DNA of 40,539 nucleotides from a virus, in the IMG/VR virus record IMGVR_UViG_3300031251_000054, positions 1 to 40,539 of that record. One strand, written 5' to 3'. Positions within the stretch are counted from its first letter, which is position 1. Each line of letters starts with the position of its first letter. Shown here in pieces: positions 1-40,539 of this stretch. The position numbers and the translations under genes were made by a program. The notes beneath the pieces were generated by a model. That model did no database searches. It was not told the origin of the DNA and was given only the letters and a program-made list of their open reading frames with translations.

Positions 1-39
1 GTGCGCTCGCTCGCCGCGATTACGGCAAAGGAAAAGCTA

Positions 40-402
40 ATGCTTAAGATCGACCTCGACCAGCTCACCACCTACCTCGGCCACACCTCGACGTGCGCTA
101 AGAATGAGTGCACCTGCGGCTTCTTCAAGTTTTTTACGGACAATTTTTCGGCCGATGGAATTTTCAATTGCGATAAACGTCTGGTCATGGTGTCGAACCA
201 GAACGAAGAAAAAGATGCGCCCATCGGCGACGACGCGGCCGCCGCGCTCGAGGCTAGGTTTGGGTCGCGGGCCTTCGTCGTGGTAGGCCAGGGCGCCGAC
301 CTCAGCGTGGGCGTCTTCCTGGGCCAGGAGAACCACGCGCTGAGCCTGGGGCTGCTGCACGTCGTGCTGAAGCTCCTCGAGGAAAGCGCGCGCGCTTCTT
401 AG
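40..402 (+). CDS. Hypothetical protein, cysteine-containing (120 aa)
   Basis: I do not recognise the family. The frame is open from base 1, but the ATG at 40 follows AAAGGAAAAG at a suitable distance, so I use it as the start. Four cysteines cluster at about residues 19-26 (CAKNECTC), and the C-terminal half is hydrophobic and helical (VVVGQGADLSVGVFLG, then LGLLHVVLKLLEE), so a small zinc-binding or membrane-associated protein is possible. Bases 1-39 probably hold the end of an upstream gene: one frame stops in a TAATG overlap with this start. A longer antisense frame covers the same bases but has no ribosome site and Arg/Ala-rich shadow composition. Confidence 0.5.
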   Translation: MLKIDLDQLTTYLGHTSTCAKNECTCGFFKFFTDNFSADGIFNCDKRLVMVSNQNEEKDAPIGDDAAAALEARFGSRAFVVVGQGADLSVGVFLGQENHALSLGLLHVVLKLLEESARAS

Positions 403-405
403 CCG

Positions 406-434
406 TTCCCGGGCGCGTCGCGCGGTCGTATAAT
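406..434 (+). promoter_or_regulatory. Candidate sigma70-type promoter (-10 TATAAT)
   Basis: A perfect TATAAT lies at 429-434 in the 73-base gap between two genes, inside otherwise very GC-rich DNA. The -35 region (about 406-411, GTTCCC) matches TTGACA poorly, so an activator or a phage factor may be needed. It would drive the gene starting at 476 and those after it. Confidence 0.4.
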
Positions 435-475
435 TATCACGTAGTTCAACCCTAGAGAAAGCGAGGAAACCTCCC

Positions 476-766
476 TTGAAAACTAGTAAGAAAGTTGTCG
501 CGCGACGCGCGGCTACTAAACGCGTGCCTAAGAGCGCCGTTAAGGTCGTGCGTAAGTCACCGGCGACGGTCACGCTGCTCACCGAGCGATCTACCGCATC
601 CGCCGAGCAGCTTGGGGTGCCGGTGTTGAAATTTCCGGCCGACTGGACGCGTTACGGCCGCGCGGCCTGGCTAGCGTTCTACCCCGACCTTGAAAACAGC
701 AAGGGCACCACGACGGCGAGGTCATCCAGATGCACGATTACCTGGGAGGCCTCTGATGAAGGCTAA
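476..766 (+). CDS. Hybrid small basic protein with a duplicated DUF2493 fragment (96 aa)
   Basis: The start is a TTG at 476, eight bases after GCGAGGAA, a ribosome site form used elsewhere here. Residues 1-41 are Lys/Arg-rich and of unknown function. From about residue 42 the protein is nearly identical to the middle and end of the DUF2493 protein encoded at 756-1115, but lacks a 16-residue stretch. After base 709 the frame becomes low-complexity, while another frame reads HDGEVIQMHDYLGGL and stops at 753-755 just before the next ATG. That looks like the old C-terminus of the basic gene. I infer that a copied DUF2493 piece was inserted into this gene and put it out of frame, so the product may be non-functional. 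Confidence 0.4.
   Translation: MKTSKKVVARRAATKRVPKSAVKVVRKSPATVTLLTERSTASAEQLGVPVLKFPADWTRYGRAAWLAFYPDLENSKGTTTARSSRCTITWEASDEG
600..709 (+). repeat. Partial direct duplication, copy 1 (48-bp internal deletion)
   Basis: Bases 600-667 are identical to 901-968, and 668-709 match 1017-1058 with one difference. The 48 bases 969-1016 of the other copy are missing, which keeps the reading frame. The near-identity means the event is recent. Confidence 0.9.
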
Positions 767-1115
767 GCCTCGCGTGCTGATTTGCGGTGATCGCGGGTGG
801 CGCGATTACCAGAAGATCTACGACGCGCTTAAAAAGTTGATGCCCGTCGCGCTTGTCATCGAAGGAGAAGCGCAGGGCGCCGACAGGTTAGGCCGCGCGG
901 CCGCCGAGCAGCTTGGGGTGCCGGTGTTGAAATTTCCGGCCGACTGGACGCGTTACGGCCGCGCGGCCGGGTCTATTCGCAACGAGCAGCAGCTGAGGGA
1001 AGGCCAGCCGACCTACTGGCTAGCGTTCCACCCCGACCTTGAAAACAGCAAGGGCACCGGTGACATGGTTCGCAGGCTGCGCAAGGCCGGTATACCGGGC
1101 GAGGTAATCGTATGA
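756..1115 (+). CDS. DUF2493 / YspA-like SLOG-fold protein (119 aa)
   Basis: The sequence has the DUF2493 layout: a first strand ending in ICGDRGW (residues 9-15), then VIEGEAQGAD (34-43), then FPADW and a G-R-N region near residue 75. Proteins of this family adopt a Rossmann-like SLOG fold expected to bind a nucleotide-type ligand, and they are common in phages, but no reaction is established. The ATG at 756 has GGGAGG just upstream. The stop overlaps the next start as ATGA. The frame extends upstream to 690, but that part is out-of-frame shadow of the preceding gene. Confidence 0.75.
   Translation: MKAKPRVLICGDRGWRDYQKIYDALKKLMPVALVIEGEAQGADRLGRAAAEQLGVPVLKFPADWTRYGRAAGSIRNEQQLREGQPTYWLAFHPDLENSKGTGDMVRRLRKAGIPGEVIV
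901..1058 (+). repeat. Partial direct duplication, copy 2 (intact, inside DUF2493 gene)
   Basis: This is the source copy of the duplicated segment. It lies inside an intact reading frame with the conserved residues of the family, so it is more likely ancestral than the deleted copy at 600-709. Confidence 0.9.
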
Positions 1116-1342
1116 AGATCTATTACCCGGTGTACGCGATCGAGCAGGTGCGCTACGGCACCAGGCTGGCGCCGACGGGCGTCGCCTGGGAGGCGGGCGA
1201 CGAGCTGACGATCGTCGTCGGCGCCGACGGCAAGCGGTCGGTCTACCGCGGGCGCGGCGTCGAGGAAACGGAGCGCTACGGAAACCTTCGCTATACCTAT
1301 CACCCCGGCGAAATCGTCGAGCTCGACGGGAGGAAGATATGA
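1112..1342 (+). CDS. Hypothetical protein (76 aa)
   Basis: Unknown small protein, beta-rich by inspection (alternating hydrophobic and charged residues, several Tyr and Gly). It is coupled by ATGA overlaps to the DUF2493 gene upstream and the membrane protein downstream, so it is part of the same transcript. No signal peptide, cysteine pair or membrane segment is visible. Confidence 0.6.
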   Translation: MKIYYPVYAIEQVRYGTRLAPTGVAWEAGDELTIVVGADGKRSVYRGRGVEETERYGNLRYTYHPGEIVELDGRKI

Positions 1343-1503
1343 AATTTCTTGCCACGTTGCTCATCGTCGTGGGGATGTTGTTCGCCTGGTCGATCGACGA
1401 CTTCGTCGGGCACGATTTCTTCGGCGCGATCCTAGGCGCGTTGCTGGCCAGCGCGCTGCTGTACCTAACCATCCGCAAAATCAAGAAGGAGACCTTATCA
1501 TGA
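1339..1503 (+). CDS. Small membrane protein, two predicted membrane segments (54 aa)
   Basis: Residues 3-17 and about 28-44 are strongly hydrophobic and joined by an acidic loop (SIDDFVGHD). The C-terminus is basic (RKIKKE), so both ends would lie in the cytoplasm. AGGAAG precedes the ATG and the stop overlaps the next ATG as ATGA. Size, topology and the neighbouring lipoprotein are compatible with a holin or other lysis accessory protein, but nothing in the sequence proves this. Confidence 0.55.
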   Translation: MKFLATLLIVVGMLFAWSIDDFVGHDFFGAILGALLASALLYLTIRKIKKETLS

Positions 1504-1982
1504 AAAAGCTTCTTATCGTCGCGCTCGTCGCTACACTGCTGGTCGGCGTCGTCGCGTGCAATACCATTAACGTTAACAACGCCAAGGCGTGGCTGCAGGT
1601 CGCTACTAACACCTTCGTCGCCGCGATGGCGATCTATAACCCAGGCTGGAACGGCGCGAAGCTGGCGCAGGACGCTAACGGTATGATCGCCGCGTGGCAG
1701 GTCGGCGTCGGCTGGCAGAACAACGTGGCGACCCTAGGAAACCTCGTTGAGCAGGACCTCGTTGACGTGCCGAACTGCGACGCGCGTTGTCAGGGAATCG
1801 TCGTAGTTTTTGTTGGCCTCGTCGAGACCGGCGTGCAGATCGCGCAGCGGTCCAGCCCGACGCCGGTGCCCGCTAGCGCCCGCGCGCCTCGTCTGCCCGC
1901 CGGCGTGCGGACGTACGCGTCGAAGTCTGATTACAAGAACGCGTGGAACGCGACCGCGCCTCCGACGGCAAAGCTGAAGTAA
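1500..1982 (+). CDS. Predicted phage lipoprotein (160 aa)
   Basis: The N-terminus is a classic lipoprotein signal: two lysines, a hydrophobic stretch and the lipobox VVAC, with the modified cysteine at about residue 20. The mature part begins NTINVNN. It has two more cysteines near residues 98 and 102 (NCDARC) that could form a disulfide in the periplasm, and it ends in a Pro/Ala-rich linker. I infer an outer- or inner-membrane-anchored periplasmic protein. Roles such as superinfection exclusion or a spanin-like lysis function are possible, but no family is recognised. GAAGGAGACC upstream serves as the ribosome site. Confidence 0.7.
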   Translation: MKKLLIVALVATLLVGVVACNTINVNNAKAWLQVATNTFVAAMAIYNPGWNGAKLAQDANGMIAAWQVGVGWQNNVATLGNLVEQDLVDVPNCDARCQGIVVVFVGLVETGVQIAQRSSPTPVPASARAPRLPAGVRTYASKSDYKNAWNATAPPTAKLK

Positions 1983-2038
1983 GGAGAACGCTACGAACGG
2001 GCGCTCGCGAATCGCGCGGGCGCCGAGGAAGAGCTTAA

Positions 2039-2929
2039 ATGAAGATAATAATTATTGACGACAGCCTGCCGATCGCGAAGTTGGTCGACCTGCTCAAGCC
2101 CTACGCCGAGGCAGCGTTTCAGAAAGATGTCCATGCCGAGGTCGGCGGTATGGCCTACCCCTCGCGCAGGTACGGAGCCGTTAAGGACACCGTCGACGCG
2201 CGCGACCAGCTGATGAAGATCTCGTCGCCGCTGCCGCTGCCGTCGTCGGCCGACGAGTCGAGATACCTCGGGCCGGTGCGCGACCAGGGCGCGGAGTCGA
2301 GCTGCGTCGGGCATGGCTGGGCAGCGCACTTCGATTGGTTGTGGGCGAAGTTTGAAAACATCCAGGGCTGCGACTTCTCGCCGCAGTTTATCTACTACCT
2401 CGCGCGTAAGCTTGACGGCACGCTGCCCCAGGACGCGGGTGCGACGATCCGCGCCGGGGCTAGGGCGCTTAACCGGTACGGCGCGACCGCTGAGCTTTAT
2501 GACCCGTACGGTCCTCGAACGTTAAACGTTGAGCCCTCCGACGACGTCTACCTCAAGGCCTTGACCTTCAAGGGCGGCGCGTACCACCGCCTCCAGATGG
2601 TCGAGGACATGAAGGCGTGCCTGGCGTCAGGCTATTGCTTTGTCGACGGGATCGAGGTGTTCAGCAGCTTCGAGTCGAAGGCCGTCGCGCAGACCGGCGA
2701 GGTACCGCTGCCAAAGGATAACGAAGAGACGCTCGGCGGGCACTGCACGCTGACGTTCGGCTACGACGACAACCATACGAACCTCGACGGGTCCAGGGGA
2801 GCGTTTCATAAGCGCAACTCATGGGGCGAAATGTGGGGAAACGACGGCAACTTCTGGCTGCCGTATTCGTACGCTGCGCGCCACCTGCTAGACGCCTGGA
2901 CCCTGCACCTCGGGCCGGCGTGGAAATGA
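2039..2929 (+). CDS. Papain-like (C1A family) cysteine protease (296 aa)
   Basis: The whole papain catalytic set is visible: oxyanion Gln83 and nucleophile Cys89 in RDQGAESSCVGH, His235 in GGHCTLTFGYDD, and Asn260 in RNSWGEMWGNDG, which matches the NSWGxxWGxxG signature of C1A peptidases. About 75 residues precede the core; they lack a signal peptide and could be a short propeptide or a binding region. GAGGAAG lies upstream of the ATG. Papain-type enzymes are rare in phages, and the target could be a host protein or a virion precursor. The lipoprotein gene just upstream suggests a shared operon, not necessarily a shared role. Confidence 0.85.
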   Translation: MKIIIIDDSLPIAKLVDLLKPYAEAAFQKDVHAEVGGMAYPSRRYGAVKDTVDARDQLMKISSPLPLPSSADESRYLGPVRDQGAESSCVGHGWAAHFDWLWAKFENIQGCDFSPQFIYYLARKLDGTLPQDAGATIRAGARALNRYGATAELYDPYGPRTLNVEPSDDVYLKALTFKGGAYHRLQMVEDMKACLASGYCFVDGIEVFSSFESKAVAQTGEVPLPKDNEETLGGHCTLTFGYDDNHTNLDGSRGAFHKRNSWGEMWGNDGNFWLPYSYAARHLLDAWTLHLGPAWK

Positions 2930-2933
2930 GCGC

Positions 2934-2952
2934 GCTCTCCCCACCGGAGAGC
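2934..2952 (+). other. Intercistronic hairpin without T-tract
   Basis: GCTCTCC and GGAGAGC form a perfect 7-bp stem with a 5-base loop between the protease gene and the next gene. No T-run follows, so RNA processing or stability is a better guess than termination. Confidence 0.45.
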
Positions 2953-2966
2953 ACGCGGGAGGGCCA

Positions 2967-3497
2967 ATGAGCGACACGGCAAGAGGATGGATGATTGAGC
3001 GATATGGTGAGGATATGGTTAAGCAGTGCGACCGCAGCGTTATCGACAACATGGAAGCCTACGCTGAATCCCGCATAGCTGCAGCCAAACAGGACAGCGA
3101 GAGGCTGAGATTTGTTCTGGGGGAAGCGCGTAGCTATCTAGTCATGGAAGGTTACGCCACCAAGGGGCATCGGATAATCCATCAGATTGATGGAGTCTTG
3201 CCGAAGCCTGCTGCTATGGCCGACGCGAAGGGAGAAGAAGTAATCGACCACGAGATTCCCGTTCATCCAGTACAGACACGGCAGCCTATTCACAGCGGAG
3301 CGAAGTGTCCCCAAATCGTCACTCTTCGGGCCTATGAAGTTTACAAGCGGCTGTTTGGTGAGCAGCGCGCTATGGTCGAGGGGAATTGTCGTGGAGGATT
3401 CGGGGCGGGAGAACTTATCGGATTTCTCTACGCACATACATTCCCTGAGAAGGAATGGCGAGAACGCTTCGATGAAGCTCTGCGCGGCATGGAGTAA
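2967..3497 (+). CDS. Hypothetical protein in a lower-GC island (176 aa)
   Basis: Residues 1-75 look helical, and residues about 110-176 form a second part (TLRAYEVYKRLFGEQ, FLYAHTFPEKEWRERFDEAL). I do not recognise the family. GGAGGG upstream of the ATG is a good ribosome site. Base composition and codon choice are clearly less GC-rich than in the protease gene before it and resemble the genes at 28221-28990, which suggests acquisition from another source. Confidence 0.6.
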   Translation: MSDTARGWMIERYGEDMVKQCDRSVIDNMEAYAESRIAAAKQDSERLRFVLGEARSYLVMEGYATKGHRIIHQIDGVLPKPAAMADAKGEEVIDHEIPVHPVQTRQPIHSGAKCPQIVTLRAYEVYKRLFGEQRAMVEGNCRGGFGAGELIGFLYAHTFPEKEWRERFDEALRGME

Positions 3498-3502
3498 CTG
3501 TG

Positions 3503-3550
3503 ATGCCGGCCCTAGCTCTCGTATTCGCCCTGTTGGGGATGCCGCTATGA
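3503..3550 (+). pseudogene. 15-residue peptide resembling the start of the gene at 3741
   Basis: The peptide MPALALVFALLGMPL matches the N-terminus of the protein starting at 3741 (MPALIVLYALLGMPF) at most positions, while the DNA is only about 70 percent identical. It ends in an ATGA overlap with the next gene. I read it as a decayed remnant of a duplicated gene start, though it could still be translated and couple translation of the next gene. Confidence 0.35.
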
Positions 3551-3753
3551 GCCTCAATATCGGAAGTCGCGTTCTGATCGAGGGCGACCATCCGCACGCC
3601 GGGAAGGTCGGAGTCATCGAAGGCGTTCACTCGTTCAAGTACGGCATGGGCAATGCGGTGAAGATTGATTTCGATGATGGCGACGGCTGTTTCGTATTTG
3701 ACAAAGACCGTGGCAAGGTGTTCTTGCGCGAGGTGAAGAAATGCCAGCGTTGA
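3547..3753 (+). CDS. Small beta-rich protein, KOW/SH3-like pattern (68 aa)
   Basis: The order IGSRVLIEGDHPHAGKVGVI, then KIDFDDGDGCFVFD, then FLREV is the strand pattern of small KOW- or SH3-like barrels (a G-x-V start, a PHAGKVG turn, then a ligand-like acidic strand). Proteins of this type in phages often have no assigned role, so nucleic-acid or protein binding is a guess. The start is set by the ATGA overlap with the remnant peptide; an upstream in-frame extension from 3334 is shadow of the previous gene. Confidence 0.5.
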   Translation: MSLNIGSRVLIEGDHPHAGKVGVIEGVHSFKYGMGNAVKIDFDDGDGCFVFDKDRGKVFLREVKKCQR

Positions 3754-4037
3754 TTGTCTTGTACGCCCTTCTGGGGATGCCGTTTGACCCTGCGTGGCTG
3801 GACGTGCCCGAGCCGCAGTGCTATCAGCGTCCCGCTGGGGATGGGTGCAACACCGGGGCGCTGGCGATCGCGGCGCTGCTGCTACTGCATGGCCTAGCCC
3901 AGCTATGGCTAGGCAAAGAAGAACGGCCAACGCGCGAATGCCCGCGCTGCGGGGAGCGCGTAGCGCCGGCCGACGATGACGTTCACGCGTGCGACCCGAA
4001 GAAGGTCGCGCGCTTCCGAGGGGAGAACGGCCTATGA
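3741..4037 (+). CDS. Membrane protein with C-terminal zinc-ribbon motif (98 aa)
   Basis: Hydrophobic segments lie at residues 2-14 and about 39-57 (LAIAALLLLHGLAQLWL). A cytoplasmic tail follows with CPRCGERV and a later HAC, the spacing of a small zinc ribbon. The N-terminal 15 residues resemble the remnant at 3503-3550. The gene overlaps the genes on both sides. Function unknown; the layout suggests a membrane-anchored adaptor. Confidence 0.5.
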   Translation: MPALIVLYALLGMPFDPAWLDVPEPQCYQRPAGDGCNTGALAIAALLLLHGLAQLWLGKEERPTRECPRCGERVAPADDDVHACDPKKVARFRGENGL

Positions 4038-4162
4038 GAACTTGTCCCAACGGGGGGTGCACCAACCATGGCGTTGGTTTTGACGCCGACGAGGAAAACG
4101 TTTACTGCCCTAAGTGCGGGCAGAAGCTTGTAGAAATGGAGGACGAAGATGAAGAAGATTGA
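4034..4162 (+). CDS. Mini zinc-ribbon protein with acidic tail (42 aa)
   Basis: Two metal-binding knuckles, CPNGGC (4-9) and CPKCGQ (25-30), are followed by an acidic tail of eight residues after Met35. The gene starts in an ATGA overlap with the previous gene and overlaps the next one by 14 bases. The GGAGGACGAAG inside its tail is the ribosome site of the next gene. Such tiny ribbons usually bind protein or nucleic acid; no specific role can be given. Confidence 0.5.
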   Translation: MRTCPNGGCTNHGVGFDADEENVYCPKCGQKLVEMEDEDEED

Positions 4163-4568
4163 GGAGTTCAAAATTCCCAAGGCGCTTCCCAAGGAGCTCG
4201 CGCGCTGCGCCGACCTGTTGTATCATGCGCGTAACAAGCGGTTGGAGGTGCAACGCCGGGTAGACGCCATCGCCGAGCTGGAGACTAAGCTCAAGGACAA
4301 GATCATCGCCGAGCTGCCAATGTCCAAGGCGTCGGGGGTAGCGGGCTGCGTGGCGCGGGTGCAGATCGAACCGGCAAGCGTTCCGCAGGTGGAAGACTGG
4401 CCTACGTTCTACGCCTACATCAAAAAGCGCGGGGCGTTCGAGCTGCTGCAGCGCCGCCTCAACGATAAGGCGATCACCGAGCTGTGGGAAGCCAAGAAGA
4501 AGGTACCGGGCGTGACGTCGTTCGGCTACAAGAAGGTAAGCTGCACGAAGCTAGGAGGGAAAAAATGA
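4149..4568 (+). CDS. Conserved phage protein of unknown function (139 aa)
   Basis: A helical, probably coiled-coil first part (residues 15-57) is followed by a compact part with VEDWPTFYAYIKKRGAF, LLQRRLNDKAI and KKVPGVTSFGYKKVS. I recall this pattern from many lytic phages, encoded near replication genes, but no activity is known to me. GGAGG lies nine bases before the ATG. The position just upstream of a putative single-strand-binding protein and the polymerase suggests an early replication-linked role. Confidence 0.6.
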   Translation: MKKIEEFKIPKALPKELARCADLLYHARNKRLEVQRRVDAIAELETKLKDKIIAELPMSKASGVAGCVARVQIEPASVPQVEDWPTFYAYIKKRGAFELLQRRLNDKAITELWEAKKKVPGVTSFGYKKVSCTKLGGKK

Positions 4569-4837
4569 TGTCGAACGTCGAGCAGCTGGTAGCGAAGCTG
4601 CAGAAGGACAAGAACCTCGAGCGCCTGCTGCTTCGGCTGACGCCCGACGACCACGCCGCGATTACCACGGCGCTGCAGCGGAACCCGGTCATCGCGGCGC
4701 AGCTGAAGCTGTTCTATGGCCGCATCGCCGCGGCGACGTCGGCTGACGACACGCTCAACCTTCTCGGGGCCATGCTGCAGTTCGGCGTTACCCTGGGCTA
4801 CCTGATGGGAAAGCCGGAGGGGATCTATGTTGTCTGA
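4565..4837 (+). CDS. Hypothetical helical protein (90 aa)
   Basis: Almost entirely helical by inspection. Two adjacent ATG codons (4565 and 4568) follow AGGAGGGAAAA; the first overlaps the previous stop and the second gives more usual spacing, so the start is uncertain by one residue. A moderately hydrophobic segment (NLLGAMLQFGVTLGYLMG) could be a buried helix or a weak membrane segment. No family recognised. Confidence 0.5.
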   Translation: MMSNVEQLVAKLQKDKNLERLLLRLTPDDHAAITTALQRNPVIAAQLKLFYGRIAAATSADDTLNLLGAMLQFGVTLGYLMGKPEGIYVV

Positions 4838-4982
4838 GTTCCAGCGCTGGTGCCGCATCCACGAGCTGCTGCGGGCGCAGAAGGCGCGGTGGGCCGCGGA
4901 GTTCGCCGCGCACGTTTGGTCGCGGCCGACGTGGCGCGAGCGTCTTAACTGTATCTTAAAGAAAGCGAGGTTAACAAAATAA
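4827..4982 (+). CDS. Small basic Trp/Arg-rich protein (51 aa)
   Basis: The protein is short, helical and basic (RWCRIHELLRAQKARWAAEF, later RPTWRERL). It overlaps the preceding gene by 11 bases and has GGAGGGGATCT before its ATG. The composition suggests binding to nucleic acid or a membrane surface, but no family is recognised. Confidence 0.45.
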   Translation: MLSEFQRWCRIHELLRAQKARWAAEFAAHVWSRPTWRERLNCILKKARLTK

Positions 4983-4985
4983 AAA

Positions 4986-5159
4986 ATGCTGTTAGAAAAG
5001 CCTACTAGCCGTAAGCTCTTGTTAGGAATATGGCTACTGAAGCGTTTAGGCTTGTGGTGCCATAAGCACGACAAGCCTGCGTTTCGAGAATTAGCGTGGA
5101 GCGGGTGGGAAAATGCCTACACCTGCTTCCTTTGCGAAGAGTGCGTAAAAAATCTTTAA
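4986..5159 (+). CDS. Small Cys/His protein, possible zinc finger (57 aa)
   Basis: Potential metal ligands are CHKH (residues 25-28) and CFLCEEC (47-53). The DNA is lower in GC than its neighbours and uses AT-rich codons such as TTA and AAA. The ribosome site is weak: GCGAGG lies far upstream and an A-rich stretch directly precedes the ATG. The stop is ten bases before the next ATG. Confidence 0.45.
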   Translation: MLLEKPTSRKLLLGIWLLKRLGLWCHKHDKPAFRELAWSGWENAYTCFLCEECVKNL

Positions 5160-5169
5160 GGAGAACGCA

Positions 5170-5958
5170 ATGCCAACGAAACAGAAACCGGTAACCAGCA
5201 ACTCGATGACGAAGTGGGACCAGAAGCTCGCGGACCTCGCGAAGCAACGCTCCCAGACGGTCGCCGACATCGGCGGCGGGCAGTTCATTTCCATCAAGAG
5301 CGGCGTCATGACGTGGAACGGCGCGGAGATTCCCGGCAACAAGCTCAACGCCGTGATCCTCTGCGACGTAAAGGAAAACGACTACTACGAGGAAGGCTTC
5401 GACCCCGACAATATCGCGGTCCCGGGCTGCTTCGCGTTCGGTCAGTCGATGGCCGAGATGCGGCCGCACGAGGTGGCGACCGATCCCCAGGGCGGGCCGG
5501 GCGGCGGCTGCCAGGGCTGCCCGCAAAATGAGTTCGGTACCAGCGAACGCGGCAAGGGCAAGGCGTGCCAGAACCGCATCCGCATGGGTCTGATCACCGA
5601 GGGCGATCTGAAGAAGGACATCAGCGCGGCCGAGGTTGGCTACCTGAAGATCCCACCGACGTCGCTTAAGGCCTACGCCGGCTACGTGCGCGACCTCGAG
5701 GGCACGTACCAGCGGCCGACGTTCGCCGTCGTCACCGAGGTGTCGGTGATTCCCGACGCGAAAACTCAGCTCAAGGTGCTGTTCAAGATGGTGCGCACGA
5801 TCGACGACGCCGAGGTCCTCGACGCCCTGCTCGCGAAGTCGGAGAAGGTCGCGAAGGAAATCGAGTTTCCGTACATCGCGCCGGCCGAAGGCGCAGAGAA
5901 GCCGGCGCCGGCGCGCCAGAAGCCGCTTAAGGGGCAGCGGCCGCAGGCCCGTCGATAA
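5170..5958 (+). CDS. Putative phage single-stranded DNA-binding protein (262 aa)
   Basis: After a basic, helical N-terminus the core starts GGGQFISIKSGVMTWNG, with the pattern of a widespread phage protein encoded beside DNA polymerases. It contains a CxxC pair (CQGCPQNEFG, residues 117-126) and a further Cys in KACQNR, probably one structural zinc site. The last 40 residues are Pro/Ala/Lys/Arg-rich and disordered. The single-strand-binding role is inference from gene position and from similarity in layout to zinc-containing SSB proteins such as T4 gp32; an acidic C-terminal tail, usual for SSBs, is absent. The ribosome site AAGGAGAACGCA is strong. Confidence 0.55.
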   Translation: MPTKQKPVTSNSMTKWDQKLADLAKQRSQTVADIGGGQFISIKSGVMTWNGAEIPGNKLNAVILCDVKENDYYEEGFDPDNIAVPGCFAFGQSMAEMRPHEVATDPQGGPGGGCQGCPQNEFGTSERGKGKACQNRIRMGLITEGDLKKDISAAEVGYLKIPPTSLKAYAGYVRDLEGTYQRPTFAVVTEVSVIPDAKTQLKVLFKMVRTIDDAEVLDALLAKSEKVAKEIEFPYIAPAEGAEKPAPARQKPLKGQRPQARR

Positions 5959-6170
5959 AACCTATGCTGGGTGGGGGGCGGTCGCCTTAGATCGTCCCCA
6001 GGCCGGTTACCGCGCGGCGCTGGTGCGACGAAAAAGGCCTTTTGATAGGCGAATAGTCCACCGTGCCGTCGATAGCTGAAGAAAGCGCTGTTTCCCTGGC
6101 AGGATGAAAGCGCAATCCTTCACCGATCGAGAAGAGCGCCGCGCGGTAACCGGCCACCAAGGAGAAGGCT
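5959..6170 (+). other. Intergenic region with a 12-bp palindrome
   Basis: These 212 bases carry no convincing gene. They hold the perfect palindrome AAAAGGCCTTTT near 6032-6043, followed by TTGATA, which could be a -35 box, but no matching -10 was found. A short frame from the ATG at 6104 soon runs into shadow sequence of the next gene. A weak promoter or RNA leader for the polymerase operon is possible. Confidence 0.3.
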
Positions 6171-6374
6171 ATGCGAGACGTATGCGAGCACCACGGGACG
6201 AAGACGGCGGAGACGTGCCGGGTAAGGTTCTTCTACTGCCGCGCGCAGTTCTGCTACTTCATTGGCTGCGAGGCGTGCCTCGACGCGCATGAGGCGACGT
6301 GCGAAAAAATGCACCACGAGATCAGCCCGAACAAGGTCAGGATAAGCGCGCCGAACCGGGAGGTGGAGGCGTGA
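6171..6374 (+). CDS. Cys/His-rich small protein, B-box-like zinc motif (67 aa)
   Basis: Ten Cys/His residues are spaced as CEHH, C, C, C, CEAC, H, C, HH between residues 5 and 49, compatible with two zinc sites in a B-box or treble-clef-like fold. AAGGAGAAGGCT before the ATG is a strong ribosome site. The stop overlaps the next GTG start. Role unknown; it begins the polymerase operon. Confidence 0.55.
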   Translation: MRDVCEHHGTKTAETCRVRFFYCRAQFCYFIGCEACLDAHEATCEKMHHEISPNKVRISAPNREVEA

Positions 6375-6631
6375 GCGCGCCGTCACGGCCGCGCTTCCTG
6401 CACGAGTGCGGGCCGCACGAGGAGCTGTTCGAGACGTCGTTGACCGTGCTCGTGGGCATCTCGCCGGCGCCGCGCCCGCTGTACGGGATGCTGTTCTGCA
6501 AGCATCACGACGTCGGGCACTTCACGTGGCGCAGCGAGCGCGATCGCCCGCTCGACGAGGAGACGTGGGCCTTCACCGGCGAGTTCTGCCGCGCGTGCTT
6601 TCGGGTGCTTACCTGGCGGAGGATTTACTGA
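6371..6631 (+). CDS. Small Cys/His protein upstream of polymerase (86 aa)
   Basis: I start at the GTG at 6371, which forms a GTGA overlap with the previous stop and follows GGGAGGTGGAGG; the frame is open further left, but that is shadow. Possible metal ligands are HECGPH (about 11-16), CKHH (about 43-46) and CRAC (about 75-78). The stop shares bases with the polymerase start (TGATG), so translation is probably coupled. Function unknown. Confidence 0.5.
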   Translation: MSAPSRPRFLHECGPHEELFETSLTVLVGISPAPRPLYGMLFCKHHDVGHFTWRSERDRPLDEETWAFTGEFCRACFRVLTWRRIY

Positions 6632-8538
6632 TGCCAGCTCCGAAGGTTACCATCGTGGATTTTGAGACCGAGGCGATCCGGTCGCGGCCGCGTTACCCGC
6701 CGAAGCCGGTGGGCTGCGCGCTGCGCTACCCCGGGCGGCGGTCGAAGTACCTCGCCTGGGGCCACCCTACGCGGAACAACTGTACCCTAGAGCAGGCGAC
6801 GCGGGAGCTGCGCGACGTGTGGCGCGGCGGCGACCTCTGCTTCCAGGCCGCGAAGTTCGACGTCGACGTCGGCGAGGTGCACCTCGGCCTCAAGCCGCCG
6901 TCGTGGGATCGCATCCACGATACCAAGTACCTGATCTTCTTCAAGGACCCGTACGCGCCGTCGCTCGGCTTGAAAGAGAGCGCGGAGCGGCTCCTCGGCC
7001 AGAAGCCCACGGAGCGCGATCGCCTTAGGGAGTGGGTCCTCGCCCACGTGCCGGAGGCGCGGAAGAAGCCAACGGAGTGGGGCGCGTACATTTGCCGCGC
7101 GCCGGGCGACCTCGCCGGCGAGTACGCGTGCGGCGACGTCGACCGTACCGGCGACCTGCTCACGTACCTTTGGAACGAGGTCGTCGTTGGCTGGGACATG
7201 CGCGAGGCGTACGACCGCGAGCGCCGGCTGATGCCGATCCTCCTCGAGAACGAGCGCGAGGGGGTGCGCGTCGACCTGCCGCGCATGAAAAAAGACCTCG
7301 TCGTCTTTCAAGCGGCGATGGAAAAGGCGGACGCGTGGCTGCGCCGGCGCCTTGGTCTTTCCAAGGATGCGAACATCGACAGCGACCAGCTGATGGCCCG
7401 GGCGTTCGTCGACGCGCGCGTCGTCACCGGTTTGAAGTATACCGCGCCGTCGAAGAAGTTTCCGCACGGCCAACCCAGCGTCAGCGGCAAGAACCTGACG
7501 CCCGATATGTTCCTTGACCCCCAGGTATGCTCGGCGTACGCGTACCGCAACAAGCTGAGCACCTGCCTTGGGACCTTCCTCGAGCCGTGGATCGCGCTCG
7601 CCGAGGAGAACGACTCGCGCATCCACACCAGCTGGAACCAGGTGCGCGCGTCGGAGGGAGGCGGCACGGCGGCGGAGGGCGCGCGCAGCGGGCGCATGTC
7701 GAACCAGCCTAGCCTCTCCAACGTGCCGGTGGACTGGTCCAAGGCGAAGGGCGAAGGCTACGTTCACCCCGCGTTTCTGCGCGTGCCCGAGCTACCGCTC
7801 ATGCGTATCTACTTCCTTCCCGACCCCGGGCAGGCGTGGGGCAAGCGCGACTACAACGGGCAGGAGCTGCGCATCCTCGCCCACTACGAGGACGGCCCGC
7901 TGCTCGCGCGCTACCTCGAGGACCCGCACGTCGACATCCACCAGGAGGTTCGCGAGGGTTTCATCCAATACGCGAACGTCGACCGCCCGCGCAAGTCGGT
8001 GAAGAACGCTAACTTCGCCGACATCTACGGCCAGGGCATCGGGCTCCAGGCGGCGACGCTCGGCATCAGCGTGGCGCAGATGCACCTGCTGCGAAAGATC
8101 AAGGACACGCACCTCATGCCCGGCGTGGCGTCGCTGCGCAAGGAGCTGATGCGCCTCTGGCGGACGGGCTGCGCCATTAGAACCTTAGGCGGAAGGGAGT
8201 ACTACTGCGAGCCGGCGAAGTTCATTAAGAAGAAAAATCGCGTGGTAAGCTTTGAGTACAAGGCGCTGAATTACCTGATCCAGCCGTCGGGCGCCGACAT
8301 GATCAAGCAGTCGATCATCAACTACCACGAGCACCCGAAAAGGGAGGCGCGGTGGCTGCTATCGGTGCACGACGAGAACGACGCCTCGATGCCAAAATCA
8401 AAGACGGGCCAGCGCGAGCAGATGGTGGTGCTGGCCGACGCGATGGAGAACGCCTTCCACCTCGACCTCGAGGTGCTAAGCGACGGAGAGCTTGGGCCGA
8501 ACTGGGCCGAGCTGAAAGAGTTCAACGATGAAGCATAA
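6631..8538 (+). CDS. Family A DNA polymerase with 3'-5' exonuclease domain (635 aa)
   Basis: The replicative polymerase. The exonuclease domain shows ExoI VDFETE (Asp10, Glu12), ExoII AKFDVDV and ExoIII YACGDVDRTGD. The polymerase domain shows motif A DYNGQELRILAHYEDG (from Asp407), motif B RKSVKNANFADIYGQG (about 453-468) and motif C VHDEND (about 579-584). There is no 5'-3' exonuclease domain, and the length is typical of phage enzymes related to T7 and other PolA types. The ATG at 6631 is chosen because the upstream open frame is shadow of the preceding gene. It heads a run of overlapping recombination genes. Confidence 0.95.
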   Translation: MPAPKVTIVDFETEAIRSRPRYPPKPVGCALRYPGRRSKYLAWGHPTRNNCTLEQATRELRDVWRGGDLCFQAAKFDVDVGEVHLGLKPPSWDRIHDTKYLIFFKDPYAPSLGLKESAERLLGQKPTERDRLREWVLAHVPEARKKPTEWGAYICRAPGDLAGEYACGDVDRTGDLLTYLWNEVVVGWDMREAYDRERRLMPILLENEREGVRVDLPRMKKDLVVFQAAMEKADAWLRRRLGLSKDANIDSDQLMARAFVDARVVTGLKYTAPSKKFPHGQPSVSGKNLTPDMFLDPQVCSAYAYRNKLSTCLGTFLEPWIALAEENDSRIHTSWNQVRASEGGGTAAEGARSGRMSNQPSLSNVPVDWSKAKGEGYVHPAFLRVPELPLMRIYFLPDPGQAWGKRDYNGQELRILAHYEDGPLLARYLEDPHVDIHQEVREGFIQYANVDRPRKSVKNANFADIYGQGIGLQAATLGISVAQMHLLRKIKDTHLMPGVASLRKELMRLWRTGCAIRTLGGREYYCEPAKFIKKKNRVVSFEYKALNYLIQPSGADMIKQSIINYHEHPKREARWLLSVHDENDASMPKSKTGQREQMVVLADAMENAFHLDLEVLSDGELGPNWAELKEFNDEA

Positions 8539-8893
8539 AGGATGTGGCGGTGAGGTCATCTCGGACCACGACGAGAAATACTTTAAAGGCTACCGGTTCA
8601 CCGGCGAGGACGCTAAACAATACGGAACGTTCGTGCCGGCGACGGTCTGCCTCAAGTGCAAGCGAGAAATTCTAGGCGACGCGGAGATCGACCTGGGAGA
8701 CAACGAATTTTCAATACGACGTATTAAAGGAGAACGATGCCTACCCTTAGAAAAAAGAAGATCACCGCGTGGTCGTACTCGCGCTATAACGACTACGTCA
8801 AATGCCACTTCATGGCCTTCTGCAAGCACGTGCTGCGGATCAAGGAGCCGTCGAACCCGGCCATGGACCGCGGCGGGCGCATCGACCAGCTAG
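8528..8893 (+). CDS. Small zinc-ribbon protein with long out-of-frame overlap (121 aa as read)
   Basis: Residues 1-70 look genuine: GCGGEV near the start and CLKCKREI near residues 41-48 form a ribbon. The gene starts within the polymerase stop region. After about residue 70 the frame runs 157 bases into the nuclease gene at 8737 and becomes Arg/Ser/Thr-rich, as expected for shadow. Another frame stops (TAT TAA) directly before the next ribosome site, so a natural frameshift or a recent indel may have removed the original stop. The true product may be about 70 residues. Confidence 0.55.
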   Translation: MKHKGCGGEVISDHDEKYFKGYRFTGEDAKQYGTFVPATVCLKCKREILGDAEIDLGDNEFSIRRIKGERCLPLEKRRSPRGRTRAITTTSNATSWPSASTCCGSRSRRTRPWTAAGASTS

Positions 8894-9432
8894 CGGCTGA
8901 CTACGCGCTCGGCAAGCTGCCGCTGAAACCTTGCCCCGAGGAGCTCGACTCGTTCTTCGAGGAGTTCACGCTGATTCGCAAGGAAAAGGTGGTGGCGCAG
9001 GCGGAGTGGGCGTTCACCGCAGAGTTCGTTCAGTGCGATTGGAAGGACTGGGACCGCGCCTGGGTCCGCATCAAGACCGACCTCCACCACCTGACCGGCA
9101 AGGGCAAGGCGTGCGTCGTCGTCGACATCAAGACGGGCAAGGTTTACCCCGAGCACGAGAAGCAGCTGTCGCTGTACGCGCTCGGCGCCTTCCTAGTGTA
9201 CCCCAACGTCGAGAGCGTTACGGTGGCCGACTGGTACCTCGACCAGGGCACGATCGGCGGGCCGAAGGTGTGGACGCGGGCGCAGCTCGACGACCTGAAG
9301 CGGGAGTGGATCGGCGCGACCAAGGAGCTGCTGTCGGACACCGCGTTCGCCATGATGCCGGGGCCGCACTGCCGCTATTGCTTTTTCCGGAAGGACAACA
9401 AGGCCGCGGGGGGTGGGCAATGCAAATTCTAG
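8737..9432 (+). CDS. Cas4/RecB-like PD-(D/E)XK nuclease (231 aa)
   Basis: The exonuclease core is visible: Glu90, Asp115 in RIKTDLHHL, the Asp130-x-Lys132 pair in VVVDIKTGK, and the Gln143...Tyr147 helix QLSLYALG. One N-terminal Cys (23) and three C-terminal Cys (212, 215, 229) match the iron-sulfur cluster spacing of Cas4 and AddB-type nucleases. Phage members are thought to process DNA ends for recombination or replication. AAAGGAGAACG precedes the ATG. The stop overlaps the next small gene. Confidence 0.85.
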   Translation: MPTLRKKKITAWSYSRYNDYVKCHFMAFCKHVLRIKEPSNPAMDRGGRIDQLAADYALGKLPLKPCPEELDSFFEEFTLIRKEKVVAQAEWAFTAEFVQCDWKDWDRAWVRIKTDLHHLTGKGKACVVVDIKTGKVYPEHEKQLSLYALGAFLVYPNVESVTVADWYLDQGTIGGPKVWTRAQLDDLKREWIGATKELLSDTAFAMMPGPHCRYCFFRKDNKAAGGGQCKF

Positions 9433-9533
9433 CGCTGCTTGCGGAGGCCGAAACGACGGCCCAGGTGTGGGGCGGCGTGGCGATCGCCGTCGCCACGCTG
9501 GCGTTTCTCTATCTCATGTATAGGAGCTCGTGA
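9420..9533 (+). CDS. Single-pass mini membrane protein (37 aa)
   Basis: One clear membrane segment (about residues 17-34, VWGGVAIAVATLAFLYLM) follows a short acidic head, with a basic end (YRSS). It overlaps the nuclease gene upstream and the HNH gene downstream (TGATG). It is too small to assign; pinholin-like or inner-membrane inhibitor roles are conceivable but unsupported. Confidence 0.45.
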   Translation: MQILALLAEAETTAQVWGGVAIAVATLAFLYLMYRSS

Positions 9534-9853
9534 TGCGATGCTTCTTCTGCGGCACCGAGCTGACGACGGCGCCCGCGGCGCGCAGTCCGCGGCGGGCGAG
9601 CGTCGACCACCTGATCCCCACCAGCCGCGGCGGGCCGAACCACGAGGGCAATAAGGTCCGCGCGTGCCAGGCGTGCAACCGCGACAAGGGAAACCTCACC
9701 CTCGAGGAGTACCGCGTCGTGTTGGCGTATCGCCGCGGCATGCTGCACGTACAGACTGAACCAAACAGCTGCGGCACGCCGTTCGTTGAGTTCTGGGGCG
9801 AGCGGCAGAAGCGAGAACGGGAGGAAAAGAATGACGATGCCGTGGCTGATTAA
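9533..9853 (+). CDS. HNH endonuclease (106 aa)
   Basis: Zinc knuckles CFFC (3-6) and CQAC (45-48) flank the HNH core VDHLIPTSRGGPNHEGNKVR with Asp25-His26 and the later Asn residues. The family nicks or cleaves double-stranded DNA using one metal ion. The protein is compact and free-standing, so it may act in replication, recombination or packaging, or be a homing-type enzyme; its place in the recombination operon favours a housekeeping role. AGGAGCTCG before the ATG is the ribosome site. Confidence 0.85.
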   Translation: MRCFFCGTELTTAPAARSPRRASVDHLIPTSRGGPNHEGNKVRACQACNRDKGNLTLEEYRVVLAYRRGMLHVQTEPNSCGTPFVEFWGERQKREREEKNDDAVAD

Positions 9854-10169
9854 GCGAGAGACCGCGATCGAGACGAACGTCGCCACCTACGCGCTCGAGC
9901 GTTATCGCGTCGCGTCGATCAAGGTTAACGTCATGGGAAATGCTGGTTACCCCGACCGGATCTTCCTGTTTCCCAAGCACGCCGCGTGGCTGGAGTTCAA
10001 GCGCGCGGGCGAGGAGCCGTCGAAGCTGCAGTACGCTCGCATCGCCGAGCTCGAGGCGCTGGGCTACGTGGTGGGCTGGGTCGACAACGAGGCGGACGGG
10101 CGAGCGTTCATCGACGGCTGCGCGTCGGACGCTATCCTTTTATGGAAAGACAGGCATGGAAAACAATAA
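9831..10169 (+). CDS. VRR-NUC domain nuclease (112 aa)
   Basis: The VRR-NUC core is clear: GYPDRIF (residues 39-45) supplies the catalytic Asp, and EFKRAGEEPSKLQ (55-67) supplies the Glu-x-Lys and the terminal Gln. Stand-alone phage VRR-NUC proteins are predicted structure-specific nucleases, probably Holliday-junction or flap resolving. The ATG at 9831 follows GGGAGGAAAAG; the open frame from 9786 is shadow of the HNH gene. The end overlaps the helicase start by 14 bases. Confidence 0.85.
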   Translation: MTMPWLIKRETAIETNVATYALERYRVASIKVNVMGNAGYPDRIFLFPKHAAWLEFKRAGEEPSKLQYARIAELEALGYVVGWVDNEADGRAFIDGCASDAILLWKDRHGKQ

Positions 10170-11640
10170 CGAAGCAACGCCGCGCCCGTGGGACCCGGAG
10201 CCTTATCAAATCCACGGCGTGGAGTTCCTGGTGGGGCGGGGCGCCGCGGGCCTATTCTGGCCTCCCGGCTTACGCAAGACATCGTCCACGCTGAAGGCGA
10301 TCAAGACGCTGCGTGATACTGGTCAGATCAGGTTAACACTAGTCGTTGCCCCGCTGCGCCCGTGCTACCTGGTGTGGCCGAAGGAAATCCAGAAGTGGCG
10401 GGAGTTCAACGACCTTAGCTACGTGGTGCTGCACGGCGACCTTCGCAAGCGCGAGAGGCTGCTCGAGGAGAAGAAGGACATCTATATCATTAACCCCGGC
10501 GGGCTTCCGTGGTTGCTTGCCGATAAGCTGCGGCTGCGCCGCATGGGAATCGACGCGCTTGTCATCGACGAGTCGAGCTCGTTCAAGCACGCTAATACCC
10601 AGCGGTTTAAGCTGCTGAAGCCGTTCTTGCCGCAGTTCAAGCGGCGCTACATCCTGACCGGCACGCCGAATCCTAACGGTTACCTCGATATTTTTGGCCA
10701 GATCTACATTTTGGACCTGGGCGGCGCGCTGAGCCCGTATTACTCGCACTACCGCAATAACTACTTCTACGCTGTCGACAAGTTTGGGTGGAAGTGGAAT
10801 CTGATGCCGGGCGCCGACCAACTGATCCAGAGGCAGATCAAGCCGCTGATCCTCTGCCTCGACGATAAGGACTACATCAAGCTGCCGGCGTTCGTCGGCG
10901 TCGCCGGCGACCCCACCGAGCACCAGATCAAGGTGGAGCTGCCGCCGGCCGCGCGCAAGACCTACGACCAGCTCGAAGAAGATATGATCGCCCGCGTGGG
11001 CGACCGCACGGTGCTCGCGGTCAACGCCGGCGTGGTCACCCAGAAGTGCGCGCAGGTGGCGAACGGCGGCCTGTACTGCGACGAGCCGCCGGGCGCCGAG
11101 CTTACGGCCCGCGCGCCGCGCGCGACGCTCCAGCTGCACGACGCGAAGACCGAGGCGCTGCAGGAGCTGATCGACGAGCTGAACGGCGCGCCGCTGTTGG
11201 TGCTGTACGAGTACCACCACGATCTGGAGCGCTTGCACCGCGCGCTGTTTCCCAAGCTGGCGCTGCGTGACGTACCCTACCTTGGGGGAGGGGTTACGCC
11301 GAAGCGGACGGATGAGCTTGTCAGGCGGTGGAACCAAAGCGAGCTGCCGCTGCTGCTTGGCCACCCCGCGGCGATGGGCCACGGGCTTAACCTGCAGGAG
11401 GGCGGCAACCAAATCTGCTGGTACTCGATCCCCTGGGACCTAGAAATGTACTACCAGACGAACCGCCGCATCCGGCGCAGCGGGTCGCCGCACGCCAAGG
11501 TGTTCGTGCACCATCTCGTCGCCGAGGCGACGGTCGACGTCGCGAAGATGGCGGCGTTAAGAAGAAAAGATAAGACGCAGCGCGGGCTGCTCGACGCGCT
11601 TAAAGAGTACGTAGGTACAAGAAAGAAGAAAGGAAAGTAA
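10156..11640 (+). CDS. SNF2-like superfamily 2 helicase/ATPase, altered Walker A (494 aa)
   Basis: Both RecA-like lobes are present: motif I WPPGLRKTS (35-43), motif II VIDESSSF (136-143), motif III ILTGTPNP (166-173), then motif V (MGHGLNLQEGG) and motif VI (QTNRRIRRSGS). Similar proteins remodel DNA or drive branch migration in phages. Motif I has Arg40 where GxGKT has Gly, which a single base change could cause, so ATPase activity is uncertain. The ATG at 10156 is chosen because the frame further upstream is shadow of the VRR-NUC gene. The start lacks a strong ribosome site and is probably coupled. Confidence 0.85.
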   Translation: MENNNEATPRPWDPEPYQIHGVEFLVGRGAAGLFWPPGLRKTSSTLKAIKTLRDTGQIRLTLVVAPLRPCYLVWPKEIQKWREFNDLSYVVLHGDLRKRERLLEEKKDIYIINPGGLPWLLADKLRLRRMGIDALVIDESSSFKHANTQRFKLLKPFLPQFKRRYILTGTPNPNGYLDIFGQIYILDLGGALSPYYSHYRNNYFYAVDKFGWKWNLMPGADQLIQRQIKPLILCLDDKDYIKLPAFVGVAGDPTEHQIKVELPPAARKTYDQLEEDMIARVGDRTVLAVNAGVVTQKCAQVANGGLYCDEPPGAELTARAPRATLQLHDAKTEALQELIDELNGAPLLVLYEYHHDLERLHRALFPKLALRDVPYLGGGVTPKRTDELVRRWNQSELPLLLGHPAAMGHGLNLQEGGNQICWYSIPWDLEMYYQTNRRIRRSGSPHAKVFVHHLVAEATVDVAKMAALRRKDKTQRGLLDALKEYVGTRKKKGK

Positions 11641-11993
11641 TGGCAGGCTTTATCGAAATTAAACTGCGGTGGCCTAAATCGGTGCCCGTCGACCAGATCA
11701 GCGTTGAGTTCATCCAGGGGATGCTCGACCGCATGGCCATGGGCTTCTATAGCTACGGCCACGTGATGCGGCAGGCGTGCCCGCCCGACGCGATCGCGTG
11801 CGACAGGCTTCGGCTGAAGGCCTACCGCAAAACCCACAACACGGAGTCCCTGATCGATCGCGCGAACTTCAACATGATGGAGTTCATGCGGCCAAAGGAC
11901 CCCAAGGCGTTCTTCGCGTCGACGTCGCGCAAGGAAACCCCGGGCGCGATCCTCATGGACAAGCGCCGGGTGAAGGGCAAGGAGGAGTTTTGA
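11640..11993 (+). CDS. Conserved phage protein of unknown function (117 aa)
   Basis: The middle has the pattern RLRLKAYRKTHNTESLIDRANFNMMEF (about residues 58-84), which I recall from many phage genomes as part of a small helical domain, followed by PGAILM near residue 103. No enzyme motif is visible. TAATG overlap with the helicase and TGATG overlap with the next gene place it firmly in the operon. Possibly a modulator of a neighbouring enzyme. Confidence 0.6.
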   Translation: MAGFIEIKLRWPKSVPVDQISVEFIQGMLDRMAMGFYSYGHVMRQACPPDAIACDRLRLKAYRKTHNTESLIDRANFNMMEFMRPKDPKAFFASTSRKETPGAILMDKRRVKGKEEF

Positions 11994-12523
11994 TGGAACG
12001 GCCAAAGATAGTCTGCCTCTGCGGCTCGACCCGTTTTAAGGACAAGTTCGCGGAAATGAACTTCCAAGAAACGCTTGCCGGCCGCATCGTACTAAGCATT
12101 GGCTGCGACGCCAAAAGCGACGCGTATCTCGGAATTACCCCTGAGCAGAAGGTCCGGCTCGACGAGCTGCACAAGCGCAAGATCGACCTGTGCGACGAGG
12201 TGCTCGTGCTGAACGTCGATGCCTACGTGGGCGAGAGCACGCGCTCGGAGATAGCGTACGCCGTCGCGCACGGCAAGCGGGTGCGTTACCTTGAGCCGTA
12301 CCACTCGCGGGCGTTTCTGAACGTCCCGCTCGTCGATGATGAGCTAAGACGGTTGCTCGAGGAAGCGAGAGCTTTGCCTTTGCCGCCGATGACCGCGGCC
12401 GAACGGCGCGAGCAGCGCATCAGCTTCGCGTATGGCAACGGCGCGATGCACAACCCGTCGATCACGCGCGAGGACGTCGAACGCGCGCACGACGAAATAT
12501 ACGGAAAGCCGGAGGAAAAATGA
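11993..12523 (+). CDS. Nucleoside 2-deoxyribosyltransferase-like protein (176 aa)
   Basis: The first 105 residues follow the deoxyribosyltransferase fold: CLCGSTRF at the start, then DEVLVLN and YVGESTRSEIAYA, where the Glu of GES is the expected nucleophile. The C-terminal 65 residues are unrelated, charged and helical. The family exchanges bases on deoxynucleosides or hydrolyses deoxynucleotides, so a role in salvage or modified-nucleotide supply fits the next cluster. The ATG at 11993 overlaps the previous stop; the longer frame from 11777 is shadow. Confidence 0.75.
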   Translation: MERPKIVCLCGSTRFKDKFAEMNFQETLAGRIVLSIGCDAKSDAYLGITPEQKVRLDELHKRKIDLCDEVLVLNVDAYVGESTRSEIAYAVAHGKRVRYLEPYHSRAFLNVPLVDDELRRLLEEARALPLPPMTAAERREQRISFAYGNGAMHNPSITREDVERAHDEIYGKPEEK

Positions 12524-13281
12524 AGATCGTAAGACCGTACATGCGGATGCTGACGACCGGGCACGTAATGCCAACAATTCCGACGCATACTCCTAACGAA
12601 ATAGGCGCGCTTGAGTTCGTAAACTGGTGCGGGCGCATCTCGCATCGCTCGGAGGACGCCGAGAAGCAGGACGTTGAGCGCTTCCTGCGCGCCGTCATCC
12701 TTGGCCACGGCGACTGGTCGATCGCCGAGCACGTTTCGGTCTCGGTCGACGCGCTGGTTGACCGCGGCATCACCCATGAGATCGTGCGCCACCGTATCGC
12801 GGCGTACACCCAGGAGTCGACGCGCTTCGTGAACTACGCCAAGAAGATGCCGCCGGCGTTCATCTATCCCATCGTGGGGGTAGAATGTAAGCGCTGCCTA
12901 GAGGGAGAGGAGGTGTGGCACGACGGCGAGTGGTATCATGGAGATCCTGAAGGTAAAGGTATCTTCGAGTGTACGTACGACCCAGCGTGGTTATTAAGCA
13001 TTGCGCAGGCTGAAGCTTCTTACCGCGAGCTGCTAAGCAAATGGAGACCGCAGGAGGCGCGGTCGGTGTTTCCCAACGCGCTGGCGTCGCGCATCGTCAT
13101 CACCATGAACCTGCGCACCTGGCGGCACTTCTTCCTGATGCGCACGTCGGCCGAGGCGCACCCGCAGATGCGCCAGGTTACCATCCCGCTGCTAGCGGAG
13201 TTCCAGGCCGCGATCCCCGTGCTGTACGAGGACATCGTCCCCAACGCGCGACAGATCGACAACATGAGCAAGGCCCGTTAA
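12520..13281 (+). CDS. thyX: Flavin-dependent thymidylate synthase ThyX (253 aa)
   Basis: ThyX makes dTMP from dUMP with FAD and methylene-tetrahydrofolate. The diagnostic RHRx7S motif is present (Arg90-His91-Arg92 to Ser100), followed by TRFVNY, and the C-terminal NLRTWRHFFLMRTSAEAHPQMR region is intact. An unusual insertion at about 121-153 carries Cys123, Cys126 and Cys151 with His134 and His140 nearby, a possible metal site. The gene overlaps the previous one (ATGA). A ThyA-family gene sits 3 kb downstream, so the two enzymes probably have different substrates. Confidence 0.93.
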   Translation: MKIVRPYMRMLTTGHVMPTIPTHTPNEIGALEFVNWCGRISHRSEDAEKQDVERFLRAVILGHGDWSIAEHVSVSVDALVDRGITHEIVRHRIAAYTQESTRFVNYAKKMPPAFIYPIVGVECKRCLEGEEVWHDGEWYHGDPEGKGIFECTYDPAWLLSIAQAEASYRELLSKWRPQEARSVFPNALASRIVITMNLRTWRHFFLMRTSAEAHPQMRQVTIPLLAEFQAAIPVLYEDIVPNARQIDNMSKAR

Positions 13282-13306
13282 TCGAAAGAGAAAAGGAGAA
13301 TTACCA

Positions 13307-14044
13307 ATGCCGCTTAACCCCGACTACCGCGGAGGAGAAAAACCCTTCGACCAGACCAGCTGCCGCGAGACCACCTACGGCTTTTGGGGCCACCGCGACT
13401 ACGCGGCCCACTTCTTCCGCTGGGCGTTCATGAAGAACCGGTTCAAGCAGACGGACGTGGTGCTCGACGTCGGCTGCGGGCCTGACCGGTCGCTGATGCG
13501 CCTGCTGATCCCCAACCCGGGGCTGCACCCCAAGCTGTACGTCGGCGTCGACATGAACGCGCTGAAGCCGACGGTGATGAAGTGGGCACGCCTCCACGAT
13601 CGCTTCAACTTCGTAAAGGACGGGCTGACGCTGCAGAAGAAATACGGCCTGTTCGACAAGGCCGTATGCTTCGAGGTCCTCGAGCACATGAAGCCGCCCG
13701 ACGGGCTGAAGCTGCTGAAGAACGTCCACGCGCTGCTGAAGCCCAACGGCGAGTTCTACATGTCGACGCCGGTGTTCATTAAGAAGCAGGCGCTCAACCA
13801 CATCCACGAGTATACCCTCCCCGAGCTCCAGGCCGCTATTAAAAAGGCTGGCTTCGTCGTGAAGAAGCGCTACGGCACGTTCGGCCGCCTCAACTACCTC
13901 GAGAAGGCCCTGACGCCGGGAGAGCAAGAAACGTGGAACAAGCTGCGGCCGTACTACGGCAACGACGCCATGAGCGTTATCTTCGCGCCGCTGCACCCCG
14001 ACCAGGCCTCCAACAACCTCTGGATTTTAGGGAAGGAGAAGTAA
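13307..14044 (+). CDS. Class I SAM-dependent methyltransferase, paralog 1 (245 aa)
   Basis: Motif I VVLDVGCGPD (51-60), an acidic loop GVDMN, the CFEVLEHM motif and a following STPVF strand mark a class I methyltransferase of the Methyltransf_11/23 type. The N-terminal GHRDYAAHFFRW and C-terminal RYGTFGRL and ASNNLWI are shared with the gene at 17427-18164, which has the same length, so the two are paralogs. The substrate is unknown; small molecules, nucleotides or modified bases are possible. AAAGGAGAATTACC precedes the ATG. The stop overlaps the cytosine methyltransferase start. Confidence 0.8.
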   Translation: MPLNPDYRGGEKPFDQTSCRETTYGFWGHRDYAAHFFRWAFMKNRFKQTDVVLDVGCGPDRSLMRLLIPNPGLHPKLYVGVDMNALKPTVMKWARLHDRFNFVKDGLTLQKKYGLFDKAVCFEVLEHMKPPDGLKLLKNVHALLKPNGEFYMSTPVFIKKQALNHIHEYTLPELQAAIKKAGFVVKKRYGTFGRLNYLEKALTPGEQETWNKLRPYYGNDAMSVIFAPLHPDQASNNLWILGKEK

Positions 14045-15144
14045 TGAAGCCAACGCTCGTCATCAATAGCTACGCGGGGTCGTTGTCGATCGCCGCGCAA
14101 AGCCTCGGGTCCAAGGTCGTGGGGTCCTATGAAGATTGCGGCTACGGCGTCGCGGCCCAGAAGCTGAACTACCCGAAGATAGACTATCGCGATACGCGCG
14201 AGGACTGGCCGAAGAAGCCGGACCTCGACGGCGTCCTCGTCATCGCGCACCCGCCGTGCGCGGCGTTCTCGCAGCAGAACATCGCAAACAACAACCCGGC
14301 CCTGATGGGCGTCGAGGCGAACAGTTTCGGGCCGCACAAGCTGGTGCTCGACTACGCGCTGCGCGGCGGCTGCTCGGGCCTCGCCATCGAGTCGGTCCAG
14401 GGCGCGATCAAGGCGCTTCCCGTTTATCAAAAATATGCTAAGAAATTTGGCTATAACGTTTTCACCGTCAAGCTGAACGCCATCACCTTCGGCCTTCCCC
14501 AGTGGCGGCCGCGGGTATGGTTTCTGTTCAGCAAGAAGAAGGACCTCGCGACGCGCTACGCGCCGGAGTGCCGGCCGATCGCGGACATCGTCATGAAGAA
14601 GGGCACCATCGACCAGTACGTGCCGTTCTACGAGCGCACGATCGCGAACCTCGTCAAGAGCGGCATCTCGCGGAAGAGGATCATGAGCGAGGTCTTCGAC
14701 GGCGAGCCGGGCACGATGTTCGCGCGCGTCAAGAAGCTGTACGGCGACGAGGTCTATGACCGGTGGATGGCCAGCGATCGTGTCGTCTTCAAAAACTATT
14801 ACCCGCGCATGCTCAGCATGGAGGAGTGGGCGCCGTGCGTGCTGCACGACTGCGTGTGGATGGTGCCCGGGCGGCTCCTGTACGTCGAGGAGTACGAGCG
14901 CATCATGGGTTTCCCCGAGGGCTGGCAATGGCCGGCGAACATGTATCGTCAGTTCAAGATCTACCTCAGCAAGGGAGTCTGCCCGCCCATCGCCGCGTGG
15001 GTGCTGAAAACTTTGAACCAGCAGGAGAAGAACTGCAACCTCGAGTTGCGCAGCGACGTGATCAATGACCTTCAAATTAACAAGGCACGCGTTCGCGAGC
15101 TGATCAAAAACCGGAACAAGAAGGGGGCGTATGCCTTTGAATAA
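14044..15144 (+). CDS. C5-cytosine DNA methyltransferase (366 aa)
   Basis: The enzyme transfers a methyl group from SAM to carbon 5 of cytosine in DNA. Visible motifs are I (NSYAGSLSIAAQ, 8-19), IV with nucleophile Cys72 (HPPCAAFSQQ), VI (IESV, about 114-117, in place of the usual ENV), VIII (PQWRPRVWFL, with Gln153, Arg155 and Arg157) and X near the end (GVCPPIAAW). The target-recognition region between VIII and X is about 160 residues. It could protect phage DNA from restriction, or belong to the modification pathway around it. The ATG at 14044 overlaps the previous stop. Confidence 0.9.
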   Translation: MKPTLVINSYAGSLSIAAQSLGSKVVGSYEDCGYGVAAQKLNYPKIDYRDTREDWPKKPDLDGVLVIAHPPCAAFSQQNIANNNPALMGVEANSFGPHKLVLDYALRGGCSGLAIESVQGAIKALPVYQKYAKKFGYNVFTVKLNAITFGLPQWRPRVWFLFSKKKDLATRYAPECRPIADIVMKKGTIDQYVPFYERTIANLVKSGISRKRIMSEVFDGEPGTMFARVKKLYGDEVYDRWMASDRVVFKNYYPRMLSMEEWAPCVLHDCVWMVPGRLLYVEEYERIMGFPEGWQWPANMYRQFKIYLSKGVCPPIAAWVLKTLNQQEKNCNLELRSDVINDLQINKARVRELIKNRNKKGAYAFE

Positions 15145-16060
15145 GGTCGTCATCGTTGAGGGCCCCGACGGCGCGGGGAAGACGATGCTGTGCGCCGAGC
15201 TGACGAGCATGTCGTACTCGTGGCATGGCGGGGTGAAGCCGATCGTGGAGCACGAGGGCCCTCCCGCGAAGGGCGTCGATCCCTTTACTTACTACACCAG
15301 CCGGCTGCTGCGCTACCTGCACGCCCGCGTGCCGCGCGTGCTCGACCGCTTCCACCTCGGCGAGACCGTCTACGGGCCGATCTGCCGCGGCGAATCGAAG
15401 ATGGGCGCGCTCGGCGTCCGGCTCATCGATCGCCTCTGCTCGGCGTACGGCGTGCCCATCGTCGTCGCGCTGCCGTTAAAAGAAACGTGCTACACCAACT
15501 GGCAGGCGAAGGCGGTAGACTACGTTAAAAAAGAAGAGCAGTTTGATCGAATCTACGAGGCCTACGCTCGCCTTAAAAACCAGTACGTGGGCTATGACTA
15601 CGAGGTGACGGCCGACCTCGTGGACCTCGCAACTATTCTTGCGGAAAAGAGACGCGTGCTGCCGATGGGCGTCACCGGTTCGCCCAGCGCGTCGGTGCTG
15701 CTCATCGGCGAGCGGCCCAACGGCGTCTTCGACCTTCCCTTCCACGCGCTCGACAATAGCTCCCGGTACCTTAACGACGCGCTCGAGCGCGCGGGGCTCG
15801 GGGAGAACCATATCGCCCTGGTCAACGCGTACCATGACGACGGCCGCGCGTTCGACCTCGTCGAGGTGGCGAGCGCGTTGCCTGGCCTTTCGCTGGTCGT
15901 CCCGCTGGGAAACGCCGCGGCGCGCGCCGCGCGGCGCCTGACGCTTAAGGGGCTCGACGTTCACCCGTTGCCGCACCCGCAGTATTGGAAGCGGTTCCAC
16001 GCGCGAGAGGAAGACGCCTACATCGAGATGCTCCGGGAGGTGAAACGTGTCGCATTTTAA
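15131..16060 (+). CDS. Fusion of thymidylate-kinase-like domain and uracil-DNA-glycosylase-like domain (309 aa)
   Basis: Residues 1-175 form a dNMP/dN kinase: Walker A EGPDGAGKT (10-18), DRFHLGETVYGP (72-83) and a lid region near 120-145. Residues 186-305 match the UDG superfamily layout: LLIGERPNGVF (190-200) like the GEAPG motif I, ALVNAYHDDG, VPLGNAAA (257-264), and LPHPQYWKRFH (280-290) like the HPS motif. I infer a kinase that phosphorylates a (modified) deoxynucleotide joined to a base-binding or glycosylase module. The fusion is unusual. The gene overlaps its neighbours on both sides and sits between a cytosine methyltransferase and a ThyA-family gene. Confidence 0.7.
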   Translation: MPLNKVVIVEGPDGAGKTMLCAELTSMSYSWHGGVKPIVEHEGPPAKGVDPFTYYTSRLLRYLHARVPRVLDRFHLGETVYGPICRGESKMGALGVRLIDRLCSAYGVPIVVALPLKETCYTNWQAKAVDYVKKEEQFDRIYEAYARLKNQYVGYDYEVTADLVDLATILAEKRRVLPMGVTGSPSASVLLIGERPNGVFDLPFHALDNSSRYLNDALERAGLGENHIALVNAYHDDGRAFDLVEVASALPGLSLVVPLGNAAARAARRLTLKGLDVHPLPHPQYWKRFHAREEDAYIEMLREVKRVAF

Positions 16061-16895
16061 CGAGGCCAAGGGATCGTTCGGCCACGCGTGGTATAACCTG
16101 CTCGACCACCTGTACCATGAGGGAAAGACCACGACGCCGCGCGGGATCGAAACCCGCGAGACCTGCGCGGTATCGCTGACCGTGGCCAACGCGCTCGCCA
16201 GCGTGCTCGTCGACCCCGCCCGCAACCTCAACTACCGGTTCATGGTAGCGGAGTGGTTGTGGATCACGGCCGGCCGGCGAGACGTCGCCTCGCTCGCGCG
16301 CTTCAACGGCAAGATGGCTAACTTCAGCGACGACGGCGTGACCCTGGCCGGCGCGTACGGGCCGCGGCTGCTTCCGCAATGGCCGTGGCTGCTCGACGCG
16401 CTGCGCCGCGACCACGACACGCGCCAGGCGGTGGCGACGGTCTTCACCCCGATGCCCGCCCCGTCGAAGGACGTGCCATGCACGTTGTCGTTCCAGCTGC
16501 TGCGGCGCGACCACCGGCTGCACGGCATCGTTACCATGCGGTCGTCGGACGTGTGGCTAGGGCTGCCGTATGACTTCTTCACCTTCAGCCAGCTGCTCAA
16601 CTCGTGCGCCGCCGCGCTCGAGGTCCGGGTCGGCTCGCTTACCTTCAACCTGGGGTCGTCGCACCTCTACGCGACGGACTTCGAGGCCGCGCGCGAGGCG
16701 CTACGCCGGCAGGAAACGTCGACGCTCGCGATGGCGCCGCTGCAGCGCTACTTGTCGCCGGGCGATGCCGAGCGAGTCCTGCTTGGCTACGATGGCGAGG
16801 GTTTTCCAACGTTCCCCTACTACGACGTGCTCCACGTCGCGAAGACGCGCCTCGAGGCGCTGGAGGTGCTGCGTGCCGCGTCAAAACGTGCATGA
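16047..16895 (+). CDS. ThyA-family enzyme, predicted dCMP hydroxymethylase or methylase (282 aa)
   Basis: The ThyA fold is evident: Glu69 in VAEWLW, catalytic Cys145 in DVPCTLSF, the phosphate-binding RSSDVWLGLPYD (165-176), and His206/Tyr208 in SSHLYAT. At the position of the dUMP-reading Asn (GLPFN in thymidylate synthase) it has Asp176. In T4 dCMP hydroxymethylase an Asp occupies this place, and an Asn-to-Asp change in thymidylate synthase favours dCMP. I therefore predict a dCMP substrate. Start is a GTG at 16047 after GGGAGGTGAAAC. A separate ThyX covers dTMP synthesis. Confidence 0.75.
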   Translation: MSHFNEAKGSFGHAWYNLLDHLYHEGKTTTPRGIETRETCAVSLTVANALASVLVDPARNLNYRFMVAEWLWITAGRRDVASLARFNGKMANFSDDGVTLAGAYGPRLLPQWPWLLDALRRDHDTRQAVATVFTPMPAPSKDVPCTLSFQLLRRDHRLHGIVTMRSSDVWLGLPYDFFTFSQLLNSCAAALEVRVGSLTFNLGSSHLYATDFEAAREALRRQETSTLAMAPLQRYLSPGDAERVLLGYDGEGFPTFPYYDVLHVAKTRLEALEVLRAASKRA

Positions 16896-17346
16896 GTACT
16901 ACTGCGACATGCTGAAGCTGGTGGCCACGCGCGGGACCTGCCCGCGGCGCCAGGTAGCGGCGATCCTGACCGACGCCCAGGGCCGCGTGCTCGCGACGGG
17001 CTACAACGGCGTACCGTCAGGGTATCCGCACTGCGTCGACGAACGCACGCGGTGCCCCGGCGCCGCGGACGCGGCCGGCGACACGTCGCGCTGCGTGGCG
17101 ATCCACGCCGAGCAGAATGTGATCGTGCAGGCAGGGCTGAGCGGCAGCCTCGCCCGAGCCCATGACCTCTACGTGTCGACGTCGCCGTGCTTTACCTGCT
17201 GCAAGCTGCTGTGCTCGCTGCCCGAGCTGCAAAACATCTTCTGCCTGGAGCGGTACGCCGACGCCTCCGGGCTCGACCTGCTGAACCGAAGAAAGATCCT
17301 GCTGTTCATCAAGCACGATTTTGGATTTTTGAAGGTGGTCGCATGA
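16873..17346 (+). CDS. dCMP deaminase (157 aa)
   Basis: Zinc-dependent deamination of dCMP to dUMP, feeding ThyX. The zinc site is His78-Ala-Glu80 (AIHAEQN) with Cys106 and Cys109 (SPCFTCCK). The substrate loop GYNGVPSGYPHC (43-54) is typical. I use the GTG at 16873 because it follows GGAGGTGCTGC; GTG at 16888 is an alternative. The gene overlaps the end of the ThyA-family gene by 23 bases, so both are probably made together and would compete for dCMP. Confidence 0.9.
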   Translation: MPRQNVHEYYCDMLKLVATRGTCPRRQVAAILTDAQGRVLATGYNGVPSGYPHCVDERTRCPGAADAAGDTSRCVAIHAEQNVIVQAGLSGSLARAHDLYVSTSPCFTCCKLLCSLPELQNIFCLERYADASGLDLLNRRKILLFIKHDFGFLKVVA

Positions 17347-17426
17347 CGAAGCGAAAAGTGCTTGTGGCGAAGTTCCACGCACAACGTTCATTAGACGTAA
17401 TTTCGACGAATTTGAAAGGAAAAAAG

Positions 17427-18164
17427 ATGGAACAACGCACCTACCACACCTCGCGCAAACCGCGGGAGGAAAGGCGGTTCGACAAAACGCAGCTCGTGGA
17501 CACCGAGCTGGTACACCGTGACTACGCGGCCCACTTCTTTCGTTGGTCGTGGGTGCAGCACGAGGTTCGCTTCGGCGCGAAGCTCCTCGACGTCGGCTGC
17601 GGCGCGCACGCCCCGCTATTAGGTGTCGTGGCGACGAACCGTGGTCGTGTTCGGCCTAATAACTACACCGGAGTCGATCTTAATAAGATCAACCGTAAGA
17701 GCGTGCCGGCGTGGGCCGACGTACGAGGAGAGTTTGACTTTACCGCACGCTACAAGGAACTTTCTAAGGCGACGTTTGACCGCGTGGTGTGCTTCGAGGT
17801 AATAGAGCACATGGGCGTGCGAGATGGAGACAAACTGCTTGAGGGCGTCGCTTATTGTTTGAAACCAAATGGCCGGTTGTACCTGTCGACGCCGGTATTC
17901 AGCGGTGCGGCCGCGGCGAACCACATCCACGAGTATGAGGCCGAGGAGCTGGCGAAGAAGATCAAGACGCGCGGGTTCAACGTCCTGAAACGTTACGGGA
18001 CCTTTGCCCGCCTGCCGGCTATCGAAAAGGTCCTAACCAAGGAGGAGCGCGTCGTCTTCAAGCGGATGTCGGAGTTTTACTCGCACGAGGCGATGTCGGT
18101 GTTCTTCGCCGTGCACCACCCGAACGAAGCGTCTAATAACATGTGGGTGTGCGAAAAGAAATGA
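17427..18164 (+). CDS. Class I SAM-dependent methyltransferase, paralog 2 (245 aa)
   Basis: Paralog of the protein at 13307-14044, sharing HRDYAAHFFRW (30-40), motif I LLDVGCG (53-59), CFEVIEHMG, LSTPVF, HIHEYEAEEL and ASNNMWV. I start at the ATG at 17427, after GAAAGGAAAAAAG, because it gives exactly the paralog's length. An in-frame ATG at 17343 overlaps the deaminase stop (ATGA) and would add 28 basic residues. Substrate unknown; location inside the nucleotide cluster suggests a nucleotide or base derivative. Confidence 0.8.
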   Translation: MEQRTYHTSRKPREERRFDKTQLVDTELVHRDYAAHFFRWSWVQHEVRFGAKLLDVGCGAHAPLLGVVATNRGRVRPNNYTGVDLNKINRKSVPAWADVRGEFDFTARYKELSKATFDRVVCFEVIEHMGVRDGDKLLEGVAYCLKPNGRLYLSTPVFSGAAAANHIHEYEAEELAKKIKTRGFNVLKRYGTFARLPAIEKVLTKEERVVFKRMSEFYSHEAMSVFFAVHHPNEASNNMWVCEKK

Positions 18165-18901
18165 CGCGCTACGAACGGATCGCCCAGTGCAACGAGCTGA
18201 TGTACTGGGCGATCGAGGTGCAGAACGAGCGTCGAGAGCTGATCGCGGTGGTCGGCGAGCTCGACCAGCTGAACGAGCTGCACCGCTTGCTTTACGAAGA
18301 AAAGGAGAACGAAATGAACCACGAAGCGTGGGAGATGGTAAGAGAGTTTCACGCGCGCCAGGGCTTCCCGGCGCCAGACGAACCAACCAAGCTGGAGCCG
18401 CACATTGCGCTACTGCGCCAGCGCCTCATCCTCGAGGAGCTCGGCGAGCTGGCGATCGCGGTCCACACCAGCAACCTCGTCGAGGTCGCCGACGCCGGCG
18501 CCGACCTCGCGTACGTGCTCCACGGCACCGCGGTAAGCGCTGGGTTGAAATCAGAGTCGGCGTTCGACGCTAAAAACACGGAGGCCATCGACGCGCCGAA
18601 GATGCTTGGGTACGTCACCGAGGCCGTCAACGTTTTGATCTATGAGCTCGGCTGGTACGCCGATAAGCCATCGCGAATCGTGCGCGCGGTCGACCTGGCC
18701 GTCCTCGCGACCGCGAGGCTTCTTGCCACGTACGACGTTCCATTTGAGGAGTGCTTCCGCGAGGTGCAGCGGTCGAACATGACGAAGCAGGCGCTGACCA
18801 AGGAGGAGGTCGCGCGCGGCGCGAAGGGCGGAGTGAAGGGAGATAAGTTTGAGTTGCCGAACCTGCGCGCGATCCTCCTCGAGGCTGGGCTAGTAGTTTA
18901 A
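18161..18901 (+). CDS. MazG-like nucleotide pyrophosphohydrolase (246 aa; possible internal start at 18314)
   Basis: All-alpha NTP pyrophosphatase pattern: REFHARQGFP, then LILEELGELAIA and EVADAGADLAYVL, giving the metal-binding ExxE and ExxD pairs; a late FEECFREVQRSNMTK completes the site. Relatives hydrolyse (d)NTPs to NMPs, including the dCTPase/dUTPase class used by T4. The first 51 residues are an extra helical segment. An in-frame ATG at 18314 has the better ribosome site (AAAAGGAGAACGAA) and begins exactly where the family usually begins, so two products may be made. A terminator follows. Confidence 0.8.
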   Translation: MTRYERIAQCNELMYWAIEVQNERRELIAVVGELDQLNELHRLLYEEKENEMNHEAWEMVREFHARQGFPAPDEPTKLEPHIALLRQRLILEELGELAIAVHTSNLVEVADAGADLAYVLHGTAVSAGLKSESAFDAKNTEAIDAPKMLGYVTEAVNVLIYELGWYADKPSRIVRAVDLAVLATARLLATYDVPFEECFREVQRSNMTKQALTKEEVARGAKGGVKGDKFELPNLRAILLEAGLVV

Positions 18902-18925
18902 GAACTTCTTAACTATACGTTCTTT

Positions 18926-18964
18926 GGCCGGCGGGCGCGGAAAGCGCGCTTGGCCGGCTTTTTT
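18926..18964 (+). terminator. Rho-independent terminator of the modification operon
   Basis: A GC-rich hairpin (GCCGGC at 18927-18932 with 18953-18958, plus an inner GCGC stem around GGAAA) is followed by six T at 18959-18964. It lies 25 bases after the MazG-like gene and ends the plus-strand unit. Confidence 0.85.
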
Positions 18965-18971
18965 CGCTCGT

Positions 18972-19018
18972 AACCTGCTGATAATAAAGAAAATAAACAT
19001 TTATTTTTATATGTACAG
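18972..19018 (+). promoter_or_regulatory. AT-rich promoter-like stretch
   Basis: About 45 bases of nearly pure A/T (GATAATAAAGAAAATAAAC, then ATTTATTTTTATATG) directly after the terminator stand out from GC-rich surroundings. TTATAT/TATATG could be a -10, but no TTGACA-like -35 is at the right distance, so a phage-specific polymerase or sigma factor may be used. It would start the transcript carrying the repeated leader elements. Confidence 0.45.
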
Positions 19019-19019
19019 C

Positions 19020-19421
19020 GAGCGCCGCGGGCCTTATGATTATTCTTCCGTCAAACGACGGTGGTTGTAAGGTCCTTGAAAACAAAGACAGCGTGTCAGG
19101 CCCGAGAGAATCGGAGCCGCTCAGGGAAGTGCTCCTCGTCGTGAGACGATGAAGGCGAGCGGGGCAGGCGCGGTCGAAATACGAAGCTGGGAAGCTGGTA
19201 GAGGTCGAGAACGAAACGACACGAGCGGCACGGGAAACGAACGACGTGAGCGAACCTGAGAGGCGGTTGGGTCTGTACGACCACCAACGGGGGGAGCGGT
19301 CGATGCGGTTCCGGTCGCGGGGCGGGTGTACGACGGGCGACGACTAAACTCCATCCAGTCGCGCGAATTTTTCAAAACGTGCGAAGCCCCGTACCGACAT
19401 GGGCGGGCAAAAAAGAAAAAA
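19020..19421 (+). ncRNA. Candidate structured non-coding leader RNA (about 400 nt)
   Basis: No plausible gene lies on either strand here; the one long antisense frame has shadow composition and no ribosome site. The plus strand holds clean hairpins: a 9-bp stem 19029-19037/19067-19075 enclosing CCGTC-AAAC-GACGG; GACA-GCG-TGTC at 19087-19097; CCGA/TCGG at 19102-19114; CCGCTC/GAGCGG at 19117-19162 enclosing CGTC-GTGA-GACG with a GNRA loop. It is purine-rich like many structured RNAs. It may be a free RNA or the 5' leader of the gene at 19502. Confidence 0.4.
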
Positions 19422-19482
19422 CGCAGAGGACGACCGCGGCGCAGATCGCGGCGTAATGCGCGGGACGGTTCCAAGCCCGTCC
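19422..19482 (+). repeat. Two-hairpin leader element, copy 1
   Basis: CGCAGAGGACG, inner stem CCGCG/CGCGG with one bulged A, CGTAATGCG, then GGACGG-TTCCAAGC-CCGTCC. It is followed by AAAAAGGAGAG and the ATG at 19502. It is the first copy after the candidate leader RNA. The second hairpin is identical to that of copy 2. Confidence 0.9.
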
Positions 19483-19501
19483 GACTAAAAAGGAGAGAAT
19501 T

Positions 19502-19780
19502 ATGAGCATGCGCTTGCATGAAATGATTACCAAGCAGGTAAAGTCCGACCCACAAAAATTCGATTTCCTCAACGGAATGCTGGACCGCGTTAAGCGCGTC
19601 GACGAACTTCACCCTTCCAAGGACAACGACAGCTACTACGTGTTCAACGTTTGGGTCGACGAGGACGACGACTCGCTCGTTACCAAGACGATCAAAGAAA
19701 ATGTCAGCCGCGATGAAGAATGGTCCTTCGAGGTTCACTCGACGGGCTCAGGTCTGATCGTGGTGTTCTGCTGGATATAA
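19502..19780 (+). CDS. Hypothetical acidic protein (92 aa)
   Basis: Unknown protein with a helical first half and a strand-rich second half (YYVFNVWVDEDDDSL, WSFEV, GLIVVFCWI). The ribosome site AAAAAGGAGAG lies between leader element copy 1 and the ATG, so translation may depend on that element's fold. The next gene follows after one base. Confidence 0.6.
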   Translation: MSMRLHEMITKQVKSDPQKFDFLNGMLDRVKRVDELHPSKDNDSYYVFNVWVDEDDDSLVTKTIKENVSRDEEWSFEVHSTGSGLIVVFCWI

Positions 19781-19781
19781 G

Positions 19782-20159
19782 ATGGCGACCTACGTTGACA
19801 ACGCTAAGACGCACTACGGCCGAATGATTATGTGCCACGTGATCGCGGATACAACGGATGAACTTCTTCAAATGATAAATAAGATCGGAGTTGATCCACG
19901 TTGGATTCAATACGCCGGTACGTACAAGGAGCATTTTGACGTTTGTCAGAAAAAGAAGTTGCTCGCAGTTCAAGCCGGCGCGATTGAAATTACTTCGAGG
20001 CAACTCGTTAAACTTCTAAACGAACGCAGAGGACGCTGCGCGAGCGGCGTAATGCGCGGGACGGTTCCAAGCCCGTCCACTAAAAAAGGAGAGAATAATG
20101 AAAACGTACAGGTACATCGTTTATCAAAACAACAGGCAGCGCGTCGGTCCAAAGAATAG
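19782..20159 (+). CDS. DUF4031 protein reading through leader element copy 2 (125 aa as read)
   Basis: Residues 1-80 match the DUF4031 pattern: MATYVDNAKTHYGRMIMCH, then ADTTDELLQMINKIGV, RWIQ and AVQAGAIEITSRQLVKLL. The function of the family is unknown to me. Unlike other genes here, no stop precedes the leader element: the frame runs through copy 2 and 62 bases into the next gene. A stop (TTC TAA) exists one frame away just before the element, so a frameshift or insertion of the element probably removed the normal end. The last 45 residues are likely not native. Confidence 0.6.
   Translation: MATYVDNAKTHYGRMIMCHVIADTTDELLQMINKIGVDPRWIQYAGTYKEHFDVCQKKKLLAVQAGAIEITSRQLVKLLNERRGRCASGVMRGTVPSPSTKKGENNENVQVHRLSKQQAARRSKE
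20025..20078 (+). repeat. Two-hairpin leader element, copy 2
   Basis: CGCAGAGG, stem ACGCTGC/GCGGCGT around a GCGA loop (one G-T pair), AATGCG, then GGACGG-TTCCAAGC-CCGTCC. It lies inside the extended DUF4031 frame and 20 bases before the ATG at 20098. Confidence 0.9.
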
Positions 20160-20337
20160 GATCGACCCCGCGTGCCCGACGATGGGAGAAGTTCGCGACG
20201 ATTACGAGGAGCTCGGGTTCATCGACGCGCTCGACGTCATCGACGCGAAGAAAAAAGCGCGCCAGCAGTTCAACAAGAAGGTCGAGGTCAAGCTGGTCGG
20301 CGCCGGAACGTTCGGCCGCACGACGCTGTTGCCATAA
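20098..20337 (+). CDS. Hypothetical protein (79 aa)
   Basis: Small basic protein starting MKTYRYIVYQNNRQRVGPKN, with a strand-helix-strand look (IDALDVIDAKKKARQQFNKK, VEVKLVGAG). Not recognised. The ATG follows AAAAAAGGAGAGAATA directly after element copy 2, and the stop TAA directly abuts element copy 3. Confidence 0.6.
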   Translation: MKTYRYIVYQNNRQRVGPKNRIDPACPTMGEVRDDYEELGFIDALDVIDAKKKARQQFNKKVEVKLVGAGTFGRTTLLP

Positions 20338-20392
20338 CGCAGAGGACGCCGCGCGGAGCGGCGTAATGCGGCACGACGGTTCCAAGCCCGTC
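20338..20392 (+). repeat. Two-hairpin leader element, copy 3
   Basis: The element begins at the base after the upstream TAA. The inner stem CGCCGC/GCGGCG is perfect, and the second hairpin is GACGG-TTCCAAGC-CCGTC. It is followed by ACCGCGTTGGAGAG and the ATG at 20420. Confidence 0.9.
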
Positions 20393-20419
20393 GAAACTCA
20401 AACCGCGTTGGAGAGACTT

Positions 20420-20905
20420 ATGAAACACGACAGCTTCGACAAGATCTTCACGTCCCGTTCCGCTGGTATGGTTATGGCACGCGCCGCCGACATGTTGACC
20501 CGCGCGGCGCAGTACCTCGACGAGCAGGAAAATGAGTTCACGTACCACCTCACCGACGCGAAGTTCACGCTGATCGAAAAGCGCGGCGAGGTGGCGAGCG
20601 CGCTCCTCGCGCTGCACGCCGCCGAGGAGATCGTCAGCGACGCGACGACCGAGCGCGAAGCGAAGCTGAGAGCGATCGACGAGGTCTTCGCAACGCCTTC
20701 GCGCATCGTGAAGGCGTACAGCGGCAAGCGCGGCTGCATGTGCGGCTGCAAGGGCCGCTACTCGACGACGACCCGCATGCTGAACAACGTGTACGAGTCG
20801 CTTCGCGGCCATGTCGACGACGTCGACACGGGCGACGCCTGCGGCGGCGAGAAATACATGGCCGTTAACATCGACGACCGCACGTTCGCGGTCTACTACA
20901 ACTAA
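20420..20905 (+). CDS. Phage protein with Cys-rich CxCGC motif (161 aa)
   Basis: A helical N-terminal part (residues 15-95) precedes GKRGCMCGCKGRYSTTTRML near residues 102-121, a cysteine-rich motif that I recall from other phage proteins, and then a strand-rich end. The start is the ATG at 20420 after TTGGAGAGACTT; the open frame from 20366 lies inside element copy 3. Metal binding is likely, function unknown. Confidence 0.6.
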   Translation: MKHDSFDKIFTSRSAGMVMARAADMLTRAAQYLDEQENEFTYHLTDAKFTLIEKRGEVASALLALHAAEEIVSDATTEREAKLRAIDEVFATPSRIVKAYSGKRGCMCGCKGRYSTTTRMLNNVYESLRGHVDDVDTGDACGGEKYMAVNIDDRTFAVYYN

Positions 20906-20963
20906 CGCAGAGGACGGCGGGCAAAACCCGCCGTAATGCGGCGCGCAGGTTCCAAGTCCTGCG
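20906..20963 (+). repeat. Two-hairpin leader element, copy 4
   Basis: Abuts the upstream TAA. Inner stem CGGCGGG/CCCGCCG is perfect (7 bp, loop CAAAA). The second hairpin is CGCAGG-TTCCAAGT-CCTGCG. The ATG of the next gene is at 20993 after GAAGGAGAGAAAATT. Confidence 0.92.
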
Positions 20964-20992
20964 AACGTATAAATAACGAAGGAGAGAAAATT

Positions 20993-21478
20993 ATGGCAAA
21001 GGCAAAAGCGGTATTTTCGAGCGATGCGAAGGTCGAACGCGTCCGCAGCATATTGTTGAAGACCTTCCCTACCAACAAGATCTTCATCGAGTATCCCCGC
21101 AACGTTAACGTCAAGGTCGTAAAGAACGGCATGACCTACAAACTTTGGTTCGGCGACGCCAACGAGCTGATCGGCTGCGACGTGAATGTGGTCACCGGCG
21201 ACGGCCCCACCGGCGAGAACCTCGACACGACGTGCCCCATCGACTGCGGCGATCCCGCGGTCGTCGCCGACGCGATCATCGACGCAGTCCGCCGCTTTGA
21301 GAGCGACACGCCGATTCAGACCTTCGCCGCCTGCTTTACTGCGGTCGAGCAGCAGCTGCTCGTCGGCCTCCTCCAGGTCGAGCGCGACGCGTCGTTAGAA
21401 AATGACCGCGACGCGGCGCACGTTACGCTGGTCGAGAACGTCGTCGCGAAGCTGGGCGGGACGCTGGAAAAATACTAA
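20993..21478 (+). CDS. Hypothetical protein (161 aa)
   Basis: Not recognised. The first half alternates strands (KIFIEYPRNVNVKVV, GMTYKLWFGDANELIGCDVNVV) and the second half is helical (VVADAIIDAVRRFES, VEQQLLVGLLQVERD). The ATG at 20993 has AAGGAGAG upstream, after element copy 4. The product has the same length as that of the previous element-led gene but no visible similarity to it. Confidence 0.6.
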   Translation: MAKAKAVFSSDAKVERVRSILLKTFPTNKIFIEYPRNVNVKVVKNGMTYKLWFGDANELIGCDVNVVTGDGPTGENLDTTCPIDCGDPAVVADAIIDAVRRFESDTPIQTFAACFTAVEQQLLVGLLQVERDASLENDRDAAHVTLVENVVAKLGGTLEKY

Positions 21479-21481
21479 CCT

Positions 21482-21581
21482 CGCAGAGGACGAGGGCGCG
21501 GCGCGGTCGATCGGGTCGATGAAGCGAACCCGACCAGACCGCGCGCCCTCGTAATGCGGCGGCCCGGTTCCAAGCCCGAGC
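21482..21581 (+). repeat. Two-hairpin leader element, copy 5 (extended first hairpin)
   Basis: The core is as in other copies, but the first hairpin is about 60 bases long: a perfect 10-bp stem 21491-21500/21542-21551, then CGGTC/GACCG and TCGGGT/ACCCGA in series. The second hairpin (GCCCGG-TTCCAAGC-CCGAGC) has one mismatch. The ATG follows at 21611. Confidence 0.92.
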
Positions 21582-21610
21582 GGACGTATAGATAAAGATA
21601 AGGAGCGATT

Positions 21611-21841
21611 ATGACGAAGGCTGAGGTTAAGCGCGCCCTGAAGCACCTTCAGGCCGCCGTAAAGATCGTCGAGGAAAGTGCGGTCATGACCGTCGCGCTT
21701 ACCACGACCGCGCTGCCCGTCGAAGGGCTGGACGAAGCGACGGATAAGCTTGAGCGGATGTTGAAGCGCGAAGCGTGCCCGTCCTGCAAGCAAATTCTAC
21801 GTTCGTGGCACGACCATAAGAACAACTGCAAGGAGGCCTAA
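21611..21841 (+). CDS. Small protein with C-terminal zinc-finger-like motif (76 aa)
   Basis: A helical N-terminus is followed by CPSCKQILRSWHDHKNNC (about 56-73), a C2-H2-C arrangement suited to zinc. TAAGGAGCGATT precedes the ATG. It heads a three-gene run (21611, 21844, 22047) behind element copy 5. Function unknown. Confidence 0.55.
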   Translation: MTKAEVKRALKHLQAAVKIVEESAVMTVALTTTALPVEGLDEATDKLERMLKREACPSCKQILRSWHDHKNNCKEA

Positions 21842-21843
21842 CC

Positions 21844-22035
21844 ATGGCGCAGTTCACCATCACCGTGCCCGACGACGAGGCCCTCGACCTGAGCGACACG
21901 GCCGAGGAAATTCTTAAGGCGATCAACGACCGCTGCGAGTTCAGCAGCATCGGCGTGCAGGTGCACCGCGCGCTGCCGCCGTCGATCTCGTTCCACACCC
22001 AGAACGGCAAACCGCTGATGATCGTCAGTAAATAA
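21844..22035 (+). CDS. Hypothetical protein (63 aa)
   Basis: Short, acidic, strand-helix-strand pattern (AQFTITVPDDEALDL, TAEEILKAINDRC, PSISFHT). It starts two bases after the previous stop with AAGGAGG inside the previous gene. Not recognised. Confidence 0.5.
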   Translation: MAQFTITVPDDEALDLSDTAEEILKAINDRCEFSSIGVQVHRALPPSISFHTQNGKPLMIVSK

Positions 22036-22046
22036 AAAGGAGAGTT

Positions 22047-22253
22047 ATGGCCCTGAGCGAAGAAGGTCTGCGCGCGATTCAAAAGGCCAACCGCGAACGC
22101 GGCCGCAAGTGCGGCAGCTGCGGCGCCCTGGGGTTAGAAGAACGGGACGGCGCGGAGGTCGGTGGCCTTCCCGGTTTGAGGTACAAGGTTTGCAACGGCT
22201 GCGGCTGGTCGCGGGCAATCACCGTGCGGCCGAAGCGAGAAAAGCTGAGGTAA
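22047..22253 (+). CDS. Zinc-ribbon small protein (68 aa)
   Basis: Two CxxC knuckles, CGSCGALG (about 22-29) and CNGCGW (about 49-54), form a ribbon, with basic ends suited to nucleic-acid contact. AAAAGGAGAGTT precedes the ATG. Its TAA abuts element copy 6. No specific family. Confidence 0.55.
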   Translation: MALSEEGLRAIQKANRERGRKCGSCGALGLEERDGAEVGGLPGLRYKVCNGCGWSRAITVRPKREKLR

Positions 22254-22310
22254 CGCAGAGGACGGCGCGACGTCGCGCCGTAATGCGGCGGATCGGTTCC
22301 AAGCCCGGTC
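22254..22310 (+). repeat. Two-hairpin leader element, copy 6
   Basis: Abuts the upstream TAA. The inner stem is CGGCGCGA/TCGCGCCG and the second hairpin GATCGG-TTCCAAGC-CCGGTC (one G-T pair). AAAAGGAGAGACG and the ATG at 22333 follow. Confidence 0.9.
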
Positions 22311-22332
22311 GCATTCAAAAGGAGAGACGTTT

Positions 22333-23040
22333 ATGAAATGCACGAATTGCAAGACGAAGTTGGACGACCGCTTCGGCAAGTCGCTCGGCTGCGAGCGCTG
22401 CGCCGGCGAGTTCTGCAGCAGCGCCTGCGTCGACGCGCATCCCTGCCCGGCGAAGTACAAGAACTGGCAGCTCGAGTTTGGCGTAGGCTACGGCGTCCCC
22501 GCCGAGGTCGACGCGCTGGTGACCGACGGCCTGGCCGACGACACCTCGTGGCACAACGATACCTGCGCGTCGTTCGCGTACGCGCTCGCCGACCCCGAAA
22601 CGCGGAGAGTTACCCTGTACGTCGAGCACGTCGACGTCGACGAGCGGGAGTTCCCCGACAACAAGCGCTTCGCCATCAGCGTCTGTAATAACAACGACGA
22701 GTGGACCTACACCTGCGAGACCGACGACGTCGCCGAGGCGCTCGCCGCCTTCCACGCCGAGCGGACCAAGCTGGTCGACGAGCTTCGCCTGACCGCGATC
22801 ACGCTGGCGATCGACGAGGCCATCGCTACCCTGCAGCGCCTTGGCCGCGCGAAGCTTGAGGCGATCCACGCGACGCCCGAGGAGCTCCAGGGGGCGGGCA
22901 AGGAAACCTACATGATGTTCAAGGAGGACTTCGACAGCGACATGATCGTCGACTGGGACGTCGAGGTTGCGGATTCCATCCTAACGATGCGCGAGCTTGA
23001 AGAAAGCGAGGAAGCCGGTGGCGAAGCCCAAGCGGTGTGA
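22333..23040 (+). CDS. Protein with N-terminal double zinc finger (235 aa)
   Basis: The first 40 residues carry CTNCK, CERC, CSSACVDAHPC, a pattern like MYND/HIT-type fingers (seven Cys and a His). The rest is acidic and mixed, with a helical stretch near 145-175. Function unknown; a protein- or RNA-binding finger with an effector part is a fair guess. It is led by element copy 6 and overlaps the next gene by 23 bases. Confidence 0.6.
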   Translation: MKCTNCKTKLDDRFGKSLGCERCAGEFCSSACVDAHPCPAKYKNWQLEFGVGYGVPAEVDALVTDGLADDTSWHNDTCASFAYALADPETRRVTLYVEHVDVDEREFPDNKRFAISVCNNNDEWTYTCETDDVAEALAAFHAERTKLVDELRLTAITLAIDEAIATLQRLGRAKLEAIHATPEELQGAGKETYMMFKEDFDSDMIVDWDVEVADSILTMRELEESEEAGGEAQAV

Positions 23041-23179
23041 CCTTTGCTCCCACGCGGCCGAACCCGGCCGCAAGCTGTGCGACGCCTGCGCCAACGCGAT
23101 GCAGCGGCTCATGCTGCTTCGCGAGCTGGACCGAATCTCAACTCAGTCACAGCGGCGCTCGCGCGCCGCGCGCTACTGA
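23018..23179 (+). CDS. Small zinc-ribbon protein (53 aa)
   Basis: CDLC (7-10) and CDAC (22-25) form a ribbon, followed by a basic helix (RLMLLRELDRIS) and an Arg/Ser-rich end. I choose the GTG at 23018 after GCGAGGAAGCC; a TTG at 22997 is in frame but has no ribosome site. The stop lies just before element copy 7. Confidence 0.5.
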   Translation: MAKPKRCDLCSHAAEPGRKLCDACANAMQRLMLLRELDRISTQSQRRSRAARY

Positions 23180-23180
23180 A

Positions 23181-23237
23181 CGCAGAGGACGGCGCGACGG
23201 CGCGCCGTAATGCGGCGGCTCGGTTCCAAGTCCGAGC
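23181..23237 (+). repeat. Two-hairpin leader element, copy 7
   Basis: Starts one base after the upstream TGA. The inner stem is CGGCGCG/CGCGCCG and the second hairpin GCTCGG-TTCCAAGT-CCGAGC is perfect. It shares the downstream ACCGCGTTGGAGAG with copy 3. The ATG of the helicase is at 23263. Confidence 0.92.
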
Positions 23238-23262
23238 GAATCCTACCGCGTTGGAGAGAATC

Positions 23263-24780
23263 ATGGAACGTACGTGGAGCGAGCATCAGAACCGAATCTT
23301 TACGTTCATCGGCGACGGCCGCGGCAACGCCTCGATCGAGGCGGTCGCGGGGTCCGGCAAGACGACGACCATCGTCGAGGCCGCGAACCGCCTGCCGGCG
23401 GGCACGCGCAACCTGTTCTTAGCGTTCAATAAGTCGATCGCCGAGGAGCTCGCGTCGCGCCTGCCGTCGCACGTCACGTCGAAAACCTTGAACAGCCTGG
23501 GCCACGGCGCCTGGGCCGCTAAGCTGCGGCCGATGCGCCTCACGCTTGACGCCAACAAAACGCGCGCCATCATGGACAAGCGCCTCGTCGAGGCCGACCG
23601 CAAGCTGTACGGTTCGCTGGTCACGCGCCTCGTGGCGCTGGCGAAGTCCGCCGGGCTCGCGCCCGCCGGCGCGCCGAACGCCTACCCGCTGGTGGACGAC
23701 TCCCTGGACACGTGGCTGGACATGATCGACTACCACGACCTCGAGGTTCCCGAGGACGGAAACGTTAACCGCGCGATTGACCTGGCGCGCAAGGTGCTCA
23801 GCGAGTCGATCCGGCAGGCATTCGCCGGCTACGTCGACTTCGACGACCAGATCTACATGACGGTGGTCTACCGCGCCCCGATGTCGAAATTCGACTTCGT
23901 GTTCGTCGACGAGGCGCAGGACCTTAACTGCATCCAGCACCAGCTGATCGCGATGGCGATCAGGCCGGGCGCCGGCCGCCTCGTCGCCGTGGGAGACCCG
24001 CGGCAGGCGATCTACGGCTTTCGCGGCGCCGACGCGTCGAGCATGGAAAACCTGCAGAAGCGCTTCCGCACCACGACGCTGCCGCTCTCGATTTCGTACC
24101 GCTGCCCGCAGGCCGTGGTCGCTGAGGCGCAGAAGATAGTCTCGCACATCCAATCCCACGAATCGGCGCCGATGGGCCTCGTCGAGACCGTCGACAAATA
24201 CGACGCGTCGTTGTTCGACGATCGCGACGTGATCGTGTGCCGCAACGCTAAGCCGCTCGTCGCGCTGGCCTTCCAGCTGATCCGCGGCGGGCGCGGCTGC
24301 CGCGTGCTCGGGCGCGACATCGGCCAGGGCCTGCAGTCGCTAATAAAGAAGATGAACGCGGCCGACGTGGACGCGCTCGAAACCAAGCTCGACGCCTACC
24401 TCGATCGCGAGACGCGCCGGCTGCTCGCGAAGAACCAGGACGCGAAGGTCGCCGCCCTCGAGGACAAGGTCGACACCGTCCGGCTGTTCATCGACCAGCT
24501 TAACGAGGGCGAGCGGACGATTGAAGCGCTGTTCGCCAAGATCGACGCCCTGTTCACCGACAACGGAGCGGGCAAGCTGACGCTCTGCACCATCCACAAG
24601 TCGAAGGGCCTCGAGTGGGACCGCGTATTCATCCTCGACCGCGAGCTGATGCCCTCGAAGTACGCCCGGCAGGCGTGGCAGCTGGCGCAGGAGACGAACA
24701 TCCACTACGTGGCGATCACCCGCGCCCGCCGCGAGCTGCGCTACCTTGTGAGCGATAATTTTAAGAAGGGAGGAAAATAA
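23263..24780 (+). CDS. UvrD/PcrA-type superfamily 1 DNA helicase (505 aa)
   Basis: A 3'-5' SF1A helicase. Q-motif-like SEHQNRIF (6-13), Walker A AGSGKTT (29-35), motif II VDEAQD (215-220), motif III VGDPRQAIYGFRGAD (243-257), motif IV SYRCP, then TIHKSKGLEWDRVF and HYVAITRARREL at the end. It is shorter than host UvrD but complete in motifs. A role in phage replication, recombination or lesion processing is expected. The start at 23263 follows TTGGAGAGAATC behind element copy 7; the frame further upstream runs through that element. Confidence 0.93.
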   Translation: MERTWSEHQNRIFTFIGDGRGNASIEAVAGSGKTTTIVEAANRLPAGTRNLFLAFNKSIAEELASRLPSHVTSKTLNSLGHGAWAAKLRPMRLTLDANKTRAIMDKRLVEADRKLYGSLVTRLVALAKSAGLAPAGAPNAYPLVDDSLDTWLDMIDYHDLEVPEDGNVNRAIDLARKVLSESIRQAFAGYVDFDDQIYMTVVYRAPMSKFDFVFVDEAQDLNCIQHQLIAMAIRPGAGRLVAVGDPRQAIYGFRGADASSMENLQKRFRTTTLPLSISYRCPQAVVAEAQKIVSHIQSHESAPMGLVETVDKYDASLFDDRDVIVCRNAKPLVALAFQLIRGGRGCRVLGRDIGQGLQSLIKKMNAADVDALETKLDAYLDRETRRLLAKNQDAKVAALEDKVDTVRLFIDQLNEGERTIEALFAKIDALFTDNGAGKLTLCTIHKSKGLEWDRVFILDRELMPSKYARQAWQLAQETNIHYVAITRARRELRYLVSDNFKKGGK

Positions 24781-25056
24781 ATGTACGTCGACTTCTGGTT
24801 CGCCAACACCAACGACGACGAGAAGCAGATGACGCTGGAGTTCTTGCAGAACCACGACGCGCGCGACGTTACGGCCGCGCGCGGCGAGGAGTTCAACGAG
24901 TTCCGCGGCCGCCTGTACGTCGACGACGACATCGACGTCGTGAAGCTGCTCGACGTCGCCCTGTTTTACAACGACCACAGCGACGACCAGCGCAGGCTCA
25001 TCTGCGGGCGCGTCGCCAATCTGCTCCGAAAGTCAAAGCTAAAAGCGAGGAAATAA
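24781..25056 (+). CDS. Hypothetical acidic protein (91 aa)
   Basis: Acidic protein with two repeated-looking strand units (MYVDFWFANTND, GRLYVDDDIDVV) and a basic helical end. GGGAGGAAAATAA precedes the ATG, which touches the helicase stop. Not recognised. It overlaps the next gene by one base. Confidence 0.55.
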   Translation: MYVDFWFANTNDDEKQMTLEFLQNHDARDVTAARGEEFNEFRGRLYVDDDIDVVKLLDVALFYNDHSDDQRRLICGRVANLLRKSKLKARK

Positions 25057-25292
25057 TGCCAAAACCCACCTACGAGGAGCTGCAGAAGCAGCTCGCCGAA
25101 ACCCAAGCCAAGCTCGGGGCCGCCCGGGAGTTCAAGCTGAAGGTCAGCGAGAAGGGCGGGGTCAGCGCGTACGGCCTCGGCCGCTTCCCGGTGACCCTGT
25201 ACTACGAGCAGTGGACGATGCTGCTCGCGCACGCCGACGAGCTCGCCAAGTTCCTGGAGGAGAACAAGGCGAAGCTGAAGCTGAAAACGTAA
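25056..25292 (+). CDS. Small coiled-coil protein (78 aa)
   Basis: Residues 4-26 form a coiled coil (YEELQKQLAETQAKLGAARE), followed by a strand segment with KGGVSAYGLGRFPVTLYYEQW and a helical end. The G-RFPVTLY-QW-LL pattern resembles a small domain I recall from other phages, function unknown. GCGAGGAAATA before the ATG; the TAA abuts element copy 8. Confidence 0.6.
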   Translation: MPKPTYEELQKQLAETQAKLGAAREFKLKVSEKGGVSAYGLGRFPVTLYYEQWTMLLAHADELAKFLEENKAKLKLKT

Positions 25293-25352
25293 CGCAGAGG
25301 ACGGCGCAGAGGATCGCGCCGTAATGCGGCAGGCCGGGTTCCAAGCCCCGGC
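25293..25352 (+). repeat. Two-hairpin leader element, copy 8
   Basis: Abuts the upstream TAA. Inner stem CGGCGC/GCGCCG with an 8-base loop, second hairpin GCCGGG-TTCCAAGC-CCCGGC, perfect. GAAGGAGAGGTACG and an ATG at 25385 follow. Confidence 0.9.
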
Positions 25353-25384
25353 GCGCAGAGTAAAATTCACGAAGGAGAGGTACG

Positions 25385-25510
25385 ATGACCGACAAGGATA
25401 AGATCCTCGATAAGCTAGCGAAGATCAAGCCGGCAAGCGCGCGGCCGACGGCGTCAACCTCAAACCTAACGCGGTCCACGCGGGCCGCCCTAACCAGCAG
25501 CTCGAAAGCT
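25385..25510 (+). pseudogene. Frameshifted small gene behind element copy 8
   Basis: The first 16 residues from the ATG (MTDKDKILDKLAKIKP) look normal. After that the frame turns Ser/Thr/Arg-rich and would run into the next gene, whereas the -1 frame reads GKRAADGVNLKPNAVHAGRP, has protein-like composition and stops at 25508-25510 before the next ribosome site. No slippery heptamer is visible, so a one-base indel (mutation or sequence error) is the simplest explanation. The intact product would be about 41 residues. Confidence 0.45.
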
Positions 25511-25530
25511 AGAAGAAAGGGAGGTTGTAA

Positions 25531-25719
25531 ATGTACCAGCGAATTATCATGCAGGTGTGCGGCTGCAACCAATGGACCGCGCGCCGAGTCGTCGCGATCG
25601 TCGAGCAGGAGGCACCGAACGGTGACCTCAGCGCTTTGACCCGCAACGAGATAGAAGACCTCGCCCTCGTGGCATACCGGTTGGTTGAGTACGACTTCAA
25701 CATCGTAGGGGAGGCGTAA
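25531..25719 (+). CDS. Hypothetical protein (62 aa)
   Basis: Helical small protein with CGC near residue 10 and an acidic middle; the pattern WTARRVVAIVEQEAP followed by LTRNEIEDLALVAYRL suggests a compact three-helix fold. GGGAGGTTGTAA precedes the ATG. Not recognised. Confidence 0.5.
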   Translation: MYQRIIMQVCGCNQWTARRVVAIVEQEAPNGDLSALTRNEIEDLALVAYRLVEYDFNIVGEA

Positions 25720-25721
25720 CC

Positions 25722-26069
25722 ATGCCGGCAAACAAGGTACACAAGAAGGACGTTCGCGTCGGCGCCGTCTACGCGGTTAAGGTAAGCGGTTCGATCGTTC
25801 CGGTGCGGCTCGACGCGGAGGACAAAATTCGTATCAGCGTTCTAAAAGGCACGATACGCAACACGTGGCTCGGGACTAACCTCCGGACGAATCGTGAGAT
25901 ACGTATTCGCAGCGCGGCGAAGCTGCGGTATGAGCTCGTCAAATGCATGAAAAAAGACTGCAAGCGCTGGGTGCAGCTGACCGAAGCCGGGAGTAGAACG
26001 TGTCGAGAGTGCACGCGAAAAGAAGACCTAGCGCTTCTTGACTCGGTTACCCAGGAGCTAAAACCGTGA
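25722..26069 (+). CDS. Beta-barrel plus zinc-ribbon protein (115 aa)
   Basis: Residues 8-70 alternate strands (VRVGAVYAVKVSGSIVPVRL, KLRYEL) like a small barrel. Residues 75-97 hold CMKKDC and CREC, a zinc ribbon. I infer a nucleic-acid-binding small protein without a known family. The stop overlaps the next GTG. Confidence 0.5.
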   Translation: MPANKVHKKDVRVGAVYAVKVSGSIVPVRLDAEDKIRISVLKGTIRNTWLGTNLRTNREIRIRSAAKLRYELVKCMKKDCKRWVQLTEAGSRTCRECTRKEDLALLDSVTQELKP

Positions 26070-26245
26070 GGCATCGCGCTAGGCAGCATCCCTCGTTGGA
26101 GCAGGTGGTCGCGCGTATCCTGCGAGACTATCTGCACGACCTTCACCGTCGCGACGCGTCGCGCACCCCGCTCGCCCGCCAACGCGATTACGCCCGTCGC
26201 CCCAAGGACGGCGCGCTGCGTCGCCAGCCCAAGAACTGGTTTTAG
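26066..26245 (+). CDS. Small basic protein (59 aa)
   Basis: Strongly Arg/His-rich (helical LEQVVARILRDYLHDLHRRD, then RQRDYARRPKDG). It starts with a GTG in a GTGA overlap and ends at TAG, which is part of the ribosome region TTTTAGGAGGAAAG of the next gene. Net charge suggests nucleic-acid binding. Not recognised. Confidence 0.45.
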   Translation: MRHRARQHPSLEQVVARILRDYLHDLHRRDASRTPLARQRDYARRPKDGALRRQPKNWF

Positions 26246-26253
26246 GAGGAAAG

Positions 26254-26589
26254 ATGAATTTGACAGCGTTGATCCGCAACACGGTATCGAAGCTTTTCAA
26301 CCGCGATCGCAAGCAGGCCGACTTCGTCGAGCAGCAGCGCAACGCGACCACCACCGCCAAGCAGCTTCAGGTCGAGGACCAGAAGCACGAGGAGTTCAAG
26401 GACGCGAACCCGTTCCACCACGGCAACCGCAAGGTGCGCGGCGGCGGGAGCGCACGCTGCCGCTGCGCCCCGAAGAAAGCGCACCTCATCCCGGTCTGGT
26501 GCCCGCGGCACCGCGCCTACGTCCTGAACGGGGTCCCGGACCGCGTGCCGACCAGGCGCAACGCCCACGGAAAGATTTTCACAAAATAA
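26254..26589 (+). CDS. Hypothetical protein with C-terminal Cys/His cluster (111 aa)
   Basis: A charged helical N-terminus is followed by CRCAPKKAHLIPVWCPRH (about 66-83), which can bind zinc through three Cys and two His. AGGAGGAAAG precedes the ATG. Its end overlaps the promoter region of the next gene. Function unknown. Confidence 0.55.
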   Translation: MNLTALIRNTVSKLFNRDRKQADFVEQQRNATTTAKQLQVEDQKHEEFKDANPFHHGNRKVRGGGSARCRCAPKKAHLIPVWCPRHRAYVLNGVPDRVPTRRNAHGKIFTK

Positions 26590-26599
26590 TGGACCAGGC

Positions 26600-26626
26600 G
26601 GGGTCATTCTGCGGTATAATGATCCC
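26600..26626 (+). promoter_or_regulatory. Promoter with overlapping operator-like inverted repeat
   Basis: TATAAT at 26615-26620 lies inside a 9-bp inverted repeat, GGGGTCATT (26600-26608) and AATGATCCC (26618-26626), with one G-T if folded as RNA. A weak -35 candidate (TGGACC, 26590-26595) is 19 bases upstream. No T-run follows, so it is not a terminator. A repressor bound to the repeat would block the promoter of the histone-like gene at 26681. Confidence 0.5.
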
Positions 26627-26680
26627 GTCGTACCAATTTCACGGCGCACCGCGCCAAGCGAAAAATCTAAGGAGAATGCC

Positions 26681-27019
26681 ATGACCGAAACGACTACCAC
26701 CACCGCCGCCCCGAAGAAAGCCAAGTTCACCAGCAACGCGCCCGCGAAGAGCGCCAAGAAGACGGCCGCCAAGAAGAACGTCGAGGTCGCGAGCGCTCGC
26801 GGCACCGCCTACGCGCCGACCGCCAAGGGCGTGAAGGTCGACGTCAAGACGCTCGGCCCGCAGGAGAGCGTGCTGTTCGGCCTGTTCCAGAAAAAGGCGC
26901 CGGTCACCGTCGCCGACCTCGCCGCCGCGGCAGAGGGCAAGATCACCACGAACCAGCCCACGAAGCGCGTCGCAGCCTACTACATGACCCAGTGGGTCAA
27001 GAACGGGCTCGCGAAGTAA
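26681..27019 (+). CDS. Histone-H1-like tail plus C-terminal helical domain (112 aa)
   Basis: Residues 1-50 are Lys/Ala/Thr/Pro-rich and disordered, like histone H1 or bacterial Hc1 tails. Residues 57-112 form a compact domain (QESVLFGLFQKKAPVTVADLAAA, then RVAAYYMTQWVKNGLAK) that resembles a winged helix and the C-terminus of the protein at 27111-28130. I infer a DNA-binding, nucleoid-type or regulatory protein. It has its own promoter/operator and its own terminator, so it is probably expressed separately and strongly. TAAGGAGAATGCC precedes the ATG. Confidence 0.65.
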   Translation: MTETTTTTAAPKKAKFTSNAPAKSAKKTAAKKNVEVASARGTAYAPTAKGVKVDVKTLGPQESVLFGLFQKKAPVTVADLAAAAEGKITTNQPTKRVAAYYMTQWVKNGLAK

Positions 27020-27055
27020 AAGATTTTTCTCGAAGTTCCCTCCTGAAAACGCACG

Positions 27056-27091
27056 CCGGCCAGCCCTAAAAAGCTGGCCGGAACTTTTATT
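27056..27091 (+). terminator. Rho-independent terminator after the histone-like gene
   Basis: CCGGCCAGC (27056-27064) pairs perfectly with GCTGGCCGG (27073-27081) around CCTAAAAA, followed by AACTTTTATT. The T-run is short but the stem is strong, so partial read-through to the next gene is likely. Confidence 0.65.
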
Positions 27092-27110
27092 GAAAGCGAG
27101 GATTTTTGAA

Positions 27111-28130
27111 ATGCCAACTACCACGAAGAAAACCACCACGATCAAGACGGACGCGAGCGCGACCGTCAACCCCGCCGACAAGGGAAGCGTCGCCGCGGCG
27201 CGCGCGAACGCGAAACCCGCAAAGAAGAAAGCCCCGGGGCCGACGAAGGGAAACGTCGACAAGGCCGTTACGAAGAAGAAAACAACAACGAAGTGCCCGG
27301 ACTGCGGCCTGACCCAGCTGCTCAACCCCGCCTGCAAGAATACCGAGCATCACCCCGCGAACGTCGACGCCGCCTTTGCCGATAAGGAAGCGGAGAAGAA
27401 ATCGAAGATCGAGGACGCGGTCGCCGAGAAGGTCCAGCGCGTGAAGCTGCCCGACGCGTCGACCGACCGGATCCCCCGCATCATCCACGACAACAAGCAG
27501 CGCGCCGGGTTCTTCGTGCAGGGCGAGGTGCGCTTCGAGATCGACCCCTTCAGCCTCGAGCGCACGATCGGCGCCGCGAGCTACGGCGGCCAGGGCGTTA
27601 TCGACGACCTGCCCGACAAGACCGTGATCGCGCTCGCCGAGGCCAACGGCTGGCCGTGCCAGCCCTTCAGCCGTGACGTCGTGTGGCCAATGCTTCGGCT
27701 GCTGGTGTCGGGCATCGTAGAGATAGCGTGGCGCACCGACCTTACGGGCGAGCCGCCGCGTCGCTGCGAGGAAAACCAGGAGATGCGCGTCGCGAAGTAC
27801 AAGGAGAAGTTCGCCGAGCTCGCGCCGCGGATCACCGAGAAGAAGGAAAAAGCGAAGCGTACGGGCGCGGCGAACCTTCAGCACAAGGTCGCGACCAACT
27901 GGCGCTACTCGCCGACGGCCGAGCTGCTGAAGCTGGAGCTCAAGGGTCAGCAGGAGTTTATCCTGAACTGGTTCAAGAAGAACAAGAAGGGAGGCTCGGT
28001 CGCCGACGTCGCGAAGGGGATCGAGGCGCTCGGCTTCAAGGCCGGGAAGCAGCCGGCGGAGAAGGTCGTCGCGTTCTACATGAACGACTGGCTGAAGAAG
28101 ACGTACGTGACCCGGGAGGAGGTCGCATGA
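27111..28130 (+). CDS. Histone-like tail, zinc motif and C-terminal helical domain (339 aa)
   Basis: Residues 1-60 are Lys/Thr/Ala/Pro-rich. A zinc motif follows (CPDCGL near 63, then CKNTEHH). The middle (about 120-210) includes GEVRFEIDPFSLERTIG and WPCQPFSRDVVWPMLR and may be a separate domain. The last 70 residues (GQQEFILNWFKKN ... EKVVAFYMNDWLKK) resemble the C-terminus of the 112-residue protein upstream. Likely DNA-binding; the C-terminal module could be a winged helix. The ATG follows AAAGCGAGGATTTTTGAA. Confidence 0.6.
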   Translation: MPTTTKKTTTIKTDASATVNPADKGSVAAARANAKPAKKKAPGPTKGNVDKAVTKKKTTTKCPDCGLTQLLNPACKNTEHHPANVDAAFADKEAEKKSKIEDAVAEKVQRVKLPDASTDRIPRIIHDNKQRAGFFVQGEVRFEIDPFSLERTIGAASYGGQGVIDDLPDKTVIALAEANGWPCQPFSRDVVWPMLRLLVSGIVEIAWRTDLTGEPPRRCEENQEMRVAKYKEKFAELAPRITEKKEKAKRTGAANLQHKVATNWRYSPTAELLKLELKGQQEFILNWFKKNKKGGSVADVAKGIEALGFKAGKQPAEKVVAFYMNDWLKKTYVTREEVA

Positions 28131-28231
28131 CGACGAAGCAGCCCGAAAGGACGCTGCTCCCAAGCGGCGTTCTCGCTTCATCGAGCCGCAACCCGGTTCC
28201 AGCAAAGGAAGGTGAAGCGCATGGCCAGTAA
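28127..28231 (+). CDS. Possible small protein (34 aa)
   Basis: ATGA overlap with the previous stop and an 11-base overlap with the next gene argue for translation. The peptide is polar and disordered (MTTKQPERTLLPSG). It may be only a coupling peptide or the left-over of a gene interrupted when the lower-GC genes arrived. Confidence 0.3.
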   Translation: MTTKQPERTLLPSGVLASSSRNPVPAKEGEAHGQ

Positions 28232-28445
28232 CCCACCATCTACCCACCTAACGGATATGAGGTGCAAGAAGATAGATTACCGGACAAAGAAAGAAGCTGC
28301 TGCCAGCATCGTTGACAGAATTGCCCATAGTTACAAACCTCACCCGTCGAACATGGGAATTTATTACTGCTACGACTGTTACGCCTACCATGTAACGTCT
28401 AGAAAAACCAAGGGCGCGATGGTCGGCATTGGAGAAGAGCGATGA
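28221..28445 (+). CDS. Small Cys/His protein in lower-GC island (74 aa)
   Basis: The ATG at 28221 follows AAGGAAGGTGAAGCGC. The protein has KKEAAASIVDRIAH and then YYCYDCYAYHVTS, a CxxC-His pattern that I associate with small phage proteins of unknown function. Codons are less GC-rich than in neighbours. ATGA overlap with the next gene. Confidence 0.55.
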   Translation: MASNPPSTHLTDMRCKKIDYRTKKEAAASIVDRIAHSYKPHPSNMGIYYCYDCYAYHVTSRKTKGAMVGIGEER

Positions 28446-28990
28446 AACACCTGCGGGAAGATGAACAAGAGTGGCACCGATTGGTAAATCAGCCTGTTAT
28501 CGAAGCTCCACTACTGGAAGGCGTTGTCAAGGAACTACTCTCCCGCCTGTCCGAAGCCCGTGCTGCATCGGCAGGGTTGCAGCGGGAGAACGAGCGCCTT
28601 GCTCAACAGGTACAGGACATTGCCGAGGAATTGGGCTGCAAGGAGAAGGTTAGCAACCGGCACAGTCATGGGCGCTGCATCTTTGTTCCACTCCGAGAAT
28701 TGCTTGACAATGCGGGCGATCACGCGCTGAAGCATCTCGATAAGGGTATTGAGGCTGTCGTCTTTGCTCTACGGGAGCATGGCGTAGAAACGATTGAGTC
28801 CTGCGAGGGCGGCGATGGCCACGCGTATCCAGAGCCTACGGTGCGGTTTGCTGGCGGAAAAAGCGAAGGCTACAGAGCGCTATCTGTAGCCTTGCAGTGC
28901 GGATTGCAGGTTGCAGAATTACGGCGTGTGTGGCCAGTTCTTGATTACGAACCCACGGGGCCGTACTGGGAATTGACCTTCACGCCGTAG
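28442..28990 (+). CDS. Hypothetical protein in lower-GC island (182 aa)
   Basis: An N-terminal coiled coil (about 25-65) is joined to a C-terminal domain (about 95-182) with VFALREHGVETIESCEGGDGHAY and TVRFAGG, a pattern seen in several phage proteins without known role. Base composition matches the genes at 2967-3753 rather than the neighbours, so it was probably acquired. It is the last gene before the convergent terminator. Confidence 0.6.
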   Translation: MKHLREDEQEWHRLVNQPVIEAPLLEGVVKELLSRLSEARAASAGLQRENERLAQQVQDIAEELGCKEKVSNRHSHGRCIFVPLRELLDNAGDHALKHLDKGIEAVVFALREHGVETIESCEGGDGHAYPEPTVRFAGGKSEGYRALSVALQCGLQVAELRRVWPVLDYEPTGPYWELTFTP

Positions 28991-29239
28991 AATTAACGGC
29001 CTTGCCGATCGAGGTCGGCGCACTTCTTGCACAGAGTACGTATTGGCCGACGGAAGGCGTGTTCTGGTGCAGAGGGCGGGGGGAAGGAAGAGCCGGGCAC
29101 CGAGCAGCTGGTCGTACCTCGTGGCTCTGGTGACCCTAGGAGGAGGTCGCCGGCGAGCCACATCGTCGTACCTGAGGCGATCGTCGCCGACGCGCTAGTG
29201 AACCAGCTAGCGCGCGTTACCTGCGATCCTACGCACGAA
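28991..29239. other. Gene-poor stretch at the convergence point
   Basis: No convincing plus-strand gene is present. A possible minus-strand frame is listed separately. The stretch GAACCAGCTAGCGCGCG near 29200 contains short inverted repeats but nothing recognisable as an attachment or origin site. Confidence 0.4.
28993..29163 (-). CDS. Doubtful small minus-strand gene (56 aa)
   Basis: From an ATG at 29163 the frame ends with RRPIRTLCKKCADLDRQGR, whose CKKC and composition look protein-like, while the first 35 residues are Pro/Ser/Gly-rich. There is no clear ribosome site, and the frame would lie downstream of the tail operon, past the hairpin at 29240-29274. It may be a remnant of a zinc-ribbon gene. 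Confidence 0.22.
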   Translation of the reverse strand: MWLAGDLLLGSPEPRGTTSCSVPGSSFPPPSAPEHAFRRPIRTLCKKCADLDRQGR

Positions 29240-29274
29240 CCCCGGCGCGGTGAACCCGCGACCGGGGCTTTTTT
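29240..29274 (+). terminator. Rho-independent terminator between convergent operons
   Basis: CCCCGG (29240-29245) and CCGGGG (29262-29267), with an inner CGCGG/CCGCG stem and loop TGAAC, are followed by six T. It stops plus-strand transcripts. On the minus strand the hairpin is present without a T-run, so it may only pause tail-operon transcripts. Confidence 0.85.
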
Positions 29275-29299
29275 GTCCCTCGTATATGACCTTTAGTCA

Positions 29300-29728
29300 C
29301 TAGTGCGCGGCCGTCGTGCTGATCACGACCGAAACTCCGGCGCCCGTCCACGTAGGCGTCAACTTGAAGTAGTCATAGACGGCGGTGAACGTTACCGCCT
29401 GGTTGCCGGTCGACGTGCTGGTATACGTCGCGGCCGCGGCGTCACACACTCCGCCCGTTTTGCAGCCCTGGACCGGGATCGACATAGCGCTCGGCGAGCC
29501 AGCTATCGTCAGCCCAAAGTTTACTATCAGCGCCCGGATGCTGTTGTTTACCGTCAACGGCGTCGTCGATACGGTTGCCGTTTGAACGTTAGTGCATCCG
29601 GAGGAAACGTTCACGTAGGACCCGCCCGACGTCGGCGCAACTACAAGCACGCAGTCGGTAGGAAACTGGGCCCAGGCGCTAAGCCCGAACAGCAGGCCGA
29701 GCGCTAGGGCAAGATTTTTTACCTTCAT
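29300..29728 (-). CDS. Predicted secreted protein at the end of the tail operon (142 aa)
   Basis: A Sec signal peptide is clear: MKVKNLALALGLLFGLSAWA with probable cleavage before QFPTD. The mature part is Thr/Ser/Gly/Val-rich and beta-stranded, with cysteines at about 27, 49, 88 and 94 that could pair in the periplasm. No family recognised. It overlaps the previous gene (ATGA). A secreted product encoded in a tail operon is unusual. Confidence 0.6.
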   Translation of the reverse strand: MKVKNLALALGLLFGLSAWAQFPTDCVLVVAPTSGGSYVNVSSGCTNVQTATVSTTPLTVNNSIRALIVNFGLTIAGSPSAMSIPVQGCKTGGVCDAAAATYTSTSTGNQAVTFTAVYDYFKLTPTWTGAGVSVVISTTAAH

Positions 29729-30414
29729 GGTAGTGCCTCTCTACGCGGGGCTTCCGCGTCTGACATAGGAATACTCAGGGCGAGCGGCCTCGACGCGCTA
29801 GAGGCTGAGCCAGCGACGATTCTCAGCGGTCCTACGCGCGTCTGGCCAACGATAGCGCCATAGGAGTGCGCGCCGCCGGCCCGGTAGTACACGGTGATCG
29901 AAACGAAGTCAAGGCCCGCGGTCTCCGCCGCGTCGGTGTTCTGGTTGTGCACTACGACCGTCAGGCCGAAAGAGGCGTCGTCGACCGTCGCGCCGGTAGG
30001 AGAACTGAGGCCCCAAACGTCGGTCGGCGAGCCGTACGCTTGGCTCGACGCGCCCGGCGGCCAAAGCGTAGCGGTCAGCGCCTTATTGCTTCCGATAGGC
30101 GAGCCGCCGGAGGTCAGCTGGATCGTGCGGTCGGTGAGGTCGCCGAAGCCGGTGAGGTCGGAGCGGTAGACCGTCACCACGATGCCCTGCACGGCCGCGC
30201 CCGTGGGTACGGTAAAGCCGTAGGATCGCAGGAGGAAGCTTAGCGAGTTAGCGTTAGCCGGAATGGAGTTCGACGCGTAGCGGCCGTCGAGCGCTAGGGC
30301 GTAGCTCGGGTTAGCCCACGCGCCGGTGGTCGTGCCCGGCCCGTTCGGCCCCTGGGAAAGCTGGGCGAACGACGTCGCTACGAAGAGAAGAAAAGTCAGC
30401 CGGCGAAGTTTCAT
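29725..30414 (-). CDS. Predicted secreted beta-sandwich protein (229 aa)
   Basis: Signal peptide MKLRRLTFLLFVATSFA, then mature LSQGPNGPG. Residues 25-180 have the layout of a beta-sandwich module (WANPSYALALDGRYAS, LLRSYGFTVPTGA, IVVTVYRSDL, FVSITVYYRA) that I recall from phage virion and environmental viral proteins. The last 50 residues are less structured. Both ends overlap neighbours (ATGA). Could be a fibre component exported to the cell surface or a secreted decoy; no direct evidence for either. Confidence 0.6.
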   Translation of the reverse strand: MKLRRLTFLLFVATSFAQLSQGPNGPGTTTGAWANPSYALALDGRYASNSIPANANSLSFLLRSYGFTVPTGAAVQGIVVTVYRSDLTGFGDLTDRTIQLTSGGSPIGSNKALTATLWPPGASSQAYGSPTDVWGLSSPTGATVDDASFGLTVVVHNQNTDAAETAGLDFVSITVYYRAGGAHSYGAIVGQTRVGPLRIVAGSASSASRPLALSIPMSDAEAPRREALP

Positions 30415-31103
30415 GGTATCGAAACCCTTACCGCGATCGTGGCCTGCTGCACCCCGCTCGCCGCCCCCACGCTAAAGCCGATCAGCGTGTTCGTCCCTAG
30501 GCTCGTGGTCCAGCCCTCGCCGCCGACCCCGAAGTCCTGCGCCTTATAGCTGGTCAACGCCGGGAAGTGGCCGTTCGTAATACTTACTACCGTTGGCCAC
30601 GCGCCGTAGTTCGACTGGTAGACGTCGACGGTGAGCGAGCCCGTATCGCGCGTCAGCAGGGTCCAGCCCTGGATCGTGCAGGCGAACGGGACCTCGAGCA
30701 CGCCCTTCCATCCCGTAGTAATCGTCGAGCCGCCCCCGTCGATCACCATGGTGAGGTCCTTGTAGACGGTACGCGCACGAACGATTCCGCTGCCGTCGGT
30801 GCCAAGCTGCTGAACGTTCGCTCCCACGTACGACGTAAGCAGCGAGCTCGTCACCGTCAGCCCGCTAGTGCCGATGCCGGTAGAGGTAAGGGTGCCGATC
30901 GTCGCGGCCGGGGTCGTCAACGAGGACGTCGCGCTCAGCGTCGTGACCGTCGCCGGCGCCGGGTTCGTCCCGCCGATGGTCGTGTTGTCGATCAAGGAGT
31001 TAAAGATGTGCACCGTGTTGACGCTCGTGTAGCTGACCGCGATCGCACCGACGGCGCAGAGGACCGCAAAGGCCAGTAGGCTTATTTTCTTTTTAGCGGA
31101 CAT
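30411..31103 (-). CDS. Tail-fibre-like protein with N-terminal signal/anchor (230 aa)
   Basis: The ATG at 31103 follows AGGAGCCTAACGTTT on the minus strand. Residues 4-24 are a signal peptide or membrane anchor. Next comes a fibre-type repeat (NTTIGGTNPAPATVTTL, near residue 38), then the module TMVIDGGGSTITTGWKG (about residue 115 onward), which I recall from phage appendage proteins. The pairing of a fibre-type repeat with an export signal is odd, because virion fibres are normally cytoplasmic until assembly. Confidence 0.6.
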   Translation of the reverse strand: MSAKKKISLLAFAVLCAVGAIAVSYTSVNTVHIFNSLIDNTTIGGTNPAPATVTTLSATSSLTTPAATIGTLTSTGIGTSGLTVTSSLLTSYVGANVQQLGTDGSGIVRARTVYKDLTMVIDGGGSTITTGWKGVLEVPFACTIQGWTLLTRDTGSLTVDVYQSNYGAWPTVVSITNGHFPALTSYKAQDFGVGGEGWTTSLGTNTLIGFSVGAASGVQQATIAVRVSIP

Positions 31104-31108
31104 AAACG

Positions 31109-31684
31109 TTAGGCTCCTGTCATCGGCGTGACCGCGCGGAGGATATGGTCCGGGCAAACCCGGAAGCGCTGGATACCGTATTGGTTAGCGAGCGGCCAGG
31201 CGTCGCCTCCGCCGCGCACGTTGCTCGGCCAGGCGACGGTGCGGCTGCCTACCCCGTCCTGTTGAAACTGAAACTCTATGGGTAGGCCCGGGGTCGCGTT
31301 GATCAGCGTCGGCGCGGTGACGTTGCCCGTCAGCAGCATGTAAAAGTTCCAGCCTAGCGAGCAGTCGAACACCGGCGACGCGCTGTACGGCACCACCACG
31401 ATGCCGGTGATAAGCGCAAGGCTGTTGTCCAGCAGCACCTGGAGGGTAGACGCAAGCGTCGCTACGCTCGCGTCCGAGGTCGAGTAGCCGTTCGCGGCCA
31501 GCATCTGGCCCATCGCGGCCACGAACACCGACCACTGCCGGAACATCTTGTTCATGCGAACCGACGGCATGATGTCATCGACGGCGATGCCGTTCAGCCG
31601 CTGGGTGTCGGCGAGGTACGTAGCGTCCGACTCCTGGTTCGCTTCGGTGGGGTTCCATTCGAGAAAGTTAGTAGTAGACGGCAT
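31109..31684 (-). CDS. Putative tail fibre / baseplate-attached protein (191 aa)
   Basis: The N-terminus (MPSTTNFLEWNPTEANQES) and the helical segment MPSVRMNKMFRQWSVFVAAMG are typical of proteins that dock fibres to a baseplate. The C-terminal half is beta-rich with LINATPGLPIEFQFQQDGVG, as in tip or distal fibre modules. Its place right after the DUF2612 baseplate gene supports a fibre or adaptor role. No signal peptide, unlike the next three genes. Confidence 0.6.
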   Translation of the reverse strand: MPSTTNFLEWNPTEANQESDATYLADTQRLNGIAVDDIMPSVRMNKMFRQWSVFVAAMGQMLAANGYSTSDASVATLASTLQVLLDNSLALITGIVVVPYSASPVFDCSLGWNFYMLLTGNVTAPTLINATPGLPIEFQFQQDGVGSRTVAWPSNVRGGGDAWPLANQYGIQRFRVCPDHILRAVTPMTGA

Positions 31685-31702
31685 TTTAGCTAAGCCTCGT
31701 TT

Positions 31703-32341
31703 TTAAGCCGCGTGCCCAAGGTCCGCGCCGGCGATGAAGGAGTTGTTGAGGTCGGCGCCGAAAATCGGCAGCATGCTGAAGAAGTAGTTGATCAGTACGC
31801 CCTCCGGCCGCGGCACGATGAGGTCGTGGGTAATCATCTCCTCGATGATCGTGGTAAACGCGCCGCTGAGGATCACGTTGAAGGTCATGTCCTGATTATC
31901 TTGAATAACGATCTGGCCGTTAGGAAACAATTGCAACCACAGTTGCTGCAGCCCGTCGATGGTACCGTTCCACGTGTTTCGCCCGATCTGCGCCTGCAGC
32001 AAGACGCGATAGTCCGAGTCTCCAAGAACCGGCGAGCCCACGCTCGGCTGGAACGGCAGCTCGCGGCCGACGCCGACGATTTCACCTAGGACGTCGAGCT
32101 GCGCGCCCACTGCGGTGCTTAGGTCAAACGCCGCGAAGAAGCTATACAGGCACGCGGTAACGTCGTCTAAGAACTGCAACGCGGCCGCCGACCACGCGAG
32201 CAGCTTGTTTGCCTGCTGGTATTGCGAGGTAAACCGGGCCAGGTAGTACGCGACCGGCTCCGAAAAGATCGGCACGCCCCCGCCGCCGTAGACGCCCGCG
32301 CCATACCCACCGACCCCGTAACCGATAGGATCCTTTGCCAT
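31703..32341 (-). CDS. DUF2612 baseplate protein (212 aa)
   Basis: After a Gly/Tyr-rich leader (GYGVGGYGAGVYG), the DUF2612 pattern follows: LARFTSQYQQANKLLAW, LDVLGEIVGVGR, DYRVLLQAQIGRNTWNG and a strand-rich end. In contractile-tail phages with this gene order it takes the place of P2 gpI as a wedge component next to baseplate J. Stop and spacing fit a single operon. Confidence 0.85.
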   Translation of the reverse strand: MAKDPIGYGVGGYGAGVYGGGGVPIFSEPVAYYLARFTSQYQQANKLLAWSAAALQFLDDVTACLYSFFAAFDLSTAVGAQLDVLGEIVGVGRELPFQPSVGSPVLGDSDYRVLLQAQIGRNTWNGTIDGLQQLWLQLFPNGQIVIQDNQDMTFNVILSGAFTTIIEEMITHDLIVPRPEGVLINYFFSMLPIFGADLNNSFIAGADLGHAA

Positions 32342-32351
32342 GCGTCTCTCC

Positions 32352-33779
32352 CTAGACCAGCGTCACGGTGACGTTTCCCGCGATGCCCTGCGTCACCTCG
32401 TTGAAGTTTACCCCGATGTCGAGCGTCAGCGGAGTAGAGCTGGCCGTGATGTTCACCGTGCCGCCCGTGCCTACCCCGCCCACGGTATTTTCAAGCAGCG
32501 CGACGCCCGACGCGGTCACGTAGTCGGTGCCGGTCTGGATCAGCTGGACGCTGGCGAGCGAGCCGCCTCCGCCAACCGTGAGCACCTTCACCATGGCCGC
32601 GTTGCTTGAGTTCGCCTGGTTGACGATCAGCACGTCGCCGACCACGTACCCCGTGCCGGCCGCGTTGATGGCCGCGGTCTGCAGCAGCCCGGAGTGGGCT
32701 AGCGTCAGACCACGGATGGAGAACGTCGGCGCCTCGAGGCTCCCGGCCTGCGCCATCACGTAGGCGCTCAGCGCGCTGGTGGTAAGCAGCTCTCCGATTT
32801 GAAGCGAGTTGAGGTAATCGACGATCGCCGCCTTGATCGCCGCCTGCGTAGCGCTATTATTTCCATTGATGACGTGCGCCTGGACCGCGACGACGAGCGC
32901 GACGTATGTAGGCCGGTCGAAACGGATGGGGGTCACGAAGCTCGTGTACGGATCGGTGATCGGCACCATCGTCGTGCCGTTCGTATAGCAGCCCGGAGTC
33001 TTGTTGTTGTAAATTACCTGCGCCACGTGCTGGTCGGTGTCGCCCTCTACCACCGCGGTGATGGAGTGCGGCGGATTTCCATAGAGGTCGGTCGCGCCGG
33101 TGGGATTTTCAGCAACGACGGCGCGCGTCACGTTGGCCAGCGCCTTTAGACCGGCGAGGGTGCCGTCGACGCGCGTCTGCGACGGCAGCGCTACGCTCAG
33201 GTAAAACCGCGCGCGAAGCTGCGAGTCGGTCTCGATCGGCTGGCCAATCGCGGCCGCGCCCGCGTTGTTAACGCTGGTCCAACCCGCGGTGGGGTTGTTG
33301 CGAATGTTGATCGTGTTTGGCGACGCCGAGACCGCGCCCAGCGTCTCGCACGTTGCGGTGACGTTGATCGTGCCGCTCAACGGGATCGTCACCGACGCGG
33401 GAAGGTCCCAGAGGAAGCCGTTGACGTCGCGCGCCACCCCGTTAATGATCACGGCGTTGGCCGTGCCGGTCAGGGTCAAGAGCGCGGAGCTAGCGGTAGC
33501 CTGCTTGCGCGCAATGCCGCTCAGCTTAACGATCCCGTCGAGGCCCGCGCCCACCGCGGTCGCCGGGCTGCGGTTGAGGTAGACGAGCTGCAGCGCCTGG
33601 AGCGTGTCGTTTAGCTTGAGCGAAAAGGTAGAGATCCATTGATATTCCGCGCTGTCGTTTCCCTCGTAGACGCCGGGGCCATAGATGCCATCGAAGGATG
33701 TCAGCAGGCTATCGAGGATGTCAAGATATTGCGAAATAGTAAGGCCGGCCGGACCGATGACGGGCGGAGTATAAGCCAT
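32352..33779 (-). CDS. Baseplate J family protein (475 aa)
   Basis: Matches the gpJ/gp6-like wedge family: LDSLLTSFDGIYGPGVYEG at the start, GAGLDGIVKLSGIARKQA, the SxLRARFYLS region after IGQPIETD, and a DRPTYVALVVAVQAHV strand. An extra Gly/Ser-rich insertion at about 385-440 is probably a small inserted domain. It forms the baseplate ring that triggers sheath contraction. The ATG lies three bases after the wedge gene. Confidence 0.93.
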   Translation of the reverse strand: MAYTPPVIGPAGLTISQYLDILDSLLTSFDGIYGPGVYEGNDSAEYQWISTFSLKLNDTLQALQLVYLNRSPATAVGAGLDGIVKLSGIARKQATASSALLTLTGTANAVIINGVARDVNGFLWDLPASVTIPLSGTINVTATCETLGAVSASPNTINIRNNPTAGWTSVNNAGAAAIGQPIETDSQLRARFYLSVALPSQTRVDGTLAGLKALANVTRAVVAENPTGATDLYGNPPHSITAVVEGDTDQHVAQVIYNNKTPGCYTNGTTMVPITDPYTSFVTPIRFDRPTYVALVVAVQAHVINGNNSATQAAIKAAIVDYLNSLQIGELLTTSALSAYVMAQAGSLEAPTFSIRGLTLAHSGLLQTAAINAAGTGYVVGDVLIVNQANSSNAAMVKVLTVGGGGSLASVQLIQTGTDYVTASGVALLENTVGGVGTGGTVNITASSTPLTLDIGVNFNEVTQGIAGNVTVTLV

Positions 33780-33782
33780 GAG

Positions 33783-34184
33783 TTAAAAGCTCCCCGCGCT
33801 GGGCGGCCGTGGAATGTTGGTCACGACCACCGCGCCGAACGTCGTTTGGACTACCGCGTAAAACTTAAACGTGTGAGAGACGTGATCGTAGCTAGCCTGG
33901 AGGTTCTGTACCCCATCGGGCAAGACGTACGGCGTGCCTAGGATTCGCTGCTGAATCAGCAGCGTGATCTTCTGCTGGTTCGACGGACTAGCGCTCGAGC
34001 CGAGGATCTTCTGCCACAGCGGCAGCCCGTCCGACGTGTTCTCCCACCACTCGCCCTGGAACAGGAGCAGCCGCGTCAGGATGGCCTGCGCCACGGCGTC
34101 GACGTCGGTCAGGTAGTTCGCCCGGCCTTGGCCGTAGATGGGATCGTGGTTCGCGTCAAGCTGCCGGTACCGGATCGTAGCCAT
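33783..34184 (-). CDS. gp25/gpW-like baseplate wedge or sheath initiator (133 aa)
   Basis: Small wedge-type protein: YLTDVDAVAQAILTRLLLFQGEWWENTSDGLP (about 25-56, key residues R38, F42, GEW) is the hallmark of the gp25/gpW lysozyme-like family. It starts sheath polymerisation in contractile tails. The start overlaps the spike stop (TAATG). Confidence 0.85.
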   Translation of the reverse strand: MATIRYRQLDANHDPIYGQGRANYLTDVDAVAQAILTRLLLFQGEWWENTSDGLPLWQKILGSSASPSNQQKITLLIQQRILGTPYVLPDGVQNLQASYDHVSHTFKFYAVVQTTFGAVVVTNIPRPPSAGSF

Positions 34185-34897
34185 TAAACCACCCCGCCGG
34201 TATCGCCCGCGCCGGTTTGAACGCCGCTGTGCTTATGTGTAAGAAAAACTTTTCCGTCGATCGTCGTATCGTCCCCGATGTTTACCGTAGAGTTGCCAAT
34301 GTTCACCTCGTCGCTGCCCGTGATGTTCACGGTCTGCGCGCGGACGTTGACGGTGCCGGTGGCGACGTCAAGGTTTAGTTCCTCATTATCGTAGTCAAGG
34401 GTAACGACGACCTTGCCGTCGTCGCTGCGCAGCTGGCAGTTGCTCGGGTCGTAGTTCGGGATCACGTTGGGCTTCGACCAGCAGCCCAGAAGCGCGAACG
34501 GGTCGGAGAGGCTGTGCCGGCGCACCGCGAGCGGGTCCTGCACCTCGCCGGTAGTCCACCAGCTGTCAATGCACTGGTCGGCGAAGATCAGGAGGCACTC
34601 ATCGCCGGCCTGAATTGGGATGGTTAGCGAGTAGCCGCCGCCGCGCGGCATCACGACCGGGACGTCGGCGAGGTCGGGGATGTCCTCGACCGCCAGCTCC
34701 TGGTCCTGGATCGTCACCTCGCGCAGCGCTACGCTTACCACCGCGAGCTGCGTGTCGACGTCGAAGCTGCGCACGATGCCGGGAACGGCCACGCGCAGCG
34801 CGCAGCCGAACTGCCACAGCGGCAGGCGATATTTGTTGACGTCGATCCCCAGGCGTACGGGGAGGCTTACCTGCGGAGGCGTTCCGGTATCTTTCAT
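34184..34897 (-). CDS. Baseplate spike protein, gpV/gp138-type (237 aa)
   Basis: An OB-like N-terminal domain (IVRSFDVDTQLAVVSVAL, VVMPRGGGYSLTIPI, GDECLLIFADQCIDSWW) is followed by a beta-helical stem with repeats such as VNIGNSTVNIGDDTTI. The C-terminus has HKHSGVQ, the His-x-His apex that binds iron in membrane-piercing spikes. The ATG at 34897 forms ATGA with the hub stop; the longer open frame is shadow. Confidence 0.9.
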   Translation of the reverse strand: MKDTGTPPQVSLPVRLGIDVNKYRLPLWQFGCALRVAVPGIVRSFDVDTQLAVVSVALREVTIQDQELAVEDIPDLADVPVVMPRGGGYSLTIPIQAGDECLLIFADQCIDSWWTTGEVQDPLAVRRHSLSDPFALLGCWSKPNVIPNYDPSNCQLRSDDGKVVVTLDYDNEELNLDVATGTVNVRAQTVNITGSDEVNIGNSTVNIGDDTTIDGKVFLTHKHSGVQTGAGDTGGVV

Positions 34898-35910
34898 TGA
34901 CCATACCCCAGCAGCAACAACGCCGCGTTCGTCACCCCGTGCACCTCGGTGTACCACTGTTGCCCGCGCGTGTCGCCGACGTGGCGCACCGCGGCCACCT
35001 TATAGATTCCGTCCTTGTCTAGGATGCTGATCTTCTGGCCGATCTGCGCCTTCAAAAATCGAATCGAGCTGTTGTCGATCTTCACCTGGTCCGGAGGGTA
35101 CTGCACCTTGAGGCGCGAATCGAGCAGCACGCGGAAGCTGATTCCCTCCTGCGTTTGCTGCGGTACCCCGATGATGGTACCCGGGGCCTCCGTCACCTGG
35201 CCCCCCAGGCTTGGCGGAGAATACGTGTAAAGGTTGCCGCTCGTCGCGTCGTCGCTCAGGTCGTCGAACGTTAGGCCATCGTCGTCGACGTAGTAGCCGT
35301 ACTTATTGTCGGCCGCGGCCCAGGATAAAAACTCATCGGGCGTACCGAAGACGGTCTGCGCGCGAGGAAACTGCGTTTCCTTGATTCCCTTTGGCAGGGT
35401 GAGGTTTCCCAGCGGGTGCAGCGACTCCTCGACGATGCGCTGGATAATCTGCGCTTGCGTCGCGTAGGCCGACTGGGCGAAGCTGACGAAGTTGTTTCCC
35501 AGCTTGTCCGGCCCGATGACGCAATGCAGCGTCATCTTGAAGTCGACGACGTTGTCGCGCTCCCAGAACGGCTGGAAGAGGCGGCCCTTGAAAATCTGGC
35601 CGTAGTTTCCGTTTTCGTAGCCAGCGCTGACCGTCACCGACATGTCTTTCCGCAGCAACATCTCGGTCGTCTCGGTGTTCAGGTTATACAGCACGATGTC
35701 GCCGTACCAGAACTGCACGTAGCCTGGTTGGACGATGTCGAACGTCGCGCGCAACGCGTTAGGGCCAGGCCCGGGATCGTTAGAGTCATTGGGGTCCGGA
35801 AAAGAACGAATTGAAAAGACCTCGGTGCCGCCGTCGGTGAGCGAAACCTTAATCTCCCACTTCCGTAGGTACCCGGTCGCGCCCGTCGGCTGCTGTTGCG
35901 CATCGCTCAT
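34894..35910 (-). CDS. Baseplate hub protein (338 aa)
   Basis: Located between plug and spike as in minimal contractile tails. The N-terminus carries WEIKVSLTDGGTEVFSI and RATFDIVQPGYV; the middle has QIIQRIVEESLHPLG and DEFLSWAADNKYGYYVDDDG-type hub features; the end has GIYKVAAVRHVGDTRGQQW. These fit the gp27/gp44-like hub layout that carries the spike. I use the ATG at 35910 (ATGA with the plug stop). Confidence 0.75.
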   Translation of the reverse strand: MSDAQQQPTGATGYLRKWEIKVSLTDGGTEVFSIRSFPDPNDSNDPGPGPNALRATFDIVQPGYVQFWYGDIVLYNLNTETTEMLLRKDMSVTVSAGYENGNYGQIFKGRLFQPFWERDNVVDFKMTLHCVIGPDKLGNNFVSFAQSAYATQAQIIQRIVEESLHPLGNLTLPKGIKETQFPRAQTVFGTPDEFLSWAAADNKYGYYVDDDGLTFDDLSDDATSGNLYTYSPPSLGGQVTEAPGTIIGVPQQTQEGISFRVLLDSRLKVQYPPDQVKIDNSSIRFLKAQIGQKISILDKDGIYKVAAVRHVGDTRGQQWYTEVHGVTNAALLLLGYGQ

Positions 35911-36257
35911 GTCGTAGGCTGGTCTCCCCACACCAGCACGTAGCCCGTCCCTAAGTTCGTGTCGTCCGGCGAGTCGGACTGAGACGCCGTATCGTTGCCG
36001 GCGTTGATGACGTAGGCGCTGCCAATCCTAAGGTAGCCGTACTGGCCGAGGATGTTCGCGGCCGGCCAGACGCCCGTCAGCAACGGCACGCTATCGAGCA
36101 GTAAGTTGTCGTTCGCGTCGCTGATCGAAAGCACCCAGAACCCCGCCATCTCGCTGTAGCGAAGCCGACAGCCCAACGTGACGTTGGCTCCGTCGACGGT
36201 AACTGTGACTCGAAAATTCTGGTTCGGCGCGTTGGTCAGCGGAATAACCTGATTCAT
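35907..36257 (-). CDS. Baseplate plug protein, Pam3 gp18-like (116 aa)
   Basis: The start MNQVIPLTNAPNQNFRVTV and the RLRYSEMAGFWVLSISDAND pattern match the small plug proteins that seal the baseplate centre in minimal myophages such as cyanophage Pam3. The ATG at 36257 overlaps the previous stop (ATGA); a GTG at 36296 is in frame but lies within the previous gene. Confidence 0.75.
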   Translation of the reverse strand: MNQVIPLTNAPNQNFRVTVTVDGANVTLGCRLRYSEMAGFWVLSISDANDNLLLDSVPLLTGVWPAANILGQYGYLRIGSAYVINAGNDTASQSDSPDDTNLGTGYVLVWGDQPTT

Positions 36258-37024
36258 GGCGTTGGTCCAGTAATCTGGGTAGCGAGGCTCGACCACGTGC
36301 CGGCGCCCGGAATGTTGGTAGCGTTTTCCACCACGTGGGTATTCAGCAGCGTGTCGTTAGGCAACAGCGGCTGGAGCGAGCCATCGTGGGTGCTCTGCGA
36401 GGTCTGGTCGCGCTGGCTCGTTTCCGGCAGCGGCTCCGCGCTTACATTGATAACGGCCGGGATGATCTGCGCCAAACTAATGACCGCGCGCAAGCTCGCC
36501 ACCGTCTTATGGTCGTCGATTACCTCGATGTTCTCGATCACCATGTTGGTATACGTCCGCAGCCGGGTCGTCAGCGTCAGCGGCTTGCGCGAGGCCTGGA
36601 CGCTCAGGAACGTCTGGTACGCCGACACCGACTTCGGCCCGTTGGAGTAAGCCTCAGCGTCGTAGCTGTCCATCGCCTCCGAGATGCCCACGCTAAGCAC
36701 GACCTTGGCCGGCAAGAGGTAGGCGTGGTCGACGATCGGCGCGCCCGTCTGCACCGGGTGCTGCGTCACCACGAGCTGCTGCTGGTGGAGGACCTTGAAC
36801 ACCGCGTCGAAGAAGTAGTCCGTCGTGCCTGAGCTTCCATCGTCACTTCCGTTCGACGTCGTCAGCACGGTCAGGCTGGTCTGCGGCGGCGCGTTCGTCC
36901 ACTGCGGCGGCCGCCATGGGCCGCGCTGCGTGCTCGGCGCCGGCGGCGGCGCGATCGAGATGCGTAGCACCGACCATGGAGCCTCTAGGTTTCCAATTAT
37001 CGACTGCGAACCAAAGGAGCCCAT
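36254..37024 (-). CDS. Dit-like tail/baseplate protein (256 aa)
   Basis: A Gly/Pro/Ser-rich N-terminus is followed by a Dit-like core: VVLSVGISEAMDSYDAEAYS, then LTLTTRLRTYTNMVIENIEV and KTVASLRAVISLAQII. The position directly after the tape measure and before the plug agrees with the central hub/Dit role in minimal contractile tails. The C-terminal 60 residues are disordered. The ATG is adjacent to the tape-measure stop. Confidence 0.7.
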   Translation of the reverse strand: MGSFGSQSIIGNLEAPWSVLRISIAPPPAPSTQRGPWRPPQWTNAPPQTSLTVLTTSNGSDDGSSGTTDYFFDAVFKVLHQQQLVVTQHPVQTGAPIVDHAYLLPAKVVLSVGISEAMDSYDAEAYSNGPKSVSAYQTFLSVQASRKPLTLTTRLRTYTNMVIENIEVIDDHKTVASLRAVISLAQIIPAVINVSAEPLPETSQRDQTSQSTHDGSLQPLLPNDTLLNTHVVENATNIPGAGTWSSLATQITGPTP

Positions 37025-38695
37025 TTAGCGGTACACCCCCGTAGTCTGGGACAGCGTGCGTTGCGTTCTTTTTATTAGCGCGTCTTCCAGCGCGTGCACC
37101 ACGGCGACCTCTATCTCTTCCTTCGTAGCGTGCGGGTTCACGATGTTAATGGTCACGCCGCCAACGGCTATCTCACGCGCCTCGACGTCGCGCGCGTACT
37201 GCTGGACGTCGGCCGGAATCCTCCCCCCCGTCGCGAGCGCCCGGGCCAGCTTTTCCGGCCCCCAGTTGTAGGCTTCGAGGGCCAGCGTCTCGGTGCCAAA
37301 CCGCTCCAGCAGCTTCATGTAGTACTTCAGCCCGCCGGTAACGTTCTGCGCAGGATCGAAGGGGTCGTTTACCCCCATCTGCTTCGACGTGTCCGGCATC
37401 AATTGCATAAGGCCCTGCGCTCCCTTCGGGCTCGTCGCCTTAGGGTCGAAGCTCGGGTCCTCGCTCTTCGCGAGGGCCAGCGCGAACGCCGGCGAAACTC
37501 CCATGCCCTGCGCGGTAGCGATGATGGTCTTTACCATGCTGTCGCGCGCGGCCGAGATGCTATCGCGCATCGACATCTCTGGTACGCCTGGAGGGCGCGC
37601 CGCGGGAGGCATCGTATCGGGACCAAGCGGCGTAGCGCCAGGCATTGGGTACCCAGCCCCGTAGCGGTTGCGCGGATCAAAAAGCCAGCGCGCCCAGTCG
37701 GCCAGACCTCCTGGTTGAATAATCGGGCCGCCCTTGCTCGTCGTGCCCGGGGCCGGGTTTTCCATGCCCTGCGCCTGCGCGATCGCCTTCTTAAAATCTT
37801 CCTCAGCCTTCTTCCACTTTCCTTGCTGGAGGTCGTCCAGCACGTCGCCAAAAGTATTAAGGGCCTGAAACAGCACCTTGATGTCGTTCCACGTCGTCTT
37901 GACAGCCTTGTCGACGTCGTCGATCGCCCACAGCAGTTTCTGGAACGTGAGCTCGCCCGAAAGCCGCGGATCGTTCATCACCTCGCCGATGCCGTGCACC
38001 AGCACGGTGCCCACCTCGCGCGTGGCCGCGCCAAGATCCTTCGCGATCTGCCAGGCTTCCTTCAACGCCGGCACCAGGTCGGTCGCGATGCCCTGCGAAA
38101 TTTCCGGGATGCGGCGAATGAAATCGGTAAGGTACCCGTCGAGCTTCTTCAGTCCCTCCTCGTTGTCGAGCCCGAAGGCCCGCGCCACGTTCGCCACGAC
38201 GCTCATGCCGAGGTATTGGAACGCGACGCCGAGCTTGGTAAACTCGAAGCGGATGTCGCGCATGTTCTTCATCTGCTTCTGGTAGTCGCCGCCTAGCTGC
38301 TTCTGCAGGATCGCTTGCTCCTGGATCAGCTCTCGGAAGCGCTGGCGAAGCTCCGGGTTCCACGCGATTTGATCGAGCGAATATCCCAGCGCCTCCGACG
38401 CGATCTTCATCTTCTTCGCCGCGTCGACCGACATGTACATCTGCATCGCGTACAGCTGGAAGTCGAGCTCGCCCTGGGACACGTGATCGGCGAGGCCGAT
38501 CGTCGCCGCGCTGATGGCGGCGTACGCGCCCACGATCGAGCCCGTCAGCTTAACGAACATGCTGCCGAGCCCGGTCGTGTGGTGCTCGACCTCGCGCTGC
38601 ACCTTAGCCAGCGTCTGCTCGAACTGGCGCAGCTGGTTGTTGTCGATCTGCCAGCCCAGGGCAACGAGGTACGATTTTATGACGTCGGTATCCAC
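37025..38695 (-). CDS. Tape measure protein with lytic transglycosylase domain (556 aa)
   Basis: Residues 1-360 are helical, with a hydrophobic patch near 50-70, as expected for a tail-length ruler. Residues 400-500 form an SLT domain: catalytic Glu412 in AKSEDPSFDPKA, then GAQGLMQLMPDT and ALEAYNWGPEKL. It would cut peptidoglycan during DNA entry. The size predicts a fairly short tail (about 80 nm by the usual 0.15 nm per residue). Start is a GTG at 38695 overlapping the chaperone extension stop (TAGTG). Confidence 0.9.
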   Translation of the reverse strand: MDTDVIKSYLVALGWQIDNNQLRQFEQTLAKVQREVEHHTTGLGSMFVKLTGSIVGAYAAISAATIGLADHVSQGELDFQLYAMQMYMSVDAAKKMKIASEALGYSLDQIAWNPELRQRFRELIQEQAILQKQLGGDYQKQMKNMRDIRFEFTKLGVAFQYLGMSVVANVARAFGLDNEEGLKKLDGYLTDFIRRIPEISQGIATDLVPALKEAWQIAKDLGAATREVGTVLVHGIGEVMNDPRLSGELTFQKLLWAIDDVDKAVKTTWNDIKVLFQALNTFGDVLDDLQQGKWKKAEEDFKKAIAQAQGMENPAPGTTSKGGPIIQPGGLADWARWLFDPRNRYGAGYPMPGATPLGPDTMPPAARPPGVPEMSMRDSISAARDSMVKTIIATAQGMGVSPAFALALAKSEDPSFDPKATSPKGAQGLMQLMPDTSKQMGVNDPFDPAQNVTGGLKYYMKLLERFGTETLALEAYNWGPEKLARALATGGRIPADVQQYARDVEAREIAVGGVTINIVNPHATKEEIEVAVVHALEDALIKRTQRTLSQTTGVYR

Positions 38696-38931
38696 TAACG
38701 CTTCCTTATGCCGTCTAGGTACTCGGCCTCGTTCAAGCGGTTTTCTTCCATCACGTCTAGCAAGTCGTTTATCTCGAGCAGGTCGTCGATGTTATAGGTA
38801 CCATCCCAGGTTTCATGCTGCCGCCACAGGCCCGCGACGACGGGCCGAAGCAAGAAGGTATCTAGCCCGCGGCCGTTGGCAGGCTTAAAGCCGAGAACGA
38901 CTTCATTATCTCTTCTTGGACGGCCGGGTCG
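38695..38931 (-). CDS. Tail assembly chaperone, -1 frameshift extension
   Basis: This frame has no start of its own and follows the upstream chaperone frame by a -1 shift. After the slip at 38931-38937 it reads RPGRPRRDNEVVLGFKPANG and ends with an acidic helix-rich part (YNIDDLLEINDLLDVMEEN), giving a fusion of about 208 residues. Long (GT-type) chaperones made by frameshifting are general in tailed phages and bind the tape measure, whose gene follows at once. Confidence 0.8.
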   Translation of the reverse strand, partial: RPGRPRRDNEVVLGFKPANGRGLDTFLLRPVVAGLWRQHETWDGTYNIDDLLEINDLLDVMEENRLNEAEYLDGIRKR

Positions 38932-39320
38932 AAAAAACCCGCGACGTTGAACACCAGCGCGTGCACGGTCAGTACGAGGATCGTGACCACGTCGGTATCT
39001 AAGTCTGGAAAGCTGAAGCGGCCCGAGCCGTGCACGATGGGCTGCGCCACCTCTTCGCCGTTCTGCCCTACGGGTTCTAAGCGGTAGCACGCGTTAAGGC
39101 AGTGGTCCTGAAGGTTACGAAAGTCCTTCTCGTCCATGTGGGTCGAGCGCTTGGCGCCGCCTGGAAGGTTCATGCCCTCGCTGGCGAGGGAGCTTTCAAC
39201 GGCCGACGGGAGGAGGTAGCTGGCGATTTGTACCGCCAGCCAACTTCCCGTTCGCGGGTCCATCTTTTTGATCTGGTAACGATGCCCGCTGAGCTCTAGT
39301 ACCTTATTAGTTTCGCGCAT
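38862..39320 (-). CDS. Tail assembly chaperone, short form (152 aa)
   Basis: The 0-frame product between tube and tape measure genes, the standard place of gpG-type chaperones. It starts MRETNKVLELSGHRYQIKKM and contains MDEKDFRNLQDHCLNACYRL. Its last 22 codons, after the slip site, overlap the extension frame. The stop is TAG at 38862-38864. Confidence 0.8.
   Translation of the reverse strand: MRETNKVLELSGHRYQIKKMDPRTGSWLAVQIASYLLPSAVESSLASEGMNLPGGAKRSTHMDEKDFRNLQDHCLNACYRLEPVGQNGEEVAQPIVHGSGRFSFPDLDTDVVTILVLTVHALVFNVAGFFDPAVQEEIMKSFSALSLPTAAG
38931..38937 (-). promoter_or_regulatory. Programmed -1 frameshift slip site (T TTT TTC)
   Basis: In the chaperone frame the codons read GGT TTT TTC, so T TTT TTC is in the X XXY YYZ phase. 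A -1 shift joins the two frames exactly, and both overlap there without stops. No strong downstream hairpin was seen. Confidence 0.75.
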
Positions 39321-39340
39321 AGTTTTCTCCCAAAAACTAG

Positions 39341-39793
39341 TTAGCCGGTTACGAGTTGAATGCTGTTAGCGGCCATCAGGTGCCACACCAACTTTTCGCC
39401 CTGCGCCGCGTACACCTTTGCTGGCAGCTTGGTGGGGCTGATGCCGCTGAGGTAGTGAGACGTGCCGTCCACGATGTTCCGCGTCGTCATCGTCATCGCC
39501 GCCCAGAGCGTAACGTCGCCCAGGTCGGCCGGTACCTTTACCGCGTTGAACCAGGTAACGAGGAAGTCATTCAGGTCGCTGGTCTGCTGCACCTCGATGT
39601 CGGCCGTGCCGTTGTCGCCCGCGATATACGAAACCATCACGCTGCCGTCGGCCGAAACGTCGTGCGTCGTGCGCTCCGTCAGCATCTCGATGGTAACGCG
39701 CCCTAGGCCGATGTTACCGCCGTTGAGCGTAAAGCCCCCGACCAACGGATGGAACAACGCCCCGCTGAGATCTTTGAATGAGTAGGTAGTCAT
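39341..39793 (-). CDS. Tail tube protein, DUF3277 family (150 aa)
   Basis: Signature residues YSFKDLSGALFHP at the start, RVTIEMLTERTTHDVSADG and SYIAGDNGTADIEVQQTSDLN match the DUF3277 tube family, which pairs with DUF3383 sheaths. It polymerises into the inner tube of the contractile tail. The gene lies just after the sheath gene. Confidence 0.88.
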   Translation of the reverse strand: MTTYSFKDLSGALFHPLVGGFTLNGGNIGLGRVTIEMLTERTTHDVSADGSVMVSYIAGDNGTADIEVQQTSDLNDFLVTWFNAVKVPADLGDVTLWAAMTMTTRNIVDGTSHYLSGISPTKLPAKVYAAQGEKLVWHLMAANSIQLVTG

Positions 39794-39810
39794 TTGCTTC
39801 TAGAGCTCCT

Positions 39811-40539
39811 TTACTGTTGGACCAGCACGTTGATCGTCACGAAGTGCACCGCGCCCGCCTCGATCAGCGCAGCATAGATCGGCATCGCCTGCCGTGCCGC
39901 GCGGTTGCCCGGCGACTGCTGCGAGTACGGCAACGCCTGGGTGAGGTAGCCGCTTGGCAACGGGGTGCCCGGAAGCAGCTTTAGGATCGGCACGCCGTTC
40001 CACACCCCGGGCGCGATGTAGCCGATCGACACCGAGTTGTCAAGCGCCAGGTTAACCGCATGCATCAGCTGCGTTTCTCCCGGGTCGGTCTGCGGAATCG
40101 CGGGATTCGCTACCAGCAAATTCATCACGTTGTACTGGATATTCGCCACCAGCACGTCGCGGTTAATCGTCTGATAGAAGAACGTCCCGCCCGGCGTGAT
40201 GCCCTCCTGCAGGATAGTGTACACGTTCGCGTAGCTCGCGTAGATGTTACCGTTCTTGCCGCCCACGCCCTGCTGGCCGCAAACGTAGCCAACCTGGGTC
40301 GCGGTCAACGGCTCGTAGGCTACCCCGGTGATCGTCTTAAACTTCGCGGTGTAGAAGCTCCCGGCCAGCCCGGTGTTCAGGGCGAGCAGGCAACCCATCA
40401 TCGCCGCTCCGCCGTACGCGTTGTTCGGGTAGGTCCCGCCCTGCGTCGTTGAGTAGATGCCCATGCTGCGCGACGAGCCCGTGTTCTTCAAGTAGGTGAA
40501 GATGTCGGTCGTCGCCTGGGTTGGCACGTCGCCGTCGGC
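39811..40539 (-). CDS. Tail sheath protein, DUF3383 family, N-terminus outside window
   Basis: The visible C-terminal 242 residues fit the DUF3383 sheath family of contractile phages: FTYLKNTGSSRSMGIYS, YTILQEGITPGGTFFYQTIN, NRDVLVANIQYNVMNLL. The frame is open through the right edge, reading ADGD before the first in-frame GTG at 40527, so that GTG is not the true start. It is followed by the tube gene, as expected. Confidence 0.88.
   Translation of the reverse strand, partial: ADGDVPTQATTDIFTYLKNTGSSRSMGIYSTTQGGTYPNNAYGGAAMMGCLLALNTGLAGSFYTAKFKTITGVAYEPLTATQVGYVCGQQGVGGKNGNIYASYANVYTILQEGITPGGTFFYQTINRDVLVANIQYNVMNLLVANPAIPQTDPGETQLMHAVNLALDNSVSIGYIAPGVWNGVPILKLLPGTPLPSGYLTQALPYSQQSPGNRAARQAMPIYAALIEAGAVHFVTINVLVQQ

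Follow-up and report, generated by a model that had tools for sequence, protein, structure and literature searches.

A conserved phage gene cassette predicted to replace cytosine with 5-hydroxymethylcytosine, and a methyltransferase family associated with it

The operon and its relatives

The window analyzed here (all 40,539 nucleotides of the IMG/VR viral record IMGVR_UViG_3300031251_000054) carries a single operon, at 11640-18901, encoding ThyX, a methyltransferase (MT1), a C5-cytosine methyltransferase, a dNMP kinase with a UDG-like domain, a ThyA-family enzyme, a dCMP deaminase, a second methyltransferase (MT2) and a MazG-like hydrolase, all on one strand and either overlapping or at most 25 bp apart (Table 1). 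This gene set, proposed in an initial annotation, is confirmed by Pfam (scores above gathering thresholds) and by PHROGs, which agree with Pfam (thymidylate synthase 2e-44, dCMP deaminase 3e-32, others in Table 1). Two of its entries need amending: the dNMP-kinase-like protein is a kinase, but one fused to a UDG-like domain (Pfam, structure matches) rather than a single-domain enzyme, and the two extra methyltransferases are present but are paralogues, 44% identical in alignment.

Table 1. Coordinates of the operon genes and the DNA polymerase gene in the window
Feature	Position	Strand	Evidence
Family A DNA polymerase, true start probably internal	6406..8538	+	PF00476 6e-36
ThyX, flavin-dependent thymidylate synthase	12520..13281	+	Thy1 9e-37; TIGR02170 above cut-off; RHRx7S motif
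MT1, class-I SAM methyltransferase, proposed 5hmC tailoring enzyme	13307..14044	+	Methyltransf_23 4e-13
C5-cytosine DNA methyltransferase, accessory	14044..15144	+	PF00145 (C-5 cytosine methylase) 6e-13; PPC, ESV, QxRxR motifs
P-loop dNMP kinase (TMK-like) fused to UDG-superfamily domain	15131..16060	+	PHROG thymidylate kinase 6e-11; Pfam UDG superfamily 6e-6 (C-terminal half)
ThyA-family dCMP 5-hydroxymethylase (predicted)	16047..16895	+	PF00303 (Thymidylat_synt) 6e-20; active-site residues
dCMP deaminase	16873..17346	+	PF00383 (dCMP_cyt_deam_1) 3e-17; HAE and PCxxC zinc motifs
MT2, MT1 paralogue	17343..18164	+	Methyltransf_23 1e-12; same invariant residues as MT1
MazG-like NTP pyrophosphohydrolase, proposed dCTPase	18143..18901	+	PRA-PH 5e-14; PHROG nucleotide pyrophosphohydrolase 7e-23

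The C5-methyltransferase starts at ATG 14044 and MT2 at either ATG 17343 or ATG 17427; a longer GTG start for MT2 was rejected. The MazG-like protein weakly matches DR2231 MazG-like structures, and the protein encoded at 11993-12523 has no significant match among solved structures. The gene order kinase-ThyA-dCMP deaminase is common to nearly all of 18 IMG/VR loci (L001-L018), so the grouping is not due to chance, and a Family A DNA polymerase gene lies beside the cassette in most relatives. Numerous uncultivated phages share the cassette, as does Stenotrophomonas phage AXL3; no near-identical phage record was found, and a prophage scan of genome contigs found no host.

The fused kinase, whose gene adjoins that of the hydroxymethylase in nearly all relatives, is proposed to be a hydroxymethyl-dCMP kinase. 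Its AlphaFold model (pLDDT 91) has structural matches to both UDG and TMK, those to the UDG fold falling in the C-terminal domain. In the window this domain contains GERPN and HPQYWKRF, fitting the GExPx and HPxYxxR motifs of UDG family 4/UdgX; motif 1 is variable among relatives, and the four Fe-S cysteines of that family are absent, since residues 178-309, which make up the translated domain, include no Cys.

Predicted substrate and product of the ThyA-family enzyme

The Asp expected of a dCMP-acting ThyA-family enzyme, to which the initial annotation had drawn attention, is borne out by alignment as D177, in company with C146, T147, E58, S167, R126, H207 and Y209 (E. coli numbering); in T4 numbering, the enzyme matches the nucleophile Cys148 with its adjacent Thr, Asp179, Glu60, Ser169 and His216/Tyr218. 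At positions 147/177 the window enzyme has T/D, a pair that it shares with T4 gp42, phage G gp319 and every IMG/VR relative aligned; the dUMP hydroxymethylases of SPO1 and M6 have N/N, E. coli ThyA has H/N, and gp63 of AXL1, a phage of the Xp12 genus that serves here as a stand-in for Xp12, has P/D. These active-site residues strongly support the prediction of a dCMP hydroxymethylase; residues 147/177 were also the main ground for rejecting three other functions, namely dCMP methylation, action on dUMP and ordinary dTMP synthesis. The best PDB match is the CMP hydroxymethylase MilA (3e-23), but in place of Ala176 and Lys133, the residues of ribose preference in MilA/BcmA, the window enzyme has Ser167 and Arg126, so that a deoxy substrate is predicted, unlike that of MilA.

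As to descent, identity is 23% to T4 gp42 (core), 29% to the AXL1 enzyme, 37% to SPO1 gp29 (the nearest biochemically characterized relative by identity among the enzymes aligned) and 39% to phage G gp319. The T4-like pathway first suggested for this locus thus appears to hold as chemistry (residues, conserved cassette, and the MetaGPA contigs and AXL3 pattern described below) but not as lineage: the enzyme is not close kin to gp42, the SPO1 and phage G enzymes being nearer, and the length of the gp42 branch prevents its firm placement in a tree. The enzymatic roles of the T4 pathway (gp56, gp42, gp1, cd, glucosyltransferases) are the same, and gp42 shares the Cys, Thr147 and Asp177; in the window, however, a MazG-like protein stands for gp56, a TMK-like kinase with a UDG-like domain for gp1, ThyX for td, and methyltransferases for the glucosyltransferases. 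Gp313-gp319 of Bacillus phage G include, like the window, a kinase-UDG protein (gp315), a dCMP deaminase and a T/D hydroxymethylase; unlike the window, phage G has its kinase and hydroxymethylase near an alpha-glucosyltransferase. Thymidylate synthases with Asp177, PRA-PH proteins and dCMP deaminases also occur together on phage contigs with experimentally modified cytosine in the MetaGPA study, where tailoring is by a 5hmC carbamoyltransferase (PMC8670742); the words kinase and methyltransferase are absent from its main text.

AXL3 and the Pseudoxanthomonas phage PW916 have MT, MazG, kinase-UDG, hydroxymethylase and dCMP deaminase genes as in the window, but with a single MT copy, gp31 in AXL3, in the regions examined, and no C5-methyltransferase was found beside the cassette in either. 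Of 37 restriction enzymes tried on AXL3 DNA, only TasI and Tru1I cut: the AATT and TTAA cutters work, and the 35 with G or C in their sites fail (PMC7504290). This restriction-digestion pattern fits T4-like dCMP hydroxymethylation plus tailoring. The AXL3 authors themselves read the genes as thymidylate synthesis, with deaminase, thymidylate synthase and kinase leading to dTDP (PMC7504290). The enzyme names agree with this published proposal, but dTMP is already made by ThyX, the catalytic residues are those of a dCMP enzyme, and both restriction resistance and the linkage to tailoring enzymes are left unexplained; we regard it as very improbable. Much the same can be said of a dUMP hydroxymethylase feeding thymine hypermodification of the SPO1/M6 type, in which the kinase would act on 5-hydroxymethyluracil in DNA: a kinase is present, SPO1 gp29 is the nearest characterized relative, and the PW916 protein is annotated as deoxyuridylate hydroxymethyltransferase, but the SPO1 and M6 enzymes have Asn at both positions where the window has Thr147 and Asp177, and cutting of AXL3 DNA at AATT/TTAA and not at G/C sites is the opposite of what thymine modification would give. 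This reading too has very little to recommend it.

A slightly better but still quite improbable alternative is that the enzyme is a dCMP methylase, as in Xp12, filling the genome with 5-methylcytosine that carries no hydroxyl. The published product in Xp12 is 5-methylcytosine. AXL1 is restriction-resistant and has, like the window, a ThyA-family enzyme with Asp177, MazG and dCMP deaminase, though no kinase is annotated in its cluster. The presence of a C5-methyltransferase would be less paradoxical in such a genome; moreover, Asp177 by itself can also lead to methylation of dCMP, as PMC8670742 cites for E. coli N177D. Against this, the window has Thr147, as in T4 gp42, rather than the Pro of AXL1; its enzyme is closer to those of SPO1 and phage G than to that of AXL1; AXL1 has a DHFR near ThyA, whereas no DHFR was found in the window; KpnI and Eam1105I partly cut AXL1 DNA but not AXL3 DNA; and in relatives the enzyme is accompanied by glycosyltransferases, whose reaction requires a hydroxyl. 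Replacement of cytosine by 5-hydroxymethylcytosine in this phage's DNA is very probably the correct reading of the sequence.

Methyltransferases linked to the cassette

A hydroxymethylase gene lies near 70 of 80 MT loci but only 6 of 25 ThyX control loci (Fisher p 5e-9, contig kinship ignored); in the 70, the two genes are always on the same strand, at a median 2.1 kb, and 68 of the enzymes read as T/D. Among 50,697 phage records MT was found in only four phages, all with the cassette. Other cassette phages carry instead a GT-B glycosyltransferase, here called X: the cassette is present at 14 of 14 X loci and MT at none, and X is at none of the 80 MT loci (contig kinship again ignored). The case for exclusivity rests on these MT-centered and X-centered scans, since in the hydroxymethylase-ascertained set alone (2 MT and 8 X among 18) it is not significant (chance 0.29). 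At L001, X sits between a ThyX remnant and the C5-methyltransferase, the place of MT1 in the window; DSL-LC01 has a cassette in which X lies beside a UDP-galactopyranose mutase. The association of the MT1/MT2 family with the hydroxymethylase cassette is new here.

What the MT proteins methylate is less readily read from their sequences. E123, E126, H127 and H165 (E-x-x-E-H...H) are invariant in 88 of 88 MT sequences, a set resembling the HEN1 Mg site (residues from PMC10781085): E-x-x-E-H aligns with human HENMT1, and His165 would be the fourth HEN1 ligand judging from order alone. A UbiG profile matches 8 of 8 members and Hen1 5 of 8, all far below curated cut-offs (UbiG 26-36 bits vs 103, Hen1 15 vs 340), so the acceptor is inferred, and N4 or another acceptor is possible. 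One serious contender, if somewhat short of an even chance, is that 5hmC does replace cytosine but MT1/MT2 methylate N4 of hmC, or RNA, protein or a small molecule, leaving virion DNA with 5hmC that is either plain or tailored in some other way. The closest profiles do include methyltransferases of lysine, RNA and small molecules, and the fold does not reveal the acceptor; but MT occurs almost exclusively in hydroxymethylase cassettes and is never found with X, which at L001 occupies the position of MT1. That MT1/MT2 act on the hydroxymethylated base is somewhat more likely than not; that the product is specifically an O-methyl one, 5-methoxymethyl-dC, is a tentative suggestion with less than an even chance.

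The C5-methyltransferase has PPC, ESV in place of ENV, and QWRPR, placing it in the class marked by a PC nucleophile, ENV and QxRxR, and its motifs are kept across cassette loci. No significantly related solved structure was found, and a pattern scan of viral contigs confirmed no relatives, so its linkage is judged from cassette loci only. There it is a minority accessory, and tailoring is more likely the work of MT1/MT2. The conflict recognized at the outset is real: complete replacement of cytosine would leave this enzyme without a free C5.

A possible route to modified cytosine

The pathway we envisage would begin with removal of unmodified dCTP by the MazG-like enzyme. The ThyA-family enzyme would then convert dCMP and methylene-THF to 5-hydroxymethyl-dCMP, a step with strong residue support. 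From gene adjacency, the fused kinase would produce the diphosphate, host NDP kinase would finish, and phage Pol A would incorporate the modified dCTP. Homology suggests that dTMP would be supplied independently by dCMP deaminase (giving dUMP) and ThyX, freeing the ThyA-family enzyme from dTMP synthesis. Taken jointly, hydroxymethylation, phosphorylation with incorporation, and separate dTMP supply seem to us highly likely. Finally, MT1/MT2 would tailor the hydroxymethyl group, taking the place that a GT-B glycosyltransferase has in other cassette phages; the likeliest reaction would be a metal-assisted O-methylation with SAM, giving 5-methoxymethyl-dC. The original proposal of replacement followed by further alteration is thus supported by the gene content, with MT1/MT2 rather than the C5-methyltransferase as the likely tailoring enzymes; the best reading is conversion of C to 5hmC and then tailoring, perhaps to 5-methoxymethyl-C. 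A fuller and more doubtful version has MT1/MT2 as phage 5hmC O-methyltransferases, counterparts of the GT-B enzyme, and the UDG-like domain removing 5-hydroxymethyluracil arising from deaminated hydroxymethyl-dCMP.

On this pathway, the published thymidylate cluster of AXL3 and PW916 would be reinterpreted as one for cytosine replacement, explaining the AXL3 restriction pattern, and a testable methyltransferase family is linked to hydroxymethylcytosine phages. The MT pair may yield a DNA base of which no description was found in the literature searched. If it does so by methylation of the hydroxyl, the resulting methyl ether on 5hmC would be a small cap that blocks, at little cost, both restriction enzymes and enzymes whose target is the free hydroxyl; 5hmC chemistry would also gain a new tool. 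The mutual exclusion of methyltransferase and glycosyltransferase suggests that phage DNA modification has modular last steps.

The gene run and its ThyA-family enzyme

The record is linear, viral and 40.5 kb long, and its tail sheath and baseplate genes indicate a contractile-tailed phage. A compact single-strand run of mostly overlapping genes (table) lies downstream of a family A DNA polymerase gene. Pfam and PHROGs upheld the enzymes listed in the initial annotation, with small corrections to starts and the addition of a UDG-like fusion to the kinase. A conserved protein of 176 aa (CLCGSTRF...GESTRSEIAYA), encoded upstream of ThyX and also present in two cassette loci (L007 and L014), has no match in Pfam, PHROG, NCBIfam or PDB; by eye it resembles nucleoside deoxyribosyltransferase-like folds and may be a nucleotide N-hydrolase.

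Features of the window and of related loci
Feature	Coordinates	Strand	Assigned by
Gene run	11640-18901	one strand	
Conserved 176-aa protein	11993-12523		
ThyX	within 11640-18901	one strand	Pfam, PHROGs
MT1	13307-14044	one strand	Pfam, PHROGs
C5-cytosine methyltransferase	14044-15144	one strand	Pfam, PHROGs
P-loop kinase with UDG-superfamily C-terminus	within 11640-18901	one strand	Pfam, PHROGs
ThyA-family enzyme	within 11640-18901	one strand	Pfam, PHROGs
dCMP deaminase	within 11640-18901	one strand	Pfam, PHROGs
MT2	17343-18164	one strand	Pfam, PHROGs
MazG-like hydrolase	within 11640-18901	one strand	Pfam, PHROGs
ThyX remnant, nearest relative	L001:5925-6206		
Phage G gp315-gp319	L031:5928-9495		
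Family X example	L010:13711-14709		

The best solved relatives of the ThyA-family enzyme are CMP hydroxymethylases (MilA), and it retains C146, E58, Y94, R126, S167, H207 and Y209 (E. coli numbering throughout). MilA has Ala and Lys in place of its Ser167 and Arg126 (PMC5175136), two residues that point to a deoxyribose substrate. In the alignment, positions 147/177 split the reference enzymes cleanly: H/N in E. coli ThyA, N/N in the SPO1 and M6 dUMP hydroxymethylases, T/D in T4 gp42, and P/D in AXL1 gp63 (Xp12 genus, product presumed 5mC). The window enzyme has Thr147 and Asp177, as do phage G gp319 and all aligned IMG/VR relatives. Independently of this analysis, MetaGPA found these to be the best positions for separating ThyA domains of cytosine-modified and unmodified phage contigs, with PRA-PH and dCMP deaminase domains co-occurring with those of the modified contigs (PMC8670742). 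The window, from a possibly incomplete record, contains no DHFR gene, which fits a non-folate-oxidising hydroxymethylase together with ThyX.

Residues 147/177 and the recurrence of the cassette support the cytosine-modification pathway first proposed, as T4-like cytosine replacement; on sequence grounds, we have high confidence that 5hmC replaces cytosine in this phage. The window enzyme resembles T4 gp42 in predicted function, but is not its close kin within the ThyA superfamily: T4-like descent was rejected, core identity being only 23% to gp42 (37% to SPO1 gp29, 39% to phage G gp319).

The T4 gp1 kinase role yields the diphosphate of hydroxymethyl-dCMP, a conversion the window kinase very likely performs. 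Its AlphaFold model (pLDDT 91) pairs a thymidylate-kinase-like domain with one like UDG family 4/UdgX, and conservation is strong at the P-loop, DR and HPxYxKRF motifs. The UDG-like half has none of the Fe-S cysteines of family 4 and is missing from some relatives; speculatively, it may clear hydroxymethyluracil or uracil made by the deaminase. The C5-methyltransferase keeps the PC and QxRxR motifs, with ESV replacing ENV, as in all 19 aligned cassette-associated homologues; such genes, of two distinct types, occur in a minority of cassette loci. Complete replacement of cytosine would deprive it of a normal substrate; it could work while unreplaced cytosine persists, methylate host DNA, or catalyse an atypical reaction on 5hmC.

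The cassette in other phages

Among 18 IMG/VR loci retrieved by the ThyA-family protein alone, nearly all have the kinase directly upstream of that gene, and most have dCMP deaminase directly downstream, with Pol A and MazG nearby. ThyX in the nearest relative is a short remnant, its ends recognisable and its middle gone; the remaining cassette genes are intact despite this. Two cultured phages, Stenotrophomonas phage AXL3 and Pseudoxanthomonas phage PW916, carry the same set. Bacillus phage G has a looser version with an alpha-glucosyltransferase (gp313), and gp315-gp319 together with gp313 predict glucosylated 5hmC in its DNA.

Only 2 of 37 restriction enzymes cut AXL3 DNA, both with A/T-only sites; its authors ascribed the cluster to thymidylate synthesis, leaving the modification without explanation (PMC7504290). 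Residues 147/177 would supply one. KpnI and Eam1105I partially cut DNA of AXL1 (PMC9206674) but not of AXL3 (PMC7504290), so the two modifications probably differ.

Candidate last steps

The paralogous class-I SAM methyltransferases MT1 and MT2 (family MT) are 44% identical. In a tblastn search of 50,697 phage records, hits to the family were confined to four phages, two of them environmental genomes and the others AXL3 and PW916, and each has the cassette. When 80 IMG/VR loci were retrieved by MT alignment, the ThyA enzyme not being a criterion, 70 held a homologue of the hydroxymethylase, in every case encoded on the same strand as MT (median distance 2.1 kb); 68 of these are T/D and the other two incomplete at those columns. 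ThyX-retrieved control loci held one in 6 of 25 cases (Fisher p ~5e-9, ignoring contig kinship). Each of the 80 fetched stretches has one MT, versus two paralogues in the window.

UbiG matches all eight aligned MT members and Hen1 five of the eight, all far under family cut-offs. E123, E126, H127 and H165 do not vary across 88 MT sequences; HEN1 binds Mg through E796, E799, H800 and H860 for ribose hydroxyl methylation (PMC10781085). By this analogy, from which we infer the acceptor, MT would carry out metal-assisted methylation of the hydroxymethyl oxygen, on DNA or nucleotides, giving 5-methoxymethyl-dC. The open-licence literature searched reports no methyltransferase that modifies phage 5hmC at its hydroxymethyl group. 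Our confidence that MT1 and MT2 tailor 5hmC is moderate.

Other cassette phages carry family X (phrog_14998, without a Pfam name), whose AlphaFold model (pLDDT 85) matches GT-B glycosyltransferases, including phage glycosyltransferase 9iqz, with modest TM-scores. Homologues occur in T4-like phages of Providencia and Morganella, and the Morganella one overlaps a gene annotated as a putative arabinose 5-phosphate isomerase; in phage DSL-LC01, X lies inside the cassette, adjoining UDP-galactopyranose mutase. X is a good candidate for a 5hmC sugar transferase. In the IMG/VR scan it was found only with the cassette (14 of 14 loci), MT being present at none of these and X at none of the 80 MT loci. 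The nearest relative has X between the ThyX remnant and the C5-methyltransferase, the slot of MT1 in the window. The simplest reading is that MT and X are alternative last steps on one base.

Follow-up and report, generated by a model that had tools for sequence, protein, structure and literature searches.

Self-cleaving ribozymes have been described in prophages, where clusters of hammerheads flank single genes or short blocks of genes whose identities are not constant, and the part of the report on these hammerheads suggests that they process long phage transcripts (Perreault et al. 2011, PMC3088659). Three tandem arrangements cut native fragments of about 2 kb in vitro, and a triple one cut in E. 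coli (PMC3088659, same part). Since phage hammerhead clusters were thereby proposed to segment transcripts in 2011, the idea of segmentation is not new. The theta ribozymes of gut phages are also self-cleaving and have been proposed to process phage transcripts; in the passages on them in PMC10879173, these HDV-like ribozymes lie beside tRNAs, with a suggested role in tRNA 3' trailers, and in this they differ from the locus described here, where the ribozymes stand between protein genes. In engineered E. coli systems, protein rose two- to tenfold and transcript about twofold with RiboJ, according to the RiboJ passages of PMC6206723. For twister ribozymes, passages in PMC5408937 and PMC10085705 term the role in bacteria and phages speculative or unknown.

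The window analysed here is the whole 40,539-nt stretch of IMG/VR record IMGVR_UViG_3300031251_000054, from an uncultured bacterial virus. Using an Rfam covariance search, RF02684 (Twister-P5, clan CL00120) was found to match all eight copies of a repeated element at 40.7-54.4 bits, against a curated cut-off of 37.6, with E-values per copy of 9.5e-9 to 3.1e-5 (whole window, 4,227 Rfam families). The full model length is matched in every copy, with stems P1, P2 and P4 in the P5 permutation, and the scissile U-A, the L1/L4 core nucleotides and the standard pairs of pseudoknots T1 and T2 are kept in 8/8. By homology, the eight elements are Twister-P5 self-cleaving ribozymes, a known class, and a new RNA class is ruled out. 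An earlier note on this DNA had not recognised the element as a described class and had itself named an Rfam match as the outcome that would speak against this; that part of the note falls. As the nearest analogue, the note had suggested the start-associated sequences of cluster K mycobacteriophages. The motif itself does not differ from Twister-P5; what is unusual is the presence of eight copies in 6 kb, placed between a gene end and a ribosome site. The ribozymes (cleavage sites predicted by homology) and the gene segments are as follows.

19422..19482, plus strand: Twister-P5 ribozyme 1, RF02684 40.7 bits; predicted cleavage 19454/19455
19502..20159, plus strand: segment 3' of ribozyme 1; g1 (no function assigned) and g2 (DUF4031; frame continues through ribozyme 2)
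20025..20078, plus strand: Twister-P5 ribozyme 2, RF02684 42.5 bits; within the g2 open frame; predicted cleavage 20050/20051
20098..20337, plus strand: segment 3' of ribozyme 2; g3, no function assigned
20338..20393, plus strand: Twister-P5 ribozyme 3, RF02684 50.5 bits; abuts TAA; predicted cleavage 20364/20365
20420..20905, plus strand: segment 3' of ribozyme 3; g4, phrog_5930 match (7.7e-8), no function assigned
20906..20963, plus strand: Twister-P5 ribozyme 4, RF02684 54.4 bits; abuts TAA; predicted cleavage 20934/20935
20993..21478, plus strand: segment 3' of ribozyme 4; g5, no function assigned
21482..21581, plus strand: Twister-P5 ribozyme 5, with a long P1 hairpin, RF02684 44.8 bits; TAA 3 nt before; predicted cleavage 21552/21553
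21611..22253, plus strand: segment 3' of ribozyme 5; g6, g7 and g8, with gaps of 2 and 11 nt and no ribozyme between them
22254..22310, plus strand: Twister-P5 ribozyme 6, RF02684 53.7 bits; abuts TAA; predicted cleavage 22281/22282
22333..23179, plus strand: segment 3' of ribozyme 6; g9 and g10, overlapping (g10 with a weak zinc ribbon likeness, below the Pfam cut-off)
23181..23237, plus strand: Twister-P5 ribozyme 7, RF02684 54.4 bits; TGA 1 nt before; predicted cleavage 23208/23209
23263..25292, plus strand: segment 3' of ribozyme 7; g11 DNA helicase (phrog_1967), g12 and g13, with gaps of 0 and -1 nt
25293..25352, plus strand: Twister-P5 ribozyme 8, RF02684 52.2 bits; abuts TAA; predicted cleavage 25322/25323
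25385..26069, plus strand: region 3' of ribozyme 8; g14 (doubtful ORF), g15 and g16

All eight starts listed are those that the earlier note had given, and every copy follows its consensus, CGCA-GAGG-ACG-stem1-CGT-AA-TGC(G), a short linker, stem 2 and the loop TTCCAAG(C/T), apart from minor departures: a G that should follow TGC is missing from copies 1 and 2, an A bulges from stem 1 of copy 1, and stem 1 (P1) of copy 5 is very long. GAGG and TTCCAAG, read there as an internal loop and a fixed loop, pair with each other as pseudoknot T1, which that reading missed. The term leader element applies to one half of each copy: because the cut, by homology, lies inside the copy, the second half would become the downstream 5' leader, and the first half would form the 3' end of the upstream mRNA. 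The genes, which the note called early, may be so.

Sequence variation among phages strongly supports the claim of a structured RNA under selection. In an alignment of 37 copies (seven from the window, with copy 5 left out for its long P1, and 30 from ten other phage records), the stems differ and pairing is kept by compensatory change: 92.2% of cells are paired, compared with 68.9% after shuffling, and the covariation score of 0.572 (shuffled 0.170) was reached by 0/500 shuffles. Pairing amounts to 89.8% in P1, 92.9% in P2, 93.0% in P4, 99.1% in T1 and 86.5% in T2. The two pseudoknots covary (0.349 vs 0.150, 0/500 shuffles) though they are absent from the search model, and in 147 copies standard pairs make up 96.9% of T1 and 74.3% of T2. 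After exclusion of the 17 of 148 matches below 35 bits from the core, placement and Shine-Dalgarno openness counts, 131 copies remained. The core is conserved among them (A+2 in 131/131, A+1 in 129/131, U-1 in 122/131), and the three T1 pairs are standard in 128/129, 129/129 and 127/129 copies, with compensatory changes.

As the earlier note had observed on placement, a stop codon lies just before six window copies (3 to 8), directly abutting four of them and at most 3 bases away from the others. Ribozyme 1 is the head of the array, and no ORF stop was found just upstream of it. An ATG follows 19-32 nt after the last base of each ribozyme (20-33 in the note; our boundaries are those of the model), with GGAG starting 9-12 nt before each ATG. 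Where a ribozyme stands at a gene junction, the gap is 79-132 nt, g2/g3 excepted; at the other junctions it is at most 11 nt, or the genes overlap. The same arrangement was seen in a scan of 35 sources, a subset of the loci collected, from which L181 was omitted in the locus and placement counts as a near-copy of L179 (99.7%). In 17 array loci, an ORF stop lies at -6 to +2 of the first ribozyme base in 84/110 copies, compared with 4.1% of positions in the same spans. Among the 131 copies, a Shine-Dalgarno sequence plus start codon lies within 60 nt downstream in 109. The simple rule used to call stops required an ORF of 40 codons or more, and under it window copy 2 counts as stop-abutting only via a 42-codon ORF in another frame; the number of stop-abutting copies falls from 101/131 at this minimum to 90/131, 71/131 and 56/131 at minima of 60, 80 and 100 codons. 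In each locus, all twister matches are on one strand.

Arrays of this kind are present in other phages. At least three twister matches were found in 21 of 97 IMG/VR phage records, one of which has 15, but the 97 were chosen by two exact twister-like DNA patterns and the fraction is not a prevalence; moreover, the three matches of G111 are all below the Rfam cut-off, and G118 nearly repeats G087. When 12 array loci were compared with all of Rfam, the 72 matches obtained were all Twister-P5, which rules out other ribozyme classes mixed into these arrays. Twister was absent from 49 of the 50 helicase-related records tested (of 80 loci kept), so such phages can do without it. RF02684 had no match in five of five named phage records, a weak result since the controls gave none either, and blastn of two single ribozymes against 50,697 phage records returned only short chance-like matches, the best of which fell within a CDS annotated on the opposite strand of a Vibrio phage. 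A protein search for relatives of two other array phages returned only the queries and one record 100% identical in the query protein.

From these features, we consider segmentation of a polycistronic phage transcript to be the most likely job of the eight ribozymes, with a probability of about 0.7. As in the clustered prophage hammerheads (PMC3088659, hammerhead part), several co-oriented ribozymes flank single genes or gene blocks, and cleavage between the end of a block and the next ribosome-binding site would yield pieces of one to three genes. Here the ribozymes are of another class, and there are eight of them, with up to 15 elsewhere, compared with two or three per tested arrangement there; fusion to stop codons, seen here, is not mentioned in the hammerhead section of that report. 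Self-cleavage at the predicted U|A sites would divide the presumed polycistronic RNA. From the chemistry of the class, the P1 hairpin and a 2',3'-cyclic phosphate would close the short tail of the upstream mRNA. The downstream mRNA would start at a 5'-hydroxyl, and its leader (AAUGCG..., P4 hairpin) would be uniform and extend 47-62 nt to the ATG. These ends are expected to slow decay, and a block uncoupled from its neighbour should gain a stability and translation of its own, which would suit a region of exchanged gene blocks. In this the array would be a natural counterpart of the RiboJ insulator, which, in the passages on it in PMC6206723, also combines a self-cleaving ribozyme and a hairpin before the ribosome site to give a uniform 5' leader, but which is engineered, hammerhead-derived and used once per construct. 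The region is probably one transcript; internal promoter-like sites (2 vs 1.3 in shuffles) and terminator-like sites (10 vs 10.7) are no commoner than in shuffled sequence, and a single transcript is thus not proved.

A more far-reaching version of segmentation, which we regard as rather unlikely, is that stop codon, twister and ribosome site form a fused unit that delimits exchangeable cassettes in several phage lineages that have little DNA in common, each cassette bringing its own processing site. Any inserted gene block would then become an independent mRNA with protected ends. In the same tentative scheme, the terminating ribosome would cover P2 and L1, separate the cleaved halves and free the downstream mRNA; the stop would be fused to the ribozyme for this reason, coupling processing to upstream translation.

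The exchange of genes also bears on an improbable alternative, in which the ribozymes matter mainly as shared boundary DNA where gene cassettes are swapped by recombination from copy to copy, and RNA cleavage takes second place. An alignment of the window with its close relative G001 runs to the end of ribozyme 1 (19478) and resumes at the helicase (23283), and the genes between ribozymes are mostly different: tblastn of g1-g10 and g12-g14 gave no match in the available pieces of G001, where g11, g15 and g16 were found. With the low-complexity filter off, tblastx covered much of 19.5-23.2 kb against G001, which would argue against gene turnover there, but this was taken as an artefact: the coverage vanishes with the filter on, and 245 such matches arise in five loci of other array phages. 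Window ribozyme 6 aligns with a copy standing elsewhere in G001, G001 copies d and e are identical over their first 44 nt (d being without P4/L4), and homology between G080 and G139 begins within the last ribozyme, as the boundary-DNA view would have it. Against it, stem sequences diverge but the catalytic core persists, as does compensatory pairing, and mean copy identity is 0.565 within a locus compared with 0.502 between loci, which makes poor material for homologous recombination. The window and G001 also differ in stretches where no ribozymes stand. A point against segmentation is that copies can decay: in G001 one has lost P4/L4 and another has G at the cleavage site. Integron attC sites are likewise structured repeats that follow the stop codons of genes open to exchange, but they act as DNA with a tyrosine recombinase. 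An integron-like system is ruled out for the window, where no such integrase (PF00589) was found; among 26 array or twister-bearing records, one carries it.

Less probable again is translation control, with the uncleaved fold hiding or offering the ribosome site and cleavage serving as a switch regulated perhaps by a ligand or by upstream translation. A ribozyme that touches the upstream stop and ends some 20-30 nt short of the next start codon could be disturbed by ribosomes from either side. However, predicted Shine-Dalgarno openness in 107 copies, with cleavage sites placed by a pattern that was wrong for the copy at 20906 and possibly for others, changes on average only from 0.54 to 0.56 with cleavage, and changes above 0.2 go up in 16 copies and down in 13. 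Cleavage as an unmasking of the ribosome site is therefore rejected for want of a consistent effect, and cleavage is not a simple on-switch; nor was an additional conserved domain seen beside the twister core, although P1 is long in some copies. Finally, circular mRNAs, in which a block cut by two ribozymes (5'-OH and 2',3'-cyclic phosphate) is sealed by host RtcB ligase, are very improbable: the chemistry fits, most window gene blocks lie between two ribozymes and RtcB occurs in E. coli and in 8 of 13 further control genomes, but RtcB (PF01139) was found in 0/26 twister-bearing phage records, some of them fragments, compared with 9/14 controls, and circular or spliced products sought with phage hammerheads were not detected, according to the hammerhead part of PMC3088659.

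In conclusion, as far as sequence tells, this locus is a known ribozyme in a notable architecture. A literature search whose reach stopped short of the 2014 founding twister description found no published report of large twister arrays fused to stop codons. Such arrays, with 5 to 15 copies that mostly touch a stop and precede a ribosome site, predict short mRNAs with a 5'-OH at defined positions. They would give the ribozyme insulators of synthetic biology a natural counterpart and would show that a phage can process its messages without a ribonuclease.

In a comparison of the window with the whole of Rfam (4,227 families), RF02684 (Twister-P5) gave all eight above-threshold matches, at the eight repeat sites, and the same eight Twister-P5 matches were found in G000, the IMG/VR virus record from which the window comes, which is linear and equally long. 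When 19-27 kb was searched permissively, two further matches appeared, both to different families and far below their cut-offs. The window repeats are a known ribozyme class with a selected structure. The positions and form reported in the earlier note were confirmed, and its proposal of a structured RNA under selection is borne out by covariation, but the class is not an undescribed one without an existing Rfam family, as RF02684 matches every copy.

19422, + strand: start of ribozyme 1, predicted cut after 19454
20025, + strand: start of ribozyme 2, predicted cut after 20050
20338, + strand: start of ribozyme 3, predicted cut after 20364
20906, + strand: start of ribozyme 4, predicted cut after 20934
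21482, + strand: start of ribozyme 5, predicted cut after 21552
22254, + strand: start of ribozyme 6, predicted cut after 22281
23181, + strand: start of ribozyme 7, predicted cut after 23208
25293, + strand: start of ribozyme 8, predicted cut after 25322
19502-26069, + strand: genes g1-g16, around the ribozymes

Model alignments give the type-P5 permutation order: the P2 5' strand (CGCA), L1 (GAGG), hairpin P1, the cleavage site between U and AA and, 3' of it, the P2 3' strand (TGCG), L2 and hairpin P4 with loop L4. P1 and P4 correspond to the two stems first described, L1 plus the scissile junction to the 'GAGG/AA internal loop', and L4 to 'TTCCAAG'. L1 GGA pairs with L4 TCC in the three-pair pseudoknot T1, and L2 GC with L4 GC/GT in pseudoknot T2; T1 and T2 pairings of this kind belong to the twister as described in excerpts of PMC5408937. 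All eight window copies retain the scissile U-A, both pseudoknots and the core in L1 and L4. In copy 5 (21482-21581), P1 is a very long hairpin with a tail of -43.6 kcal/mol, and several copies at another locus, L182, span 85-93 nt.

The expected covariation was present in an enlarged alignment of 37 copies (seven from the window and 30 from ten other records), where 92.2% of cells were paired in the structure including both pseudoknots, compared with 68.9% after shuffling and 28-41% after sliding the partners, and 18/21 pairs had changes on both sides. T1 was 99.1% paired; one T1 pair is GC in 19 rows and AU in 17, and the others show single CG and UA. Among 147 distinct matched copies, found with a search model from which T1 and T2 were absent, T1 and T2 covariation was 0.349 versus 0.150 shuffled (0 of 500 shuffles reached it); the number of T1/T2 pairs with both sides changed says less, since 15 of 500 shuffles reached it. 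T2 was weaker in these copies (74.3% paired), probably in part through misaligned L2. A search of 35 sources with R1, the model made in this analysis, gave 148 matches, 131 of them at 35 bits or more, and in the latter A+2 was kept in 131/131, A+1 in 129/131 and U-1 in 122/131. Because the catalytic bases are kept while the stems diverge, the sequences argue for selection on cleavage rather than on hairpins alone. At L178, the locus of the window's close relative G001, the copy aligning with ribozyme 1 (5438-5499) has G for the U before the cleavage site.

Most of the ribozymes are fused to stop codons. Within each locus, every R1 match lies on one strand. An ORF stop (at least 40 codons) was located at -6 to +2 of the ribozyme's first base in 101/131 copies and at -1 to +2 in 73/131, and 56/131 still had a stop at the ribozyme with the minimum raised to 100 codons. 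Among the 110 copies at the 17 loci that carry at least three, the two ranges held stops in 84 and 66, versus 4.1% and 1.8% of same-span positions. A Shine-Dalgarno-led start followed within 60 nt in 109/131 and further off in 9/131 (median 26 nt over the 118 found), and none was found in 13/131, some at the end of available sequence; these stops and starts were assigned without a gene caller, and single assignments may be wrong. In 11/14 listed copies of phage record G144, the ribozyme's first one or two bases also belong to the stop, which is mostly TAG. Between ribozyme and Shine-Dalgarno, a second short repeat, GCG(A/G)(C/G)GCGGCGC..GTACCGC, occurs at three L178 junctions (5516, 5898 and 7528), and CCGCGTTGGAGAG is common to window copies 3 and 7 at the corresponding place.

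In the window, gaps at ribozyme-bearing junctions are 79-132 nt, except for ribozyme 2, within the g2 open frame, and junctions without a ribozyme have a gap of at most 11 nt or an overlap. The products include DUF4031 (g2) and a DNA helicase (g11), and the remaining ones are uncharacterised or give weak matches. Since, among the proteins tested elsewhere in the window, replication genes (+ strand) and tail genes including a sheath (- strand) were found, the virus most probably belongs to the phages with contractile tails. The DUF4031 gene (19782-20159) has no in-frame stop ahead of ribozyme 2 (20025-20078); its Pfam domain ends at residue 80, approximately where the ribozyme starts, the frame continues through it, and predicted cleavage would yield a message without a stop codon.

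The best-supported reading is that the ribozymes cut a polycistronic transcript into segments whose ends are defined hairpins. Self-cleavage would split the phage RNA so that each piece is bounded by hairpins; median folding energies were -15.0 kcal/mol for P1-side tails and -9.2 kcal/mol for P4-side leaders (107 copies, at least one site misplaced). The window cuts would yield g1-g2, g3, g4, g5, g6-g8, g9-g10, g11-g13 and g14 onward, with 47-62 nt of leader remaining on the downstream RNA. The likelier gain would lie in stability or, in the manner of RiboJ (excerpts of PMC6206723), in the uncoupling of neighbouring genes, and from the stop-codon fusion we infer that a terminating ribosome might pull the cleaved halves apart. 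The tight packing on both sides of the ribozyme may be mere genome economy. A simple switch is disfavoured, because predicted folding of the 107 copies (at least one with its cleavage site misplaced) shows no average gain in ribosome-site accessibility on cleavage, and circular mRNAs from the array would need a host ligase.

Arrays, that is, loci with several twister copies, recur in other phages. Two IMG/VR pattern scans gave 97 phage records, each searched whole with RF02684: 60/97 had one or more matches with an E-value of 0.001 or lower, 21/97 three or more, 16/97 five or more, and G144 had 15, counts that include matches under the Rfam cut-off and, the records being selected by pattern, are not prevalences. 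Of 50 helicase-related records, G001 only had twisters. In genomes of 84,980 species, three matched a similar pattern, and two of these held an Rfam twister (150 first-look candidates scored per genome). All-against-all blastn of 23 array loci gave matches longer than 200 nt only for window-L178, L179-L181 and L183-L215. Among 26 twister-bearing records, the only tyrosine recombinase is at G088:C1:39652-40290, and this phage may be temperate.

Genes between ribozymes turn over. Of the 40.5 kb of the window, about 25 kb align with G001, in the same order and mostly at 65-83% DNA identity. The alignment ends at 19478 inside ribozyme 1 and restarts at 23283, inside the helicase gene; between these points lies one ribozyme-sized match and nothing else. 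Beyond the helicase follow a ribozyme-sized match at ribozyme 8 and then g15. By tblastn of g1-g16 against the available G001 pieces, g11, g15 and g16 matched and no others. Across ribozymes 1-7, the window has ten genes versus room for one 88-codon ORF in G001, which carries extra sequence with two more ORFs after its third ribozyme. Other window stretches without ribozymes are likewise unaligned, and turnover therefore extends beyond the array. Records G080 and G139 share conserved sequence starting within the last ribozyme, as well as a 75-nt match that begins about 30 nt past another ribozyme pair. The L178 copies at 8948-9008 and 9188-9249 have identical first 44 nt; with its P4 and L4 missing, the first of the two looks like a recent duplicate, already broken.

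Excerpts of Perreault et al. 2011 (PMC3088659) propose a transcript-processing role for clustered prophage hammerheads and report tandem arrangements cleaved in vitro and a triple one in E. coli; the genes flanked by hammerheads are not constant there, with which the turnover at twister arrays agrees. Excerpts of PMC10085705 note clustering of hammerheads and twisters with one another and close to genes of Mu-like phages, and describe the reasons as unknown. Large stop-codon-fused twister arrays were not reported in the open-access titles and abstracts covered, a set to which the founding twister paper does not belong, so such arrays may already be in print. The architecture of the arrays makes a strong and testable case, seen repeatedly, as to the purpose of phage ribozymes.
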